A stretch of DNA of 64,000 nt from Eucommia ulmoides (taxonomy: Eukaryota > Streptophyta > Magnoliopsida > Garryales > Eucommiaceae): contig CM028329.1 in assembly GCA_016647705.1 (NCBI GenBank), positions 61,087,231 to 61,151,230 of the forward strand. The letters run 5' to 3'. A model generated the notes under the pieces. That model was not told the DNA's origin and ran no database searches. It saw only the letters and a list, made by a program, of their open reading frames with translations. Shown here piece by piece: positions 1 to 64,000 of this stretch. Made by a program: the position numbers and the translations under genes. The first letter of the stretch is position 1; each line of letters starts with the position of its first letter.

Positions 1-828
1 TGGCCAATTGGCCAGCTGGGTTGGGCTTGGGGTTGGTAATAAGATTGATCGTAAAAGTACGACCCCAAAAGTTCACTATAATGATATTGATCCTACCCAT
101 ACGTATTTGAATATTGATTATACTCGGGCAACGGATAATATGGATCATGATAAACATTATTATAGGAGCATGTGAGATATTGCCAATTGAATGGACATTG
201 GTTGGTGAGATGAGTGGATTTTTGACATATAGTACATGGATAAAAAGTTAGGTTGCAGTCTTGGGGGGTTAACTTGGTCTAATTTCTCATTCAAAGTGGC
301 TAATCTCGCAAAGGCATCATCCATCGACCTTAATCACAATATTTTTTTAGTTTTCTTAAAAAAATGGACATTATAACCTGAATTCTTGCTTGAAGATCTG
401 ATGAACTCAAAGGGTGGATCTCGGTTAACCGGTTAGCCTGCAAAAATAGATCTCAAAAATAACAAAGAGGAAATATGTATAAATGGTGGAAAATGGTATG
501 GAAATGGTGTTGGAATGGTATATTTTGTTCCCAAACATCTAGTGCTATTTATAGATCTCCAAAGGAAGTTTGGGGGTGCAATTTGGTCAAAATCGAATCA
601 ATTTAAGTGCGAATAGACAAGTGCACAATACGCATTGCATTGATCCTGGGCGGCGCGCAATGCATGACTTGGCCAGCCCACTTGTTCTTGCCTATTCCAG
701 TCCGTTCCACCCTGTTTCCAGCCTGGTTCCTATTCATTCGACACCCATTTGTCCATTTGCACCCAAATTGATCCGGTTTTGGCCATTTTGCTCCCCCAAA
801 CTTCTTTTTGGATTTTATAAATAGAAAT
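1..828. other. Intergenic, no gene seen
   Basis: No coding exon can be supported here. Short open frames on both strands at about 570-851 overlap each other and have no recognisable composition or domain. A TATA-like TATAAATAG lies near 816, just before the TRIM-like element that follows, and may belong to older retroelement sequence. Confidence 0.5.
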
Positions 829-1192
829 TGTAGGCCAGTTTTTGGTAGCAATTGTCTCGTAGCGAAGACCTAGGTGTAGGTCAAGTCACAATTGAATGCC
901 ATGGGAACTTGTGTGTTTTGAATGCACGATAAGTTTTGAGTATATGTCTTTCCAAACATCAATTGGTTTTAGGATGAGTGGTACAAGTGGTATTAGAGCT
1001 AAGGTCGCGGGAGCAATTGTTGAGGGAGAGATTGTTGGTTAGGTTTTGGCAGTAACTGTCCCGTGGTGAAGGCCCAGGTGTGGGTCCTGTCATAATCAAA
1101 TGTCATGGGCGGTTGTGTGTGTTAAATGCACTATAAGGTTAAGGTATATGCCTTTCCAAACACCAATTGGTTTTTGGATGAGTGATAATGCA
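829..1192 (+). mobile_element. TRIM-like element, two short LTRs around a 47-bp core
   Basis: Two direct repeats of about 157-160 bp (829-985 and 1033-1192) both begin TGT and share blocks such as CTTTCCAAACA and CAATTGGTTTT. Between them are only 47 bp. That core starts with TGGTATTAGAGC (988-999), one mismatch from the usual primer-binding site for initiator-Met tRNA (TGGTATCAGAGC), and ends with purine-rich TGAGGGAGAGAT. This is the layout of a terminal-repeat retrotransposon in miniature. No clear target duplication is visible, so the outer limits are approximate. Confidence 0.55.
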
Positions 1193-1439
1193 TGAGATCC
1201 TATACTAAACCTCCAACATAAGAGGCTCTTGTATGTGTTGAATGTTGTAATTTATATATTTTATGTATAATATATTTTTTTTTAATATTTGGATGATTGG
1301 CCCTGCTCTAAATATAAATAGAAAGGCTCTAGCTCGGTCCTAAAAATGGTTGTGCCTAATTTTTGGGGTCCCGACTCTATTATGGGCTTAAACTTCATGC
1401 ATGAACCCTAAAAATAGCTTAACGGGTTTGGTAGGGGCT

Positions 1440-2460
1440 CATGAACACTATCACACAGAGTCAAGATAGAGTTGTTAAAGTGGAGAAATGCAATCAAGTG
1501 ATATTTGATTGTAGGATACTATTGAAGTTGAAAGAAAAATCTTACAAAACTGCAATGATACAGACAATTGGGCGGTACACTAGAAGTATGTTCATAAGCT
1601 AAGTGTGATGGAGATGAGGACGACAAGGTGGATGACTAGTAAGACAAGAATGAATAAGGATAAGGATAAAGTTACTAGAGAGAAATTAGGATTAAACGTT
1701 GAATAGAAGATTATAGAATTGTTTGCGATGGTTTGGATATGTGGGTTGAAGACTTGGACAGACACCATTGAGGAAACTTGATTTAATTCAATTCAAGTGG
1801 AAGGTGCTACAAGTTAGGGGTGTTCATTGGCCTGCTCAGCCCGTTGACTATTTTTAGGGTTTGAGTTTGAAGTTTAAGGCCATGGATAGAACCAGAGCCC
1901 CAAAATTAGGCCCGGTCATTTTTAGGGTCGAGCTAGGGCCTTACCATTTATATTTAGGGGTGGACCGCCCCATCCATCCAAAATATTAGGAAAAAATATT
2001 ATAAATAAAGTGAATAAATTATTAACATTTAATAAGTACAAAATACAAACATTGGACTTGTAGCTTAGTGGTTATCTAAAGAGCCTTTATGTTGGAGGTT
2101 TAGTGTTCAAGACTTTTCTCTCACTTAGAATAGTTTATAGATTATATTTTCATAAAAAAATATTTATTAATTATTTAAAAAATTATATAGGGCCAAGCCA
2201 GCCCTAGGGCTAAGCTTTGGTTTTAGGTATTTTAAAATCCAGCTGGCTTGAGCAGTGGAATAGTGCCTAATGTTCATGCCTCGGCACTACTAAACCTTTT
2301 TAATTTAGTAGGTTGGGCCTGGCTGAACCCGACCTAACCTGGCCTATGAACACCCTTAGCTTCAAGAGGAGGGAGGGAGAGGTCTACGAAAACTTGGAAT
2401 GAAACAATTAAAAATGATTTGATAGCCTTGAATAGGACTAGGGGGATGACTCTCGAGTGA
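1440..2460 (+). pseudogene. LINE reverse transcriptase C-terminal remnant, split by a MITE
   Basis: The plus strand at 1590-1790 reads, with several stops, like the end of a plant non-LTR retrotransposon polyprotein: an R(W)M..KTRM stretch, an REKLG motif, and degraded versions of the usual RWFGHV and RRPKKTW blocks. The last part resumes at 2360-2455 after an intervening MITE. It is heavily decayed and cannot encode a protein. The family assignment is from remembered motif order only. Confidence 0.45.
1818..2355. mobile_element. MITE with GGGTGTTCAT terminal inverted repeats
   Basis: The left end GGGTGTTCAT followed by TGGCC mirrors the right end, which in reverse complement reads GGGTGTTCATAGGCC. 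Both ends are bordered by TTAG, a possible 3-4 bp target duplication that would fit a PIF/Harbinger-type MITE. It interrupts the LINE remnant. A degraded relative lies at 19265-19715. Confidence 0.55.
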
Positions 2461-4539
2461 TATTTATGGTGCAATCGGCTTTTGCTTTATTGTTGTTTTA
2501 TATTGACCCCCAAAACTTCCCAAATACTATATGCAATTGAAAATAAATTACTTTTAATAAATGTGATAACTTAATATGAAAAAACATCTTTTAATTTGAA
2601 AACATGGGTGGATTTGGTATGCTAGTTCTTATCATCTTATAACTCTATAAGTTTGCATATATTGAACCATCAAGACTTATTTAATGTTCTCATTGGGAAT
2701 TGACATTCATCTTCAGTTCTCTTTCTCTGAGGCTGTATTAGTTTATGTTTAAGTCGTATTGTTCTCTTATACTTTGATGTCAAGTTATTTACATCATCTA
2801 TTTTTAAATTAAACACATATTTTGATCACTTCTTTCTCTGAACTAGTAAAAAATGTTGGTGTATTTTTTATTCTTATCATGTCGAGTGAAGGGATATTTG
2901 ATTAGAGCTGTGAGTAAAAACTGAACCGAATTGCCAGTTCTAGGCATGAAAAAGGTGAAGTGGTTCGGTTCAGTTTGGTTTAACAGAGGAAATGGTTTCG
3001 TTCAGTTCGGTTTAAAAGAGGAAACTGTTTATTTTGGTTTTTGGTTTTTGGTTTTTACACCTAATGGAACTATTTTTTTGCATTTATGTTCGGTTCGATA
3101 TTGTTGGCCTAACTGAACCAAATTGAACATTTACACCCATAATTATGTGCTTATAGATCTATTTTTCTTCAGAACCCCCCTCCCCCTCTTTTTCTTTTAC
3201 ATTATATTATGCTTGAATTGATTATGTGTTTACTTTGAAAGTATGATCCATCTTGGTTTTTTGGATTCTAAGTTGAATCCAGGTTGAATTTTACTTTGAA
3301 AAAATAAAACTCTCCTTAAGCTATTTATTATTTAATATTCTTTTTTTTCGGGAAAATCGGGGCGCGTCAGCTGACGATTCCACTCGTTTGCATGAAGTAA
3401 TTCCGCCTGCCTTTTGTTTGTTTGTTTGAGCAGAAATTCAGGCTGCCTGGTCGAGCCCAGCTTGATCTCCAGGGCTTTTCAACCGGCATGCAATAGTTAG
3501 CTTCATAATTGTTTCTTATATACGTGTATATATATTGCAATGGTGTAATTTGAAGCGTTACTCCCAAGATTGTTATTGAAGAACAGTTCGGCGATACATA
3601 GCTCCTACTATACGTGCAATTAGGTAAAGGTTTGGACCACTTGGGTCTATTGTATGCAATCATACCTTATTTTGAAAGAAGTTGTTTCCCCAACTATAAC
3701 CCGTGACATTCAAGTGACGCGACAACAAATTTCTTTTGCCCATTTGCATTCATATGTCAATGCATTTTGTGGCCTACAAAGGAGCAATTTGGCCCATGAA
3801 TGAAATAATTAGGACTGCTTGGTACGCTCTAAAATTAAAATTTTAAATATTGAATTTTTAACCGAATAGATAAAATATATATCACATTTGGCTAAAAATA
3901 ATTTTAAACATTTTAATAAAACCTAATTAATGATTATATAGTCTCAATTATGATTATAAAACAAACTTACTATGAGAAAAAAATAATCTTTTTAATTTTC
4001 TATCTTATCAAACATCGCCTAAAATCCATTAGACTCATTTACAAATTTCCAAGATCCGTTATTCAATTTTCATTACTTAATTGAGTTTTGAGGGAAATAA
4101 GAATCACATCACATAACTCATGTACCCAATAGATGTTCATCTAGTTGGTAACTGGAGATGCTCTGTTTACTTGTCAACTAAGATTTTTCTAGAGAACAAC
4201 AAAAATTAAATATTGAATTTAATTTCGAATACACCAGATCGAGATGCGCGTAAGCTGATCTAGATACAACTTACTGGCAAAAAAATAAAAATAAAATAAA
4301 AAAACTGGTGAACACATTTGATCAGAAGACATTGCTACTAAAACCAGCTAATGGCAACTTCAGCAACATAAAAAGAGGACTCTTCAGTCTTTTACCCTCA
4401 AAGCAGCTCTAAACCTACTTAGTTGATTGTTCTCATTGCTTTTCTTGCTTGTTCGCCCTTTCCTGCATACATAGAGATAACAGTCACTAATCCACTGAAA
4501 ACAGAATATTTTCACAACTTTACATGGTTAAGGCAGTAT
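2461..4539. other. Intergenic, repeat fragments only
   Basis: No gene is supported. 2905-3130 is a fragment of the CGGTTTGGTTT-rich dispersed repeat seen again at 12.7, 14.9, 20.3 and 63.5 kb. The rest is AT-rich sequence without recognisable structure. A minus-strand open frame at 3367-3663 has no recognisable motif. Confidence 0.5.
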
Positions 4540-6540
4540 CTTATCACAAATCAATAATAATATACCATTGAAATCAAAGACAATAACAAGGTTATCGCTC
4601 ATTAAAAAAACCGACATTCGAAATTTTAACCCCCTCAAGTCGCTTTGTATAGTGAAATCACGGATAACAACAAAAAATTCGCTACTTCTAACCCCTAATT
4701 GTATTTAATCGAGTTAAGGAACAATTTGGTGAAGAAAATTAAAACCATGGACAATATTAAGATATTATAACACACAAAAAACGCCATTTTTTGTTACTTC
4801 TATTCCCATAAGTGCATTTTATAGAAGTACGAAACAATTTGAGGTAAAATAAAAAAAACATAGACAATAATAATTACCATTTTTGCTACTTCCATCCCCT
4901 AATCATGAATTGAATTGAATGAATGATATGATAAACAAATCGAAATCGTGGACAATTACAAGGTTATAGCTCATTAAAAAGACTAATTCACTATTTTTAT
5001 GCCCTAACTACATGTCGTAGAGTTACAAAAAGCATTTGAAAACGAATTGAAATTTTAGTCTTTTTATTCAAGTCCATTTCTATTTTTAATTTTAATAAAA
5101 AATACATTTAAAGAAATGACACACCATTTTTACCACAACTATTCGAGTACCTATCTTAAACTACATGTGTCATACCACTATTCAGATGACATATCTCACA
5201 AATGCCACACCAATTTAACATATCTATTGGAGATGCTTTAAAGAAGTATTTTATCACAAATGAGAATCGTGGACAATAACAAGGGTATCATTTTTTCGCC
5301 ACTTTCACCTCTAAAGTACATCTCATGAAGTTAAGGAAGAACTTGATCACAAATCAAAATTGGAGACAATAACAAGGTTATAGTTCACAAGAAATTATCA
5401 ATTTCGCAACTTTTATCACGGAAAAGGCAATAATTCACCAAAAAGACCATTTTGTTTACTTTTATTCCTTAATAGCATTGCATAGATTTCAAGTACTATA
5501 TCATGAATCGAATTCGAAGAACACAGTAGAACACCATTTTCGCCACTTTCGATCCCTAAATGCATTTCATGGAATTGAGGATCAAAAATTGAAAAAGACG
5601 ATTTCACTGCTTTTTATCCCAATATTTGCATTTCATGGAGTGAAAAAAATATTTGATGCCAAAACAAAATCGTGGAATAACTCAGTCATAGCTCACTAAA
5701 AATACTATTTTGGCAACTATTTACCTTTAATTGCATTTCATAGAGTTAATATTTGATCACAAATCAAAATCACGTGTTAGCAACGTCTTTCCAAAGTGAA
5801 AGAGAGGCACGGTGGGCTCTCTAGCAATAAGTCGAGTAGGTGAAAGCTGGTTTTATGCCTTGCTTTACCCGCTAACTTGAAAAATATTTAAACACTACCT
5901 TTCCTGGAGAGTCTCGCTTTGAAAAAGAAGGTTTCAATGAATACAATGGGGTATAGTGTTAAGGAAATATTTGATTAGAAATCAAAATCGTAAAAAATAA
6001 CAAGGCTATAGCTCATTAAAACACTATTTTGCCACTTCCATCCGTTAAATGCATTACATGGAGTAAAGAAAGAATTTGATCACAAATCAAAATCGGTGAC
6101 AAAAACAAGGTTATACCTCAGCTAAAACAAATTTAATAGCATTTTAAAGAGTCAAGGAAGTAGTTGATCACAAATCAAAATTATGAACGACAAAGTCGCA
6201 ACTCACTAAAAAAGACTACCTTCGCCACTTTTTATTCCATAATTACACACTAATGAGTTAGCGAAGTACTTGATCACAAATTGAAACAGAAACAATAAGG
6301 CTTTCATACCCAATAAAAAAGCAATTTTCGTTTGTCGCTTGATTGCATTTTATAGGATTAAGAAAATATTTGATTAAAAACGGAAATTGGAGACAATAAC
6401 AAGACAATAGGTCACTAGAAATACCGTATACCGAAACTAAAGGGAATTTTGCAACATCCAGACAAGGAAAAATTGGCAACAAAAGGTTGATTATTCGATA
6501 AATTATCTTGAGAATCAACAAGGAGAACTATAATCAAACT
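4540..6540. repeat. Degenerate tandem array, about 118-bp unit
   Basis: A phrase of the form TTGATCACAAATCAAAATCG, then GACAATAACAAGGTTATAGC, then a block with 'ttcgccactttta', then 'tgcatttcatagagtta' recurs more than a dozen times with many substitutions and indels. A block at about 5778-5945 that does not follow the pattern looks like a later insertion. The array lies about 1 kb beyond the 3' end of COQ5. Confidence 0.8.
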
Positions 6541-7114
6541 ACAATAGGATAGCTCAAATTTTTTGATTGATTAAAGCACCAACAGCTAAACTGTTTCTGC
6601 TCCATGCATAGACTCCATGGAAGTAATTTTATCTTATAGAAATACGTCGTCGCTCAATCCCAGAGTTATTTTCGGGGCGAAAAAAAAATTAAACCTAGCA
6701 TGTGTGGAATTGCTAGAGCAACAGCTATGTAAGCAGAACACACATAGAAATTGATACTAATTATAGGATTTTCAAATGTCCTCAGAACTCACCTGGTAAG
6801 AATAAGATCTATAACCATGGATAGTAGTTGCAGGAATTCCATGAAGGAACAGCCAATATTCTACTCATTTCTGTCTCAACAAACACTAAAGCTAGTGCCA
6901 GCTGCAAAAGATGACAATAAGTAAATATAGCTATCGAGATGTTCAAAAATTTCAAAAATGTCAACAAACAACCCTTAATTTCACAAAAAACGACGGCATC
7001 CTTAATTTTACAAACTATTCATAGTTTCAGAAAATTCCAAATTTAATCATTTAATATAAGGCTCTAAATGTGGTTCGGAAAATAGGGAGGGATGCCTCAA
7101 ATTTAGACCCTAAT

Positions 7115-7282
7115 AAAAGGGCGACCCATTGCACGAAAACTCTTGCTATTGCGGGGTCTGGAGAGGGTCAGACGTATGCAGCCTTACCCTTGTATACAGA
7201 GAGACTATTTTCAAGATTTGGATCTGCGACCTCCAGGTCATAATAGAACAATCTTACTATTGTGCCCAAGGCTCATCCTCTA
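7115..7282 (-). mobile_element. Au-type SINE with 16-bp target duplication
   Basis: The reverse complement starts GAGGATGAGCCTTGGGCACA and has a tRNA-like head and the Au-SINE phrase 'aagggtaaggctgc'. It is flanked by AAATTTAGACCCTAAT (7099-7114) and AAATTTAAACCCTAAT (7283-7298), one mismatch apart, which marks a genuine retroposition event. It is tRNA-derived, not a functional tRNA gene. Confidence 0.8.
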
Positions 7283-7582
7283 AAATTTAAACCCTAATAC
7301 GGAAAGAAAATTAAAGTTCGAACTCCTATTTTTTGAAATTTATGGCAAAATTAAAGAACTTTATCACTTTCTAATCAGTTACGACAAGTTATCAAAGCCT
7401 TCACCGGATAAATTTGCCCTAAAAGAGTGTGAATTTGAACTTGCTCTAAAAAACCCTATAGACATTTGGTTAGGGTTCCTTATTTTGGCTTATGAAAGTG
7501 TGGAACGAAAACAGAAAAACAAAAGGAGAACTTGTTTTCGTTCTGACCTAAACTTTCTTTTTGTTTCTGTTGTATTATACCC

Positions 7583-12059
<4,477 letters not shown>

Positions 12060-12955
12060 ACTAAACTTGTTTATATCCAGACACCTACAATAACTGTGAC
12101 AAAGATGAAGTAAAATTAAAAAGAAAAACATTAAATATACTGCTAATTATTTTGATTAAGAAGTAACCTTGTTCGAAGAGATATTTCGTTTCTAAATACT
12201 TTAATTATTTAACCATTCCTCACACATGAAGCATCTAACTTTGATTAACGAAAAATCTCTCCGTGATTCTTTTAGGGGCTCGTAGGTGTTTGTCTTGCGT
12301 GCGGATTGAACTGCGCACAGTTTTTGGAGTGCGTGCAGTGATTTTCCGCTTGCACAGTGATTTTCCAATGTTGTCTATAATACATTAAGTTGGCGATATT
12401 TATTTTGGAAAAATAATATTACTGTCACTGATACATTTAATATAACTAAGTGATGTAAACATGGGCTTATAGCCGATCAAATGGAAGAATGGCGCGTGAA
12501 AAACAGAAAACGGGGGAGCAAGTTTTGGTCCGTAAAAGACATAAATGCCCTTGGACAAATGGCAATCCATGCAATTTCCCTAATAGATTTTTCAATTGGA
12601 CTCGATTCAAACCAAATTGTAAATTGATAAACCAAATGTGTTAACTACAATACCTAAGGGACCACTTAAACACCCATCCCGAATAGGGATGGCAAACAAA
12701 ACAAAACCGACGGGTAAGAGAAACCGAACCGAATTGTCTGGTTTTGAAACCGACTAAATGGTTTGGCTACGGTTTTTGTTTTGAAATTAGTAACCGAAAC
12801 GGTTTTGGTTTTGGTTTTGGTTTTGGGATATTAACCGCGAAATCGAATTGCAAAACCGATATTTTAAATATATTTTTATAAAATATATGCCCTCACTTTT
12901 TCATATATTTACAGTTTAATCCCTACTATATATATAATTATATATTTATGGGAGA

Positions 12956-13477
12956 TGAAATGAAAAGCACACACTCACAAACAATAACATAAGATTTAAC
13001 GAGGTTCGGCAATTTCGCCTACTCCTCGGGAGCAACTATGGAACTTCTTTATTTGACAATGAAATACAAATAAAGAACACAAAACAAGGTCTTAAAACAA
13101 CTTAAGACACTTATGCAAAAAATTCACTCAATTGTGACTATTGAGGAATTTGATCTAATTTCTCTCTTCTCACTCTTCTTCTTCAATTGTGAGATTTATT
13201 GATCTCTCCAATTTTGAGATGCTTCCTTCAATGCCCTTGGCCTCTATTTATAGATGAGGTTGGAGCTCAATTATTCAACAAAGCGGAAAAATGAGCCACC
13301 GTTTTTTATCAACTTTAGCCACTATTTTTTATCAACTTTAGCCACCATTTTTTACCCTTTTTTCTTATTCCCTTTTACAACAAACATGCAAAGAAACACA
13401 AAAGGCATCAAAGTGTGAAAACTCATTTCACACCATTGTAAAGTGTTGGCCCAATTTTGTTGAAAATCAAGCCAACA
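12956..13477 (-). mobile_element. Ty1/copia LTR (minus orientation)
   Basis: Read on the minus strand it begins TGTTGGCTTGATTTTC and contains TATAAATAGAGGCC as its promoter. On the side facing the coding remnant is a purine-rich stretch (AAATGTGGAGAT, 13476 upward) resembling a polypurine tract, so this is the 3' LTR. The duplicated 'gtggctaaagttgat' motif near 13300-13350 is a small internal repeat. The low-coordinate boundary is approximate. Confidence 0.65.
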
Positions 13478-13599
13478 ACCAACGATCTCCACATTTGTGA
13501 GATTATCAAATGCCACTATCATATCAACGTTAGTATGGATTCTCATACTACACATCCAATAGGCCCGATAGTTGCTCATTTAAAATCATACTATGTATG

Positions 13600-14420
13600 A
13601 ACAATATTGGCCAAGTTTAGGCAGTGCTGAAACTTGGCGCTTTCAACGACTTTTGTCAACATATCTGTAGGGTTATCGATCGTCTCAATCTTCGTAAGAA
13701 GAATAACACCTGCATCCACAATTTCTCAAACAAAGTGGAATCGAACATCGATATGCTTGGTTCGAGCATGATGAACTCGGTTCTTCGCTAAATGCATTGA
13801 GCTTTGATTATCGCAATATATCTCCACCTGTTTCTGATGAAAACTCAAGTTTGAAATCAGTCCATGTATCCAAATGGCTTCCTTCATGGCTTCTCCAGTA
13901 GCCATGTATTTAGCTTCCGTAGTAGACAACGCTACAGTGGACTGCAATGTAGACCTCCAACTAATTGGACCACTAGCCCTGGTAAATAAATACCCAGTAG
14001 TAGACCGTCACTTATCCAAATCACCAGCGTAGTCTGAATCCACATATCCAATGAGAAACCTTACGACTTCCATTTGATTTCTCACAAATTTCAAACCCAC
14101 ATCCTCAGTACCTTTGATATACCTCAAAACCCATTTTGCAGCTTCCCAATGCTTATTTCCTAGATCATGCATATATCTGCTAACCATACTAACAGCTTGA
14201 GAAATATCAGGTCTCGTGCATACCATTGTGTCGTATTGCGTACATGAGGTTTCCAATCAAACTTGCATACGGCACTTGAGCCATATACATCATTTCTTCA
14301 TTTGTACTCAGTGATAGTTCGGCACTTAACTTAAAGTGAGGAGCCAAAGGTGTACTAACCGATTTGGTATTTTCATCCATACCAAATTTAATACATTTTT
14401 CAAATATTGTTTCTATATTA
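13600..14420 (-). pseudogene. Ty1/copia RT-RNase H remnant
   Basis: The minus strand encodes the end of a copia polyprotein: 'KSVSTPLAPHFKL' (about 14370), 'TRPDISQAVSMVSRYM' (about 14210), 'DSDYAGDLDK', then RNase H 'ALSTTEAKYMA', 'IYCDNQSSMHLAKN' and 'HARTKHIDVRFHFV'. At least one frameshift near 14230, a stop after DLDK, and a TGA where RNase H normally continues make it non-functional. The gag, protease, integrase and most of the reverse transcriptase are missing. Confidence 0.85.
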
Positions 14421-14424
14421 ACCA

Positions 14425-14600
14425 CACACTTTACAATGGTGTGAAATGAGTTTTTCACACTTTGATGTCTTTTGTGTTTCTTCACATGTTTGTTGTGAAA
14501 GGGAAGAAGAAAAAAATGGGTCAAATATGGTGGCTAAAGTTGATGAAAAATAGTGGCTCATTTTTCCTCTTTGTTGAATAATTGAGCTCCAACATATATA
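14425..14600 (+). mobile_element. Inverted fragment of the same copia LTR
   Basis: This stretch, read on the plus strand, matches the minus-strand LTR at 12956-13477: 'cactttacaatggtgtgaa', 'tttttcacactttgatg', 'ggtggctaaagttgat' and 'gaataattgagctccaac' occur in the same order. Normal LTRs are direct repeats. Here the second copy is inverted relative to the first and to the coding remnant. Confidence 0.8.
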
Positions 14601-15239
14601 TGTGGGCATGTTTTATTTATTTACACTTTAATCCCTTCTATATATATTTATTTACAGTTTGATTTGTATTATTGTGACAACTCTTTATCGTTGTATTTTA
14701 ATTGTGGTTAGAAACGTTTATTGTAACAATTAATAATTTTGTGGTATGGTTTTGTTTTTTGGAATTTATATTTGATATTTTAGTTATATATTTTTATTTA
14801 TATACAAAAAATAACGGTTCACAGTTTCGCAGTTTTGGTTTTCTATAAATTTAAATGGTTCGATTTTAAAACCGTTTTTAAAAAACGGTGGTTTTGGTTA
14901 CTGTTTTGGTTTGATATATGTCTAGTGGTTTTGGTTTTGGTTTTGATTTTATATGAAACTGGACTGAAACCGATCCATTGACATCCCTAATATCAAACTC
15001 AAGCAACCAAAAATGTAATTTTCCCATAACATACAAAAGGACTATATAAATGAAACAAAATAAAAATAGAGGTTTTTATTATTTAGTCCTCATTCAAGAG
15101 ATTATGTAGAGAAAAATCATTTTAAAAAGTTTATTCACCGACATGTTACGATCGTTCTCAAACATCAATGGGTCGGAGATAGTGCTAGCGGTGATAATGG
15201 TGAGGATATAAATGGTGGTGGAGGTAGAGAGGTGCTCAT

Positions 15240-15885
15240 TTTTACGTTAATGTTAGTGTTTGTGTGATTTTTTCACATATGATTTTTCAGACAATATGAA
15301 AATGCGTTAACGTTAACACATAGTAACCCAAAAAATATGTATTAACGTTAAAGCACACCCAACCCAAACACACAAAAAGCAAATACAGCACGATCATGTT
15401 AACGTTAACACACAAAACACCAAAAAATAAAGATACGTTAACGCAAACACACACAAGTAGATATGGAAGATGTATTAACGGTAAAACACACACAAAAAAA
15501 ACATGAAAATGCGTCGACATTAACATAAAGAGACCCAAAAAATGTCCATTAATGTTAACGCACATTTAACTCAAAAAGAAAAAATATCACAAACACATGG
15601 GAGCTAAAAAAATGAAGTTACGTTAATGTTAACGTTAACGCACAGAACCCCCAAAGAACAAAATACGTTAACACTAAAATCCACAATCCGATGGTGAAAA
15701 TGCGTTAGTGTTAACGTTAACGCACACCAAACCTAAAATACACAAACAGTGGACATGGTACGATCATGTTAACATTAACTCACACACATAAAGATCCGTT
15801 AACGCTAACACACACAAACAGATAGAGAAAATGCGTTAATGTGAACACACAAAAAAACATCAAAATGCGTTAACGCTAACATGAA
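15240..15885. repeat. GTTAACGTTAAC minisatellite with higher-order period
   Basis: About a dozen copies of a short motif around GTTAACGTTAAC followed by CACAC(A)n occur at irregular 40-70 bp spacing. Phrases such as 'cgatcatgttaacgttaac' (15391) and 'cgatcatgttaacattaac' (15761), and 'agatacgttaacgc' (15431) and 'agatccgttaacgc' (15791), recur at about 360-370 bp. That implies a longer unit that was itself duplicated. It lies in the putative COQ5 leader intron. Confidence 0.8.
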
Positions 15886-16339
15886 ATTCAAATCGTAATT
15901 TTGTAATATAGACAAAGTGTATTACTTGAACATTTACATTAATGTCATGTTGTATACTTTTGTCTTGTTAGGACAAAATGACAAAATCGTAAATAAGAGT
16001 GAACAGTTACGGATAATATTAGGGATTTTTTTTTTTAAGATTCTATATGGACTAGAAACTTAATTATTTGAATTGAAGGCTTATTCTATAAACTCAACAT
16101 CTTTGAAGGACCCATAAAAATAAAAATAAACAAGTAAACAATGTACATAATTCCATAACCAAATTCAATTAATCAGTTTCTTGCGTGATGCAGATATCTA
16201 AACATGCAAGACAAAACAAATAATGAATTGATGAAAACAGAATCAAATACGCCATTAGCAAACCAGCTCACAATTTTATAAAAACATAAAGAACCCTAAA
16301 TTCGAACGTCGTAAAGAAAATGCAGAATAATATAGTATT

Positions 16340-16640
16340 AAATCACTTACACGGAGGGTCTAATTGCCAAAAATAGGGGAAGGTAATCTATCCGATGCCC
16401 AAACCAACGACCGGATCGAGAGTTTCGATCTGAGAGAGAACAGAAATAGAGGGAACAGAACCGAGAGTTATGGAAGAAATGCGAGAAAGACAATCATAGA
16501 TGAGAGAAAAATGAAACGAAGAAACGCACCGAGAGAGAGGAAATCGGTAGGAGACCGAGGAGAGAACGACGTATAACCGGCGAGATCGCTCTAGAGAGAG
16601 AAGAATTCGATCGATGATTCAGAGAAATGGAGAGGGTTTA
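16340..16640 (-). other. COQ5: Probable 5'-UTR exon of COQ5
   Basis: Read on the minus strand this is a CT-rich, AT-poor block typical of plant leaders (repeated TCTCTC, CTCTCGGTTC), ending near CCTCCGTGTAAGTG, a good donor. The COQ5 start codon at 12059 has a splice acceptor just upstream, so some leader exon must lie further up, and this is the only leader-like block before RPL29. The plus-strand open frame here (16364-16576) is its shadow. Inferred, without transcript evidence. Confidence 0.4.
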
Positions 16641-17475
16641 TGCGCGCGCGCGCAGTGAGTGAATACTTCATTGATCAAAAATAGCAAATTGACCCCCTGT
16701 ACTTTGTTTTAATATTCTTCTAACACCCTCTACATCTTTTTTACTTTAACTAAAACGAAAAATGAGTATTTTTTGTTTAAATTAACGGAATATGCTTAAA
16801 AATGACAAAGTAAAAATTTTCATCAAACTTTTAAATGAAATAGATGATATTATCCTTTTTTATAAAATTTTAATTTAATTGTTGTGTTTATCAGATAAAA
16901 AAAAAAAGACAAAGGTCATCTCCGGTCATCATCCTTTCCTCAACGAAGACAAATTTCAACAAAATCAACCCATGTTTTTTCAATATTTAAAATCAAATGA
17001 TGACAAATTTTAGCAGAATCAAATGAGGGGGTTCTCAAATGAGGTTATGATCAAACGAGGGATTAGCAAAATCAAATGACGGCAAATTTAAGCAAAATCA
17101 AATAAGGATTTGCCAATCCAACACAAATTTAACAAAAACTTTAGGATTAGTAGATCTAATAACTGAAATTGATTAAACACGTTAGTGAATTCCTGATGGT
17201 ACAACCACTGTCAACAGCGAGGGTTAAAATGAGGAGAGACGAGGAAGAAAGAAATAAAAAAAAAAAAAAAAAAAATCTTTGTAATTTCAATTATAAAAAT
17301 ATAATTAATTATTTTTTATTATTTTAACATAGTGTTAAATTTTCAAAGACGGATAAAATAATACCAAGGCAAAATACAGGGGGTTAAAGGGCAATTTGTT
17401 TATAAAACATCAGGGGTATAAATGTAATTAGACCGCATATAAATGTTTGTTTGTTTTTTTATTTTTCTTCCCCCA
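16641..17475. promoter_or_regulatory. Divergent promoter interval, COQ5 and RPL29
   Basis: Roughly 0.8 kb of AT-rich DNA separates the probable COQ5 leader (minus) from the RPL29 leader (plus). It contains a (CG)n-like GCGCGCGCGC stretch at about 16642 and a poly(A) run at about 17254. No gene is seen in it. A shared bidirectional promoter is possible. Confidence 0.35.
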
Positions 17476-17494
17476 ACCGTCTCCATAAAGCTCT

Positions 17495-17502
17495 AACCCT
17501 AA
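17495..17502 (+). promoter_or_regulatory. Telo-box AACCCTAA in RPL29 leader/promoter
   Basis: AACCCTAA within CTCTAACCCTAACC. Telo-boxes are known cis elements of plant ribosomal-protein and translation genes, generally close to the transcription start. Confidence 0.65.
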
Positions 17503-17691
17503 CCATTTCATACCAGCACCGCTGCTAGACCTCACTTCGCCGCGCATCTCAGGTAACCTCTCCGTCGCTTGTCTCGTCGGAGTAGAATTCATCATATTAA
17601 TGCTTTTTAATTCAAACATAGATTTTCTTCGTATATTATGCGTAATTCGTTTTCGTATTTTGATTTTGAATCCAATTGACGTTTCAGCGAA

Positions 17692-17965
17692 ATGGCGAAA
17701 TCGAAGAATCACACGGCGCACAACCAGTCCTACAAGGCACACAAAAATGGCATCAAGAAGCCCCGGAAACACAGGCACGCCTCCACGAAGGGGGTATGCG
17801 CTCGAACTTGCTCAGAAATTCGATCTATTCATTTCTTTTTCTGAGTTTATAATAATTGATCTGCTGTTATTTGTCAAGCAGATGGATCCGAAGTTCTTGA
17901 GGAACCAGAGGTACGCGAGGAAGCACAACAAGAACAATGGAGCAACAGCGACTGAGGAAGAGTGA
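17692..17965 (+). CDS. RPL29: 60S ribosomal protein L29 (eL29)
   Basis: A small, very basic large-subunit ribosomal protein. Exons 17692-17793 and 17882-17965 join in frame to 61 aa, the usual plant eL29 length. The protein starts [20 protein letters not shown], the family hallmark, and continues with [11 protein letters not shown], then [17 protein letters not shown] and an acidic tail. A further intron in the 5' UTR is indicated by CTCAG/GTAACC at 17552/17553 and the acceptor TTTCAG at 17682-17687, four bases before ATG; 5'-UTR introns are common in plant ribosomal-protein genes. A telo-box precedes the leader donor. The longer open frames on both strands here are intron read-through shadows. 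Confidence 0.97.
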
Positions 17966-18397
17966 GCTACGTATTCGAGTTGAGTGGATTTCTGTATTCA
18001 TCATCACTGTTTTTCCTTCATTTGTTTCACTGATTCAGTAGTTGTTCTTGTTTGATCAATGTATTTTGCTTCTTTAGATTTTCTCTTTGCTTCCAGATCT
18101 GAACATTTTTAAGTCCTGTTTGGTGGATTGATGATCTAAAACCCTAGTTTCTTAAAAACTGAATCAATTCATAAAGTAAAACAATCGCATGTTTCGTTGT
18201 TCAAGTAGTTAAATTTATTCAAGTATGATGAATGGGTTGGTTGTGTGACCCGAAACCGATTGATTTAGTGGTGATAGCATTCAATATCTAATCAAATTTG
18301 TGAGACTTTTCAAACTAGTTTATACATGATAGGAGTTCCGCCACCTATTGTCATGTTGAGTTATAACATGACATGAGAGTTGGATTTTGGGAAATCT

Positions 18398-18910
18398 CGT
18401 TGTCTGCACTTCGGTTGTTTGGGAAGCATTTGGTTAGGGTTTCTGGTTTTATGTTTTTACTTCCAATAAACTGGGATGAGAATTTTGTTTCCGTTCTGCA
18501 GTGTTCTGGGAATAAAAACATGTTTGGTAACGACTATTGTCACGAAATTATTATTTCTTAATTTAAGACGACAGAAACAAAGAAACATGTTTGGTTGTAA
18601 CATTTGTATTATTTTTTCTCTTTAAATGTATGGTGGCTTGTGGGTGGTGTTTTCCGGCGAAGTGGTGGTGACCGATAATAAATATACATATTTTCTAGCC
18701 ACAGGGTGATGGTGGCTGGCGGGATGGGTGGTGGGAATAGTTTTGTGAGGGTGAATAGGAATTAACATGTTTTTTGTTTCTTAGATTTTTAAGAAATTCA
18801 GAAAATATTCTTAAAATACTCCCAAAATATTGGGAACAACGTGTTTACAAACGAGTCTTTGCATTAATCCCAAAATTTTGGGAAAGGGAACGGAACAATG
18901 ACCAAATGGG
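18398..18910. mobile_element. MITE-like repeat (GTTTGGTAACGA family)
   Basis: It shares 'gatgagaattttgtttccg', 'tgtttggtaacgactattg' and 'atcccaaaattttggga' with the elements at 30819-31208, 31210-31683, 39418-39855 and 62470-63020. This is one abundant non-autonomous family with GTTTGGT-type termini. The edges are approximate. Confidence 0.6.
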
Positions 18911-20264
18911 GACTTGGCATTTCTCTTCTATCATCTTATTTATGTTGTTTGAACTAAATACAATTCGGTGTTGCAGGTGAGAGCGAGTGTCAAATACCAC
19001 ATCAAAATTTGTAATAACTAGTCTATATATAAAACGAGCTACTACACCTATTATCTTATGTTTTTACATTGAAATCTCCTTAACAGATATCGTATTGATA
19101 CGAACCGAGTTGACCCGACACCACATTATTGCAACCCATACTTTTTCAACCTTAATGTGCTATTGAAGCCAAAAAATGGGTTAAAATAGGGGGAATAGAT
19201 GTTAAACCCGTTTTATTAGCCCTAATTCCTCGTGGTAATGTTGTAAGCCCATATTGTGCCTACGTCATATAAGGCGTTCATGGACTCCAGAGCCCACCCA
19301 AGCTGTTGACTTTTTCTAGGGCTTGATATTGTCACAAAAATTAGGTCCGATCAATTTTAGGGTTTAACTAGAGCCTAACAATTTATATATAGGCCCAACC
19401 CAGCTCGGCTTATCCATCAGGTTATTAAAAAAACAATGTACATAAAATGAATTATAACATATAACACATTTAAATATATCAAACATAAGATTTGTAGTTT
19501 AATAGTTATCGAATGAGTTTTCTAGTTAAAGGTATTGTTCCCATTTAGAATAGTTGTACATATTATATTTTAATTAAAAATATTATATAATTTTTTTAAA
19601 TATATATTTTATGATGTCCAAGTAGGGTTTAGGCTTGGACCAATCAAATTCTTATAATTTATTAGGTTGAGTCCAGCTCAAACCTAACCTAATCCAGCCC
19701 TGAACACACTTCATAGACTAACATCTCTATCATATTTTGTGCCAACACTAACCTTTTTTTTTTTTTTTTTATCCCCACAAGTGTCTCTACATTCACATAA
19801 AATGTAAGACTAATCTCGTTCGGAATGCGTGACTGTCATTCTCAACACCATTTTTCTTTTGATTAAATGGTAAAAATATGTTTGGGTTAATTTACGTGTA
19901 CTTTGACTAATCACTTTTTCGAGTCATTTTACTGATGTATACCTGTTGATATGGTGCATTTAAAATTAAATTCAAAATAAAAATTTATGTTCCGAGTCTT
20001 GGCGGAAGTCGTGCTTACAAATGGGCCCATTCCGTGAGACCCCGTTGGTTCACTTCTTTTTACCTTCTTTAATGATTGGAAGTGGGGTCCAAATATTTAT
20101 AGCCGTTGTTCTCCAATCACACAGCTCACCATGAACCCATTCAAAACTTCAATTTTCAAAATCCATCACATCATTTGTACAACTTTTATTTACTTAATTT
20201 TTGTATTATTTATAATTTAGTATTTGATTACGAATTTCCTGTGCCTAAAAATTAGATACTAGAC
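18911..20264. other. Intergenic with degraded MITE copy
   Basis: No gene is supported. 19265-19715 is a degraded copy of the TGTTCAT-ended MITE at 1818-2355 (shared 'tgttgactttttctaggg', 'ggcccaacccagctcgg', 'tccagccctgaacaca'). The remainder is unassigned AT-rich sequence. Confidence 0.5.
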
Positions 20265-21970
20265 AATTGAACCCGAACTGACGGATAACTGAACTAAATA
20301 GAACCTAATAGTTTGGATATCACCGCGGTGAGATGGTTTATCGATTTTGGCTTCGAAATTGAAAACATAACCGGTTTTGGATTTGAATTTGATTTTGGTT
20401 TTAGTTTTGTTATAGTAACCGTAAAACCAAAACAAACAACCATGGTTAGATGGTTTTTCGATTTTGGCTTCAAAATTGAAAACATAACCGGTTTTGATTT
20501 TGATTTTTAGTTTTGTGATAGTAACCATGAAACCAAACCAAATAACCGTGGTCAGATGGTTTTTCGATTTTGGCTTTGAAATTGAAAATATAATCGGTTT
20601 TGGTTTTGAATTTGATTTTGGTTTTTAGTTTTGTGATAGTAACTGTAAAACCAAACGAAACAACCGTGGTCAGATGGTTTTTCGATTTTGGCTTCGAAAT
20701 TGAAAACATATCCGATTTTGGTTTTGAATTTGAATTTGATTTTGGTTTTGGTTTTTAATTTTGTGATAGTAACCGTGAAACTAAACCAAACCAAACAACT
20801 GTGGTCAGATGGTTTTTCGATTTTGGCTTCGAAATTAAAAACACAACCAGTTTTAGTTTTGAATTTGATTTTGGTTTTTAGTTTTGTGATAGCAACCGTA
20901 AAACCAAACGAAACAATCGTGGTCAGATGGTTTTTTCGATTTTGGCTTCGAAATTGAAAACATAACCGGTTTTGGATTTGAATTTGATTTTGGTTTTTAG
21001 TTTGTGATAGTAACCGTGAAACCAAACCAAACAACCGTGGTCAGATAATTTTTCGATTTTGGCTTCGAAATTGAAAATATAACCGGTTTTGGATTTGAAT
21101 TTAATTTTTGGTTTTGTGATAGTAACCGGGAAACCAAACCAAACAACCGTGGTCTGATGGTTTTTCGAATTTGGCTTTGAAATTGAAAACATGACTGGTT
21201 TTGGTTTTGAATTTGATTTTGGTTTTTAGTTTGTGATAATAACCGTGAAACCAAACCAAACAACCGTGGTCAGATGGTTTTTTCGATTTTGGCTTCAAAA
21301 TTGAAAACATAACCGGTTTTGGATTTGAATTTGATTTTGGTTTTTAGTTTGTAATAGTAACCGTGAAATCAAACCACACAACCGTGATCAGATGGTTTTT
21401 CAATTTTGGCTTCGAAATTGAAAACATAACCAGTTTTAGTTTTGAATTTGATTTTGGTTTTTAGTTTTGTGATAGCAACCGTAAAACCAAACGAAACAAT
21501 CGTGGTCAGATGGTTTTTCGATTTTGGCTTCAAAATTGAAAATATAACCGGTTTTGGATTTGAATTTGATTTTGGTTTTTAGTTTTGTGATAGTAACCGT
21601 AAAATCAAACGAAACAACTGTTTTTAGATATCTCGCCTCTATATAGTCCATAGGTAAAATTGTATATCATTCATTAGGGTTTATTGCAATAATTATTGAT
21701 CTTTGAGATATTGTTTGGATCTTATATTTTGGCTATATTATTGTTCATAATTTTACAAACTTGCATGGTAAGTAAACACCAACTTTTAAAAAACCGATGT
21801 TTCACTATTTGATTTTGATTTTATATAAAATTAAAGAGTTCGATTTAAAAATCAACTTTTAAAAAAACGACGATTTACGGTTTTGCTTTCAGTTTGGTTG
21901 TTTTTTTAACAGATTTCGTTTCAGTTTCTACTGAAATCGGGCCAAAACTGACCCATCGACATACCTACTA
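20265..21970. repeat. Element with about eleven tandem ~118-bp units
   Basis: From about 20330 to 21620 a unit containing 'agatggtttttcgattttgg', 'cttcgaaattgaaaacataa', 'ccggttttggatttgaattt' and 'gtgatagtaaccgtgaaacc' repeats about eleven times with few changes. The flanks (GAACTGACGGATAACTGAAC on the left, CTGACCCATCGACATACCTA on the right) match the ends of the element at 12684-14989, so this looks like a member of that family with an internally amplified segment. Both strands stay open over long stretches only because of unit length and composition; these are not genes. Confidence 0.85.
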
Positions 21971-24763
21971 ACAATACTATATATATTTTTAAATTTTTTT
22001 TATATATATATACACACAAATTTAATTATCTTAGAAGTGAAGTGTGAATTTTTTAACTTGAAATTTTTCTCTTAATTTTTTTATAATCTAATCTCATTCA
22101 TTCATTTCTCTCAAATTAATTTTATCCGTTACCGTCCTAATTTATTATAAAAATTATAATAATTTAAATTTATTTTTTTCGGTTTCCCAGGATATTCCCA
22201 CACTACGATTGGCGGAGACTAATCCCTCGAGGCACTGTAGGCCGCCAGAAACGAGAATCTTTCCCAACATAGCACTTTCGTTTGGATCAACTCATGTTGG
22301 TATAATAATTAAAAAAAAAAAGAAAAAAAAAAAAGATTATTTATAAAATTAGGAAAATTGATAAAGCTAGAGGGGCCCTTGGTCTATTCTATTTGATGGT
22401 CAAAATAGTTGGTATGCATATAGTGTATACTTGTGCCCCACCCTAAACAAAAGAAAACTTTTTGCTAATATTGTGGGAAAAAGCTGTTTTTCATTTAAAG
22501 TTAAATTAAATAACTGTTTTTCATTTAAAGTTAAATTAAATAAAGCCAAACGACGCGCTACTTCCTTTTCATCATCATTAATGTTGTTCATCATTTTATT
22601 TTTTTTCCGCTTCAATCAGATCAGTTTACGTAAACATTAACTAATCAACTTCACATATGATTTTAAGGAGACACTATCCAACATTGACCTGATACATTAA
22701 ATCCTTGTTGACAAAAAAATAAAACACATCTTTTTGACAACCGGACTAATACCTGTTTTTTTTTTTTTTTTAAATCAACTCTAATTTTAAACCATCACGT
22801 TTTAGGTTTTTTGTAATCAGCTCCAAATTTAGCAACCCGCTGTCCACCAAATCTACTGGATACAGTAATTTTTTATAAGTCTAATAATACTGTTAAAAGT
22901 CCTAAGTCACTGTAAGATATGAAGGTTAATGTAAATTTTTACATAAAAAAATGACTTTAACTTTTATGTGGTACAGTAACTTGTAGTTTGTGAACTACAT
23001 GTGCAAAAATTTCAAACTCGGATTGCTTACCGAGAATCCCCAATTTTTAAGTCATCGCATGTGACAGTAGAAATTAGTAATTGTTATTTTATTATATGAT
23101 TTATATATTGTTTTGTGTGTTCTAGGTGTATGTTTGGTTTAATTTTTGAAAACTATGAAAAGTTGTTTTGCATAGATTTTAAAAAATTATGAAGAACAAG
23201 AATGTTAATTAAAGAATAACATCAAAAATAGGTGATGTAACAAATTGGGCAACGGAAAAAATATTCTATAAAGCATTTTGGAGGAAAAATAATTGTTTAA
23301 ATTATATTTTTTATTCTTTAAATTTTATATTTTTATTTAATAGATTTTTTTTTGACAATTATGAATTTAAAAATTGATATAATATTCTAGGCATGAGAAA
23401 TCTAGTGTGTGTGTGTATATATATATATATCAGTGTTTACCGGTGTCTACATACACTATTACAATTTAGTCATAATTTTATAAGATGGTAGGATTAGATT
23501 GATCTTTTGATCTAATGGTACTAAAGTGTCCTTACTTATTATATATATATATGCACACACCCACGAGGTGTTACTCCGATCAGCAAGAGGAAGTGTCTCG
23601 TTTCTTTATTAACCAGAATTCGATTCTCCTGGAGAGAATTCTAGCAATTAAATCTTGAACGCACCATGCCGATGTAGGAGAGTGCGCTCTTAAATCGTCT
23701 AGGAAAGTGATTAGCCGAAGTATGCGAAAATTGGCCCAGACATGCCTTACCATATATGAGTTACAGTATATTTGGCTGGAGGTAATGAAATTGCTTTCCG
23801 ATGGAATGAAATTGAATTTTGAATGGACGTCTATTTAAATTTTGATTCTATTCCATCGAAATTCAATTTCATTATCTCCAACTAAACATGCCGTTAGTGC
23901 CCCCCTTTTTGGGGGGAACAATTGGTGGGAGGTCCTCTATTTAAGTTTTAATTGGTCAAAAGTCCTACATGCGGTGAATTTTTTTGATTTAGTCCAATCT
24001 GTTTTAAAAGGAGGAAAGTTTGTTCACGTGATAGTCACGCGCTAATTACACGTAACTACTTTGTGTGTAATATTACTGTATTAGTTACAAGTAACTAATT
24101 TTTTTTTTTTTTTCAGTTACATGTTCCAATAATATGTAACTTTTTAATTACATTTTCTGATATGTAACTAAAAAATTTGATATTTTTCAGTTATATATTT
24201 CAATAATATGTAACTTTTTAGTTAAGTGTTTCTGATATGTAATTAGAAAATTTAATATTATTTTAGTTATGTCACAAAATATTATACATATATATATGTA
24301 ATTGTAATATGTAACTAATATTATATAAAAACATGTAATTAAAAATATCTAAATATGTGCGAAAATAATAATTATGAAATTATAACTAACACTAGTTACA
24401 TGTAACTTAATTCACTATAAAAACTGAATGTACTCGCTAAAAGGTTCCTCACAATCTCTGCAATATCTCTACAATTTTTGCAATGCGGGATTAAAATATA
24501 AGTGAAATCTAACTTAAAGGACTAAATCAAAACTTAATAACACAAAACGACTTTTTATCAATTATATTTAAAAAAAAAAAAAAAGATTTTTCGCGGATTT
24601 CTCTTTTTTTTTTTTTTTTTTTCTTCTATATATGTGTGTGTGTGTGTGTGTGGGCGGTGTTAAATTAATTGCCATTCATAAACCGCGTCTTTGATTTATT
24701 CTAGTACAACTCAGATATCATCAACATTTGAATCCCAATATAAAAGGGTAGTTTCGTAATTTC

Positions 24764-24766
<3 letters not shown>
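21971..24766. other. Intergenic, AT-rich, no gene seen
   Basis: It contains a direct duplication of 'ctgtttttcatttaaag' (about 22485-22540), a SINE-like block at about 23570-23740, and at 24030-24410 a cluster of GTTACATGTAAC-like short palindromes ('agttacaagtaact', 'cagttacatg', 'gttacatgtaac'). A TG microsatellite is at about 24630-24652. No coding sequence is supported. Confidence 0.5.
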
Positions 24767-24799
<33 letters not shown>

Positions 24800-24804
24800 T
24801 ATAA
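24765..24804 (+). promoter_or_regulatory. CT-repeat plus TATA box of the RING-CH gene
   Basis: A (CT)n tract (24765-24795) is followed at once by TATATAA (24798-24804), 74 bp before the ATG. The leader then carries a (GA)n tract (about 24853-24870), complementary to the CT tract. Pyrimidine patches next to a TATA box are typical of plant core promoters. Confidence 0.6.
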
Positions 24805-24877
24805 CGGCAAAAAAGAGGAGGACGAACTTCGACAGAGAAAAAACTGAAACTCAGAGAGAGAGAGAGAGAGCATAAAA

Positions 24878-27800
24878 ATGGTGGGGGATGTGATATTGTT
24901 TGTGGAGAATTCAGTATCAGATTCAGGTAAATACATGTGTAGAATATGTCACGAAGAAGAATTTCAAAGCTGCGAGCGCTTCGAAGCTCCCTGTGATTGT
25001 TCGGGAACCGTCAAGGTACGTCTCGAAGTTGAAATGCTCCGACTCCGACGACAATTTTTGAATTCCGATCGGATTTGATTGAACTGATTTTTGCTCTTGT
25101 TGTTTGCTTTTGAATTTCCGATTTCAGTATGCGCATAGAGAATGCATACCGAATTTCCGACTCCGACGACAATTTTTGAATTCCGATCGGATTTGATTGA
25201 GCTGATTTTTGTTGTTGTTGTTGTTGTTTGTTTTTGAGTTTCCGATTTCAGTATGCGCATAGAGAATGCATACTGAATTTCCGACTCCGACAACAATTTT
25301 TGAATTCCGATCGGATTTGATTGAGCTGATTTTTATTGTTGTTGTTGTTGTTGTTTGTTTTTGAATTTTTTATTTCAGTATGCGCATGGAGAATGCATGC
25401 TGAATTTCCGACTACGACGACAACTTTTGAATTCCGATCGGATTTGATTGGGATGATTTTTGCTCTTGTTGTTTGCTTTTGAATTTCCGATTTCAGCATG
25501 CGCATAGAGAATGCATACTGGATTTCCGACGACAATTTTTGAATCCCGATCGGATTTGATTGAGCTGATTCTTTTTTTTTTTGTTTTTTTTTGTTTTTGA
25601 ATTTTCGATTACAGTACGCGCATAGAGAATGCATACAGAGATGGTGTGATGAGAAGGGGAACACTACTTGTGAAATATGTTTACAGGTTCGAATTTACTG
25701 ATCTTCTCTTGATTTTCATTTTCAATTTTTTTTCCCGAAATCCTCGTGATTTTCGGAATAAATTCACGAGCCGATCTCGTTATTTAAGTTTGCACTGTTT
25801 ATCCGTGAATTTCCGTTGTTAGTGGTCGAAGAATATTAATCATTACTCCTAGCCTTATATGCTATAAACTCCATAGGAAAAGGAATGTCTCTCTCTCTCT
25901 CTAAGCATATAATGTATATACAAAGTATGCTTGTTTTTTAATGGTATATTGTTGCATTCTCCGCCGTCGTCCCTGCACTAAAATTCTAATAAAATAATAT
26001 AATATTAACAGCTGTATTCCTCTACATAAAATCATCTTTGCATTGCTCTCTCCATCTATTAATAAATCAGTTTTTATTTTTTAAATTTTACTTAAAAATT
26101 TCTTATCACCGCTAGATTAGATTATATTTGGTTCTCTGTAAGTAAAAAAAAAAAAAAAAACCAACAAAGTGTTGCTCAATTAGTAAAGTTCGCTTGAGTT
26201 AAAACAATTGAGAGGTTCTGCAAGGTCAGGTTCAAACCTGTAGAAAAACAATTGTTGGGAGAAGCAGCGACGTATCTCGAACGAGATTAGTTTTATACCC
26301 TGTGTGAGAGTGGGACACTCGTGGGTATAAAAAACAAAAAGTGGAGAAAATTTTACTTAAAAATTTTTTATCAACGAGATTAGTCGTACACCATGTGTGA
26401 GAGTGAGACTCTCGTGGGTATAAAATAAAAAAAGTGGAGAAAATTTTACTTAAAAATTTATTATCACCGTTAAATTAGATTATATTCCGTACTCTGTAAA
26501 AAAAAAAAAAAAAAAAAAAAAAAACACAAACAAGGTGTGACTTAAGTAGCAAGGTCTGTTTAAGTTAAAACAGTTGAGAGACTTTGGAAGGTCAGGTTCG
26601 AGCCTGCGGAAAAACAATTGTTGTGAGAGGTTGCCACACACCCTGTACGAGATTAGTCTTACATCCTGTGTGGGAGTAGAACACTCGTAAAAAAAAAATT
26701 AAAATAAATATAAATTTATAAATTTATCTCCTATTACATCTAATTTAACAGGTAAACTAAATATAATGACCGATTAAAATCATAATTGAAGATATAAGGT
26801 TTAAAGTGAAATGTACCAACTTATTCTATTTGTAATTAATGTTGCAGAAATTCGAACCTGGATATGCAGCTTCCCCTCAAAACATCAAACTGGCTGACAC
26901 CGTGGTAGTCACCATTATAAGGTCAGTCTTTATTTCATGTATTAAAATAAGGAAATCTTGTTGAGAGGTTCTAAGACTTAAAAAAATACTTTCTAAAGAC
27001 TATATCATGTGTTAAAAAATAATTTTTACATGACTTCGCAGAATGATGATTTTATGGAATAACTCTCATTTTTTAGTGGAATTCAACTTTTTTTTTTTTT
27101 TTTTTACATAATGTTTATTTATTTGATGACAGAGAAAACTCGGGAATTCAAAGGAGAGAGAGAGAGGTAGAAAATCAAGAATCAATGGAAAGACAAATTT
27201 CAGATACACGTGATTCAGAAAGAGCTTCTTCATGGTGGAGATCAGTAACCCTCATTGTAAGTTTTACTCTTTCATACTTTATAGTTTATACCCATAATGT
27301 TTGGGTGAAATTTCACGTTGCCTCCTGATATTTTAATTATTGCAATTTACCTCCTTAAAGTTTAATTTTCGTATCAATTTTGTCCAATTGCCTAATTCGA
27401 CTCAATCTTATTGCCGAAATTAGACACATACTTGCCCCTGAGAGGAAAGTAATGCAATAAAAAATAGGGCATCTTGTTGAGAGGTCTCATAAATGAGGAG
27501 CACCACTTTTTAAGGACCATCCAAAGACACAAAAAAAAAAAAAAAAAAAACCTTGGATGGTCTTTTACAAAGTGGTGTTTTTCACTTTTGGGACCTTTGG
27601 AAGAATTTTCATAATATTGCGGTTCCACTATGCACCCTTAAAGTTTGAATTAGGAGGGTGCAAAAACCAGCCAAACGTGCCAACCCGTCCCAAACCCAAA
27701 CTTGACAAAATAAGTACTAAACCGATCAAAAATGGATTAATCTTTAGGAAAAACTGAACCATCGTTCCGATTAAGGATCCCTGGCAAACGGTTCATTACA

Positions 27801-30484
27801 GTTTGCCTTATTCCGGCAAAAAATTGATGGAAATAAGCTAATTGGACCGAATTGATTTGAAAAGCAAACCCTAGGATGCACATTGCAACAATTAAACATC
27901 AAGGGGGGTATAATGAAACTGCATCCAAACTTTAAGGGTGCAAAGTGAACGAATTGATGGAACTTGATTAGATCGACACAATAATATCTCTGTATTTTTA
28001 AGACTCATAAAACAGATATTCACGCCATAAATAATTGCAATTTGAGTATTTATCACGTCGCAATAATTATTATAGGATCACATCTAATAAATTTGGCAAT
28101 TATCCATCTAAAGTTATCAAAAATTTTAATTTTAATTTTTTCAAATTATTCAATTAATATTAGGATTTTTTTAGGTTAACACCCATTTTTGTCAAACATA
28201 TTAAAATGGACCCCAATGAATAAAGCCCATACCAACTAAAACCCATTAATTTATTTAAATTTTAAGAAAACACAATGAAATCACTTTCACAAAATTTAAT
28301 TTACTGTGCAACAACTTTTATCAAATACATATTCTCTCACTACATCAACAATAACATAATAAATGAGGGATACAAATGTTGTTGTACAACAATAATATCA
28401 ACAACAATATAATGAATGAGGGATGTAAATGTTACTGTATAGTAAATAATTACTATATGTCAATTGGGTTTTTCTATAAATTTAAATAACTATATGGGTA
28501 TAAAAATGAATTTGAATTTCTCGAATTAATGTTAATGTGAAATTTGCATATGATAACCGTGGCAGAGTTATGTTAGGCAAAACGGGACGCAAACCCTCCC
28601 CATTTTTTATTTTGGGGGTTTTTGGAGATCAGTCTACGAAACTTAAAATTTTAGTTTATGTATTCGAAGAACTTCAATAATTACATTATTTTTTTCCACA
28701 TAATTACATAATCTAATTGACTGTAAAAAAATGATGCAGTTCACTGTTGTGATGCTATTTAGACATGTGATAGCTGTGCTTAATGGAGGAGCATCACATT
28801 ACCCATTTACACTCCCAACTGTAAGTAAAGTACTATGTTTTTAATTAATCAGCTACTATATATGTGTTTGTGTATAGAGACTGCACCCTGAAGTTTCAGT
28901 GAAATTCCCTTTTAGCCCTTGTACTTCAATATATAAACATAAAACTGTATTCAAATCACGTCAAGTCAGTCTAAATCAGTAACTCTGTCATTTTTATAAC
29001 GAAAATCAACCATGTGTCAAACATGAAATCGCCCATGAGGTTAATTTTGTCTAAAAAATGACAGAATGATCGACTTGACATGAATTGAATATTTCAGGAT
29101 TTAATGGGTTTAAATTGAAAGGACAAGAACGAAAGTGGAATTTCTCTAAAACTTCAGGGGTGAAAGATGCAAAAAGCTTAACATACACATATATATATAT
29201 ACACCCTGAAGTTTCAGAGAAATTCCCTTTTAGCCCTTATACTTCAATATATAAACATAAAACTATATTCAAATCACGTCAAGTCAATCCAAATCAATAA
29301 CTCTGTCATTTTTATAGCGAAAATCAACCATGTGTCAAACATGAAATTGCCCATGAGGTTAATTTTGTCTAAAAAATGACAGAATGATTGACTTGACATG
29401 AATTGAATATTTCAAGATTTAATGGGTTTGAAAGGACAAGAACGAAAGTGGAATTTCTCTAAAACTTCAGGGGTGAAAGATGCAAAAAGCTCAACATACA
29501 TATATAGATATACACCCTGAAGTTTAAGAGAAATCCCCTTTAGCCCTTGTACTTCAATATAAACACATAAACTTTTATCCAAATCACGTCAAGTCAGTCC
29601 AAATCCGTAACTCTGTCATTTTTTATAACGAAAATCAACCATACATCAAACATGAAATTTCCCACGTGATTAATTCTGTCTAAAAAATGACAGAATGATT
29701 GACTTGATATGAATTGAATACTTCAGGATTTAATGGGTTCAAATTGAAAGGACATGAACGAAAGTGAAATTTCTCTAAAACTTCAGGGGTGAAAGATACA
29801 AAAAGCTCAACACACACACACACATATATATACACCCTGAAGTTTCAGAGAAATCCCCTTTTAGCCCTTGTACTTCAATATGAACACATAAATCTGTATC
29901 CAAATCACATCAAGTCAGTCCAAATCAGTAATTCTATCATTTTTTATGACGAAAATCAACCATATGTCAAACATGAAATCACCCACGTGGTTAATTCTGT
30001 CTAAAAAATGACATAATAATTGATTTGACATGATTTGAATACTAATTGAAAGGACATGAACGAAAGTAAAATTTCTCTAAAACTTTAGACGTAAAAGATG
30101 CAAAAAGCTCAACATATATATATATATATATATATATTAATTTTGTTTCTAAAATATTAATCATTTCAATTTGGGAATATTTGGCAGTTAATTATGATTG
30201 AAGCGACAGGCATAATACTACCCATGTACATATTGGTCTGGATAATCACCTCATTTCAAAACAGTGTCAAGCTTCAAGCTCAGGTCGCTTATTATATAAT
30301 CCTTTTTTTTTTTTTTAATCTTAAATATTGAATAATTTATTTTTTAGCCCTAAGTAAAATTAAGTATGATATTAAATATAAAATTTATATCTAATTAACA
30401 TTATTTCAATAAATTCAATCTAGTTCACGAATATCTTCTTTTTTTATTTTTTTTTATTTCTAGAAGATGGAAAATGAAGAGTAA
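24878..30484 (+). CDS. RING-CH (MARCH-type) membrane E3 ubiquitin ligase
   Basis: Exons 24878-25015, 25615-25686, 26848-26921, 27133-27256, 28740-28820, 30188-30283 and 30464-30484 join to 201 aa plus stop. The C4HC3 RING-CH has ligands C21, C24, C39, C41, H49, C52, C65 and C68 ([33 protein letters not shown]), followed by the plant-typical [11 protein letters not shown] charged linker (residues 95-135) leads to two hydrophobic segments, [14 protein letters not shown] and [15 protein letters not shown], probably a membrane hairpin; this is the DUF3675-type tail of plant MARCH ligases. Such proteins ubiquitinate membrane proteins on endomembranes. The substrate cannot be read from the sequence. 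The short last exon (KMENEE) is the least certain part. Intron 1 holds repeated decoy copies of the exon 2 start, and introns 2 and 5 are full of repeats. Confidence 0.88.
25040..25614 (+). repeat. Tandem copies of the exon 2 acceptor in RING-CH intron 1
   Basis: Units of 118-127 bp repeat between exon 1 and exon 2. Each contains 'gaattccgatcggatttgat', a T-rich stretch, then an AG acceptor followed by codons equivalent to the exon 2 start (YAHRECI). Decoy acceptors precede positions 25128, 25252, 25379 and 25497; the true exon begins at 25615. The decoys run into stops soon after the copied codons. Confidence 0.9.
26085..26715 (+). repeat. Duplicated SINE-like segments in RING-CH intron 2
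   Basis: Two long copies (about 26085-26345 and 26440-26710) and a partial middle copy (26340-26440) share 'attttacttaaaaattt', a long poly(A), 'aagttaaaacaattgagag', a pol III B-box-like GGTTCGAGCC (26595 region), and 'gagattagtcttaca'. The order suggests tRNA-derived SINE copies amplified together with flanking intron sequence. Confidence 0.6.
28870..30120. repeat. Four-copy tandem array of a ~315-bp TIR-bearing unit
   Basis: Units starting near 28878, 29205, 29513 and 29832 each begin CACCCTGAAGTTTCAGAGAA and end with the inverted ACTTCAGGGGTG after 'gaatttctctaaa', so each unit carries its own terminal inverted repeats like a MITE. Units are joined by ATATAT-rich linkers. The whole array lies in intron 5 of the RING-CH gene. 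A related, split copy is at 51605-52820. Confidence 0.85.
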
Positions 30485-30818
30485 AAGCACGTGACGCAGA
30501 AAGACAAAAAAAATGGAGAAAAAGAAGGCATGGCAAATAGGTTCTTTCAAAAGAATCATTTCTTGTACATCTAATGAACATATTTCTGAAAATTGTCCTT
30601 TGTAGTGTAAAAATGAAAAAGTTACCCCCTCTGTCTCATTTAATTTCATTCAACCATTTTTATTTATTTTTACTTGAAAAAAGGGAAAAAAGAAACTTAT
30701 TTTGATGAACCCACTCGACCCGAACCAACCGACCTGAGTTCCACTTGAAGTGGGTTATCTGTTAAGAGGACAGGTCCTACGGGTGAAAATAATCGGGTTC
30801 TGGATCAGCGCTTAGATT

Positions 30819-31208
30819 TCTTAGGCCCCATTTGGTTACTGTTTCCGTTCCTTGATTTCTGTTTCCACTCCCAAAATTTTGAGACTAATGTACAAAAATG
30901 CGTTTAGTAAATACGTTTTTGTTCCCAAAAATTTTGGAGTATTTCGGGAATATTTCATATATTCCTTAAAAATTTGAGAAACAAAAAAATGATGATCCTT
31001 ATTCACTCTCATAAAACTATTTTCACTACTACTCCGCTAACTAAAAAATATGTATATTTATTGTCATACCTATTCTCATAGATTAAAAGAAACAATTTTA
31101 GGACAATGGTTATTACCAAACATGTTTCTATTCCTGCAATACTCCAAAATGGAAACAAAATTCTCGTCTCAGTAAATTGGAAGTAGTAGAAACAGAAAAA
31201 CAGAAACA
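30819..31208. mobile_element. MITE-like repeat (GTTTGGTAACGA family), abutting the next
   Basis: Starts CTTAGGCCCCATTTGGTTAC and shares 'cccaaaattttgagac' and 'gaaacagaaacacta' type blocks with the related copies listed at 18398 and 39418. It directly adjoins another family member that starts at 31210. Confidence 0.55.
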
Positions 31209-31209
31209 C

Positions 31210-31683
31210 TAAGGTGGCGTTTGGTTATCGTTTTTGTTTTCATTTCAGCAGTGGGATGAAATAAGAATTTTGTTTATCTTCTTGGGAGTAGAATCGCGTT
31301 TGGTAACGATAATTTTTTATTTATTTTGGGAAGAGAATTGTGTTTGGTAACGATTTTATCTTAAAATCCTTTTTTTTTTTTCTTGTTTTGGTCGGACGGC
31401 GGTGGCGCCGGCAACCCTCAGACGGCAATGACGGTGGTCACCGGCGGATAAACAACGACTGTGTGTTTTGGGAATAGAATGGGAATAATGAGAAACAATT
31501 TTTTTTTATTTCTCATTTTTTAAGAAAAAAGTGAACACAATTCTCAAATGAGAATGAAATGGAAACGGAAACAAAAATTACCAAACGCTATTCCCATACA
31601 GAATTCTCAAAAATCTGAGAATGGGATGAGAATTTTTAGAATGGAAACGATTACCAAACGGAGAATAACTAAATGCCACCTTA
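31210..31683. mobile_element. MITE with TAAGGTGGC terminal inverted repeats
   Basis: The left end TAAGGTGGCGTTTGGTTAT is inverted at the right end (ATAACTAAATGCCACCTTA). The interior has 'tgtttggtaacgat' blocks, a GC-rich centre (CGGCGGTGGCGCCGGC) and 'ttaccaaacg' near the right end. The terminal inverted repeats are clear and the element looks complete. Confidence 0.75.
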
Positions 31684-32098
31684 CTGACCAACCCAACTAC
31701 TTAAAGTCGGGTTTCGGGTACCACCAGAAAGGGCAACTTGATCCGACGAACATCCCTACATAGAAACAATCTAACAATCCTAAAGAATTTTGTAGGTGTT
31801 GAAAAAGTTTGGGCAGAGGGTCCATCATTCATTAATCTCTTAAAACATAAATATTGAACAACAGTTTATATTTCTAATTTTTGTTTCCAAGCATAATCCC
31901 AAAAAACAAATATTTTTTTTTTCTTTTTCAGTTTTTGTTCCATATTTGTTGGAAACAGAAACAAACAAGAGCTGATCCCTAAAGTGGGAGTTCTTTTGTT
32001 TTCCTGTTTTTGTTCCATGTTTTTTGGAAACAGAAACAAAAAGGGAGCAGGAATACTAACCCATCGCCCCCGCCAAGCTAATTTCCCAAAAGCGGGAG

Positions 32099-32347
32099 TT
32101 ATTTTCGCTTAACCGGAGGCTTCTCCATAACCTCACCACCACCATCATCTTCTTCGTCAGACGAGATTTCATCAGGTTCGTCGGGGACATCATTTGGAAC
32201 ATTATGTTTAGTGATAAATTCCTTCAATAAGCGCATGCTCTCTTCCTTCATCGAAACCAATTGATCAGAAAGAACACCGGTGTTCCCTTCAACTAAATGT
32301 GTTTCCGATCCAAGACGAAGTGTCGCTTTAACACGTGAAGTCTCCAT
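32099..32347 (-). CDS. Small acidic protein, possible GON7-like KEOPS subunit
   Basis: A single coding exon of 82 aa, METSRVKATLRLG through EKPPVKRK, stop TAA at 32099-32101. It reads as a short beta hairpin (VKATLRLGSETHLVEGNTG), one amphipathic helix (LSDQLVSMKEESMRLLKEF) and a strongly acidic tail (ISSDEEDDGG) ending in KRK. This layout resembles eukaryotic GON7, the small partner of the Pcc1/LAGE3 subunit in the KEOPS complex that makes the t6A modification of tRNA; that is inference from fold order and tail, not a matched motif. A polypyrimidine tract and AG acceptor (GAATATAG) 24 nt upstream of the ATG suggest a 5'-UTR intron. The codons look coding and there is no disruption. Confidence 0.65.
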   Translation of the reverse strand: METSRVKATLRLGSETHLVEGNTGVLSDQLVSMKEESMRLLKEFITKHNVPNDVPDEPDEISSDEEDDGGGEVMEKPPVKRK

Positions 32348-32469
32348 TTTTTTATACTCTACTTCCTATATTCAACAACAAAAAAAAACAAACTTAAACG
32401 TCATCATCGAAATAATAAAACCTAACGTCTTTTGATTTAGAGAAAAAAAATGTAAGATTCATATTATGT

Positions 32470-32655
32470 CTCTAGATCATATTCATAGCGCAACGGTATA
32501 AGTTGTCACCGTGTCACTTGGAGACCACGGGTTCGAATCGTGAAAACAACCTCTTGCAAAGTAAGATAAGACTGCGTAAAATAGATCCAATGGTCCGACC
32601 CTTCTTCAAATCCACACATAGCGGAAGTTTTGTACCATTGGATTGCCTTTTTTAT
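32470..32655 (+). mobile_element. Au-type SINE
   Basis: tRNA-like head with 'agcgcaacggtataag', B-box-like GGGTTCGAATCG (about 32529), then 'cctcttgcaaagtaagat', 'tccgacccttc' and 'tggattgcctttttt', the order of Au SINEs. It is not a functional tRNA: there is no cloverleaf after the B box. Confidence 0.7.
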
Positions 32656-33273
32656 TATCATATTCACATCTTTTAGTAATGATCTGATTGCTTGGAACTT
32701 AACAAAGTGGATGACACTTGACCGATCTATATGGAAGAAACGTATTCATGTAAAAAACACTACTTGTATCCTATTCACATGTTTTACTCATCAATAAATT
32801 CACTACACTAATTTTAGAAACTTTATCTGATGGGCAATCAAATAAGACCACTGCTTCGAACTTACGTATGAGGGCAAAAAAATCATTAGTGTTTATTTTT
32901 TTCATTTTAGAATTATAGCCATCGAATAGCCGTTATGCTTATTATTTCAATTTTAGAGTTATAGCCGTTAAGAAGCCATTAGGCTCATTATTTCCATTTT
33001 TAGGTTAAGAAGAGGCTTTATTGTACTAAAAGAGACAACTTAATTATTGCTTATTGACCATAGAATTATTCCATAAAAAAATTAACTTTATTTTTATTTC
33101 TTTTCTTTTCAATTGACTTCCGTCCTTACAAGTTCATTTTGAACAATTTTTTAGGAGAGACATAGGCACGGATGAGATTTATTAGTAAATGTGGACTAAA
33201 TCTTTAACCATCCAATCAGAAAGATATTTTCATCCGTTGAATTATATTTTCGGAGAGATCTTACGTATTCTAT

Positions 33274-33545
33274 TATTAGGTTTATTCCACATCGGATGTG
33301 GAAGGGACTGGTGGTTAAGTTATAAGTGTAAAGAAAAGTCTCACCTCATGAGTTAATTTTTGGGATTAAGGGAAGCCCAAAACCATTCTACACTGTATCA
33401 GAGCCCAAGTTAAACAACTCTGATCCAATAGCCACAAAGGGAAAGACTGATAAAGGATTAGGCAATCAAAGCCCTGAAGTGTGAGGGAAAGATTGTTGGG
33501 TTTATCTCACATCGGGTTGAGAGAGACCCAAGATCACGCTATATC
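33274..33545 (+). mobile_element. TRIM retrotransposon, 3' LTR partly deleted
   Basis: LTR 1 at about 33274-33392 (TATTAGGTTTATTCCACATC to CTACA), PBS-like CTGTATCAGAGCC at 33393, a core of about 100 bp ending in GTGAGGGAAAGAT, then LTR 2 from 33494 (TGTTGGGTTTATCTCACATC), which loses most of its middle and ends near 33545. It is the same family as the intact copy at 48063-48399. No coding capacity, as expected for TRIMs. Confidence 0.8.
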
Positions 33546-33744
33546 TATTGATCATAATTACGTTATAGAGCTCGTACTATTTTGATCTATAATATAATGC
33601 AATTAGTTAGTTAATTTTGACTTCAACAGAAACAATTTGGAATCAAAAAACTATTGGCACTCCTAAATTGTTTAATTTGTACTCTGAAATCTGATTATAG
33701 AGTTTACGGACTGCGACTGCGATTGCCAAAAGCATTTTCTCGAA

Positions 33745-34965
33745 CATAAAAACGGAAAAGTTCAAACGCAGATCTACAAAACAAGAAGAATTCGCTTGAT
33801 TTCAGCCTCTAGCATGCAGTAATACTTTAAGCTATACATATTATACGTATATGTGTGTGTGTGTGTGAATGTGTATGTCATATACAGACTACAGAAACTT
33901 GGCCATGGATTTGGAAACACCCTAGGTTCCATGACTGGCATCAACTACGATTTTATTGTAAAGGAGAATACGTAGATTAGTGCTGCAAATTTGCATCTCA
34001 TATGCAGAGAAAGAACAAGGAATTCAAATTTGCAAGCGAAGAAGTGAAGATCGCGTTGGATTTCGAAAACAGATATTTCACAACGACAATCAACAGTGAA
34101 ATCATAACAAACTAGTTACAGCTACAAAACATGAACATAAAGAAGGAAAAGTTCAAACGCAGATCTACAAAACACGAAGAATTCGCTTGATTTCAGCCTC
34201 CAGTGAGCATTAATAATTTAAGCTATACATATTATATATGTGTGTGTGTGAATGTGTATGTCATATACACACACTACAGAAACTTGGCCATGGATTTGGA
34301 AGCACCCTAGGTGCCATGACTGGCATCAACTACGATTTTATTGTAAAGGAGAATACGTAGATTAGTGCTGCAAATTTGCATCTCATATGCAGAGAAAGAA
34401 CAAGGAATTCAAATGTGCGAGCGAAGAAATGAAGAGCGCGTTGGATTTCGAAAACAGATATTTCGCAACGACAATCAACAGTGAAATGATAGCACACTAG
34501 TTACAGCCACAAAACAAGAACATAAAGAAGGAAACGTTCAAATTGCAGATCTACACAACACGAAGAATTCGCTTGATTTCAGCCTCCAGTGAGCATTAAT
34601 AATTTAAGCTATACATATTATATATATGTGTGTGTGTGTGTGAATGTGTATGTCATATACACACAGACTACAGAAACTTGGCCATGGATTTGGAAACACC
34701 CTAGGTGCCATGCCTGGCATCAACTACGATTTTATCGTAAAGGAGAATATGTAGATTAGTGCTGCAAATTTGCATCTCATATGCAGAGAAAGAACAAGGA
34801 ATTCAAATTTGCGAGCGAAGAAATGAAGATCGCGTTGGATTTCGAAAACAGATATTTCGCAACGACAATCAACAGTGAAATGATAGCACACTAGTTACAG
34901 CTACAAAACAAGAACATAAAGAAGGAAACGTTCAAATTGCAGATCTACACAACACGAACATAGGA
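33745..34965. repeat. Three ~388-bp tandem units plus part of a fourth
   Basis: Unit starts at 33745, 34133, 34519 and 34910 (partial). Each carries 'aagttcaaacgcagatctac', a TG microsatellite, 'acagaaacttggccatggat', 'atcaactacgattttattgt' and 'cgttggatttcgaaaacaga'. Copies are highly similar, so the duplication is recent. A further partial unit is at 37465-37680. Confidence 0.9.
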
Positions 34966-35094
34966 ATATTCCATTGTTAGTTTGTTATCCGAAAATGAAA
35001 TCAACAGAACGCAGGAACACATTTAGTACACTGCAGTAACAGAAACCAAAAACAAAATATAAAGAAAAATCCAAACATCCACAAAGGGGAATCT

Positions 35095-35560
35095 ATGGAG
35101 AAAAAAAAGTGGGTGGGGGAACTAGCCACAGCCGAAAAAGCGCCATCCATCCACGGCCGTCTAACCACTGAGACAGAGGTGGAGAGATCGGGAAATGTGG
35201 GAGGATGGGACAAAAGCTTAAAAATAGAGCAGAGAAGGCAGCGTGGGGAACAAGCCACAGTCGAGAAAGCGCCATCCATCCACGACTGTCTAACCACCGA
35301 GATAAAGGTGGAGAGATTGGGAAATGTGGGAGGATGGGAAAAGAGCTAAAAAATAGAGTAGAGAAGGCGGCGTGGGGAACAAGCCACAACCGAAAAACCA
35401 CCATCCATCCACTTTCGGGAAGTGGGAGGATGGGGAAACAACTCAAAAAATAAAGCAGAGAAAGCGCGTGGGGAACAAGTCACACCCGAAAAACCGCCAT
35501 CCATCCACTTTTGGGAAGTGGGAGGATGGGGAAAGAGCTTCTGAACAAAGCAGTTAGAAA
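35095..35560. repeat. Tandem ~100-130-bp units
   Basis: Four to five units with 'gtggggaacaagccaca', 'gccatccatccac' and 'gtgggaggatgggg' repeat through this stretch. The long open frames on both strands here (up to 148 codons on the minus strand) are due to the repeated composition and have no recognisable domain, so I do not call a gene. Confidence 0.8.
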
Positions 35561-35818
35561 AAGAAAAAATAGAAACACTGCACAGAGGCAGGAAAATGTG
35601 CAGAGGCACAAGAGAAAACATGCAGGGAGCTAAGTGCAATTTCTGGAATAATGGCAGGCTGCACTTTAAACAACTTGCAAGTTGGCAGGGCGCAAAGTGT
35701 AAATAAACAGCTATTGTGCAATTTCGCAAGAACAAGCTGTCTTTCAACGGAGGAAATGAATCAACGCTGTCCTTCATCATAGAACACAGCAAAACGGTAA
35801 AACAGTAGATCGATTGAG

Positions 35819-36975
35819 GAGTTGTTTACCTATTAAATATTAAAAAAAAAAAAAATTACTGAAACAATTTACCTTTTAACTTAATTACCATACCAATGCA
35901 TTTCGCCCTTCACAAGGGCGAAATCGAATTTTTTTTTTTTTTTTTTTTGGATCCCGCCCTTGTGAACGACAGGATAAAAAAAAAAAAAATTTAATTTGAT
36001 CCCGCCCTTGTGAAGGGCGGGATCAAATTAAATTTTTTTTTTTTTTTAAATGTGATCTCGCCCTTGTGAAGGGCGGGATCACTTAAACGGCGACCAGCCG
36101 TTAACACGGCTGGTCGCCGTCTGCTTTGGCCGGTCGTTTGACCAGCCAAAGTTGCAAGGCTGCCTTCTTTTGCTAGCCTTCTAGGCTATAGATAACTTTA
36201 ATTTGAAAATTTGAAAACTCGGGATATGTGCACAACTTCGCCTCTAAATATTACTTGCCTGAGTTCATTAAAATTCACACTTCTTCATTTGCTCCTTCTC
36301 TCATTTGTTCTTCATTTTGATATTTTCTCTTCTAGTTACACTTCTTCTATTCAGACTTGTACTCCTCTATTCACAGGTTAGTATATTTTTAACGTTTTTT
36401 TAATTTAATCAGAATATTTTTTACCTTTATTTGTTAGTTAGTTGGTTAGTTTAATTGTTAAATTAAAAATTATATTTTGGCCATTTTCACATGTTTAAGA
36501 AGTGTGAATTTTAATGAACTCAGGCAAGTAAGATTTATAGGCGAAGTTGTGCACATATCCCGAGTTTTCAAATTTTCAAATTAAAGTTATCTATAACCTA
36601 AAAGCCTAGAAGGCTAGCAAAAGAAGGCAGCCTTTTAGGCTGCCTTCTTTTGCAGCTTTGGCCGGTCAAACGACCGGCCAAAGCAGACAGCGACCAGCCG
36701 TGCTAACGGCTGGTCGCCGTTTAAGTGATCCCGCCCTTCACAAGGGCGGGATCAAATAAAAAAAAAAAAATGCTGATCCCGCCCTTGTGAAGGGCGGGAT
36801 CAAATTAAATTATTATTTTTTTATCTTGCCGTTCACAAGGGCGGGATAAAAAAAAAAAAAAAAAATTCAATTTCGCCCTTGTGAAGGGCGAAATGCATTG
36901 GTGTGGTAATTAAATTAAAAGGTAAATTTTTTCAGTAATTTTTTTTTTTTTTAATATTTAATAGGTAAACAACTC
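35819..36975. mobile_element. 1.16-kb foldback element, perfect 10-bp TSD
   Basis: Termini GAGTTGTTTACCTATTAAAT and its inverse. The flanking target duplication is ATCGATTGAG at 35809-35818 and 36976-36985, a perfect match. The arms are inverted copies over most of the length, leaving a loop at about 36285-36500 that holds a promoter-like leader with a splice donor (CACAG/GTTAGT near 36377). Inside each arm are smaller palindromes: stems GATCCCGCCCTT around GTG or CAC (35998-36024, 36054-36080, 36727-36753, 36775-36801), a 14-bp stem ACGGCGACCAGCCG (36087-36120) and a CTTTGGCCGGTC stem (36123-36150), separated by long A or T tracts. A 10-bp duplication and long inverted arms fit a Mutator-like element. 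No transposase is present. Confidence 0.85.
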
Positions 36976-36985
36976 ATCGATTGAG

Positions 36986-38860
36986 GATATAGAGATGAAA
37001 CAGACTGTTGAGACGATCCGAAATCGATCGTCGATTCAGAACGATCGATCGAAACAACAATATCAAAGATAATATCAAATGCCTCCTGCAAATCGATCGA
37101 ACGATTCTAGGGCATGGATAATCGAATCGATGATGAAGCGGCCACAAAGAACAGCAGTCGGCAAATCGAATCGACTAATAGCAACAGCAATCTAGGGCAT
37201 TGAATTTGCAAATCAATGCTGGAAGATAAATCGACGAAGAACAGATCGATTTTGATAAATTCAAAAATCACGCAATTCCTTGCTGCTACGATCTTCGAGC
37301 GGGATACGAACGCCGGATCTCGATCAAGAGCTACCTGGAAATGATCGTCAGGTACGCTAACTGTGCTTCGTCGTGGCGTACTCTGTATAATCAGGTCTTC
37401 GACGTTATTGACGGCTCCGGTCATCAATGACGGTGGGCTCCAGAACTACGAATCTGAAGAATCAATGACGGTATGCAAGCACCATAGGTTCCATGACTGA
37501 AAGCAACTACGATTTTATCGTAAAGGAGAATAAATTTGCATCTCATATGCAGAGAAAGAACGAGGAATTCAAATTTGCGAGCGAAGAAGTGAAGATCGCG
37601 TTGGATTTCGAAAACAGATATTTCGCAACGACAATCAACAGTGAAATCGTAGCACACTAGCTACAGCAATAAGCATAAATTAACGAGTTAGAAGGTCTAT
37701 CATACATACCTCAACGCCGATTGCGGATCTGCAAACGATGTCAAAAAAATCTTCTGAACTTTCAGCTTCAACTGAGCCCTAAGTTAATATTTCAAGCAGC
37801 AGCTTCTCCTACGAATCTCTCGCTCGCTCACCTTCACCTCATCGCACGATCAGTCTCAGTCTCTCCCACAATTTCGGAAAATCCCAATTTCACAAGGATA
37901 CCGCCGTTTTATTATCCTATTTATTACGTAATGGGGCATATAGGCTTGGGCTTCAACCTGGGCTCCGGAGAATTATTTATTTATTTATTTTCAAAAAAAA
38001 TAATAAGGCGAGAGAAGATTTTTTTGTTTTTTTGGTATTTTATGATGGGTGCAAGTTCTATTACTAATTTATTCTTATACCTATATATTTATTTAAATTT
38101 TAAAAAAAAAAATCAGTAATTATTTATTGTACAGTAATATTTACATCCCTCCATTCATTATGTAACTATAGTAATTATTTACGGTTAAATTAAAATAATT
38201 TTAATAAATAATTCACAAAATTAAAATTTTAATTCATGCACTCCAACCTTGACAATTTTTTTTTTTAAATTTAAAATTATTATAATGCATAAAAATTACA
38301 GTAATTTTTATGACATACAATAACTTTAAAACTTTTGATAATAATTTTGAACTTTTAAAAAATTTATTATAGTATTTGGACTTTTAAAAAAAAAATTATT
38401 ATAGTATTTAGACTGCATAAACTAAAATTTCAATTTTATAGTCTGTTCATTAAAAAAACCTAAATTAAATTATATTTTGTGTGCTCAAACTTTTATATTT
38501 GTTTTTTTCACTTATAAATTAAAAAATCAAATACAATATCTTCAGACATACAAAATCCAGATAATAAAATAATTCAATTTTTATCACAAGAAATATTATT
38601 AAAAATTCGATTCAACGGTGAAAATCAAATAACATTTTAACATTAGGGTTAGCTGCCGCTTCACCCCCATTTCTCTTCAATCTCTTATACGTGTCTCTCA
38701 ACAACATATAAATCCTAAACAATAAATGGGAGGAAAATGGATAATATGAAGCATTGACCTATGACTATTTATCACACAAATTTAGGAATTTTTAAGATAA
38801 AAAGCCGAAGCCCGGTGTTTCAAAGCTTCCGCTATGCGCGGACCAGAGACAGGATCAGAC
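36986..38860. other. Intergenic; distal repeat unit and possible leader exon
   Basis: 37465-37680 is a partial copy of the 388-bp unit. 37713-37920, read on the minus strand, is leader-like and ends with a strong donor (TTGAG/GTATGT); it might be the 5'-UTR exon that splices to the acceptor above the small gene at 32347. An open frame on the minus strand (37107-37427) has coding-like composition at its start but no motif I recognise. 38030-38180 is a fragment of the repeat found in COQ5 intron 7. Confidence 0.35.
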
Positions 38861-38864
38861 CAGG

Positions 38865-41325
38865 CTATGAAAGTGGGTTGCTGCGGTCAGAAGCAGTTTT
38901 GGCAAACTTTGCTTGTATAAGTTTGTCCAAAATGGGGGCCTCTAGTGGAATTGGATCAACACACCGTTCAGCACCAGAAACAATCACCTGCTCATTCATA
39001 AGTAATACAAAAAATTTCAAATATAAAATTTATAGGATAAAAAATAAAATAAAAATAAAAAATATAATTTAACTCAATCGACTCGAGTAAAAAATAATTG
39101 GGTTTGATTATAGCCTACTTTTTTTGCCAAGAGAGTGAAAGACAGACAGCTAATAGTTACTTTTTATTAATTGCTTTTTATTGCTATAAGAGAGATGAAG
39201 ATTGTTGAATAAGGATTTCGTGAGACATTTTTTGTCACTCATTGATGAATATTTTTTGAAATTAAGAGATTATTTATAGAAATATTATCAAAAAGATAAT
39301 ATTTCTACACTATCAAACGCGTTTTTAATTTTTGATTTTAATTTTTGATTTTAAGTATACTTTTTTGTCAATTTCTTTTTAAAAGAGCACTTAAAAAATT
39401 ACTAAATAGTTCCTACGGTAGCATTTGGTTAGTGCTTCTGCTTTTTGCTTCTACTTCTAATAAACTAAGATGAGAATTTTGTTCTCGTTCTGCAGTATTC
39501 CGAGAATAGAAACATGTTCGGTAACGACTATTGTCCTAAAATTGTTTCTTTTAATTTATGAGAATAGAAATAAGAAACACGTTTGTTTACTAATATTTGT
39601 TCTTTTTTCTTTAAATGTATAGTGGCCTGCGTAGTGGTGGTGGTCGGCGACCGGTGGGGTGAGGTGGTGGTGGGAATAGTTTCATAGGAGTGAATACGAA
39701 TCAACATATTTTTATTTCTCAAATTTTTAAGGAAATAATCCTAAAATTTGGAGAACAGAATAGTGTGTACCAAACGCATTTCTATACATTAATTCCAAAA
39801 TTTTAGAAGCAGAAACATAAATCAGGGAATGGAAACAATAACCAAACGGGGCCTTAGTTTCCCAAACATTTTTTTTTTTTTTGCAGTTAAAAAAATACTT
39901 CAAAAAACTAAAATATTGTTTTAAGTACTTCTTTCGAAAAGAAAAAAGAAAAAAATAGTTATTTTGTGTTTCTTCAATTTTTATATTAAGAGATAATTAT
40001 GTTTTTTCAAAAATTTATTAATTTATTTATTTTTAGATTAAGAGAATTTATATGTCGGAAGAGGAACATAAAAACAGAAACACTACCGGAACATTAGAAA
40101 CAATAAAATCCTCTTACTATTATTACCTCATCAAGCAGGAAATCGATGACTGCTTCGTCTTCAGAAACATCCTTCAAGGTAATCCTCAAGAACTGAATGT
40201 CCAATTGTATTTGTTGAAATCCACTCCTATTAAAACTCAGCTGCCGAACGAATTCTTGCAAGCTCTTCAAGCAAAGTTTCACTATAGTCGTCAAAACCGA
40301 TTCCTGCACTTCCAAAACCGACATCAGTTCATTTTATTTTTTTTCACAATATCAATATCGATTGCTTCAAAAACCAAAATTACCGAAATACCCCCACCTG
40401 CGTGTGTTCAATTTTTGTGAAAATTTCCATTTTTTGCTTAAACAATTTGGCTAGATGGCTTTCCAAAAGCTGACTCCTTGCCCTTTGGGTATTTGATCGG
40501 ATCATTTTATCGTCCCTTAATGGATTGCTGCGAGAAGAAGTGGTGCTGCCATTGCTTTCTGTTCGACGATGTTTACGATGAAGTCCTTCGGGTAGAATCT
40601 GCTTTACTTCCGCCCTGATTGCTTCCAACTATCCACAATTAAGCATTCTATTAGACTTGTTTCATGCTCCTTTGGGTTTGCTTTCGAAAACGGTTCTCGA
40701 AAATTTTGAAAACAGCTGGTCATCTATTATATAATTTGAACATATGACATGAAGTTCCATAATCATCCCAGTGCAGTCCAAAGCAATAACTTTGTTAAAG
40801 TTTTGTACGACAAACAGTTAATTGCCGTGCACCTAACTATTTTTTTTGGAATTTTATAGGTATTACCAACCTCTTACTTTTCCCCTTACAAATTTTCTAC
40901 AGAAAACCTATATATACACGTCATATGCATATTTCTGAGTATGTAGGCGGGAAGGAGAATTAGAGGGGAGGAGGAGGTTGGAATTGTCCATAAAGCCTCT
41001 TAACAACAGTCAGTCAGGTTATTGTTTTCCTTCCAAAATTGTAATGGGGAAAAGTAAACAACTTGGACTGTAGTGGGAAGATTAAGAAACTTTAAGGTGT
41101 TATATGTTCAAACTCAAATTATAGTGACCAAAGTGAAATTTTGGTCAAATTTCAACGGTACATAGTGTCAACCCCAAAATAGGTTTTTGAAATTGTGGGT
41201 AGTTGTGATAGATTGAGTATTGTGAAAATTGTTTTGCAAATGTATTTCAAGTCGTTCTGTTAAAAGATAAATAGTTACATTCAACTATCTATTCCAAACA
41301 TTGGCTAAAGAATGTAAAGAACGTC

Positions 41326-41356
<31 letters not shown>

Positions 41357-44300
41357 CAAAAACTAACCATAAAACAATAAAACAAAAATAAAATAAATTA
41401 AATAAAACACAGATGTACTAACCTCGTGGAGAAATAAATCAACGAACATATGAACTTCTCTCGGTTCCTTGTGCTAAGTGAAGAGAACGAGGACAAGGGT
41501 ATATTAGACAATTCAAAAATTGAAGTATTTCCAAGGAAAACTGGAAAAATACCGACCTTGACCCAATTGGGAGTTGTAAATCTCTTCCTTAAAAGAACCG
41601 ATACTTTTTGAGTTCTCATATTTACGTACTGAACGAGAAGAGCAAGAAAAAACGGAATCAGAACTTACATAAGCCAGAGATTTTAATTTAGTTAGAACTT
41701 AGCAGCTTAAGAAAATCAAAGGGTTGTTGACACTTTACAACGTTAAGTTTGACCAATATCTCAATTTGGTCCCCGTGGTTTCAATTTGCAACACAGAACA
41801 CCCAGAAGTTTTCAGTCTCCTCCCTTTCCCCCACCCCCACTCTTCCAACATGAACACATATATATGTGTGTGTCTATTCATGAGATAATGATCAAACTTT
41901 GGGGGTGCAAAGTGTCAAAAACCCAAAACTAAATAATCCTATGATCATCATTGAGCAATGATTGGTTGTGCATAAACATGAATGTGCTCGTTTTCAGAGG
42001 AATGTATCGAACTCAGAAAGTAAGAGATTTAGGGACCTAGAAGTCATACAAGGTGCAAAAACTTTTCACTGGCTGATCGAAATGTTCTGCAAATTTCTGC
42101 AGGTACAAAAGCAGGACCGTTCTCATAACCTCTAACACCACCCCCCGAAAAAGAGGAAGCTATTTCCTGAAAATTGAACATGAAAGCTCAGTTCACGGCC
42201 TCAAGAATACAAAAAATGCAAAATCGTGGTAATTAAATCCCTAGAGGATGAGCCTTGGGTACAATGGTAAGGATGCTCCATTGTAACCTGGAGGTCTCGA
42301 GTTCAAATCTTGGAAACATCGTCTTTGTACATAGGGGTAAGGCTGCGTATATCTGACCCTCCCCAGACCCAGTAATGGCGAGAGTCTTTTGTACACTGGA
42401 CTGCCCTTTTATGGAAATTTAAGCCTTAACCCCTTGCTAAAAAAAAGAGTAAACATGAGACAGCAGCTTGCCTCAGTAATTCTAGGGATGGCACTCTGTT
42501 CAATGAAGATCGAAAGTTGAGCCAGCACAAGAACAATCCCAGAAAGAACTTTGTCGCCTCGCATAGCTTCTGTTAAAGCTTGCTCATGATTGGCGGGTAC
42601 ATTCTTTCCCGAAAGCAAGAGGAACTGATTGTCAAGTTTTCTGAAGAAGGCTTGAAATCCCTCTTGTACCCAATCGGTTATCAAGTCCCTCAACTTCAGC
42701 AGCAGTTCCAGGTTTTCATCGAGAAGCTGGCGGAAATGCTGTAATTATACGAATAGAATAAGAGATTAGAAGTACATGAAGCAGTATGAACATAAGAAAC
42801 TTGATCGTGATCTGGTTCTCATTAGATGTCATAAATTGAGGGAGGTACCAGATTGCTCAAGTTACCAATATTTCAAATGGGTCAACGCGACGTACCAAAA
42901 CAAAAGGCAATGATCCATATAAACGGGGTTCTTTTCATGAATATATGATTTCACTTTCTGTAGTCTCTACTATTTTCTTCTTTATACAACAAGAACCCAG
43001 AAAAAAACATCCTGTAAGCGGCAGGAACGGTGATTGAAAAAGCGTAAAGAGGAGAAGCGGGAAAGAATGATGACTTGCCATTTAATGGAGAATATGGCCC
43101 CGAACAGGAATGGAGACCAAAAAAGAAAAAATCATGTGGTTGACCTCAGTTAGGGGAACTTAATTGGGATGATTTTTTCAATAATGTCAAAATTATTAAA
43201 ATTATGGCTGGCTGTACTACATGGAAGAAAAACAGTAGACCTATTTATTGACTAATCTTCTTTTTTGGTGGCTGCAGCATTTTATGAGGACATGTAGGCT
43301 TATTTAGACAATTACAGCATATGCTAATTTCGGTTGCCAGCCAGACTAATTTCAGCTGAAAGAACAAAATATGCAAGGCCCTTATTGAGAATAAAAGAGT
43401 TTCCAGACACTTTGGAAAGTTCAACCATATATACACTATTCATGCTGGCAAAATAAAAAGTAAATGGTTGAACATAGACGCTTACATCCAGTGTTCTGAA
43501 AATGGAAAATAGATGCATGGCATCTACAATAACACCTAATCTTTTGTGAGTACTGATATATGTTCCACATACCAAAAAGATAGTTTAAGAATTTAAAGAA
43601 ATACAAGAGAAGAAGTGAAAAACCATTACGCATCTACGAGTAGTGAAAACTTCGTTATCTCTTAGAAGCAACGCAAGAAAATTCTGGTTTAATGGAATAT
43701 CATTTCTTACCAGTAAGACATCCATACTGCCTTGGATTACAGCTTTTTTACTGGCCTCGAGGGCAGACTGCAAGGAATATTCTTCTTCTACTCCTTCCTT
43801 TTGTCTAAATTGGACTTTTGTAAGGGCATCTGCAGATTTCGAGGATATTAAATCCAAAATTCAATTCATCAAAACAAGTTGATCTACAATATATTTTTGA
43901 TGAAGTGACCAAGTTCACTGGAAAGTTATTGAATGGTCTGTATTCCACCAGTCTATGTTGATGTACAGCCTTCTTCCATTAGTCTTTATATAAATGATTC
44001 GAAATCTTAGCTTGAAAAGGAGAAATAGTAAGATGAACCTGAAATATCGTGTAGAAGATGAGAAAACATGCTAGCAATATATTCTTTGACAGCAATGCGG
44101 GCAGCCTAGAATCATAACGGGTCAATAAGTATTCCAATCTACATCTAGATATGCGCTAGATAGTATCATAATACAAATTTATGGAAAAATATAACATATC
44201 AGAACAAGAAGAAGAAGAAGAATGACCTCCAAAGAAAAATCAGGTAAAGCAGCCTCAGGTAGAACTTCATCCATAAGGCGTACATCAGCCCATACAAGCC

Positions 44301-47300
44301 CTGTACAAAGATGGGTGTCTATTAATTACCCTGAAATTGCAATGCACATAGGTACAAGAAAACAGAATAAACTCTATAGTCCAACAAAAATATTCTATGA
44401 AAAGCTTCAACATAATAATTTTCACAAAAAAACGAATTCAGCGGAAAGGAATAAATAAGTAATTCACTTTTATATTGAAATAAATAAGTAATTCACTTTT
44501 ACATTGATTCTTGGTCTGATGGACCAACATGACTTTCAAAACAAGTAAACATTTATATCGAAAAATAAACAGCAAGTGATAATTCATGTCAAATATTTAA
44601 AATAATGTTCGCAGTCAATGTTATGGCAATTAATCATGTATTAGAAGGTGAGTGAACTCACGAAGCATCGCCAATAGCTCTTGTGAACGGATGTGTTTCT
44701 CAATGTGTCGTTGAATGGATTCAAAGTGCCTAAATAAGCAAATACAGTAGACAAAAGGCAATTAATTTCACAACATGTTCCTAGTACATTATGACATCAA
44801 ATAAATTAGATATGCTCCATATTTTTTGTGAAATAACAAATACACATACTTCATAATTAGATCTTTGGCAAGTTTAACTAGTTGTTGTTCAGAATCAGGA
44901 AATATAACTCTATACGCACGGACAGCTTCAGCAAACTCACGAATAGAAGCCTGATTTCATAAAATTGGAGGATGAAGTTCATTAGAGAAGCAGCTATGTT
45001 GAAATTTATGATAGTGAAGCGAAAATGTAAAAATTAAAGAATAGCGATCAAGAAGCACATAAGGCTAAGCAATAGCAACTCTACAATTCGGAGGAAGGTC
45101 AGAAAGATCCACATGATCATAGCTGTCCCAACATTTGAAAATGCTTAAAAAAACATACAACTAAAACAATGGCATAATCTCATAATAGTGCCATGAACCA
45201 GATATCATATGAAGTTATATCAGGTAACAGCTATCGTATATCATGCAGTTATGCCGTTAGAGCTAGAATGACGTCTGTGAAGCTCTTTAGATTTTTGCCA
45301 TGAGCAATTTTGGAGAAATGGGGGTTGGATGCATTTACTTTCTGCTAAACAGTTCCTCTTTTCTTCCTTTCCTTTTTTTTCCTTTTTTTTTTTTTGAGCT
45401 GTTCTTCTTGTAATTGGCAGGTTTTTGTGATGTGTATGGCCTCTTAGCTGCTGGGTTAGGGATAGAGTTTTTGTTGCTTGGCTGGGCTATATGCCCTTTT
45501 GCCTTGTAATTGAAATGTTTTGTGTTGTTTATAAGACATTAAATTTTCTTTTAAAAAAAAAAAGCATTGCACGGCAAAAAAATTGTTCAATTTCTAAATT
45601 AAAAAAATCTCCACCAAGAAGGCAAGAACTTCTGAATATAAATTTTGCGGCAGTTTAATAGTAAGAGATAAACGCAAAATGATACTATAGCTTTTAGTAT
45701 TAAAAAGTCTTCCAAACAAATTACTTCCACATTTTCGAAACAGAATGAGAAATATAAAACATGAACAGAAAAACTGGTTTTAAATTCTGCAATCATCGGG
45801 ACGGAAGTCTTCGGACAGCTTAGCAAGCAATCTTAGCAGCTGTGTAGAAAGAAATTTCTGGTGCAATAAGCCAATTATTTCTTACTACCACCCCTGTTCA
45901 GAGACTTCCAATCATATGCAAGCCATAAGAAATCCCCCGTGCAGAACAGTTTCTAAAGATAGAGATGCTAGCTGTCTCACCTCATGGGCACTTGCAGGAG
46001 CTGTATCTTGATCATTTACTCGTTCAGGAGGTTCCTTGGTATCAGCTGCACCCTTATTTGTTCCACTAGATTCGAGGCAAAGGTCCCCTATGAATTGTTC
46101 CAACTTTTCAAGTAGTTTTGCCTTCAAGCTGTCTACCTATAAAAATATCGCCCAAAACTTATAATGTCCACATTAAATATAAGGAAATTCGATGATGAGA
46201 TGATGAATTTCACATATTTGATTAGAAAATATCCTACTCTGGATTCTTAGTATATTATGACAGTTATACATTCTCCCATACTCTTTTGCTCGGCTAGATC
46301 ACACAATTCACAAGACTTCATCAATAACCCCAAGAAATCGTGTAACAAGTGACATAGCATGTGCTACGGCTGTGCAAGAGATCAGCAATCCTACAACTGA
46401 CAATGAATCCAAAAAGTACAGAGCAAAATGGCCCCTTACATACAATGATATATGTTCCACAAAAAGCAAATCTTATAAAACACCATTGTTTTCATAAAAT
46501 GAATTTGAAGAAAAATTCTTTGCAGAGCTATTTAAGTCTGGTGGATTTAAGGATTGCATCATTGTATGCCTACACAGGAACTCGTACACAACATGTGAAC
46601 TTGACCCCGTGCAACACAAAAAACTCATCACCTAATTAGTTATTCCTTGCCGAAATGACTTATGGTTACTGTCGCATTGAATAGAAAATGAAAGAGTGAG
46701 GGAGACAAAAAATTGAGAGTAAGAAAATGCACTTACTATCCACAAAAACAGAAGTGGATGACATACCTGAAAATCCAACTGCTTAAGAAGCATTACGGCC
46801 TCAGCTCTAGCCTGTATGGATTCAGAATCTGAGAATATCTTTCCCTGAACAAAAAACAAAACAAACAGCAACAGAAGGAGCATTGCAATACTCAGTTAAA
46901 TGCTATCAGGAAAGGAAAACAACAGTTCAACTCAACAGAGCCACAAGCATTTAGCAATCCCGTTTTTGTTATAAACTTATAACCTATAGCACTTCTACAG
47001 AATATTATTCATCCAAATATTATCCATAAGTGCAACCATTTATCTTCATTCAGTATGAAAAACAGTCAAGGGAACTTTTCTTACCACTTGATAGGCAAAG
47101 TGGTTTACCATAACTCACACAATTAAAAGAGAAACTATAGAGGGAGAGGGGGAGGGGCAAGCTTACCTGCAAGTTTTTTATAACAACAGTTACTGCCTCT
47201 TCTGATGCTTTTTTGCAATCATGGAATGACGAGTCCCCATACGCCTTAGAAGAAGCACAAAGAAACGCACCATTGGTCAAGTAGAATTCAAATGAACATT

Positions 47301-49415
47301 GACATTGCACAGTTGCAAAGCAGATAACAAAAGGACCGTCGCATAAGTAGACCATGTGAAAAAGAAGTAACCTTAAAAATGGGCATGGCTCCAGTATAAA
47401 ACCTGACTGCATCTGCATAGGCTTCTGATTTGATACATCTTTGAAGTCTAGAAGGTAGATCATATATGAACTGCTCTTTTCCACACAACACGAAATTTTA
47501 AACTCATAAAACGGCCGGAAACCAAAATGCACAAAAAATGTAGTCTATATCAGTAAACGTGTTACTTTCGAGAGTTTAACAAGACGATGAAAGAGCACAA
47601 GTTCAATTTCAGAAACTTTCAGTTCAATACCTGGACTTTACGCAGGAGGTTACGGGTATTATGCAATTTTTCTATATGTTCTCTCTTTTCAAAAAGAGAA
47701 GTGTTGACTCCGTCACTTCTAGATTGCACAGACATTATCTGTAACAATTACAAAAGCAATGAGATCATTTCGTAACCCTTGTTCTACAACTTTATGTGTG
47801 TTTGAATAAAGAAATACAATTGACAAAAGTAAATGTTTTCCAATCACCTTTCCAAGAAGTTGTTCCATATTTGCTTCCATGCCCACTATATTATTTTTCA
47901 TCCTGGAAAAGCAACCGCAGTACACCACTTTATCATCACAAATATTAAAGAAGGCCAATTGAAACTATTATGTGTGTCCAAGGACAGAACAAATGTCTAA
48001 CAAAGACATCAACGCTATTCATGCTATATAAAATAATAAAGTTCAGAACAGCACTTGATAAATGTAGGGTGGTATCGGGCCTCTCTCAACCCCAAAAGCC
48101 AGCTCATGAGGTGAGACTTTTCCTTACACTTATGACCTGACCAACAACCCCTTCTACATTTGATGTGAGATAAAACCAACAATCTTCCCTCACACATCGG
48201 GCATTTGATCGCTAACCCTAGATCAGTCTCTCCCTTTGTGGCTATTAGGTTAGAGTTGTTGTAACCCCGAACACTGATACCAGTGTAGGGAGGTTCTCGG
48301 GCCTCTCTCAACCCCAAAAACTAGCTCATGAGGTGAGACTTTTCCTCACACTTAAAACTTAACAGCTCCTTCCACATTTGATGTGGGATAAACCCAACAA
48401 TAAATTACATAAGAGGCAGAGTAATTACCTTTTAATTGTATCTGTGGCACTTATAAACTTGTTGTAATTTTCATATACTAACATTTGCAAGTCAGTATCA
48501 AGATTTTTTATCTCGGCTGCCATTTCAACATGCCTCTGAAGCAACCCCTCCAAATTTGACTTTTGCACCTACACATTCAGTAATAAGCAATAACGATTTG
48601 ATCAAATCATGTCCCAAGTTTAAGTATATGAATTGAGCTTCTGGTGAGCTATTTATCAATAATGATTTGATCAAAACAGGATAGAATTTCTTCCTACATT
48701 CCACCAGATGTGTGCTTAGCGTTTTCTCTTATGTGAACAGCCAAGCTCAGGCAACTCTGACAAATATTTCATCAAATTACTATTTAAGCACATACGAATG
48801 AGCTCACACTGATTGTACTTTCATATTGGAAGCATATAATAATCCTTCAGATTTTTGGACTTCTCAACAAAATTTTGCAGATAAACACTTCAGTAAATGC
48901 ATCTCATCACCCAAATGAGATAAAACAGATAGATTACGCTGTCATAGAGTCATCACTTGCCTAAATTTACAACATCCTCACTCCTCTAATCATATACTGC
49001 AAGTAAACTTCAAAGACTCAAAGTGCAAGAAATTCAGAGTTTCATAATCATTTCCGTCAAATAAATTAACATTATCCGAGCTGAATTGCCTATAAACCAA
49101 AGATCAATGAAGATCCGAGCTAGAAAATCTTCCAAACGAAATAGAGAAATTATATTCAAGCAAATATAGAAGCATTTCTGTGATTTGGTGATATTTAAAT
49201 CGAGTAATGAGTTCAGAGCACGAATAAGGGCGTACCAGAAGATTCATGTACTGATCGGCGTCGAATAAGGTCGTGTTGATCGTGTCCAAGGTGGCGAATC
49301 TGGAGGAATTTCCGGTAGGAACCGAATTGGAAGAAGGATCTTGAGAGTAGAAGCTCGATAACAGATCTCGCATTCTCTTCGCCTTATCGTCCAGCGGAAC
49401 ATCGTCGACTTCCAT
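38865..49415 (-). CDS. VPS51: VPS51 homologue, GARP/EARP tethering complex subunit
   Basis: Exons (minus): 49415-49236, 48568-48429, 47902-47848, 47738-47631, 47470-47372, 47244-47167, 46844-46767, 46136-45981, 44950-44850, 44729-44662, 44300-44227, 44105-44039, 43829-43711, 42738-42472, 42166-42050, 41628-41557, 41473-41423, 40628-40398, 40303-40127, 38987-38865. They sum to 2361 nt, 786 aa plus stop, about the length of Arabidopsis VPS51/UNHINGED (recalled). The N-terminal Vps51/67 region includes 'QKSNLEGLLQRHVEMAAEI', 'YENYNKFISATDTIKRMKNN' and 'IMSVQSRSDGVNTSLFEKRE'; conserved later blocks are 'RTQKVSVLLRKRFTTPNWVK', 'HKEPREVHMFVDLF' and 'FLLDEVIVSGAERCVDPIPL'. The protein tethers endosome-derived vesicles at the trans-Golgi. 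I start at the first in-frame ATG. Intron 14 uses a GC donor. Introns carry a TRIM, a SINE, a LINE tail and a MITE. Confidence 0.96.
39418..39855. mobile_element. MITE in the last VPS51 intron
   Basis: The left end GGTAGCATTTGGTTAGTGCT and the right end AACCAAACGGGGCCTTA are inverted relatives. The body shares 'gatgagaattttgttctcg' and 'aacatgttcggtaacgacta' with the copies at 18398 and 62470. It lengthens the final intron to 1139 bp and pushes the last coding exon far from the rest. Confidence 0.65.
42167..42471 (-). other. VPS51 intron 14 with GC-AG splice sites
   Basis: Exon 14 ends ...PRITE with ACTGAG/GCAAGC and exon 15 starts GAAATAGCT after TTTTCAG. No GT is available that would keep the conserved reading PRITE-EIASSF. 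GC-AG introns are a known minor class; the donor AG/GCAAG otherwise matches the consensus. Confidence 0.85.
42246..42414 (+). mobile_element. Au-type SINE in VPS51 intron 14
   Basis: Starts GAGGATGAGCCTTGGGTACA, has the box-B-like GAGTTCAAATC, then 'aggggtaaggctgcgta' and 'tgtacactggactgccctt'. It lies antisense to VPS51 and makes up over half of the 305-bp intron 14. A similar copy on the other strand is at 7115-7282. Confidence 0.8.
45255..45562 (+). mobile_element. Probable LINE 3' tail with poly(A)
   Basis: Plus-strand sequence with GT-rich text ('gggttagggatagag', 'ttgccttgtaattgaaa', 'ataagacattaaa') ending in a poly(A) run (about 45553-45563), like the 3' UTR of a plant L1 element. 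It lies antisense in VPS51 intron 8. No coding part is present. Confidence 0.45.
48063..48399 (-). mobile_element. Complete TRIM retrotransposon in VPS51 intron 2
   Basis: On the minus strand: 5' LTR 48399-48284 (TGTTGGGTTTATCCCACATC to CCCTACA, 116 bp), PBS-like CTGGTATCAG, a core of about 100 bp ending GTGTGAGGGAAGAT, and 3' LTR 48181-48063 (119 bp, TGTTGGTTTTATC to CCCTACA). The flanking 5-bp target duplications are ATAAA at 48058-48062 and 48400-48404 on the plus strand. It lies in the same transcriptional sense as VPS51 with its 5' end 30 bp from the exon 2 boundary. Confidence 0.92.
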
Positions 49416-52400
49416 TTCGCTCTCTTCTTCTTCTCCTCCTCCTTCCCTTCGAGATCTCACTGTAGATTGCCGGCGATTCTACGAATTACGAGGAGTTTCG
49501 AATGTGAAAAGTGAAGAACGCCGAGAGGATTCGGTGAAAATTCAGACGACGGCCTCGACGAGGAGGGGAGGGGACTGAGATCTCTGAGACCACCGGCGAG
49601 GGGGGCAGCGAAGTCAGCCACTTCGATTAACGTCGTCGTTTTGAATCTGATCTCACGCTTTTTCGAGATGGCCCAACAAACGACGTCGTGTCTAACCTCA
49701 ACTAAACGGGTTAACTGACTTAAAAAAAAATAAAAATAAAATAAAATAAAAAAACCCCTAAATTTTATATCTTTTCATTATAAAAGTAGATTTAGAAAAA
49801 AATTCTTATTTGATATATTATTTGACCGTTCATCAAATTAATGAACAAATATTTATACATTTATATGCATATACATATATATATATAACTCTAGCTTTTC
49901 TTCCTAATGGTCTTTTCATTTTCAACTGTCATCTCTATCTCTCTCTTCCTTAGCCGTGCCCTACCGTTGACATTGTTCACTACCGCAAGCACATCACTGA
50001 TGGCGCCTTGTGTCTAACCTGAGGATCCGTCATTGAAGGGTGACACCGAAATGAAAGCTAGTGCTTTTAACGATGGTGAATTTGAGAACGATACAAATCA
50101 ATGCAGGGGGGGAAATCTAACGATCTCATGCTTGGGAACTTCCCAAGAGGAGCAGTACCAAACGAATCAATTATTAGTAATCACAATTATTCTGAACACC
50201 AGCCAAATCGAGATCTAGACTTGCAATTGTTCACAACTACAAGCTCACCACCGACAGTTGTTGCCAAATGAAGACCTCGATGCGTTGATCACTGTTGCTA
50301 CCGCCAACAACGATTTGGAACGTGCTCGTGTTCGTCACCATGTTCGCCGCCGTTGCCCGCTCTCATTCGTCGTCTTCATCAGCCGCTTGCTGTATTATTT
50401 TTTCTCTCTATATATGTATATCTTAGATCTAGAATTTTTAGATCTGAAAATTTCAAATCTGAATCGGATCTCAAACGTGCTTGTGTTCGTCACCATCATC
50501 GTCTTCGTCAATCACCGTGCTTGTCGTGTCGTCGTTCTCCATGCTTGTCTTCGTCAACCGCCGTGTTCTCTCTCTCTCAGATCTAGATTTTCAAATATGA
50601 AATTTAAGATATGAGAATTCCAGATTTGAACTCGCCGTTCGCCGGCGTGCTTGTTATGCTCGTCGTTCGCCTCTCTCTCTCTCTCTCTATCTCCCAAATC
50701 TGAAAAATTCGAGATCTAAAATTTACAGATCTGTGAATGTTCATGTTAATTTTTGTTGATTTTTGTAGATTCTTTGTAAATGTTCATATTGGATGTGATT
50801 TGAAATTTTTGAGTGAACATTTATTCTGAATATTTTGAGTGAACATTTGTTTTTTATTCACACAGAAGTATTGAGTGAGACATTTAGTGGAATATTGTTC
50901 TAAAATATTTTGAGTGAACATGAAATTGAGTGAACATGCAGTCAAATTTTGTTATGAAATATTGGATAAACATTCACACAAAAATGAACATTCAGTGAAA
51001 TATTGCTATATCTCACCTAATGACATTTTATGTAAATTAAGAAAACAAAATTATGGTCAAAGAAAATAGTTGAACATGAATTGAAAAATTAATTAAAATA
51101 GTTGAACCCTTTTTTTTTTTTTTTTTTTTATAATTTCTCTTATTTGTAGGACTAAATAATAAAATTCCATTTGATTTCATCCTTTTAACTTAACAAATTT
51201 ATATTTTATGTCCTATGACAAATTAAAAAAATATTTTTTATTTCATTTAATAAAATATGTTAGAAATTGCTAAAAATATTATTCTTTTATTTAAATTTTA
51301 AATAAAATAAGCAAAAACATTATTTATTTTAATTTTAATTTATTTTCGTTAAAAATAAATTAAAAATAAAAATAGAAAAAAAAGGTGTTAGAGATAAAAT
51401 ATGTTCTTTTTTTATTATTTCTAAATTTAAATTATTAAAATAAAAAATATGAATTTTAAAAGGTAGAAGGGCTAATGTATAAATAAAAACAAATAAAGGG
51501 GGTAAAAGGCAATTAAGGCCCTCCTAAATCTTATCCACTTTTGAGTGTAATGCGCCGACTGTAATAGAAAGACAGACAAATTCCGGTTGGCTTGAAAAAA
51601 TAGCTTTTTGTACTTTTTACCCCTGAAGTTTCAAGAAAATTCTATTTTAGCACACGTTCTTTTAATTTGAACACATTAAACCCCAAAGTATTCAAATTGT
51701 CTCAAGTTATTTCTTTTGTTATTTTTTATGATGAAATTCACTCATGTGTGCGATTTTGTGTTTGACGCGTGGTTGATTTATTTCATAAATGGGGCTTTCT
51801 CCTATCTTCCTTGCCCACTATTATTGGTTACGAAACCATACGCCCTGATATAGGAGAAATTTCTGTCCACGATTAATAGAAGCTTGAAAGTCTTGATGGG
51901 TAGGGTCGGATTAAGCCCAATAATTCTCACGCCTCTCACGTCATGAGGAGAACTGCAATAAACCAATCGTTTGTGGGCGAGATCACCGTTAGATCCCATG
52001 CAATTATGAGAGAATAATGGAGAAGGTGATCTCACCAACAAAACGGCACAAGTTGAGAAGTTTATATAGAGGGAAGATGTTAATATGTTATTTTAACTGT
52101 CAAATACTTGATCTTTCGCTAAAAAACAGACTAACTTATTCTCACAACAGAGACTATTTGGTCGACACCACACTGGTGTCTCTTTGAACTAATCGGATTT
52201 GCAGGTTGTAATAGCAGGTTGTGAAAGTTTTTGACACATGGTAGATTCTTTGCACGTACTAGAGATTTTTGACAACATCACCCTTAGGTAGGTCCTTTCG
52301 TCTGTCTCGCTCAGAGTAAGGAAAAAGCAAAGACAGAGAAACTTGTAAGGGCAGGAGATAGAAGTTTTATACTGTTTGTTGAATAAGCCAATACAATATG

Positions 52401-52840
52401 AAGGAAGGGCAACATGACATTCATTAAACCAAAATATAATTGATTGTTGATTCATGGTATGAAAGCAAGAGAAAGACCAAGAGGCAAGAAATTGCAAGCT
52501 CCCTTTGTCCGTCCAGTGACTAGACCAGGTTCTTGAGCATGTTGGGGGATTAGGCTACAGTTGAAAGAGTTGCTCGAAAGCTTGACGAACAAGCAAAAAC
52601 TTTTCATTCTTTTTTTTTTTTTGTTTCATCTACATTCCACTTCAAAAGAGTTCAAAAATCAAAATCTCGGATCTGTCTTCCCTTTCTCTTCATTAACAAA
52701 AACGTTATAGACTGATTTGACACAATTTGAATACTTCAGAGTTAAATGTATTCAAATCGACTATATATGGACTAAAGTACAATTTCTCAAAACTTTCAAG
52801 GTGCAAAGTGCAAAAACCTCAAAAAATAAAGATTTTTTTG
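49416..52840. other. VPS51 promoter side and intergenic region
   Basis: 49416-49640 is the probable VPS51 leader (GA-rich on its sense strand). 49900-50720 has repeated 'cgtgcttgt', 'cgtcttcgtca' and 'agatctgaaaattt' phrases with open frames but no recognisable protein. 50740-51560 is very AT-rich. 51605-51785 and 52705-52820 are the two ends of one TIR repeat related to the array at 28870, split by about 0.9 kb of unidentified sequence that has a TATATAAAC on its minus strand near 52063. Confidence 0.5.
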
Positions 52841-52841
52841 A

Positions 52842-52849
52842 TGACGTCA
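52842..52849. promoter_or_regulatory. Palindromic C-box TGACGTCA upstream of the bZIP gene
   Basis: TGACGTCA within the 10-bp palindrome ATGACGTCAT (52841-52850), about 130 bp upstream of the probable TATA box. It is a perfect binding site for plant bZIP dimers, possibly including the protein encoded downstream. Confidence 0.6.
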
Positions 52850-52974
52850 TGTCTCACGCCTTCAATACTACACCGACGGCACTCCTTCGCGGAATATTCC
52901 TAAAAAGCGAATTAAATATTTATTTTTATAATTAAAAAAATATTTTAAATGGACGATTATACCCCCGCAATCGG

Positions 52975-52983
52975 CTATAAATA
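52975..52983 (+). promoter_or_regulatory. Probable TATA box (CTATAAATA)
   Basis: CTATAAATA followed by a pyrimidine-rich ATCCCTCCCC start region; transcription would begin near 53005-53020. This gives a leader of about 840 nt, long enough to hold the conserved uORF, as in other group S1 bZIP genes. Confidence 0.55.
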
Positions 52984-53106
52984 TCCCTCCCCACTACATT
53001 CTTAGCCTTCTTTCGTCAACTCTTTGGTTGGAAACGCTCTTCTCTCTTCGAGGTTAGTCTTCTATCTTTATCTCCATTTTTCTGTTTTGGTTTGATTTTT
53101 CTTCTT

Positions 53107-53445
53107 AGATAGGCATTTTGTCGTGTTTTAATTATTGTTTTTATTGTTCGTTCGATTATGTCAATGTAGTTTAGTTTGATTTTAATTGAATTTTGCGGAT
53201 CTTCTTCGCGATTTAGCTGAACGATCATATTGATGCAGTAGTTTTATTCCAGATCTAAACGTTTCTGAGGTTACTTTTTGGATAGGCGGGATTTTTTTTC
53301 TTGTTTTGTTTGATTGATTGATTATGTCAATGTAAGCTTAGTTTGATTTGAATTTTTGCAGATTTCTTTGCGATTTTGGACGAACAATCAACACTGATGC
53401 AGTAGTTTGGTTCCAGATCTGAATGTTTTCGGAGGTTACTGTGTT
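53107..53445 (+). repeat. Tandem duplication in the bZIP 5' leader
   Basis: Two copies offset by about 166-172 bp share 'gataggc', 'gattatgtcaatgta', 'gcttagtttgat' or 'gtttagtttgat', 'gatgcagtagtt' and 'ttccagatct' blocks (53107-53279 and 53280-53445). Splice-like sites (GAG/GTTAGT at about 53053, TTGCAG at about 53362) mean that part of this could be intron; transcript data would be needed. Confidence 0.7.
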
Positions 53446-53561
53446 CGATTTGACTCGATTCTAGGGTTTCTGACCTATTTATCATCATTTCGATTTCTGA
53501 TTTGGCAATCAGGGCTTCTGTTAATCGTTTCAATGATACTGTACTCTTCTTGACTTGCGCT

Positions 53562-53636
53562 ATGCTGATGCGTCGGATTCGTGTTCTTCATTCGTTTTCG
53601 GTTGTCTTCCTCTACTGGTTCTACGTGTTTTCATGA
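53562..53636 (+). CDS. Conserved sucrose-control uORF (SC-peptide)
   Basis: A 24-codon uORF ending FSVVFLYWFYVFS followed by TGA at 53634-53636. This C-terminus is the conserved SC-peptide found in the leaders of group S1 bZIP mRNAs (bZIP11 and relatives), where the nascent peptide stalls ribosomes when sucrose is high and represses translation of the main frame. Two starts are in frame (53562 and 53568). An even shorter uORF, ATG at 53533 with stop at 53551-53553, precedes it. No further ATG occurs between its stop and the main start at 53852. Confidence 0.92.
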   Translation: MLMRRIRVLHSFSVVFLYWFYVFS

Positions 53637-53851
53637 ACTAGCCCCCTCTCATTCGATCCGATTCTCTTCTACTTGAATCCCTAATTTTCCAATTTCCGAA
53701 TTCCAGCAATACACTTCTTCTATTTAACTAATTTGAACCAGCAATCCTTTTGATCAACTGTAACAATCCTTTGAAACTAGATCCAAGTAGAAATAACTAG
53801 GAACATTCGTAGAGCTATACTTTGGGTAGGAATTGGAGATAAGAAAAATCA

Positions 53852-54292
53852 ATGTCAACGATTCAACAGCAAACAAGCTCAGGCTCCGATGTGGACAAGC
53901 GATACGCAAATGTCGATGAGAGGAAAAGGAAGAGGATGATCTCCAACCGGGAATCAGCGAGGAGGTCACGAATAAGGAAGCAACAGCGTTTGGATGATCT
54001 CATTGGTCAATCAAGCCAACTGGAGAACGAGAATAAGCTCATTGCCGACAAGATCAACGGGGTCACACAGATGTACCTCGGGGTTGCTTCAGATAACAAT
54101 GTACTGAGGGCTCGACTCTTTGAACTGAGCGACAGACTCCAATCGTTGAATTCGGTGATTCAAATCGCGGCGGAGGTTAGCGGAATGGCGGTGGATATTA
54201 TACCTGAGCTGCCGGAGAATTTGATGGAGCCGTGGCAACTCCCATGCCCAACGCAGCCCATCACTGCTTCAGCTGATATGTTTCAGTATTGA
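53852..54292 (+). CDS. Group S1 bZIP transcription factor, bZIP53-like
   Basis: An intronless 146-aa protein, as usual in group S. The basic region is ERKRKRMISNRESARRSRIR with the invariant N32-x7-R40. The leucine zipper starts ten residues after R40 and runs L50, L57, I64, V71, V78, L85, L92, L99 (eight heptads). The C-terminus PWQLPCPTQPITASADMF is the tail of the bZIP53 branch rather than bZIP11/2/44. Such factors heterodimerise with group C bZIPs and control seed maturation, amino acid and low-energy genes through ACGT boxes. Translation is expected to be repressed by sucrose through the uORF, and an upstream C-box could allow autoregulation. No disruption is visible. Confidence 0.95.
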   Translation: MSTIQQQTSSGSDVDKRYANVDERKRKRMISNRESARRSRIRKQQRLDDLIGQSSQLENENKLIADKINGVTQMYLGVASDNNVLRARLFELSDRLQSLNSVIQIAAEVSGMAVDIIPELPENLMEPWQLPCPTQPITASADMFQY

Positions 54293-56552
54293 TCACCTCT
54301 CTCATTGGTAATGGATTCTCCCCTTGTCTAATGTGCTTTTGTATTTGCTGTTTGGATGTGTCTGGTTTAAAGCTCTATATATGAGTATGTAGACTTGCAG
54401 ATTGCTTTAGCTGGTTGTTAGTTAATTTTATTTTATTTTTATCATTTTTTTCCTTTTTCTATCGTGACACTGTAAGGCTTTATCAATGGTTGTATTGTGG
54501 TGCAAATATTATGAATGGTTGGATTTGAAAGCGATTCTGTTTTTTTGTGCCAAGTAAGATTTTTATTTTTTTATTTTTTTTATGGTAAGGTGTGAACTGA
54601 TCACCTTACACGCACCTCGACTAAATCCCTCATTGGGTGCTCTTTCTCACTTGGTGCATTTAAGATTTAATTCTAGATTTAATTTCAGAATTGTTTCTTA
54701 GGAGAATCGAACTTTGTGTAACAAGAAAAGAGGGCACCAGCCAAGACTTACGGAAAATATGAGAAAAAACAATTAAAAAGTATGATTTTAACCTTTTTTT
54801 TTTTTTTGTCTGTGTGTGTGAAATTTGAAAAAAAAAAAATGGGTGATGAGAATAGAATAAAATCTTATGTTCAACCACACCATGGAAAAATGGTTATCTC
54901 TTTTATTTTTTCTAATTGTCACTTTCTTTTTCTATATTTCAAAGAACACTTCACCTACTTATACTTTTGAATAAAATGATAAGTTATTTTTTTTTTTCTT
55001 AAAATTAATAAAATATGCTTAAAAATAGATCAATTTAATAAAATTTTCATCTATTTTTTAGATGAAACAAATAAAATTATTGGTTATTTTAATTTTTTAA
55101 TATTTATGATAAAAAAATTAAAATAAGAGATAATTTCATCTATTTTTATGTATATTTAATTATTTTAAATAAATAAATAAATAAAGATAATTTCTTATTT
55201 TATTTAAAAATAGAAATGAATAAAGGGTAGGTTTTTTGATAGTCAAGTAAAATAGACAGAGCTAAAAGGAAATTTAGATTTTTTACTGTATCTTTCACTT
55301 TTATTTGCCCACTCCATGCATACTTTCCCTAGTTTTGATACATAATCTCGAATGAACTCACGAACATTCCATATATTTTGAGGAAAACTAACGCAAGTTG
55401 TATTGGTTTACATCCTCTATTCGTGCCACCATCTTATTTACGTACTGATGTAAACATGATAACACTATAATACGGTAACATATCATGTCAAAATATTAAA
55501 ACACGAACATGACATGATATCTTTTCATATTCACATCTAATCATGTCGGACAATAATAAGATATTATGACAAAATGATAATTAATCATATCATACCAAAA
55601 TCATTTAATCTATTACACAATACTTTAATTGTTAAATGTATACATTTTAAAAATAATGTATCAAAATGTCTAGTAAATTTATTAACTAATTTCATATCAC
55701 TATCTATTGTGTCACTTATTAATGAATAACCAAGAATATAATTTAAATTATCATAACATTTCATTTCAATTATTGAATGAACAAGTAAATTTAAAATGTA
55801 AATTCTTTATTTTTGTGTTTGATTGTCACGATATCGCCCTAGCATCAAAGAACTAGGCTAATATCTCTTGGTTCGACTTTTTTGGATATAACTTCAAAAA
55901 TTAAATCTTGAATTTAATCCTTACAGAGAGAGTGTATCCTTAAGATTGCCCAATAAGATAATTAGTTGATTAAGATCGCTCGAAGAGATAATTAGTAGAT
56001 TGAGATAGCTCGGAGAGATAATTAATAATCGAGATTAGCATTACTGGCTGGATACCCCTACCATTTAATAAAAAAATCATAACCAAACAAGGCATAAGCA
56101 AATTACAAAAAAACTCATTTATTAGTCCACGTGAATCTTAGGTATCCTTCAAATCAATTCGAATTGGAAGTTTTCAATCCCGATAACGACCGATCAAAAC
56201 AAATAATGATTTATAAAAAACTTTGCGTTCGTAAATCGGTATTAGAAACTTTGAATTTGTTTGGTTTTTAAGACTTCTTAAGACATCATCAATCTATCAA
56301 GTAAAAAACTTCTTCCACGTCTTGTATTCATAGAATTCTGTGAGGATAATATAAATACAAGACGACCGTACTTGTGTCGGAGGGTTTACAACAATATAAG
56401 AGCCTAAGAAGGAAGAAAGAAAAAAAGAAACGAAACAAACATCACAATTTATTTACTCAAAAATAGAAGGAAAAGATAGCAAAATAAAATATAATATTCG
56501 GACTTTGAATAATTGGATTTATTTGAACATATTAGGCTCGATCCTCTAATTG
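54293..56552. other. Intergenic after the bZIP gene
   Basis: The bZIP 3' UTR probably extends to about 54540. The rest is AT-rich with no supported gene. 55200-56050 contains repeated 'agattgagatagctcggag' type phrases, and 56050-56550 is unassigned; as it adjoins the PBS-like site at 56553 it is probably the start of the internal region of a minus-strand LTR element. Confidence 0.45.
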
Positions 56553-58030
56553 TCCTCAGCGGAATCGCCAACTGACGCATCCCGATTTTTCAAAAGGAAA
56601 AGAATATTAAATAACAAATAAGCTTAAGGATAGGGGTTTTTAAAACACCGTTTTTTTTCAAAAAAATACTTATGCCGTTTTAAAGAATAAGGAGTCGCCA
56701 CTTAGCATTGAGTTTAAATGGTGTGCTAGGTCACCGGATTTTTAGAAAACAATTAAAAAGGCCTAAGTAAAAATTGACTAAAAAAATATGGTCAAACCAA
56801 ATATTCATTTAAAAGCTCGGGGGTTGATTACGTCCGGGGAAAGTGTTAGGCACCCAAGACGCCCGTCTGAAAATAACACCTTATGTCCGATTAAGTCCAA
56901 TTAATTTAAGTTCGAACGTTTTATTTTATTTTAAAATCTTTTTCTTCTTATAAAATATTTTTGGTATTTTTTAAAAATATGGTGGGACAAGTTTTTATTT
57001 TTATTTTTTGGATTGTTCCCCCGGTATAACCTCTTATCGAATATTAAGGATTCGATAAGGATGGTCCCTGGGGTTTTTATGGATGTTTCCGAGAGATTTC
57101 TTTAATTTAACTAGACAAATTAAAATAGATGAATAAGATGGAAAATATGAATGCAAAAACTAACATCTATATGAATTTTATTTTGTTATGCAAAAGTGAC
57201 TTAAAACTAAAGGGTTTAACTCAAATATGTTAATGCAAACTGATGTGAATACGGGAAGTGAATATAGAACACTATGTGAATTTACGTGATTATGCATGAT
57301 AATGATTTAATTATTTAATATAAAAATATAAGTGGTGCACGTGTTGTGACTAGATGTGAAAAGTAGCGTGGATTCATGAAATAAAAAAAAACTAAACTAT
57401 ATGTATAAAAAATGTAAGTGGTGAGAGTGTCCTAAACATGCCGTCTAAATGATACGAGAAATAAACATGCTAAGTAAATGCAAAAAAAGTCTACTTTGAG
57501 TTTGCCCGATTAATTTAAAGAAATCCCGTTTTGAAATTTCCTCGAATTCTATGGATATGAGAATCAAGGAAAGGTTTGCGGAAACAATTTTTGTTGAAAT
57601 TAATCTTTCCGAAACTTAAGTGAAATCTCACGAAAAATTTACTGAGGGAAGAGATTTCCTAAAACGATTCACTTATAAATTCCACTCGAGACGGGGAATG
57701 GAAACGAAGCCATGGAAAACTCTCCCACGATTTATTGAATCGTCGGATTCACCTTAAGGTTCGTAAGGACTAATTCCTACGAACAAATATTTTATTATTT
57801 TTGGATTTTTTTTTTTAGAGTTTTGATAACTATAATAAAAAAAATAATTAAAAAATACAGAAAATAAAGAATGAAACATCATTTACCTAATACTTGGGGT
57901 TAAGCTCAACGCGAGAAAACCACCCCGGCGTTTTCATTAGATCATTGGACGATTTTTTTTTTTTATATGAATTACAAAAATAAAAAATAAAAAAATACAA
58001 AAATAAAAATTAAAAAAAAAAAAAAAACAG
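56553..58030 (-). mobile_element. LTR of a Ty3/gypsy-like element with PBS
   Basis: Read on the minus strand, the sequence ends ...GATGCGTCA and is followed at once by GTTGGCGATTCCGCTGAGGA, which resembles the TGGCGACTCCGCTGGGGA-type primer-binding site of plant Tat/Ogre elements (tRNA-Arg). The LTR body includes 'ggagtcgccacttagcattg', 'gtgctaggtcaccgg' and 'gtgttaggcacccaagacgc', phrases that recur in LTRs of many plants. The LTR start near 58 kb is not defined, and no polyprotein is present. Confidence 0.5.
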
Positions 58031-59550
58031 AATGTGTCCTCGTCTAAATGTTCAAAGGTTCAGATTAAGAATGGGGAATCTCATCCGGGCTTTTTTCATT
58101 GAGTCATTTGAACTCCTAAATCCAGTCCAAGTTGAATTGAGAAAGGGTAAAATTGGAAGAAAAGGACAAAGAAATCCCTTAGGGTTTCGGGCGTGTGAGG
58201 AAAACGCGTCTGTCCACCGCCTTTCAGTCGGCGACACGTGGCAACAGGCTATACTACAAGAAAAAAACTTTTTAGCGAGAAAAAATTTCGTCGCTAAAAG
58301 CAGTGGATTTGTCACTAAAATTTTTATAGTGAGGAAATGGGTTCGTCGCCACGGTCATTGCAGAAATCTCGTCGACAAAAGTCTTTAGTGACGAATTTTG
58401 AATTCTTCACTGAAAACTATGTATTTAGTAAGAAATTATTTCATCACTAATTTCCTCACTAAATGAACTACTTGGTCACTAAAAATCACTTTTTTCAACG
58501 AAATTTATTTGGATAATTTTGATGCTAATAGTTTGCAACCAACTAATTTTCCCGCTAAAAATATCAATTTGCAACAAATTTTATTTGAATAATTTCCTCG
58601 TTGAATAATTTTCTCGCTAATAAAAATATACATTCGTCACCATTAGAATTTGAGACAAATATTTAGAACAATACATGTTTATCACATCCAAAATCAAAGA
58701 GAAAAAAAAAAAAAATCCATAAGAACAACATACATTCCAAACATACATATATAAAACTCACATTACGAATAAACATGTTTCAATTAAAATTATATAACGT
58801 AAATAATATCAAACTACATAAATTTTGTTTTTTCAAATCCTTCCATAAAAGAAAGTGTAGATAGATGTCACTAAAACAATCTCATTCTTACCCCTCCCAA
58901 AAAAAAAGCCAAAGTAATTGTATTGAACATCTTCCCTTGCACAAAAATAATCTTTGTAATTTCAAATCAACGAACAACCAATCTGCATCATAAACAAATT
59001 AGATAAATTAATAACTCACATCTTACTTCAAATACATTGGGCAAAGTATAATTTTTTTGATTGAGTCATAATGAACGACTTATGTTATAATATTATTAAT
59101 TGAGTCATAGTGAATGACTTATGTCCTTAAAGCATTGATATCGTGGTATTTCTCTAAATTTGAATTGCACGTGAACGGCTAATTTGTTTAAGAACTATGA
59201 GCAGATGAACAAGATTCACCAAGAAGTTTCGAGCGTGAATTCAATTATGTTTCTTCCTACAAGTCTTAATGGCCATGGCGACGCTAACCCACGAGTTTGG
59301 TGCCAATCGGACCCTATTTGGGCATTTTGGATACCCAAGTCCTTTTTAACTTGAGTTTCTGTTTTCACTGTTCTTTTTTAAGTTCTATCTTTTTACCATT
59401 TTTTCTGTTTCTGACCAAATCCCGTTGGTTTGTTTTTTTCCTATTTGTGTGATACATTAATATTAATCAACTAATAAGAAAATGAAGTATAAAATTACCA
59501 TGATGACGATGATGCTTCCATTCCACCATGTGATTGCTCTAACATATCCC

Positions 59551-59815
59551 GAGTTGTTTACATTTATAATATAAATTTAAAACAAAATTTCTGAAATAGA
59601 CCACTTTTCAACTTATATACGGAAATAGTGCTACCCGGGGTTCGGAATCCCGGGTTTGTGGGGCCGGCGGTATACCCGGGGTTCCAAACCCCAGGTATAT
59701 GAAAAAAAATATATATATATATATTTTATTTTTTTTGGTATATGCCGTTATACGCGGGGTTTGGTACCCCGGGTTCTACATAGAACCCGGGGTATCAAAC
59801 CCCGGATATAACCCG

Positions 59816-59850
<35 letters not shown>

Positions 59851-61523
59851 GTTTTTGCCCAAGAAATTTTTAAAATTTTCGGCAACTTTAAGTTAATTAA
59901 CGGTGGTCTATCGATATTTTAAATAAATCTAATTTTTTTGTGCATAAATTAGGTTCAAAATATTACATAATGTTTTTTACAACACTAAAAACGGACAAGT
60001 GGATGAATTTTAAAAAATCGCCAAAATTGACCAGATGAGTTGTTTCGATAACGGCAGAATTTTTTTCGGCAATTTAAAATTAACAAAAGATTGCATGTCG
60101 GTAACAGAAATGAACCAAATTTTTTGTATATAAACTATGTTCATAACACTACATAACAAAACTTAGAACACTAAAAACGGACAAGTGGATGAATTTTAAA
60201 TAATCGTCAAAGTTGATCAGACAAGTTGTTTCGATGATGATGCAGTTTTTTTGAAAACTTTGAGTTAACAAAAAATGGTCGTCTATCCGTAACAGAAATG
60301 ATCTTGATTTTTTTTGTATAGAAACTACGTTCATAATACTAAATAATAAAATCGAGAATACCAAAAATGGATTAGTGAATAATTTTTAAATAATAGTTAT
60401 TATCATAACATTTTATTACTCTTCAACGTTTCAAAAAACACTATATTGCTCTTCAATGTTTGGATGGACATAACTTTGCGCTCGGTGATCCGTTGGGGGC
60501 AATTTTTTTTTTTAAAGTTAGGTTTGATGTGAGTTATCACTCTGACTTTTGAAGATTTCAATTTTATCAATAGAACATGACACATGTTCGCAACGAAGAT
60601 TACAAATTTATTCACCTAATACTTCGAATCTAAAATTGAAGGTGAAAACGGGCTTTATTTGAAAAAATACTGGACCAAACCGCCTACGGCGTTTGCGACG
60701 CCTAGATCTTGAAAAAATACCAGAAATAAAAAAAAATAAAAATCGCCCCAACCGAACCACCGAGTACAAAATTATGTCCATCCAAATTTTTTCTATTATT
60801 TTACGTAAGTTTTATTTTCTCTCGATAACATATTATCCATTTTTGGTGTTCTCGATTTTATTATTTAGTGTTATGAACGTAGTTTGTATACAAAAAAATC
60901 AGGATAATTTCTGTTACCGATAGACGATCATTTTTTGTTAATTCAAAATTTTCAAAAAAATTGCATCATTATCGAAACAACTCGTCTGATCAACTTTGAC
61001 GATTATTTAAAATTCATCCACTTGTCCGTTTTTAGTGTTCTAAGTTTTGTTATGTAGTGTTATGAACATAGTTTATATACAAAAAAATTGGTTCATTTCT
61101 GTTATCGACATGCAATCTTTTGTTAATTCTAAATTGCCGAAAAAAATTCCGCCGTTATCGAAATAACTCATCTGGTCAACTTTGACGATTTTTTAAAATT
61201 CATCCACTTATCCGTTTTTAGTATTGTAAAAAGTATTATGTAGTGTTTTGAACCTAATTTATATACAAAAAAATTAGATTTATTTAAAATATCAATAGAC
61301 CACCGTTAATCAGTTTAAAGTTGCCAAAAATTTTAAAAATTTCTTGAGCAAAAACAAATTTTTTTTTTTTTTCGTATACCTGGGGTTCCGAACCCCGGGT
61401 ATACCGCCGGCCCCACAAACCCGGGGTTTCGAACCCCGGGTAACACTACTTCCGTATATAAATTGAAAAGTGGTCTATTTCAATAATTTTATTTTAAATT
61501 TATATTATAAATGTAACCAACTC
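59551..61523. mobile_element. 1.97-kb foldback element, 10-bp TSD
   Basis: Termini GAGTTGTTTACATTTATAAT and the inverse of GAGTTGGTTACATTTATAAT. The flanking target duplications are AACATATCCC (59541-59550) and AACGTATCCC (61524-61533), one mismatch. The inverted arms run about 59551-60400 and 60830-61523, around a loop at 60400-60830. Each arm carries nested palindromes built on ACCCGGGGTT/AACCCCGGGT (59632-59700, 59750-59812; 61377-61445 on the right), A/T tracts, and about three direct ~170-bp units with 'acactaaaaacggacaagtg'. The terminus is the same as in the element at 35819-36975. No transposase is present. Confidence 0.85.
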
Positions 61524-62469
61524 AACGTATCCCGATTGAGAAGCACTTTCCAGAAATGTGAGTGACAGGCACTATGGGTATGATGATAAAGGTGCAATCT
61601 TGTCTGTTTCTTGCCTGGTTTACCTGCAGTTTTCGAGTCAAGGAATAGGTGCAAGGAGCAAATTAAATTAACATAGATATAATAAAATCATTAATTTACT
61701 ATGTTAATTTAATTTGAAAAATGGGTTGTTGGTTGGGCTAGTCAAAAAATCATTAATTTACTTATGTTAATTTAATTTGGAGAATGGATTATGAGTTGGA
61801 CTAATAAAAAAATTATTAATTTATTTATGTTAATTTAATTTATGTTGAATTACGACAACATGTTATTCAGTTAGAACTTAAAAAGGAAAAAATGGAAATA
61901 GAGAAAGAAAAAATAGAAATGGAGAAAAGAACTGAACGCAATCGTATAATTTGAAACTTTTAACCGATTTTTTTTTAATTTTTGTGTTTTAATTAATTAT
62001 ACCTTCTGGCGAATTAATTAAAATTTAAAATTTTAATTTTTACACTTTAATTTGAAATTAAAAACTAATATTTAACGGTTAAATTGAAATCTCAAAATTC
62101 AATTAAATTAATTTTTTTAATTTTAGTTTTTAATTAAAAAAATGACACACCACAAATGGCATATCTATTGGAGTGTTTTTTTTTTTTTTTTGTGTGTGTG
62201 CGCCATTTGAACAAATGGCACACCAAATTTTAGCACATCTCTTGGAGATACTCTAAAGAATTAGTTGGTGGCTATATATTTTAATTATTTTAATCACAAA
62301 AAAACTTGTTGCTAATAATTTTTTACTTCTTGCTAAAAAAAGAAAAATTAGCAGGAATATATTTGTGACTAATTTGGCGATAAAATTTATATTTAGTCAC
62401 TAAAAATAATTTTTAGTGAGAATTTTTTTATGTCATCGCTAATAGTCATTGGTTTTTAGCGTGAAAATT

Positions 62470-63020
62470 ATGGGCCCGTTTGGTAACTATTTCTGTTCCC
62501 ATCATATGCGGTGGGATGGGATGGGATGAGAATTTTGTTTCCTGCTTAGGAGTAAAATCGTGTTTGGTAACGATAAATTTTTTGTTTTGTTTTGAGAACA
62601 GAATCGCGTTTGGTAACGATTTGATCCTAAAATCAAGATTTTTTTTTTTGTTTTGAGAACATATTTTTTTTTGTTATGGCCGGCGGCGGCGGAGGCGGTG
62701 ACTGGACGGTGGGCGCCCGGCGATGCAGGAGGTGTCCGGCGACGGTTGTCGGAGATGGCGGTCGACTGATGGCAAACGGCGGATGAATGGCCGCGGTGGC
62801 CCTTTTTAATTTTTGGGAATGGGATGAGAATTTTTAGAAACAATTTTTTTTTGTTTTTCAAACCTTAAGAAAAAATGGGCACAATTTCCATTATAGAATA
62901 GGATCAGAACGGAAACAAAAAAAATAGGAGTGGTTACCAAACGAGGCCCATAATTCTCAATAAAAATCTGAGAATATGATGAGAATTTTTGGGATAAGAG
63001 TGATTACCAAACGAGGCCTA
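62470..63020. mobile_element. MITE (GGGCCCGTTTGGTAAC family) nested in the CACTA-like remains
   Basis: The left end TGGGCCCGTTTGGTAACTAT is mirrored by 'ttaccaaacgaggccca' (62935-62951) and again by 'ttaccaaacgaggcc' (63003-63017), so the right end is doubled. The centre is GC-rich (GGCCGGCGGCGGCGGAGGCG). It shares 'gggatgagaattttgtttcc' and 'gtttggtaacgat' with the other members. Confidence 0.65.
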
Positions 63021-63268
63021 TCTTTCTTCGCCAATACTACTCTTTTGTGAGAATTTTTATTTTTCTCACTAAAATTAGTCATTAATACTACTTTTTGGCC
63101 CTTTCTTCTCTCTCTCTTCTCACTCACACCATTGACAAGGCAAAATTTTCACTCTCTCACACTCACACGCACACACTGTCTCACTCTCAGGTGCATCCCT
63201 CTCGGCTCTCTCTCATCTTCTTTCTCGGATTGACCAGGGGCCGTTCTTTTCTCTCTTTTTAATTACTT

Positions 63269-63483
63269 GAGTTGTTTATTATTTAATTATACTTTAAAAA
63301 AAAAATTGAAAACTATTAACAAAAAATTTATTTACGAAACTAGTTCTAACCGGGGTTGTGATCCCCGGGTACTGGAACCCGGGGCTCCGAAACCCAGGTT
63401 CAAAAAAGAGTCCGTCGTATACCCGGTGTTTCACCGGGTATATGGCAATTTTTTTTTTTTTTTTTTAAACTTTATACCCGGGG
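63269..63483. mobile_element. Fragment of the GAGTTGTTTA foldback family
   Basis: The left terminus GAGTTGTTTATTATTTAATT is followed by an A-tract and by CCCGGG-type palindromes (stem AACCCGGG near 63378, ACCCGG near 63419 and 63434) and a T-tract, the same layout as the element at 59551. The right half is missing; the sequence passes directly into the next repeat at 63484. Confidence 0.6.
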
Positions 63484-64000
63484 ATGCCACCAAACCGAAC
63501 TGATGGGTAACTGAGAGAAACCGAACCGAATGGTCCGGTATTAAAACCGACTAAATGGTTTGGTTTTATTTTTGAAATTAGTAATCGAAGCGGTTTTGGT
63601 TTTGATTTTAATTTTTGTTTTGGTTTTGGGATAGAAACTGCGAAACCGAACCACGAACCAAACTGCGAAACCATAAAACTAATATTTTAAAAATATTTTA
63701 ATACATATATACCCTTTATTTTTTAAATATATTTACATTTTAACCTTATAATATATGTATATAATTATTTATTTACACTTTTAGTCTTTCTTACTACAAT
63801 AAAAACTGTCTGTTAAAGCACTTTTATTAAGACACTACATGTAGTGTACTCTATAAAAGTGTTTTTCAAGGCACAAAATTGAAAGTATCGCATAAAAATA
63901 AATTTTATATTTTTAATATTGATTTTCTTATTATTTTATTAACAACTAATATACAATTAAATGTTTAAAGGGCAAAAAATAATATCCCGATAAAATTAAA
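63484..64000. mobile_element. Left part of a third TAGGGATG-type element, cut by window end
   Basis: GGGATGCCACCAAACCGAAC is followed by 'gagaaaccgaaccgaatg', 'ccgactaaatggtttgg' and 'aattagtaatcgaag', closely matching 12684-12860. The sequence after 63700 also resembles 12890-12950. The right end lies outside the window. Confidence 0.6.

Follow-up and report, generated by a model that had tools for sequence, protein, structure and literature searches.

The maize element MuDR is organised around two convergent genes and has internally deleted derivatives, and interrupted gap repair has been described as a source of its internal deletions. Animal foldback elements consist of long modular arms around a short loop. 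Here we describe a compact inverted-repeat element in a window of 64,000 nucleotides from Eucommia ulmoides (the whole stretch of DNA analysed), together with the family to which it belongs. Like MuDR-type TIR-MULEs, this family has a MuDR-type DBD, MULE and SWIM domains, long TIRs with a putative promoter, convergent genes, a target duplication of about 10 bp and deleted derivatives; unlike them, it has a plant-mobile-domain (PMD) protein as its second gene product, and its TIRs carry arrays of GC hairpins and tandem repeats of ~190 bp.

Several other described systems share single traits with the family. In several grasses and Amborella, according to the accessible part of Ikeda et al. (2017; PMC5418596), the PMD is fused to MULE transposases; in the present family, too, a MULE carries the domain, but in separate convergent frames, and no fusion was found in the three copies C14a, C13a and C11a. 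Tomato MULEs with tandem or multiple TIRs, for which a 9-11 bp duplication serves as a criterion (PMC3310237), are similar in their long TIRs with internal repetition and in the size of the duplication, whereas no hairpin arrays or loop inversion were found in the available portion of that text, where 'hairpin' occurs once and 'palindrom' is absent. The element Tm1 of root-knot nematodes is assigned in its title to a Mutator/Foldback family (PMC3169594); the likeness is that of the title and the start of the abstract, and the host is an animal. The nearest described processes, as far as the accessible parts of the two papers go, are the hairpin-associated microinversions of chloroplast DNA (PMC3123225, which also reports avian nuclear inversion hotspots without stem-loop association) and the template-switch loop inversions inferred in rRNA genes (PMC8794818). 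In both a loop inverts between short stems, as here; unlike them, the present case concerns nuclear transposon ends, with several hairpins per end and about a hundred ends. A literature search by title and start of abstract, with most subscription journals outside its coverage, found no MULE ends with inverting-loop hairpin arrays.

Results

A compact inverted repeat with a perfect target duplication

The element proper spans positions 35819-36975 of the window and is an inverted repeat of 1157 bp, with the target duplication immediately outside (Table 1). Its termini, beginning with GAGTTGTTTACCTATTAAATATT and ending with AATATTTAATAGGTAAACAACTC, form a perfect pair, and ATCGATTGAG is present on both flanks as a perfect 10-bp duplication (35809-35818 and 36976-36985), which bears out the 1.16-kb inverted repeat with target duplication proposed earlier in a sequence-only reading of the window. 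The complementarity of the arms runs in long blocks, with an identity of 87.6% across the whole 501-column arm alignment and of 95.2% of the ungapped positions in the first 460 bp. Leftward of the element the window holds tandem arrays of ~394 bp (33742-34958) and 129/96 bp (35116-35534).

The same reading had placed several GC-rich hairpins within each arm, and a mechanical finder (stem of at least 9, at most 1 mismatch, stem GC of at least 40%, the longest of overlapping hairpins kept) agrees, returning four non-overlapping hairpins in the left arm and five in the right; more modules can be made out by eye. Two small corrections apply to that reading: the GATCCCGCCCTT-type stem corresponds to four modules per arm, including H1 (ATTTCGCCCTT) and the degenerate H2, and H7 of the right arm has only an eroded counterpart on the left. 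Both the plant leader and the splice donor that had been noticed in the loop are found there (CACAG/GTTAGT, 36372-36382). The hairpins are not peculiar to this copy but belong to the family's long TIRs.

Table 1. Features of the foldback element and its target duplication (window positions)
Feature	Positions	Strand	Status
Target-site duplication, left copy (ATCGATTGAG)	35809..35818		
Left TIR portion, homologous to outermost ~690-720 bp of full-length members, ends at deletion junction	35819..36501	+	
Hairpin H1, loop CAC	35900..35924		
Hairpin H2, degenerate in this copy	35951..35975		
Hairpin H3 core, loop GTG on + strand (outside-in: GTG)	35998..36024		
Hairpin H4, loop GTG	36052..36082		
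Hairpin H5, never seen flipped	36085..36122		
Hairpin H6, loop GTTT (family: GTTT / AAAC)	36124..36151		
TATA-box position, CTCTAAATA in this arm	36242..36250	+	role inferred
5' leader, homologous to leader of full-length members	36261..36376	+	role inferred
Splice-donor-like first-intron start, CAG/GTTAGT	36377..36382	+	putative
AAGAA, 5-bp microhomology, internal deletion junction	36497..36501		
Right TIR portion, outermost 479 bp	36497..36975	-	
TATAAAT of right arm	36533..36539	-	role inferred
Hairpin H7, right arm	36617..36653		
Hairpin H6, right arm	36655..36683		
Hairpin H5, right arm	36687..36720		
Hairpin H4, right arm	36726..36754		
Hairpin H3, right arm; + strand loop GTG = CAC outside-in, opposite to left arm	36774..36802		
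Hairpin H2, right arm, degenerate	36823..36847		
Hairpin H1, right arm	36870..36894		
Target-site duplication, right copy (ATCGATTGAG)	36976..36985		

The element belongs to a large family

A similarity search of the element's own genome (947 Mb) gave 849 candidates, of which 40 were scored. The terminal 26-mer, with up to 3 mismatches allowed, has 414 matches in the genome (211 forward and 203 reverse), while the same 26-mer written backward, used as a control, has none. Among 93 of the first 100 matches listed, ends facing each other at most 40 kb apart were paired into 27 elements, which range in size from 2.4 to 18.2 kb; 20 span 12.7-15.2 kb. Among all 34 paired elements, none is shorter than the window element (1157 bp). 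An exact 10/10 duplication flanks 27 of these 34 pairs; five have 9/10, one has an 11/11 duplication and one is without a clear duplication, whereas none of 1943 shuffled pairings reached a 10/10 match. The check suggested by the sequence-only reading, namely whether other genome copies lack the termini or the duplication, thus came out in the element's favour.

For the comparisons below we used a set of 114 family ends, 93 of which come from the first 100 listed of the 414 matches (7 were already in the set); these listed matches all have zero mismatches and lie on contigs C1-C13, so that the set is biased to young copies. Two rows of the leader and promoter alignment, C16a and C84a, are absent from the 114-end set.

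Full-length members encode a MuDR-type transposase

We read five elements, with lengths of 6.4 to 22 kb, from end to end. Their inverted ends, of ~1.5 to ~3.5 kb, exceed the 100-bp criterion for long-TIR MULEs. The outer ~720 bp of each TIR corresponds to the window element's arms and leader, with the hairpins, the putative TATA box and the putative donor, and tandem repeats ~190 bp long follow inward. These repeats fall in the inferred first intron (for example in L012+L013 and L016-L018); at joined positions 9443-14940 of L016-L018 there are overlapping frames of ~1680-1810 aa on both strands, probably a long stop-free tandem repeat. Four of the five elements share a common interior with ~96% identity, one of these four with an additional ~6.4 kb inside; the 6.4-kb element holds a 2.6-kb part of the common interior.

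Read from one end, the interior encodes a PMD protein (PF10536, E 1.6e-54; 3e-54 and 5.3e-58 in two further copies), and read from the other end a transposase with a MuDR-type DBD (PF03108), a MULE domain (PF10551, E 1.5e-17) and a SWIM zinc finger (PF04434). These three transposase domains exceed the curated cut-offs in the frames of full-length copies, and DBD_Tnp_Mut, MULE, SWIM and PMD also occur in the frames of further copies. In C14a, C13a and C11a, the three copies with both identified, the PMD and the transposase are encoded on opposite strands, in convergent frames. The coding regions of full-length copies are split over several frames, owing to introns or decay.

The assignment to MULEs follows from the homology of the window element's arms to the ends of full elements, the 10-bp duplication and this coding content. 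The foldback transposon, target duplication and plant leader of the earlier interpretation stand. That reading knew of no described family with this architecture, but the element belongs to the Mutator-like superfamily, as its full-length relatives encode a MuDR-type transposase. Long modular arms flanking a short loop do resemble animal foldback elements, as a separate FB/Galileo-like superfamily unrelated to MULEs would have them. We regard such an origin as very improbable: the MuDR-type DBD, MULE and SWIM domains of the full-length members speak against a non-MULE foldback family, and the 10-bp duplication lies within the 9-11 bp criterion given in the available portion of the tomato MULE survey (PMC3310237).

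Two further possibilities concerning the ends were dismissed. Distinct left- and right-end lineages are ruled out by the equal same-side and other-side identities of the five elements (0.941 for both), and concerted arms are likewise set aside, as the identity of arms within an element is 0.937 against 0.918 between elements, consistent with weak homogenisation at most.

The window copy looks like a deletion derivative

TATAAAT is found in 17 of 18 aligned ends, the exception being the left arm of the window element, with CTCTAAATA. In the 17 aligned rows that reach the donor, it reads GTTAGT in 13 and GTTAAT in 4. Judged by these alignments, the leader and splice donor would be the ordinary start of the family's genes. 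The window copy follows the family TIR for 683 bp on the left and 479 bp on the right, with AAGAA common to both portions at the junction, the footprint expected of a microhomology-mediated internal deletion. By its homologies, the window copy is thus best classed as a non-autonomous, internally deleted TIR-MULE.

Hairpin stems are abundant and conserved in sequence

In the first 480 bp of the 114 family ends, at least two hairpins are present in 113 ends and at least three in 108, whereas 114 single-base shuffles (one per end) gave 110 sequences without a hairpin and four with one. The palindromes are therefore far beyond chance. Palindromes are difficult to assemble, and an assembly artefact might be suspected; given at least two hairpins in all but one of the sampled ends, together with consistent duplications, we consider its likelihood next to negligible.

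Across five stems (H1 and H3-H6), non-consensus bases amount to 0.7-2.8% per site, a rate lowered by match patterns that drop decayed stems and so make the stems look more conserved. The corresponding rates are 3.1% for the promoter and leader and 17.7% for the linker at positions 42-80, the latter possibly inflated by alignment noise. Stem pairs were broken in 243 cases and replaced by an alternative Watson-Crick pair in only four, and a hand count attributes approximately 188 of the 243 broken pairs to C-to-T or G-to-A changes at C-G pairs. Compensatory change is almost absent, which gives no hint that pairing itself is under selection, and stem covariation as a mark of RNA or structural selection was rejected. 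What looks conserved in the stems is their sequence and not their structure, a pattern that would fit symmetric protein-binding sites.

These data also bear on the idea that the hairpins are kept for RNA, with transcripts from the TIR promoter folding into siRNA precursors or regulating the leader. The TATA box, leader and donor do lie inside the arms, and the element folds as RNA to -733 kcal/mol, from which we can only infer that a transcript might be a source of siRNA. However, H1-H7 are all outward of the inferred TATA box, so that transcription from that promoter would miss the hairpins of the same arm, and read-through into the opposite arm would be required; with compensatory changes almost absent as well, we find this explanation improbable.

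Hairpin loops occur in both orientations

Across the 114 sampled ends the stems are nearly constant, while the loops are found in both reverse-complement orientations. The clearest case is H6, where the 103 matched ends have AAAC in 50 and GTTT in 47; a switch from one to the other requires four base changes, and the six other loops are each one base off AAAC or GTTT, with none midway. At H7 (70 matched ends) there are 41 A-runs and 29 T-runs, and at H4 (106 matched ends) GTG occurs 90 times and CAC 4 times. At H1 (112 matched ends) the loops are GTG in 79, CAC in 18 and CAG in 7; the last differs from CAC at one base and from GTG at two, and may represent a mutational step between them. Thus H1, H4, H6 and H7 combine an unchanged stem with both loop states. 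H5 does not: its loop, mostly TTNNCA, was flipped in none of 97 matched ends. The patterns failed on 17 ends for H5, 11 for H6 and 44 for H7 out of the 114, and the failing rows are likely to be more decayed. The counts for H3 (CAC 42, GTG 30, GCG 26 and CGC 2 in 113 matched ends) are weaker because of an optional extra module beside it. Orientation counts for H2 were left out, as its pattern partly re-reads H3; in the window element's left arm it returned CTTGTGAAG, whereas the true H2 there is CTTGTGAAC.

Opposite orientations are also met within single elements. Read outside-in, the left H3 loop of the window element itself is GTG and the right one CAC, and the arms of one element differ in orientation in 15 of 29 cases for H6, 6 of 12 for H7, 11 of 26 for H3, 2 of 24 for H4 and 0 of 28 for H1. 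In the most closely related case, the ends L039 and L084 have a single difference in 256 aligned flanking bases, yet their H6 loops are opposite.

Inversion and recombination on the trees

We followed the loops on trees built without the hairpins, leaving out the ends L050 and L111, which have no leader anchor. Ambiguous loops were excluded from the tree orientations, so that for H1 (15 ambiguous and 2 ends off the tree) 95 of 112 were used. The orientation of H6 changes 13 or 15 times in the two tree runs, compared with a mean of 2.4 for a single site, and only 2 of 373 columns reach 15 changes or more. For H7 the count is 13 to 14. With 3 and 4 changes, H1 and H4 do not exceed ordinary sites, 122 and 88 of the 373 columns changing as often. 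Counting only well-supported branches, there are four independent changes for H6, four for H7, six for H3 and two each for H1 and H4.

The copies probably recombine, which makes the number of inversions uncertain. On the same tree the alleles of H5 show 18 changes, and the H5 allele is associated with the orientation of H6, whose loop is ~34 bp away (chi-square p 1.6e-5), in a mixed manner, each of the five common H5 alleles being found with both H6 orientations. This association and the 18 changes of the H5 alleles mean that recombination or gene conversion may inflate the event counts. The two orientations could then be old alleles, with one origin per hairpin, spread by gene conversion or recombination and with no ongoing inversion. 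Besides the H5 alleles, the clustering of H6 orientation on the tree (15 changes, against a mean of 33 and a minimum of 24 in 200 shuffles) is in line with this explanation, as are tree columns with up to 18 changes, a sign of recombination noise. However, for L039 and L084 the conversion tract would have to be short, the number of H6 changes is above the single-site mean, and H1, H4, H6 and H7 must still each have inverted at least once. We therefore think old alleles unlikely, though they deserve serious consideration, and take recurrent in-place inversion as the best reading of loops in both orientations, with a number of events that recombination among copies may inflate.

H5 is the most stable among the hairpins folded (-23.6 kcal/mol) yet was never flipped, so stability alone does not drive inversion. 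Either the function of its loop depends on orientation, or factors other than stability determine inversion.

A second foldback family with other stems

Another foldback at 59551-61523 has a left terminus starting with the same GAGTTGTTTAC and a 9/10 duplication, and carries other GC hairpin stems and 186-bp tandem repeats. It has 2123 candidates in the genome, 40 of which were scored, and exact 10-bp duplications flank both further elements (2 of 2) for which both ends were fetched. Its HpC loops, matched in 17 of 22 ends, are TACATA in 7 and TATGTA in 7; the two differ by two changes and neither single-step intermediate was seen, which gives moderate support for inversion. HpB has CGG in 7 and CCG in 7 of 22, one base apart, which could reflect a transversion, and none of 21 HpA loops was flipped. 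The hairpin-array architecture thus recurs with different sequences, and going by these counts loop inversion probably recurs too. One end of the first family (L065, C6:8123137) adjoins a ~1.2-kb pair of second-family matches (C6:8123139-8124362), which suggests a nested or adjacent insertion.

Discussion

We consider it very likely that the window element is a deleted TIR-MULE that was moved in trans and that carries conserved palindromes, some of which invert in place. Its ancestor would have been a ~14-kb element with long TIRs and two convergent genes, for a MuDR-type transposase and a PMD protein. Interrupted gap repair or template switching may have removed the interior, and the family transposase, recognising the TIR, would have moved the window copy in trans. 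What is conserved of the GC-rich palindromes in the TIR would be their sequence, most simply because the transposase or a host factor binds them as symmetric sites. Some of these perfect short palindromes would also fold back on themselves or extrude while they are copied and invert in place, leaving loops in both orientations.

A bolder proposal is a flip-flop system, in which the H6 and H7 palindromes, and not H5, would invert in place several times faster than base substitution, and this inversion would be coupled to gap repair after excision, when the element is copied. The architecture would have been kept in the second family with unrelated stems, so that palindromicity itself would serve transposition or escape from silencing. 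We hold this proposal to be doubtful.

The window element itself is an ordinary deleted MULE that shows a route from a large MULE to a compact foldback element; the unusual and useful feature belongs to its family. With 414 end matches and usually several hairpins in each sampled end, the family is a ready record of inversion within one genome, and it allows the rate of inversion to be compared with stem length, loop and position. The contrast between H5 and the neighbouring H6, with its loops near 50:50, makes the mechanism testable.
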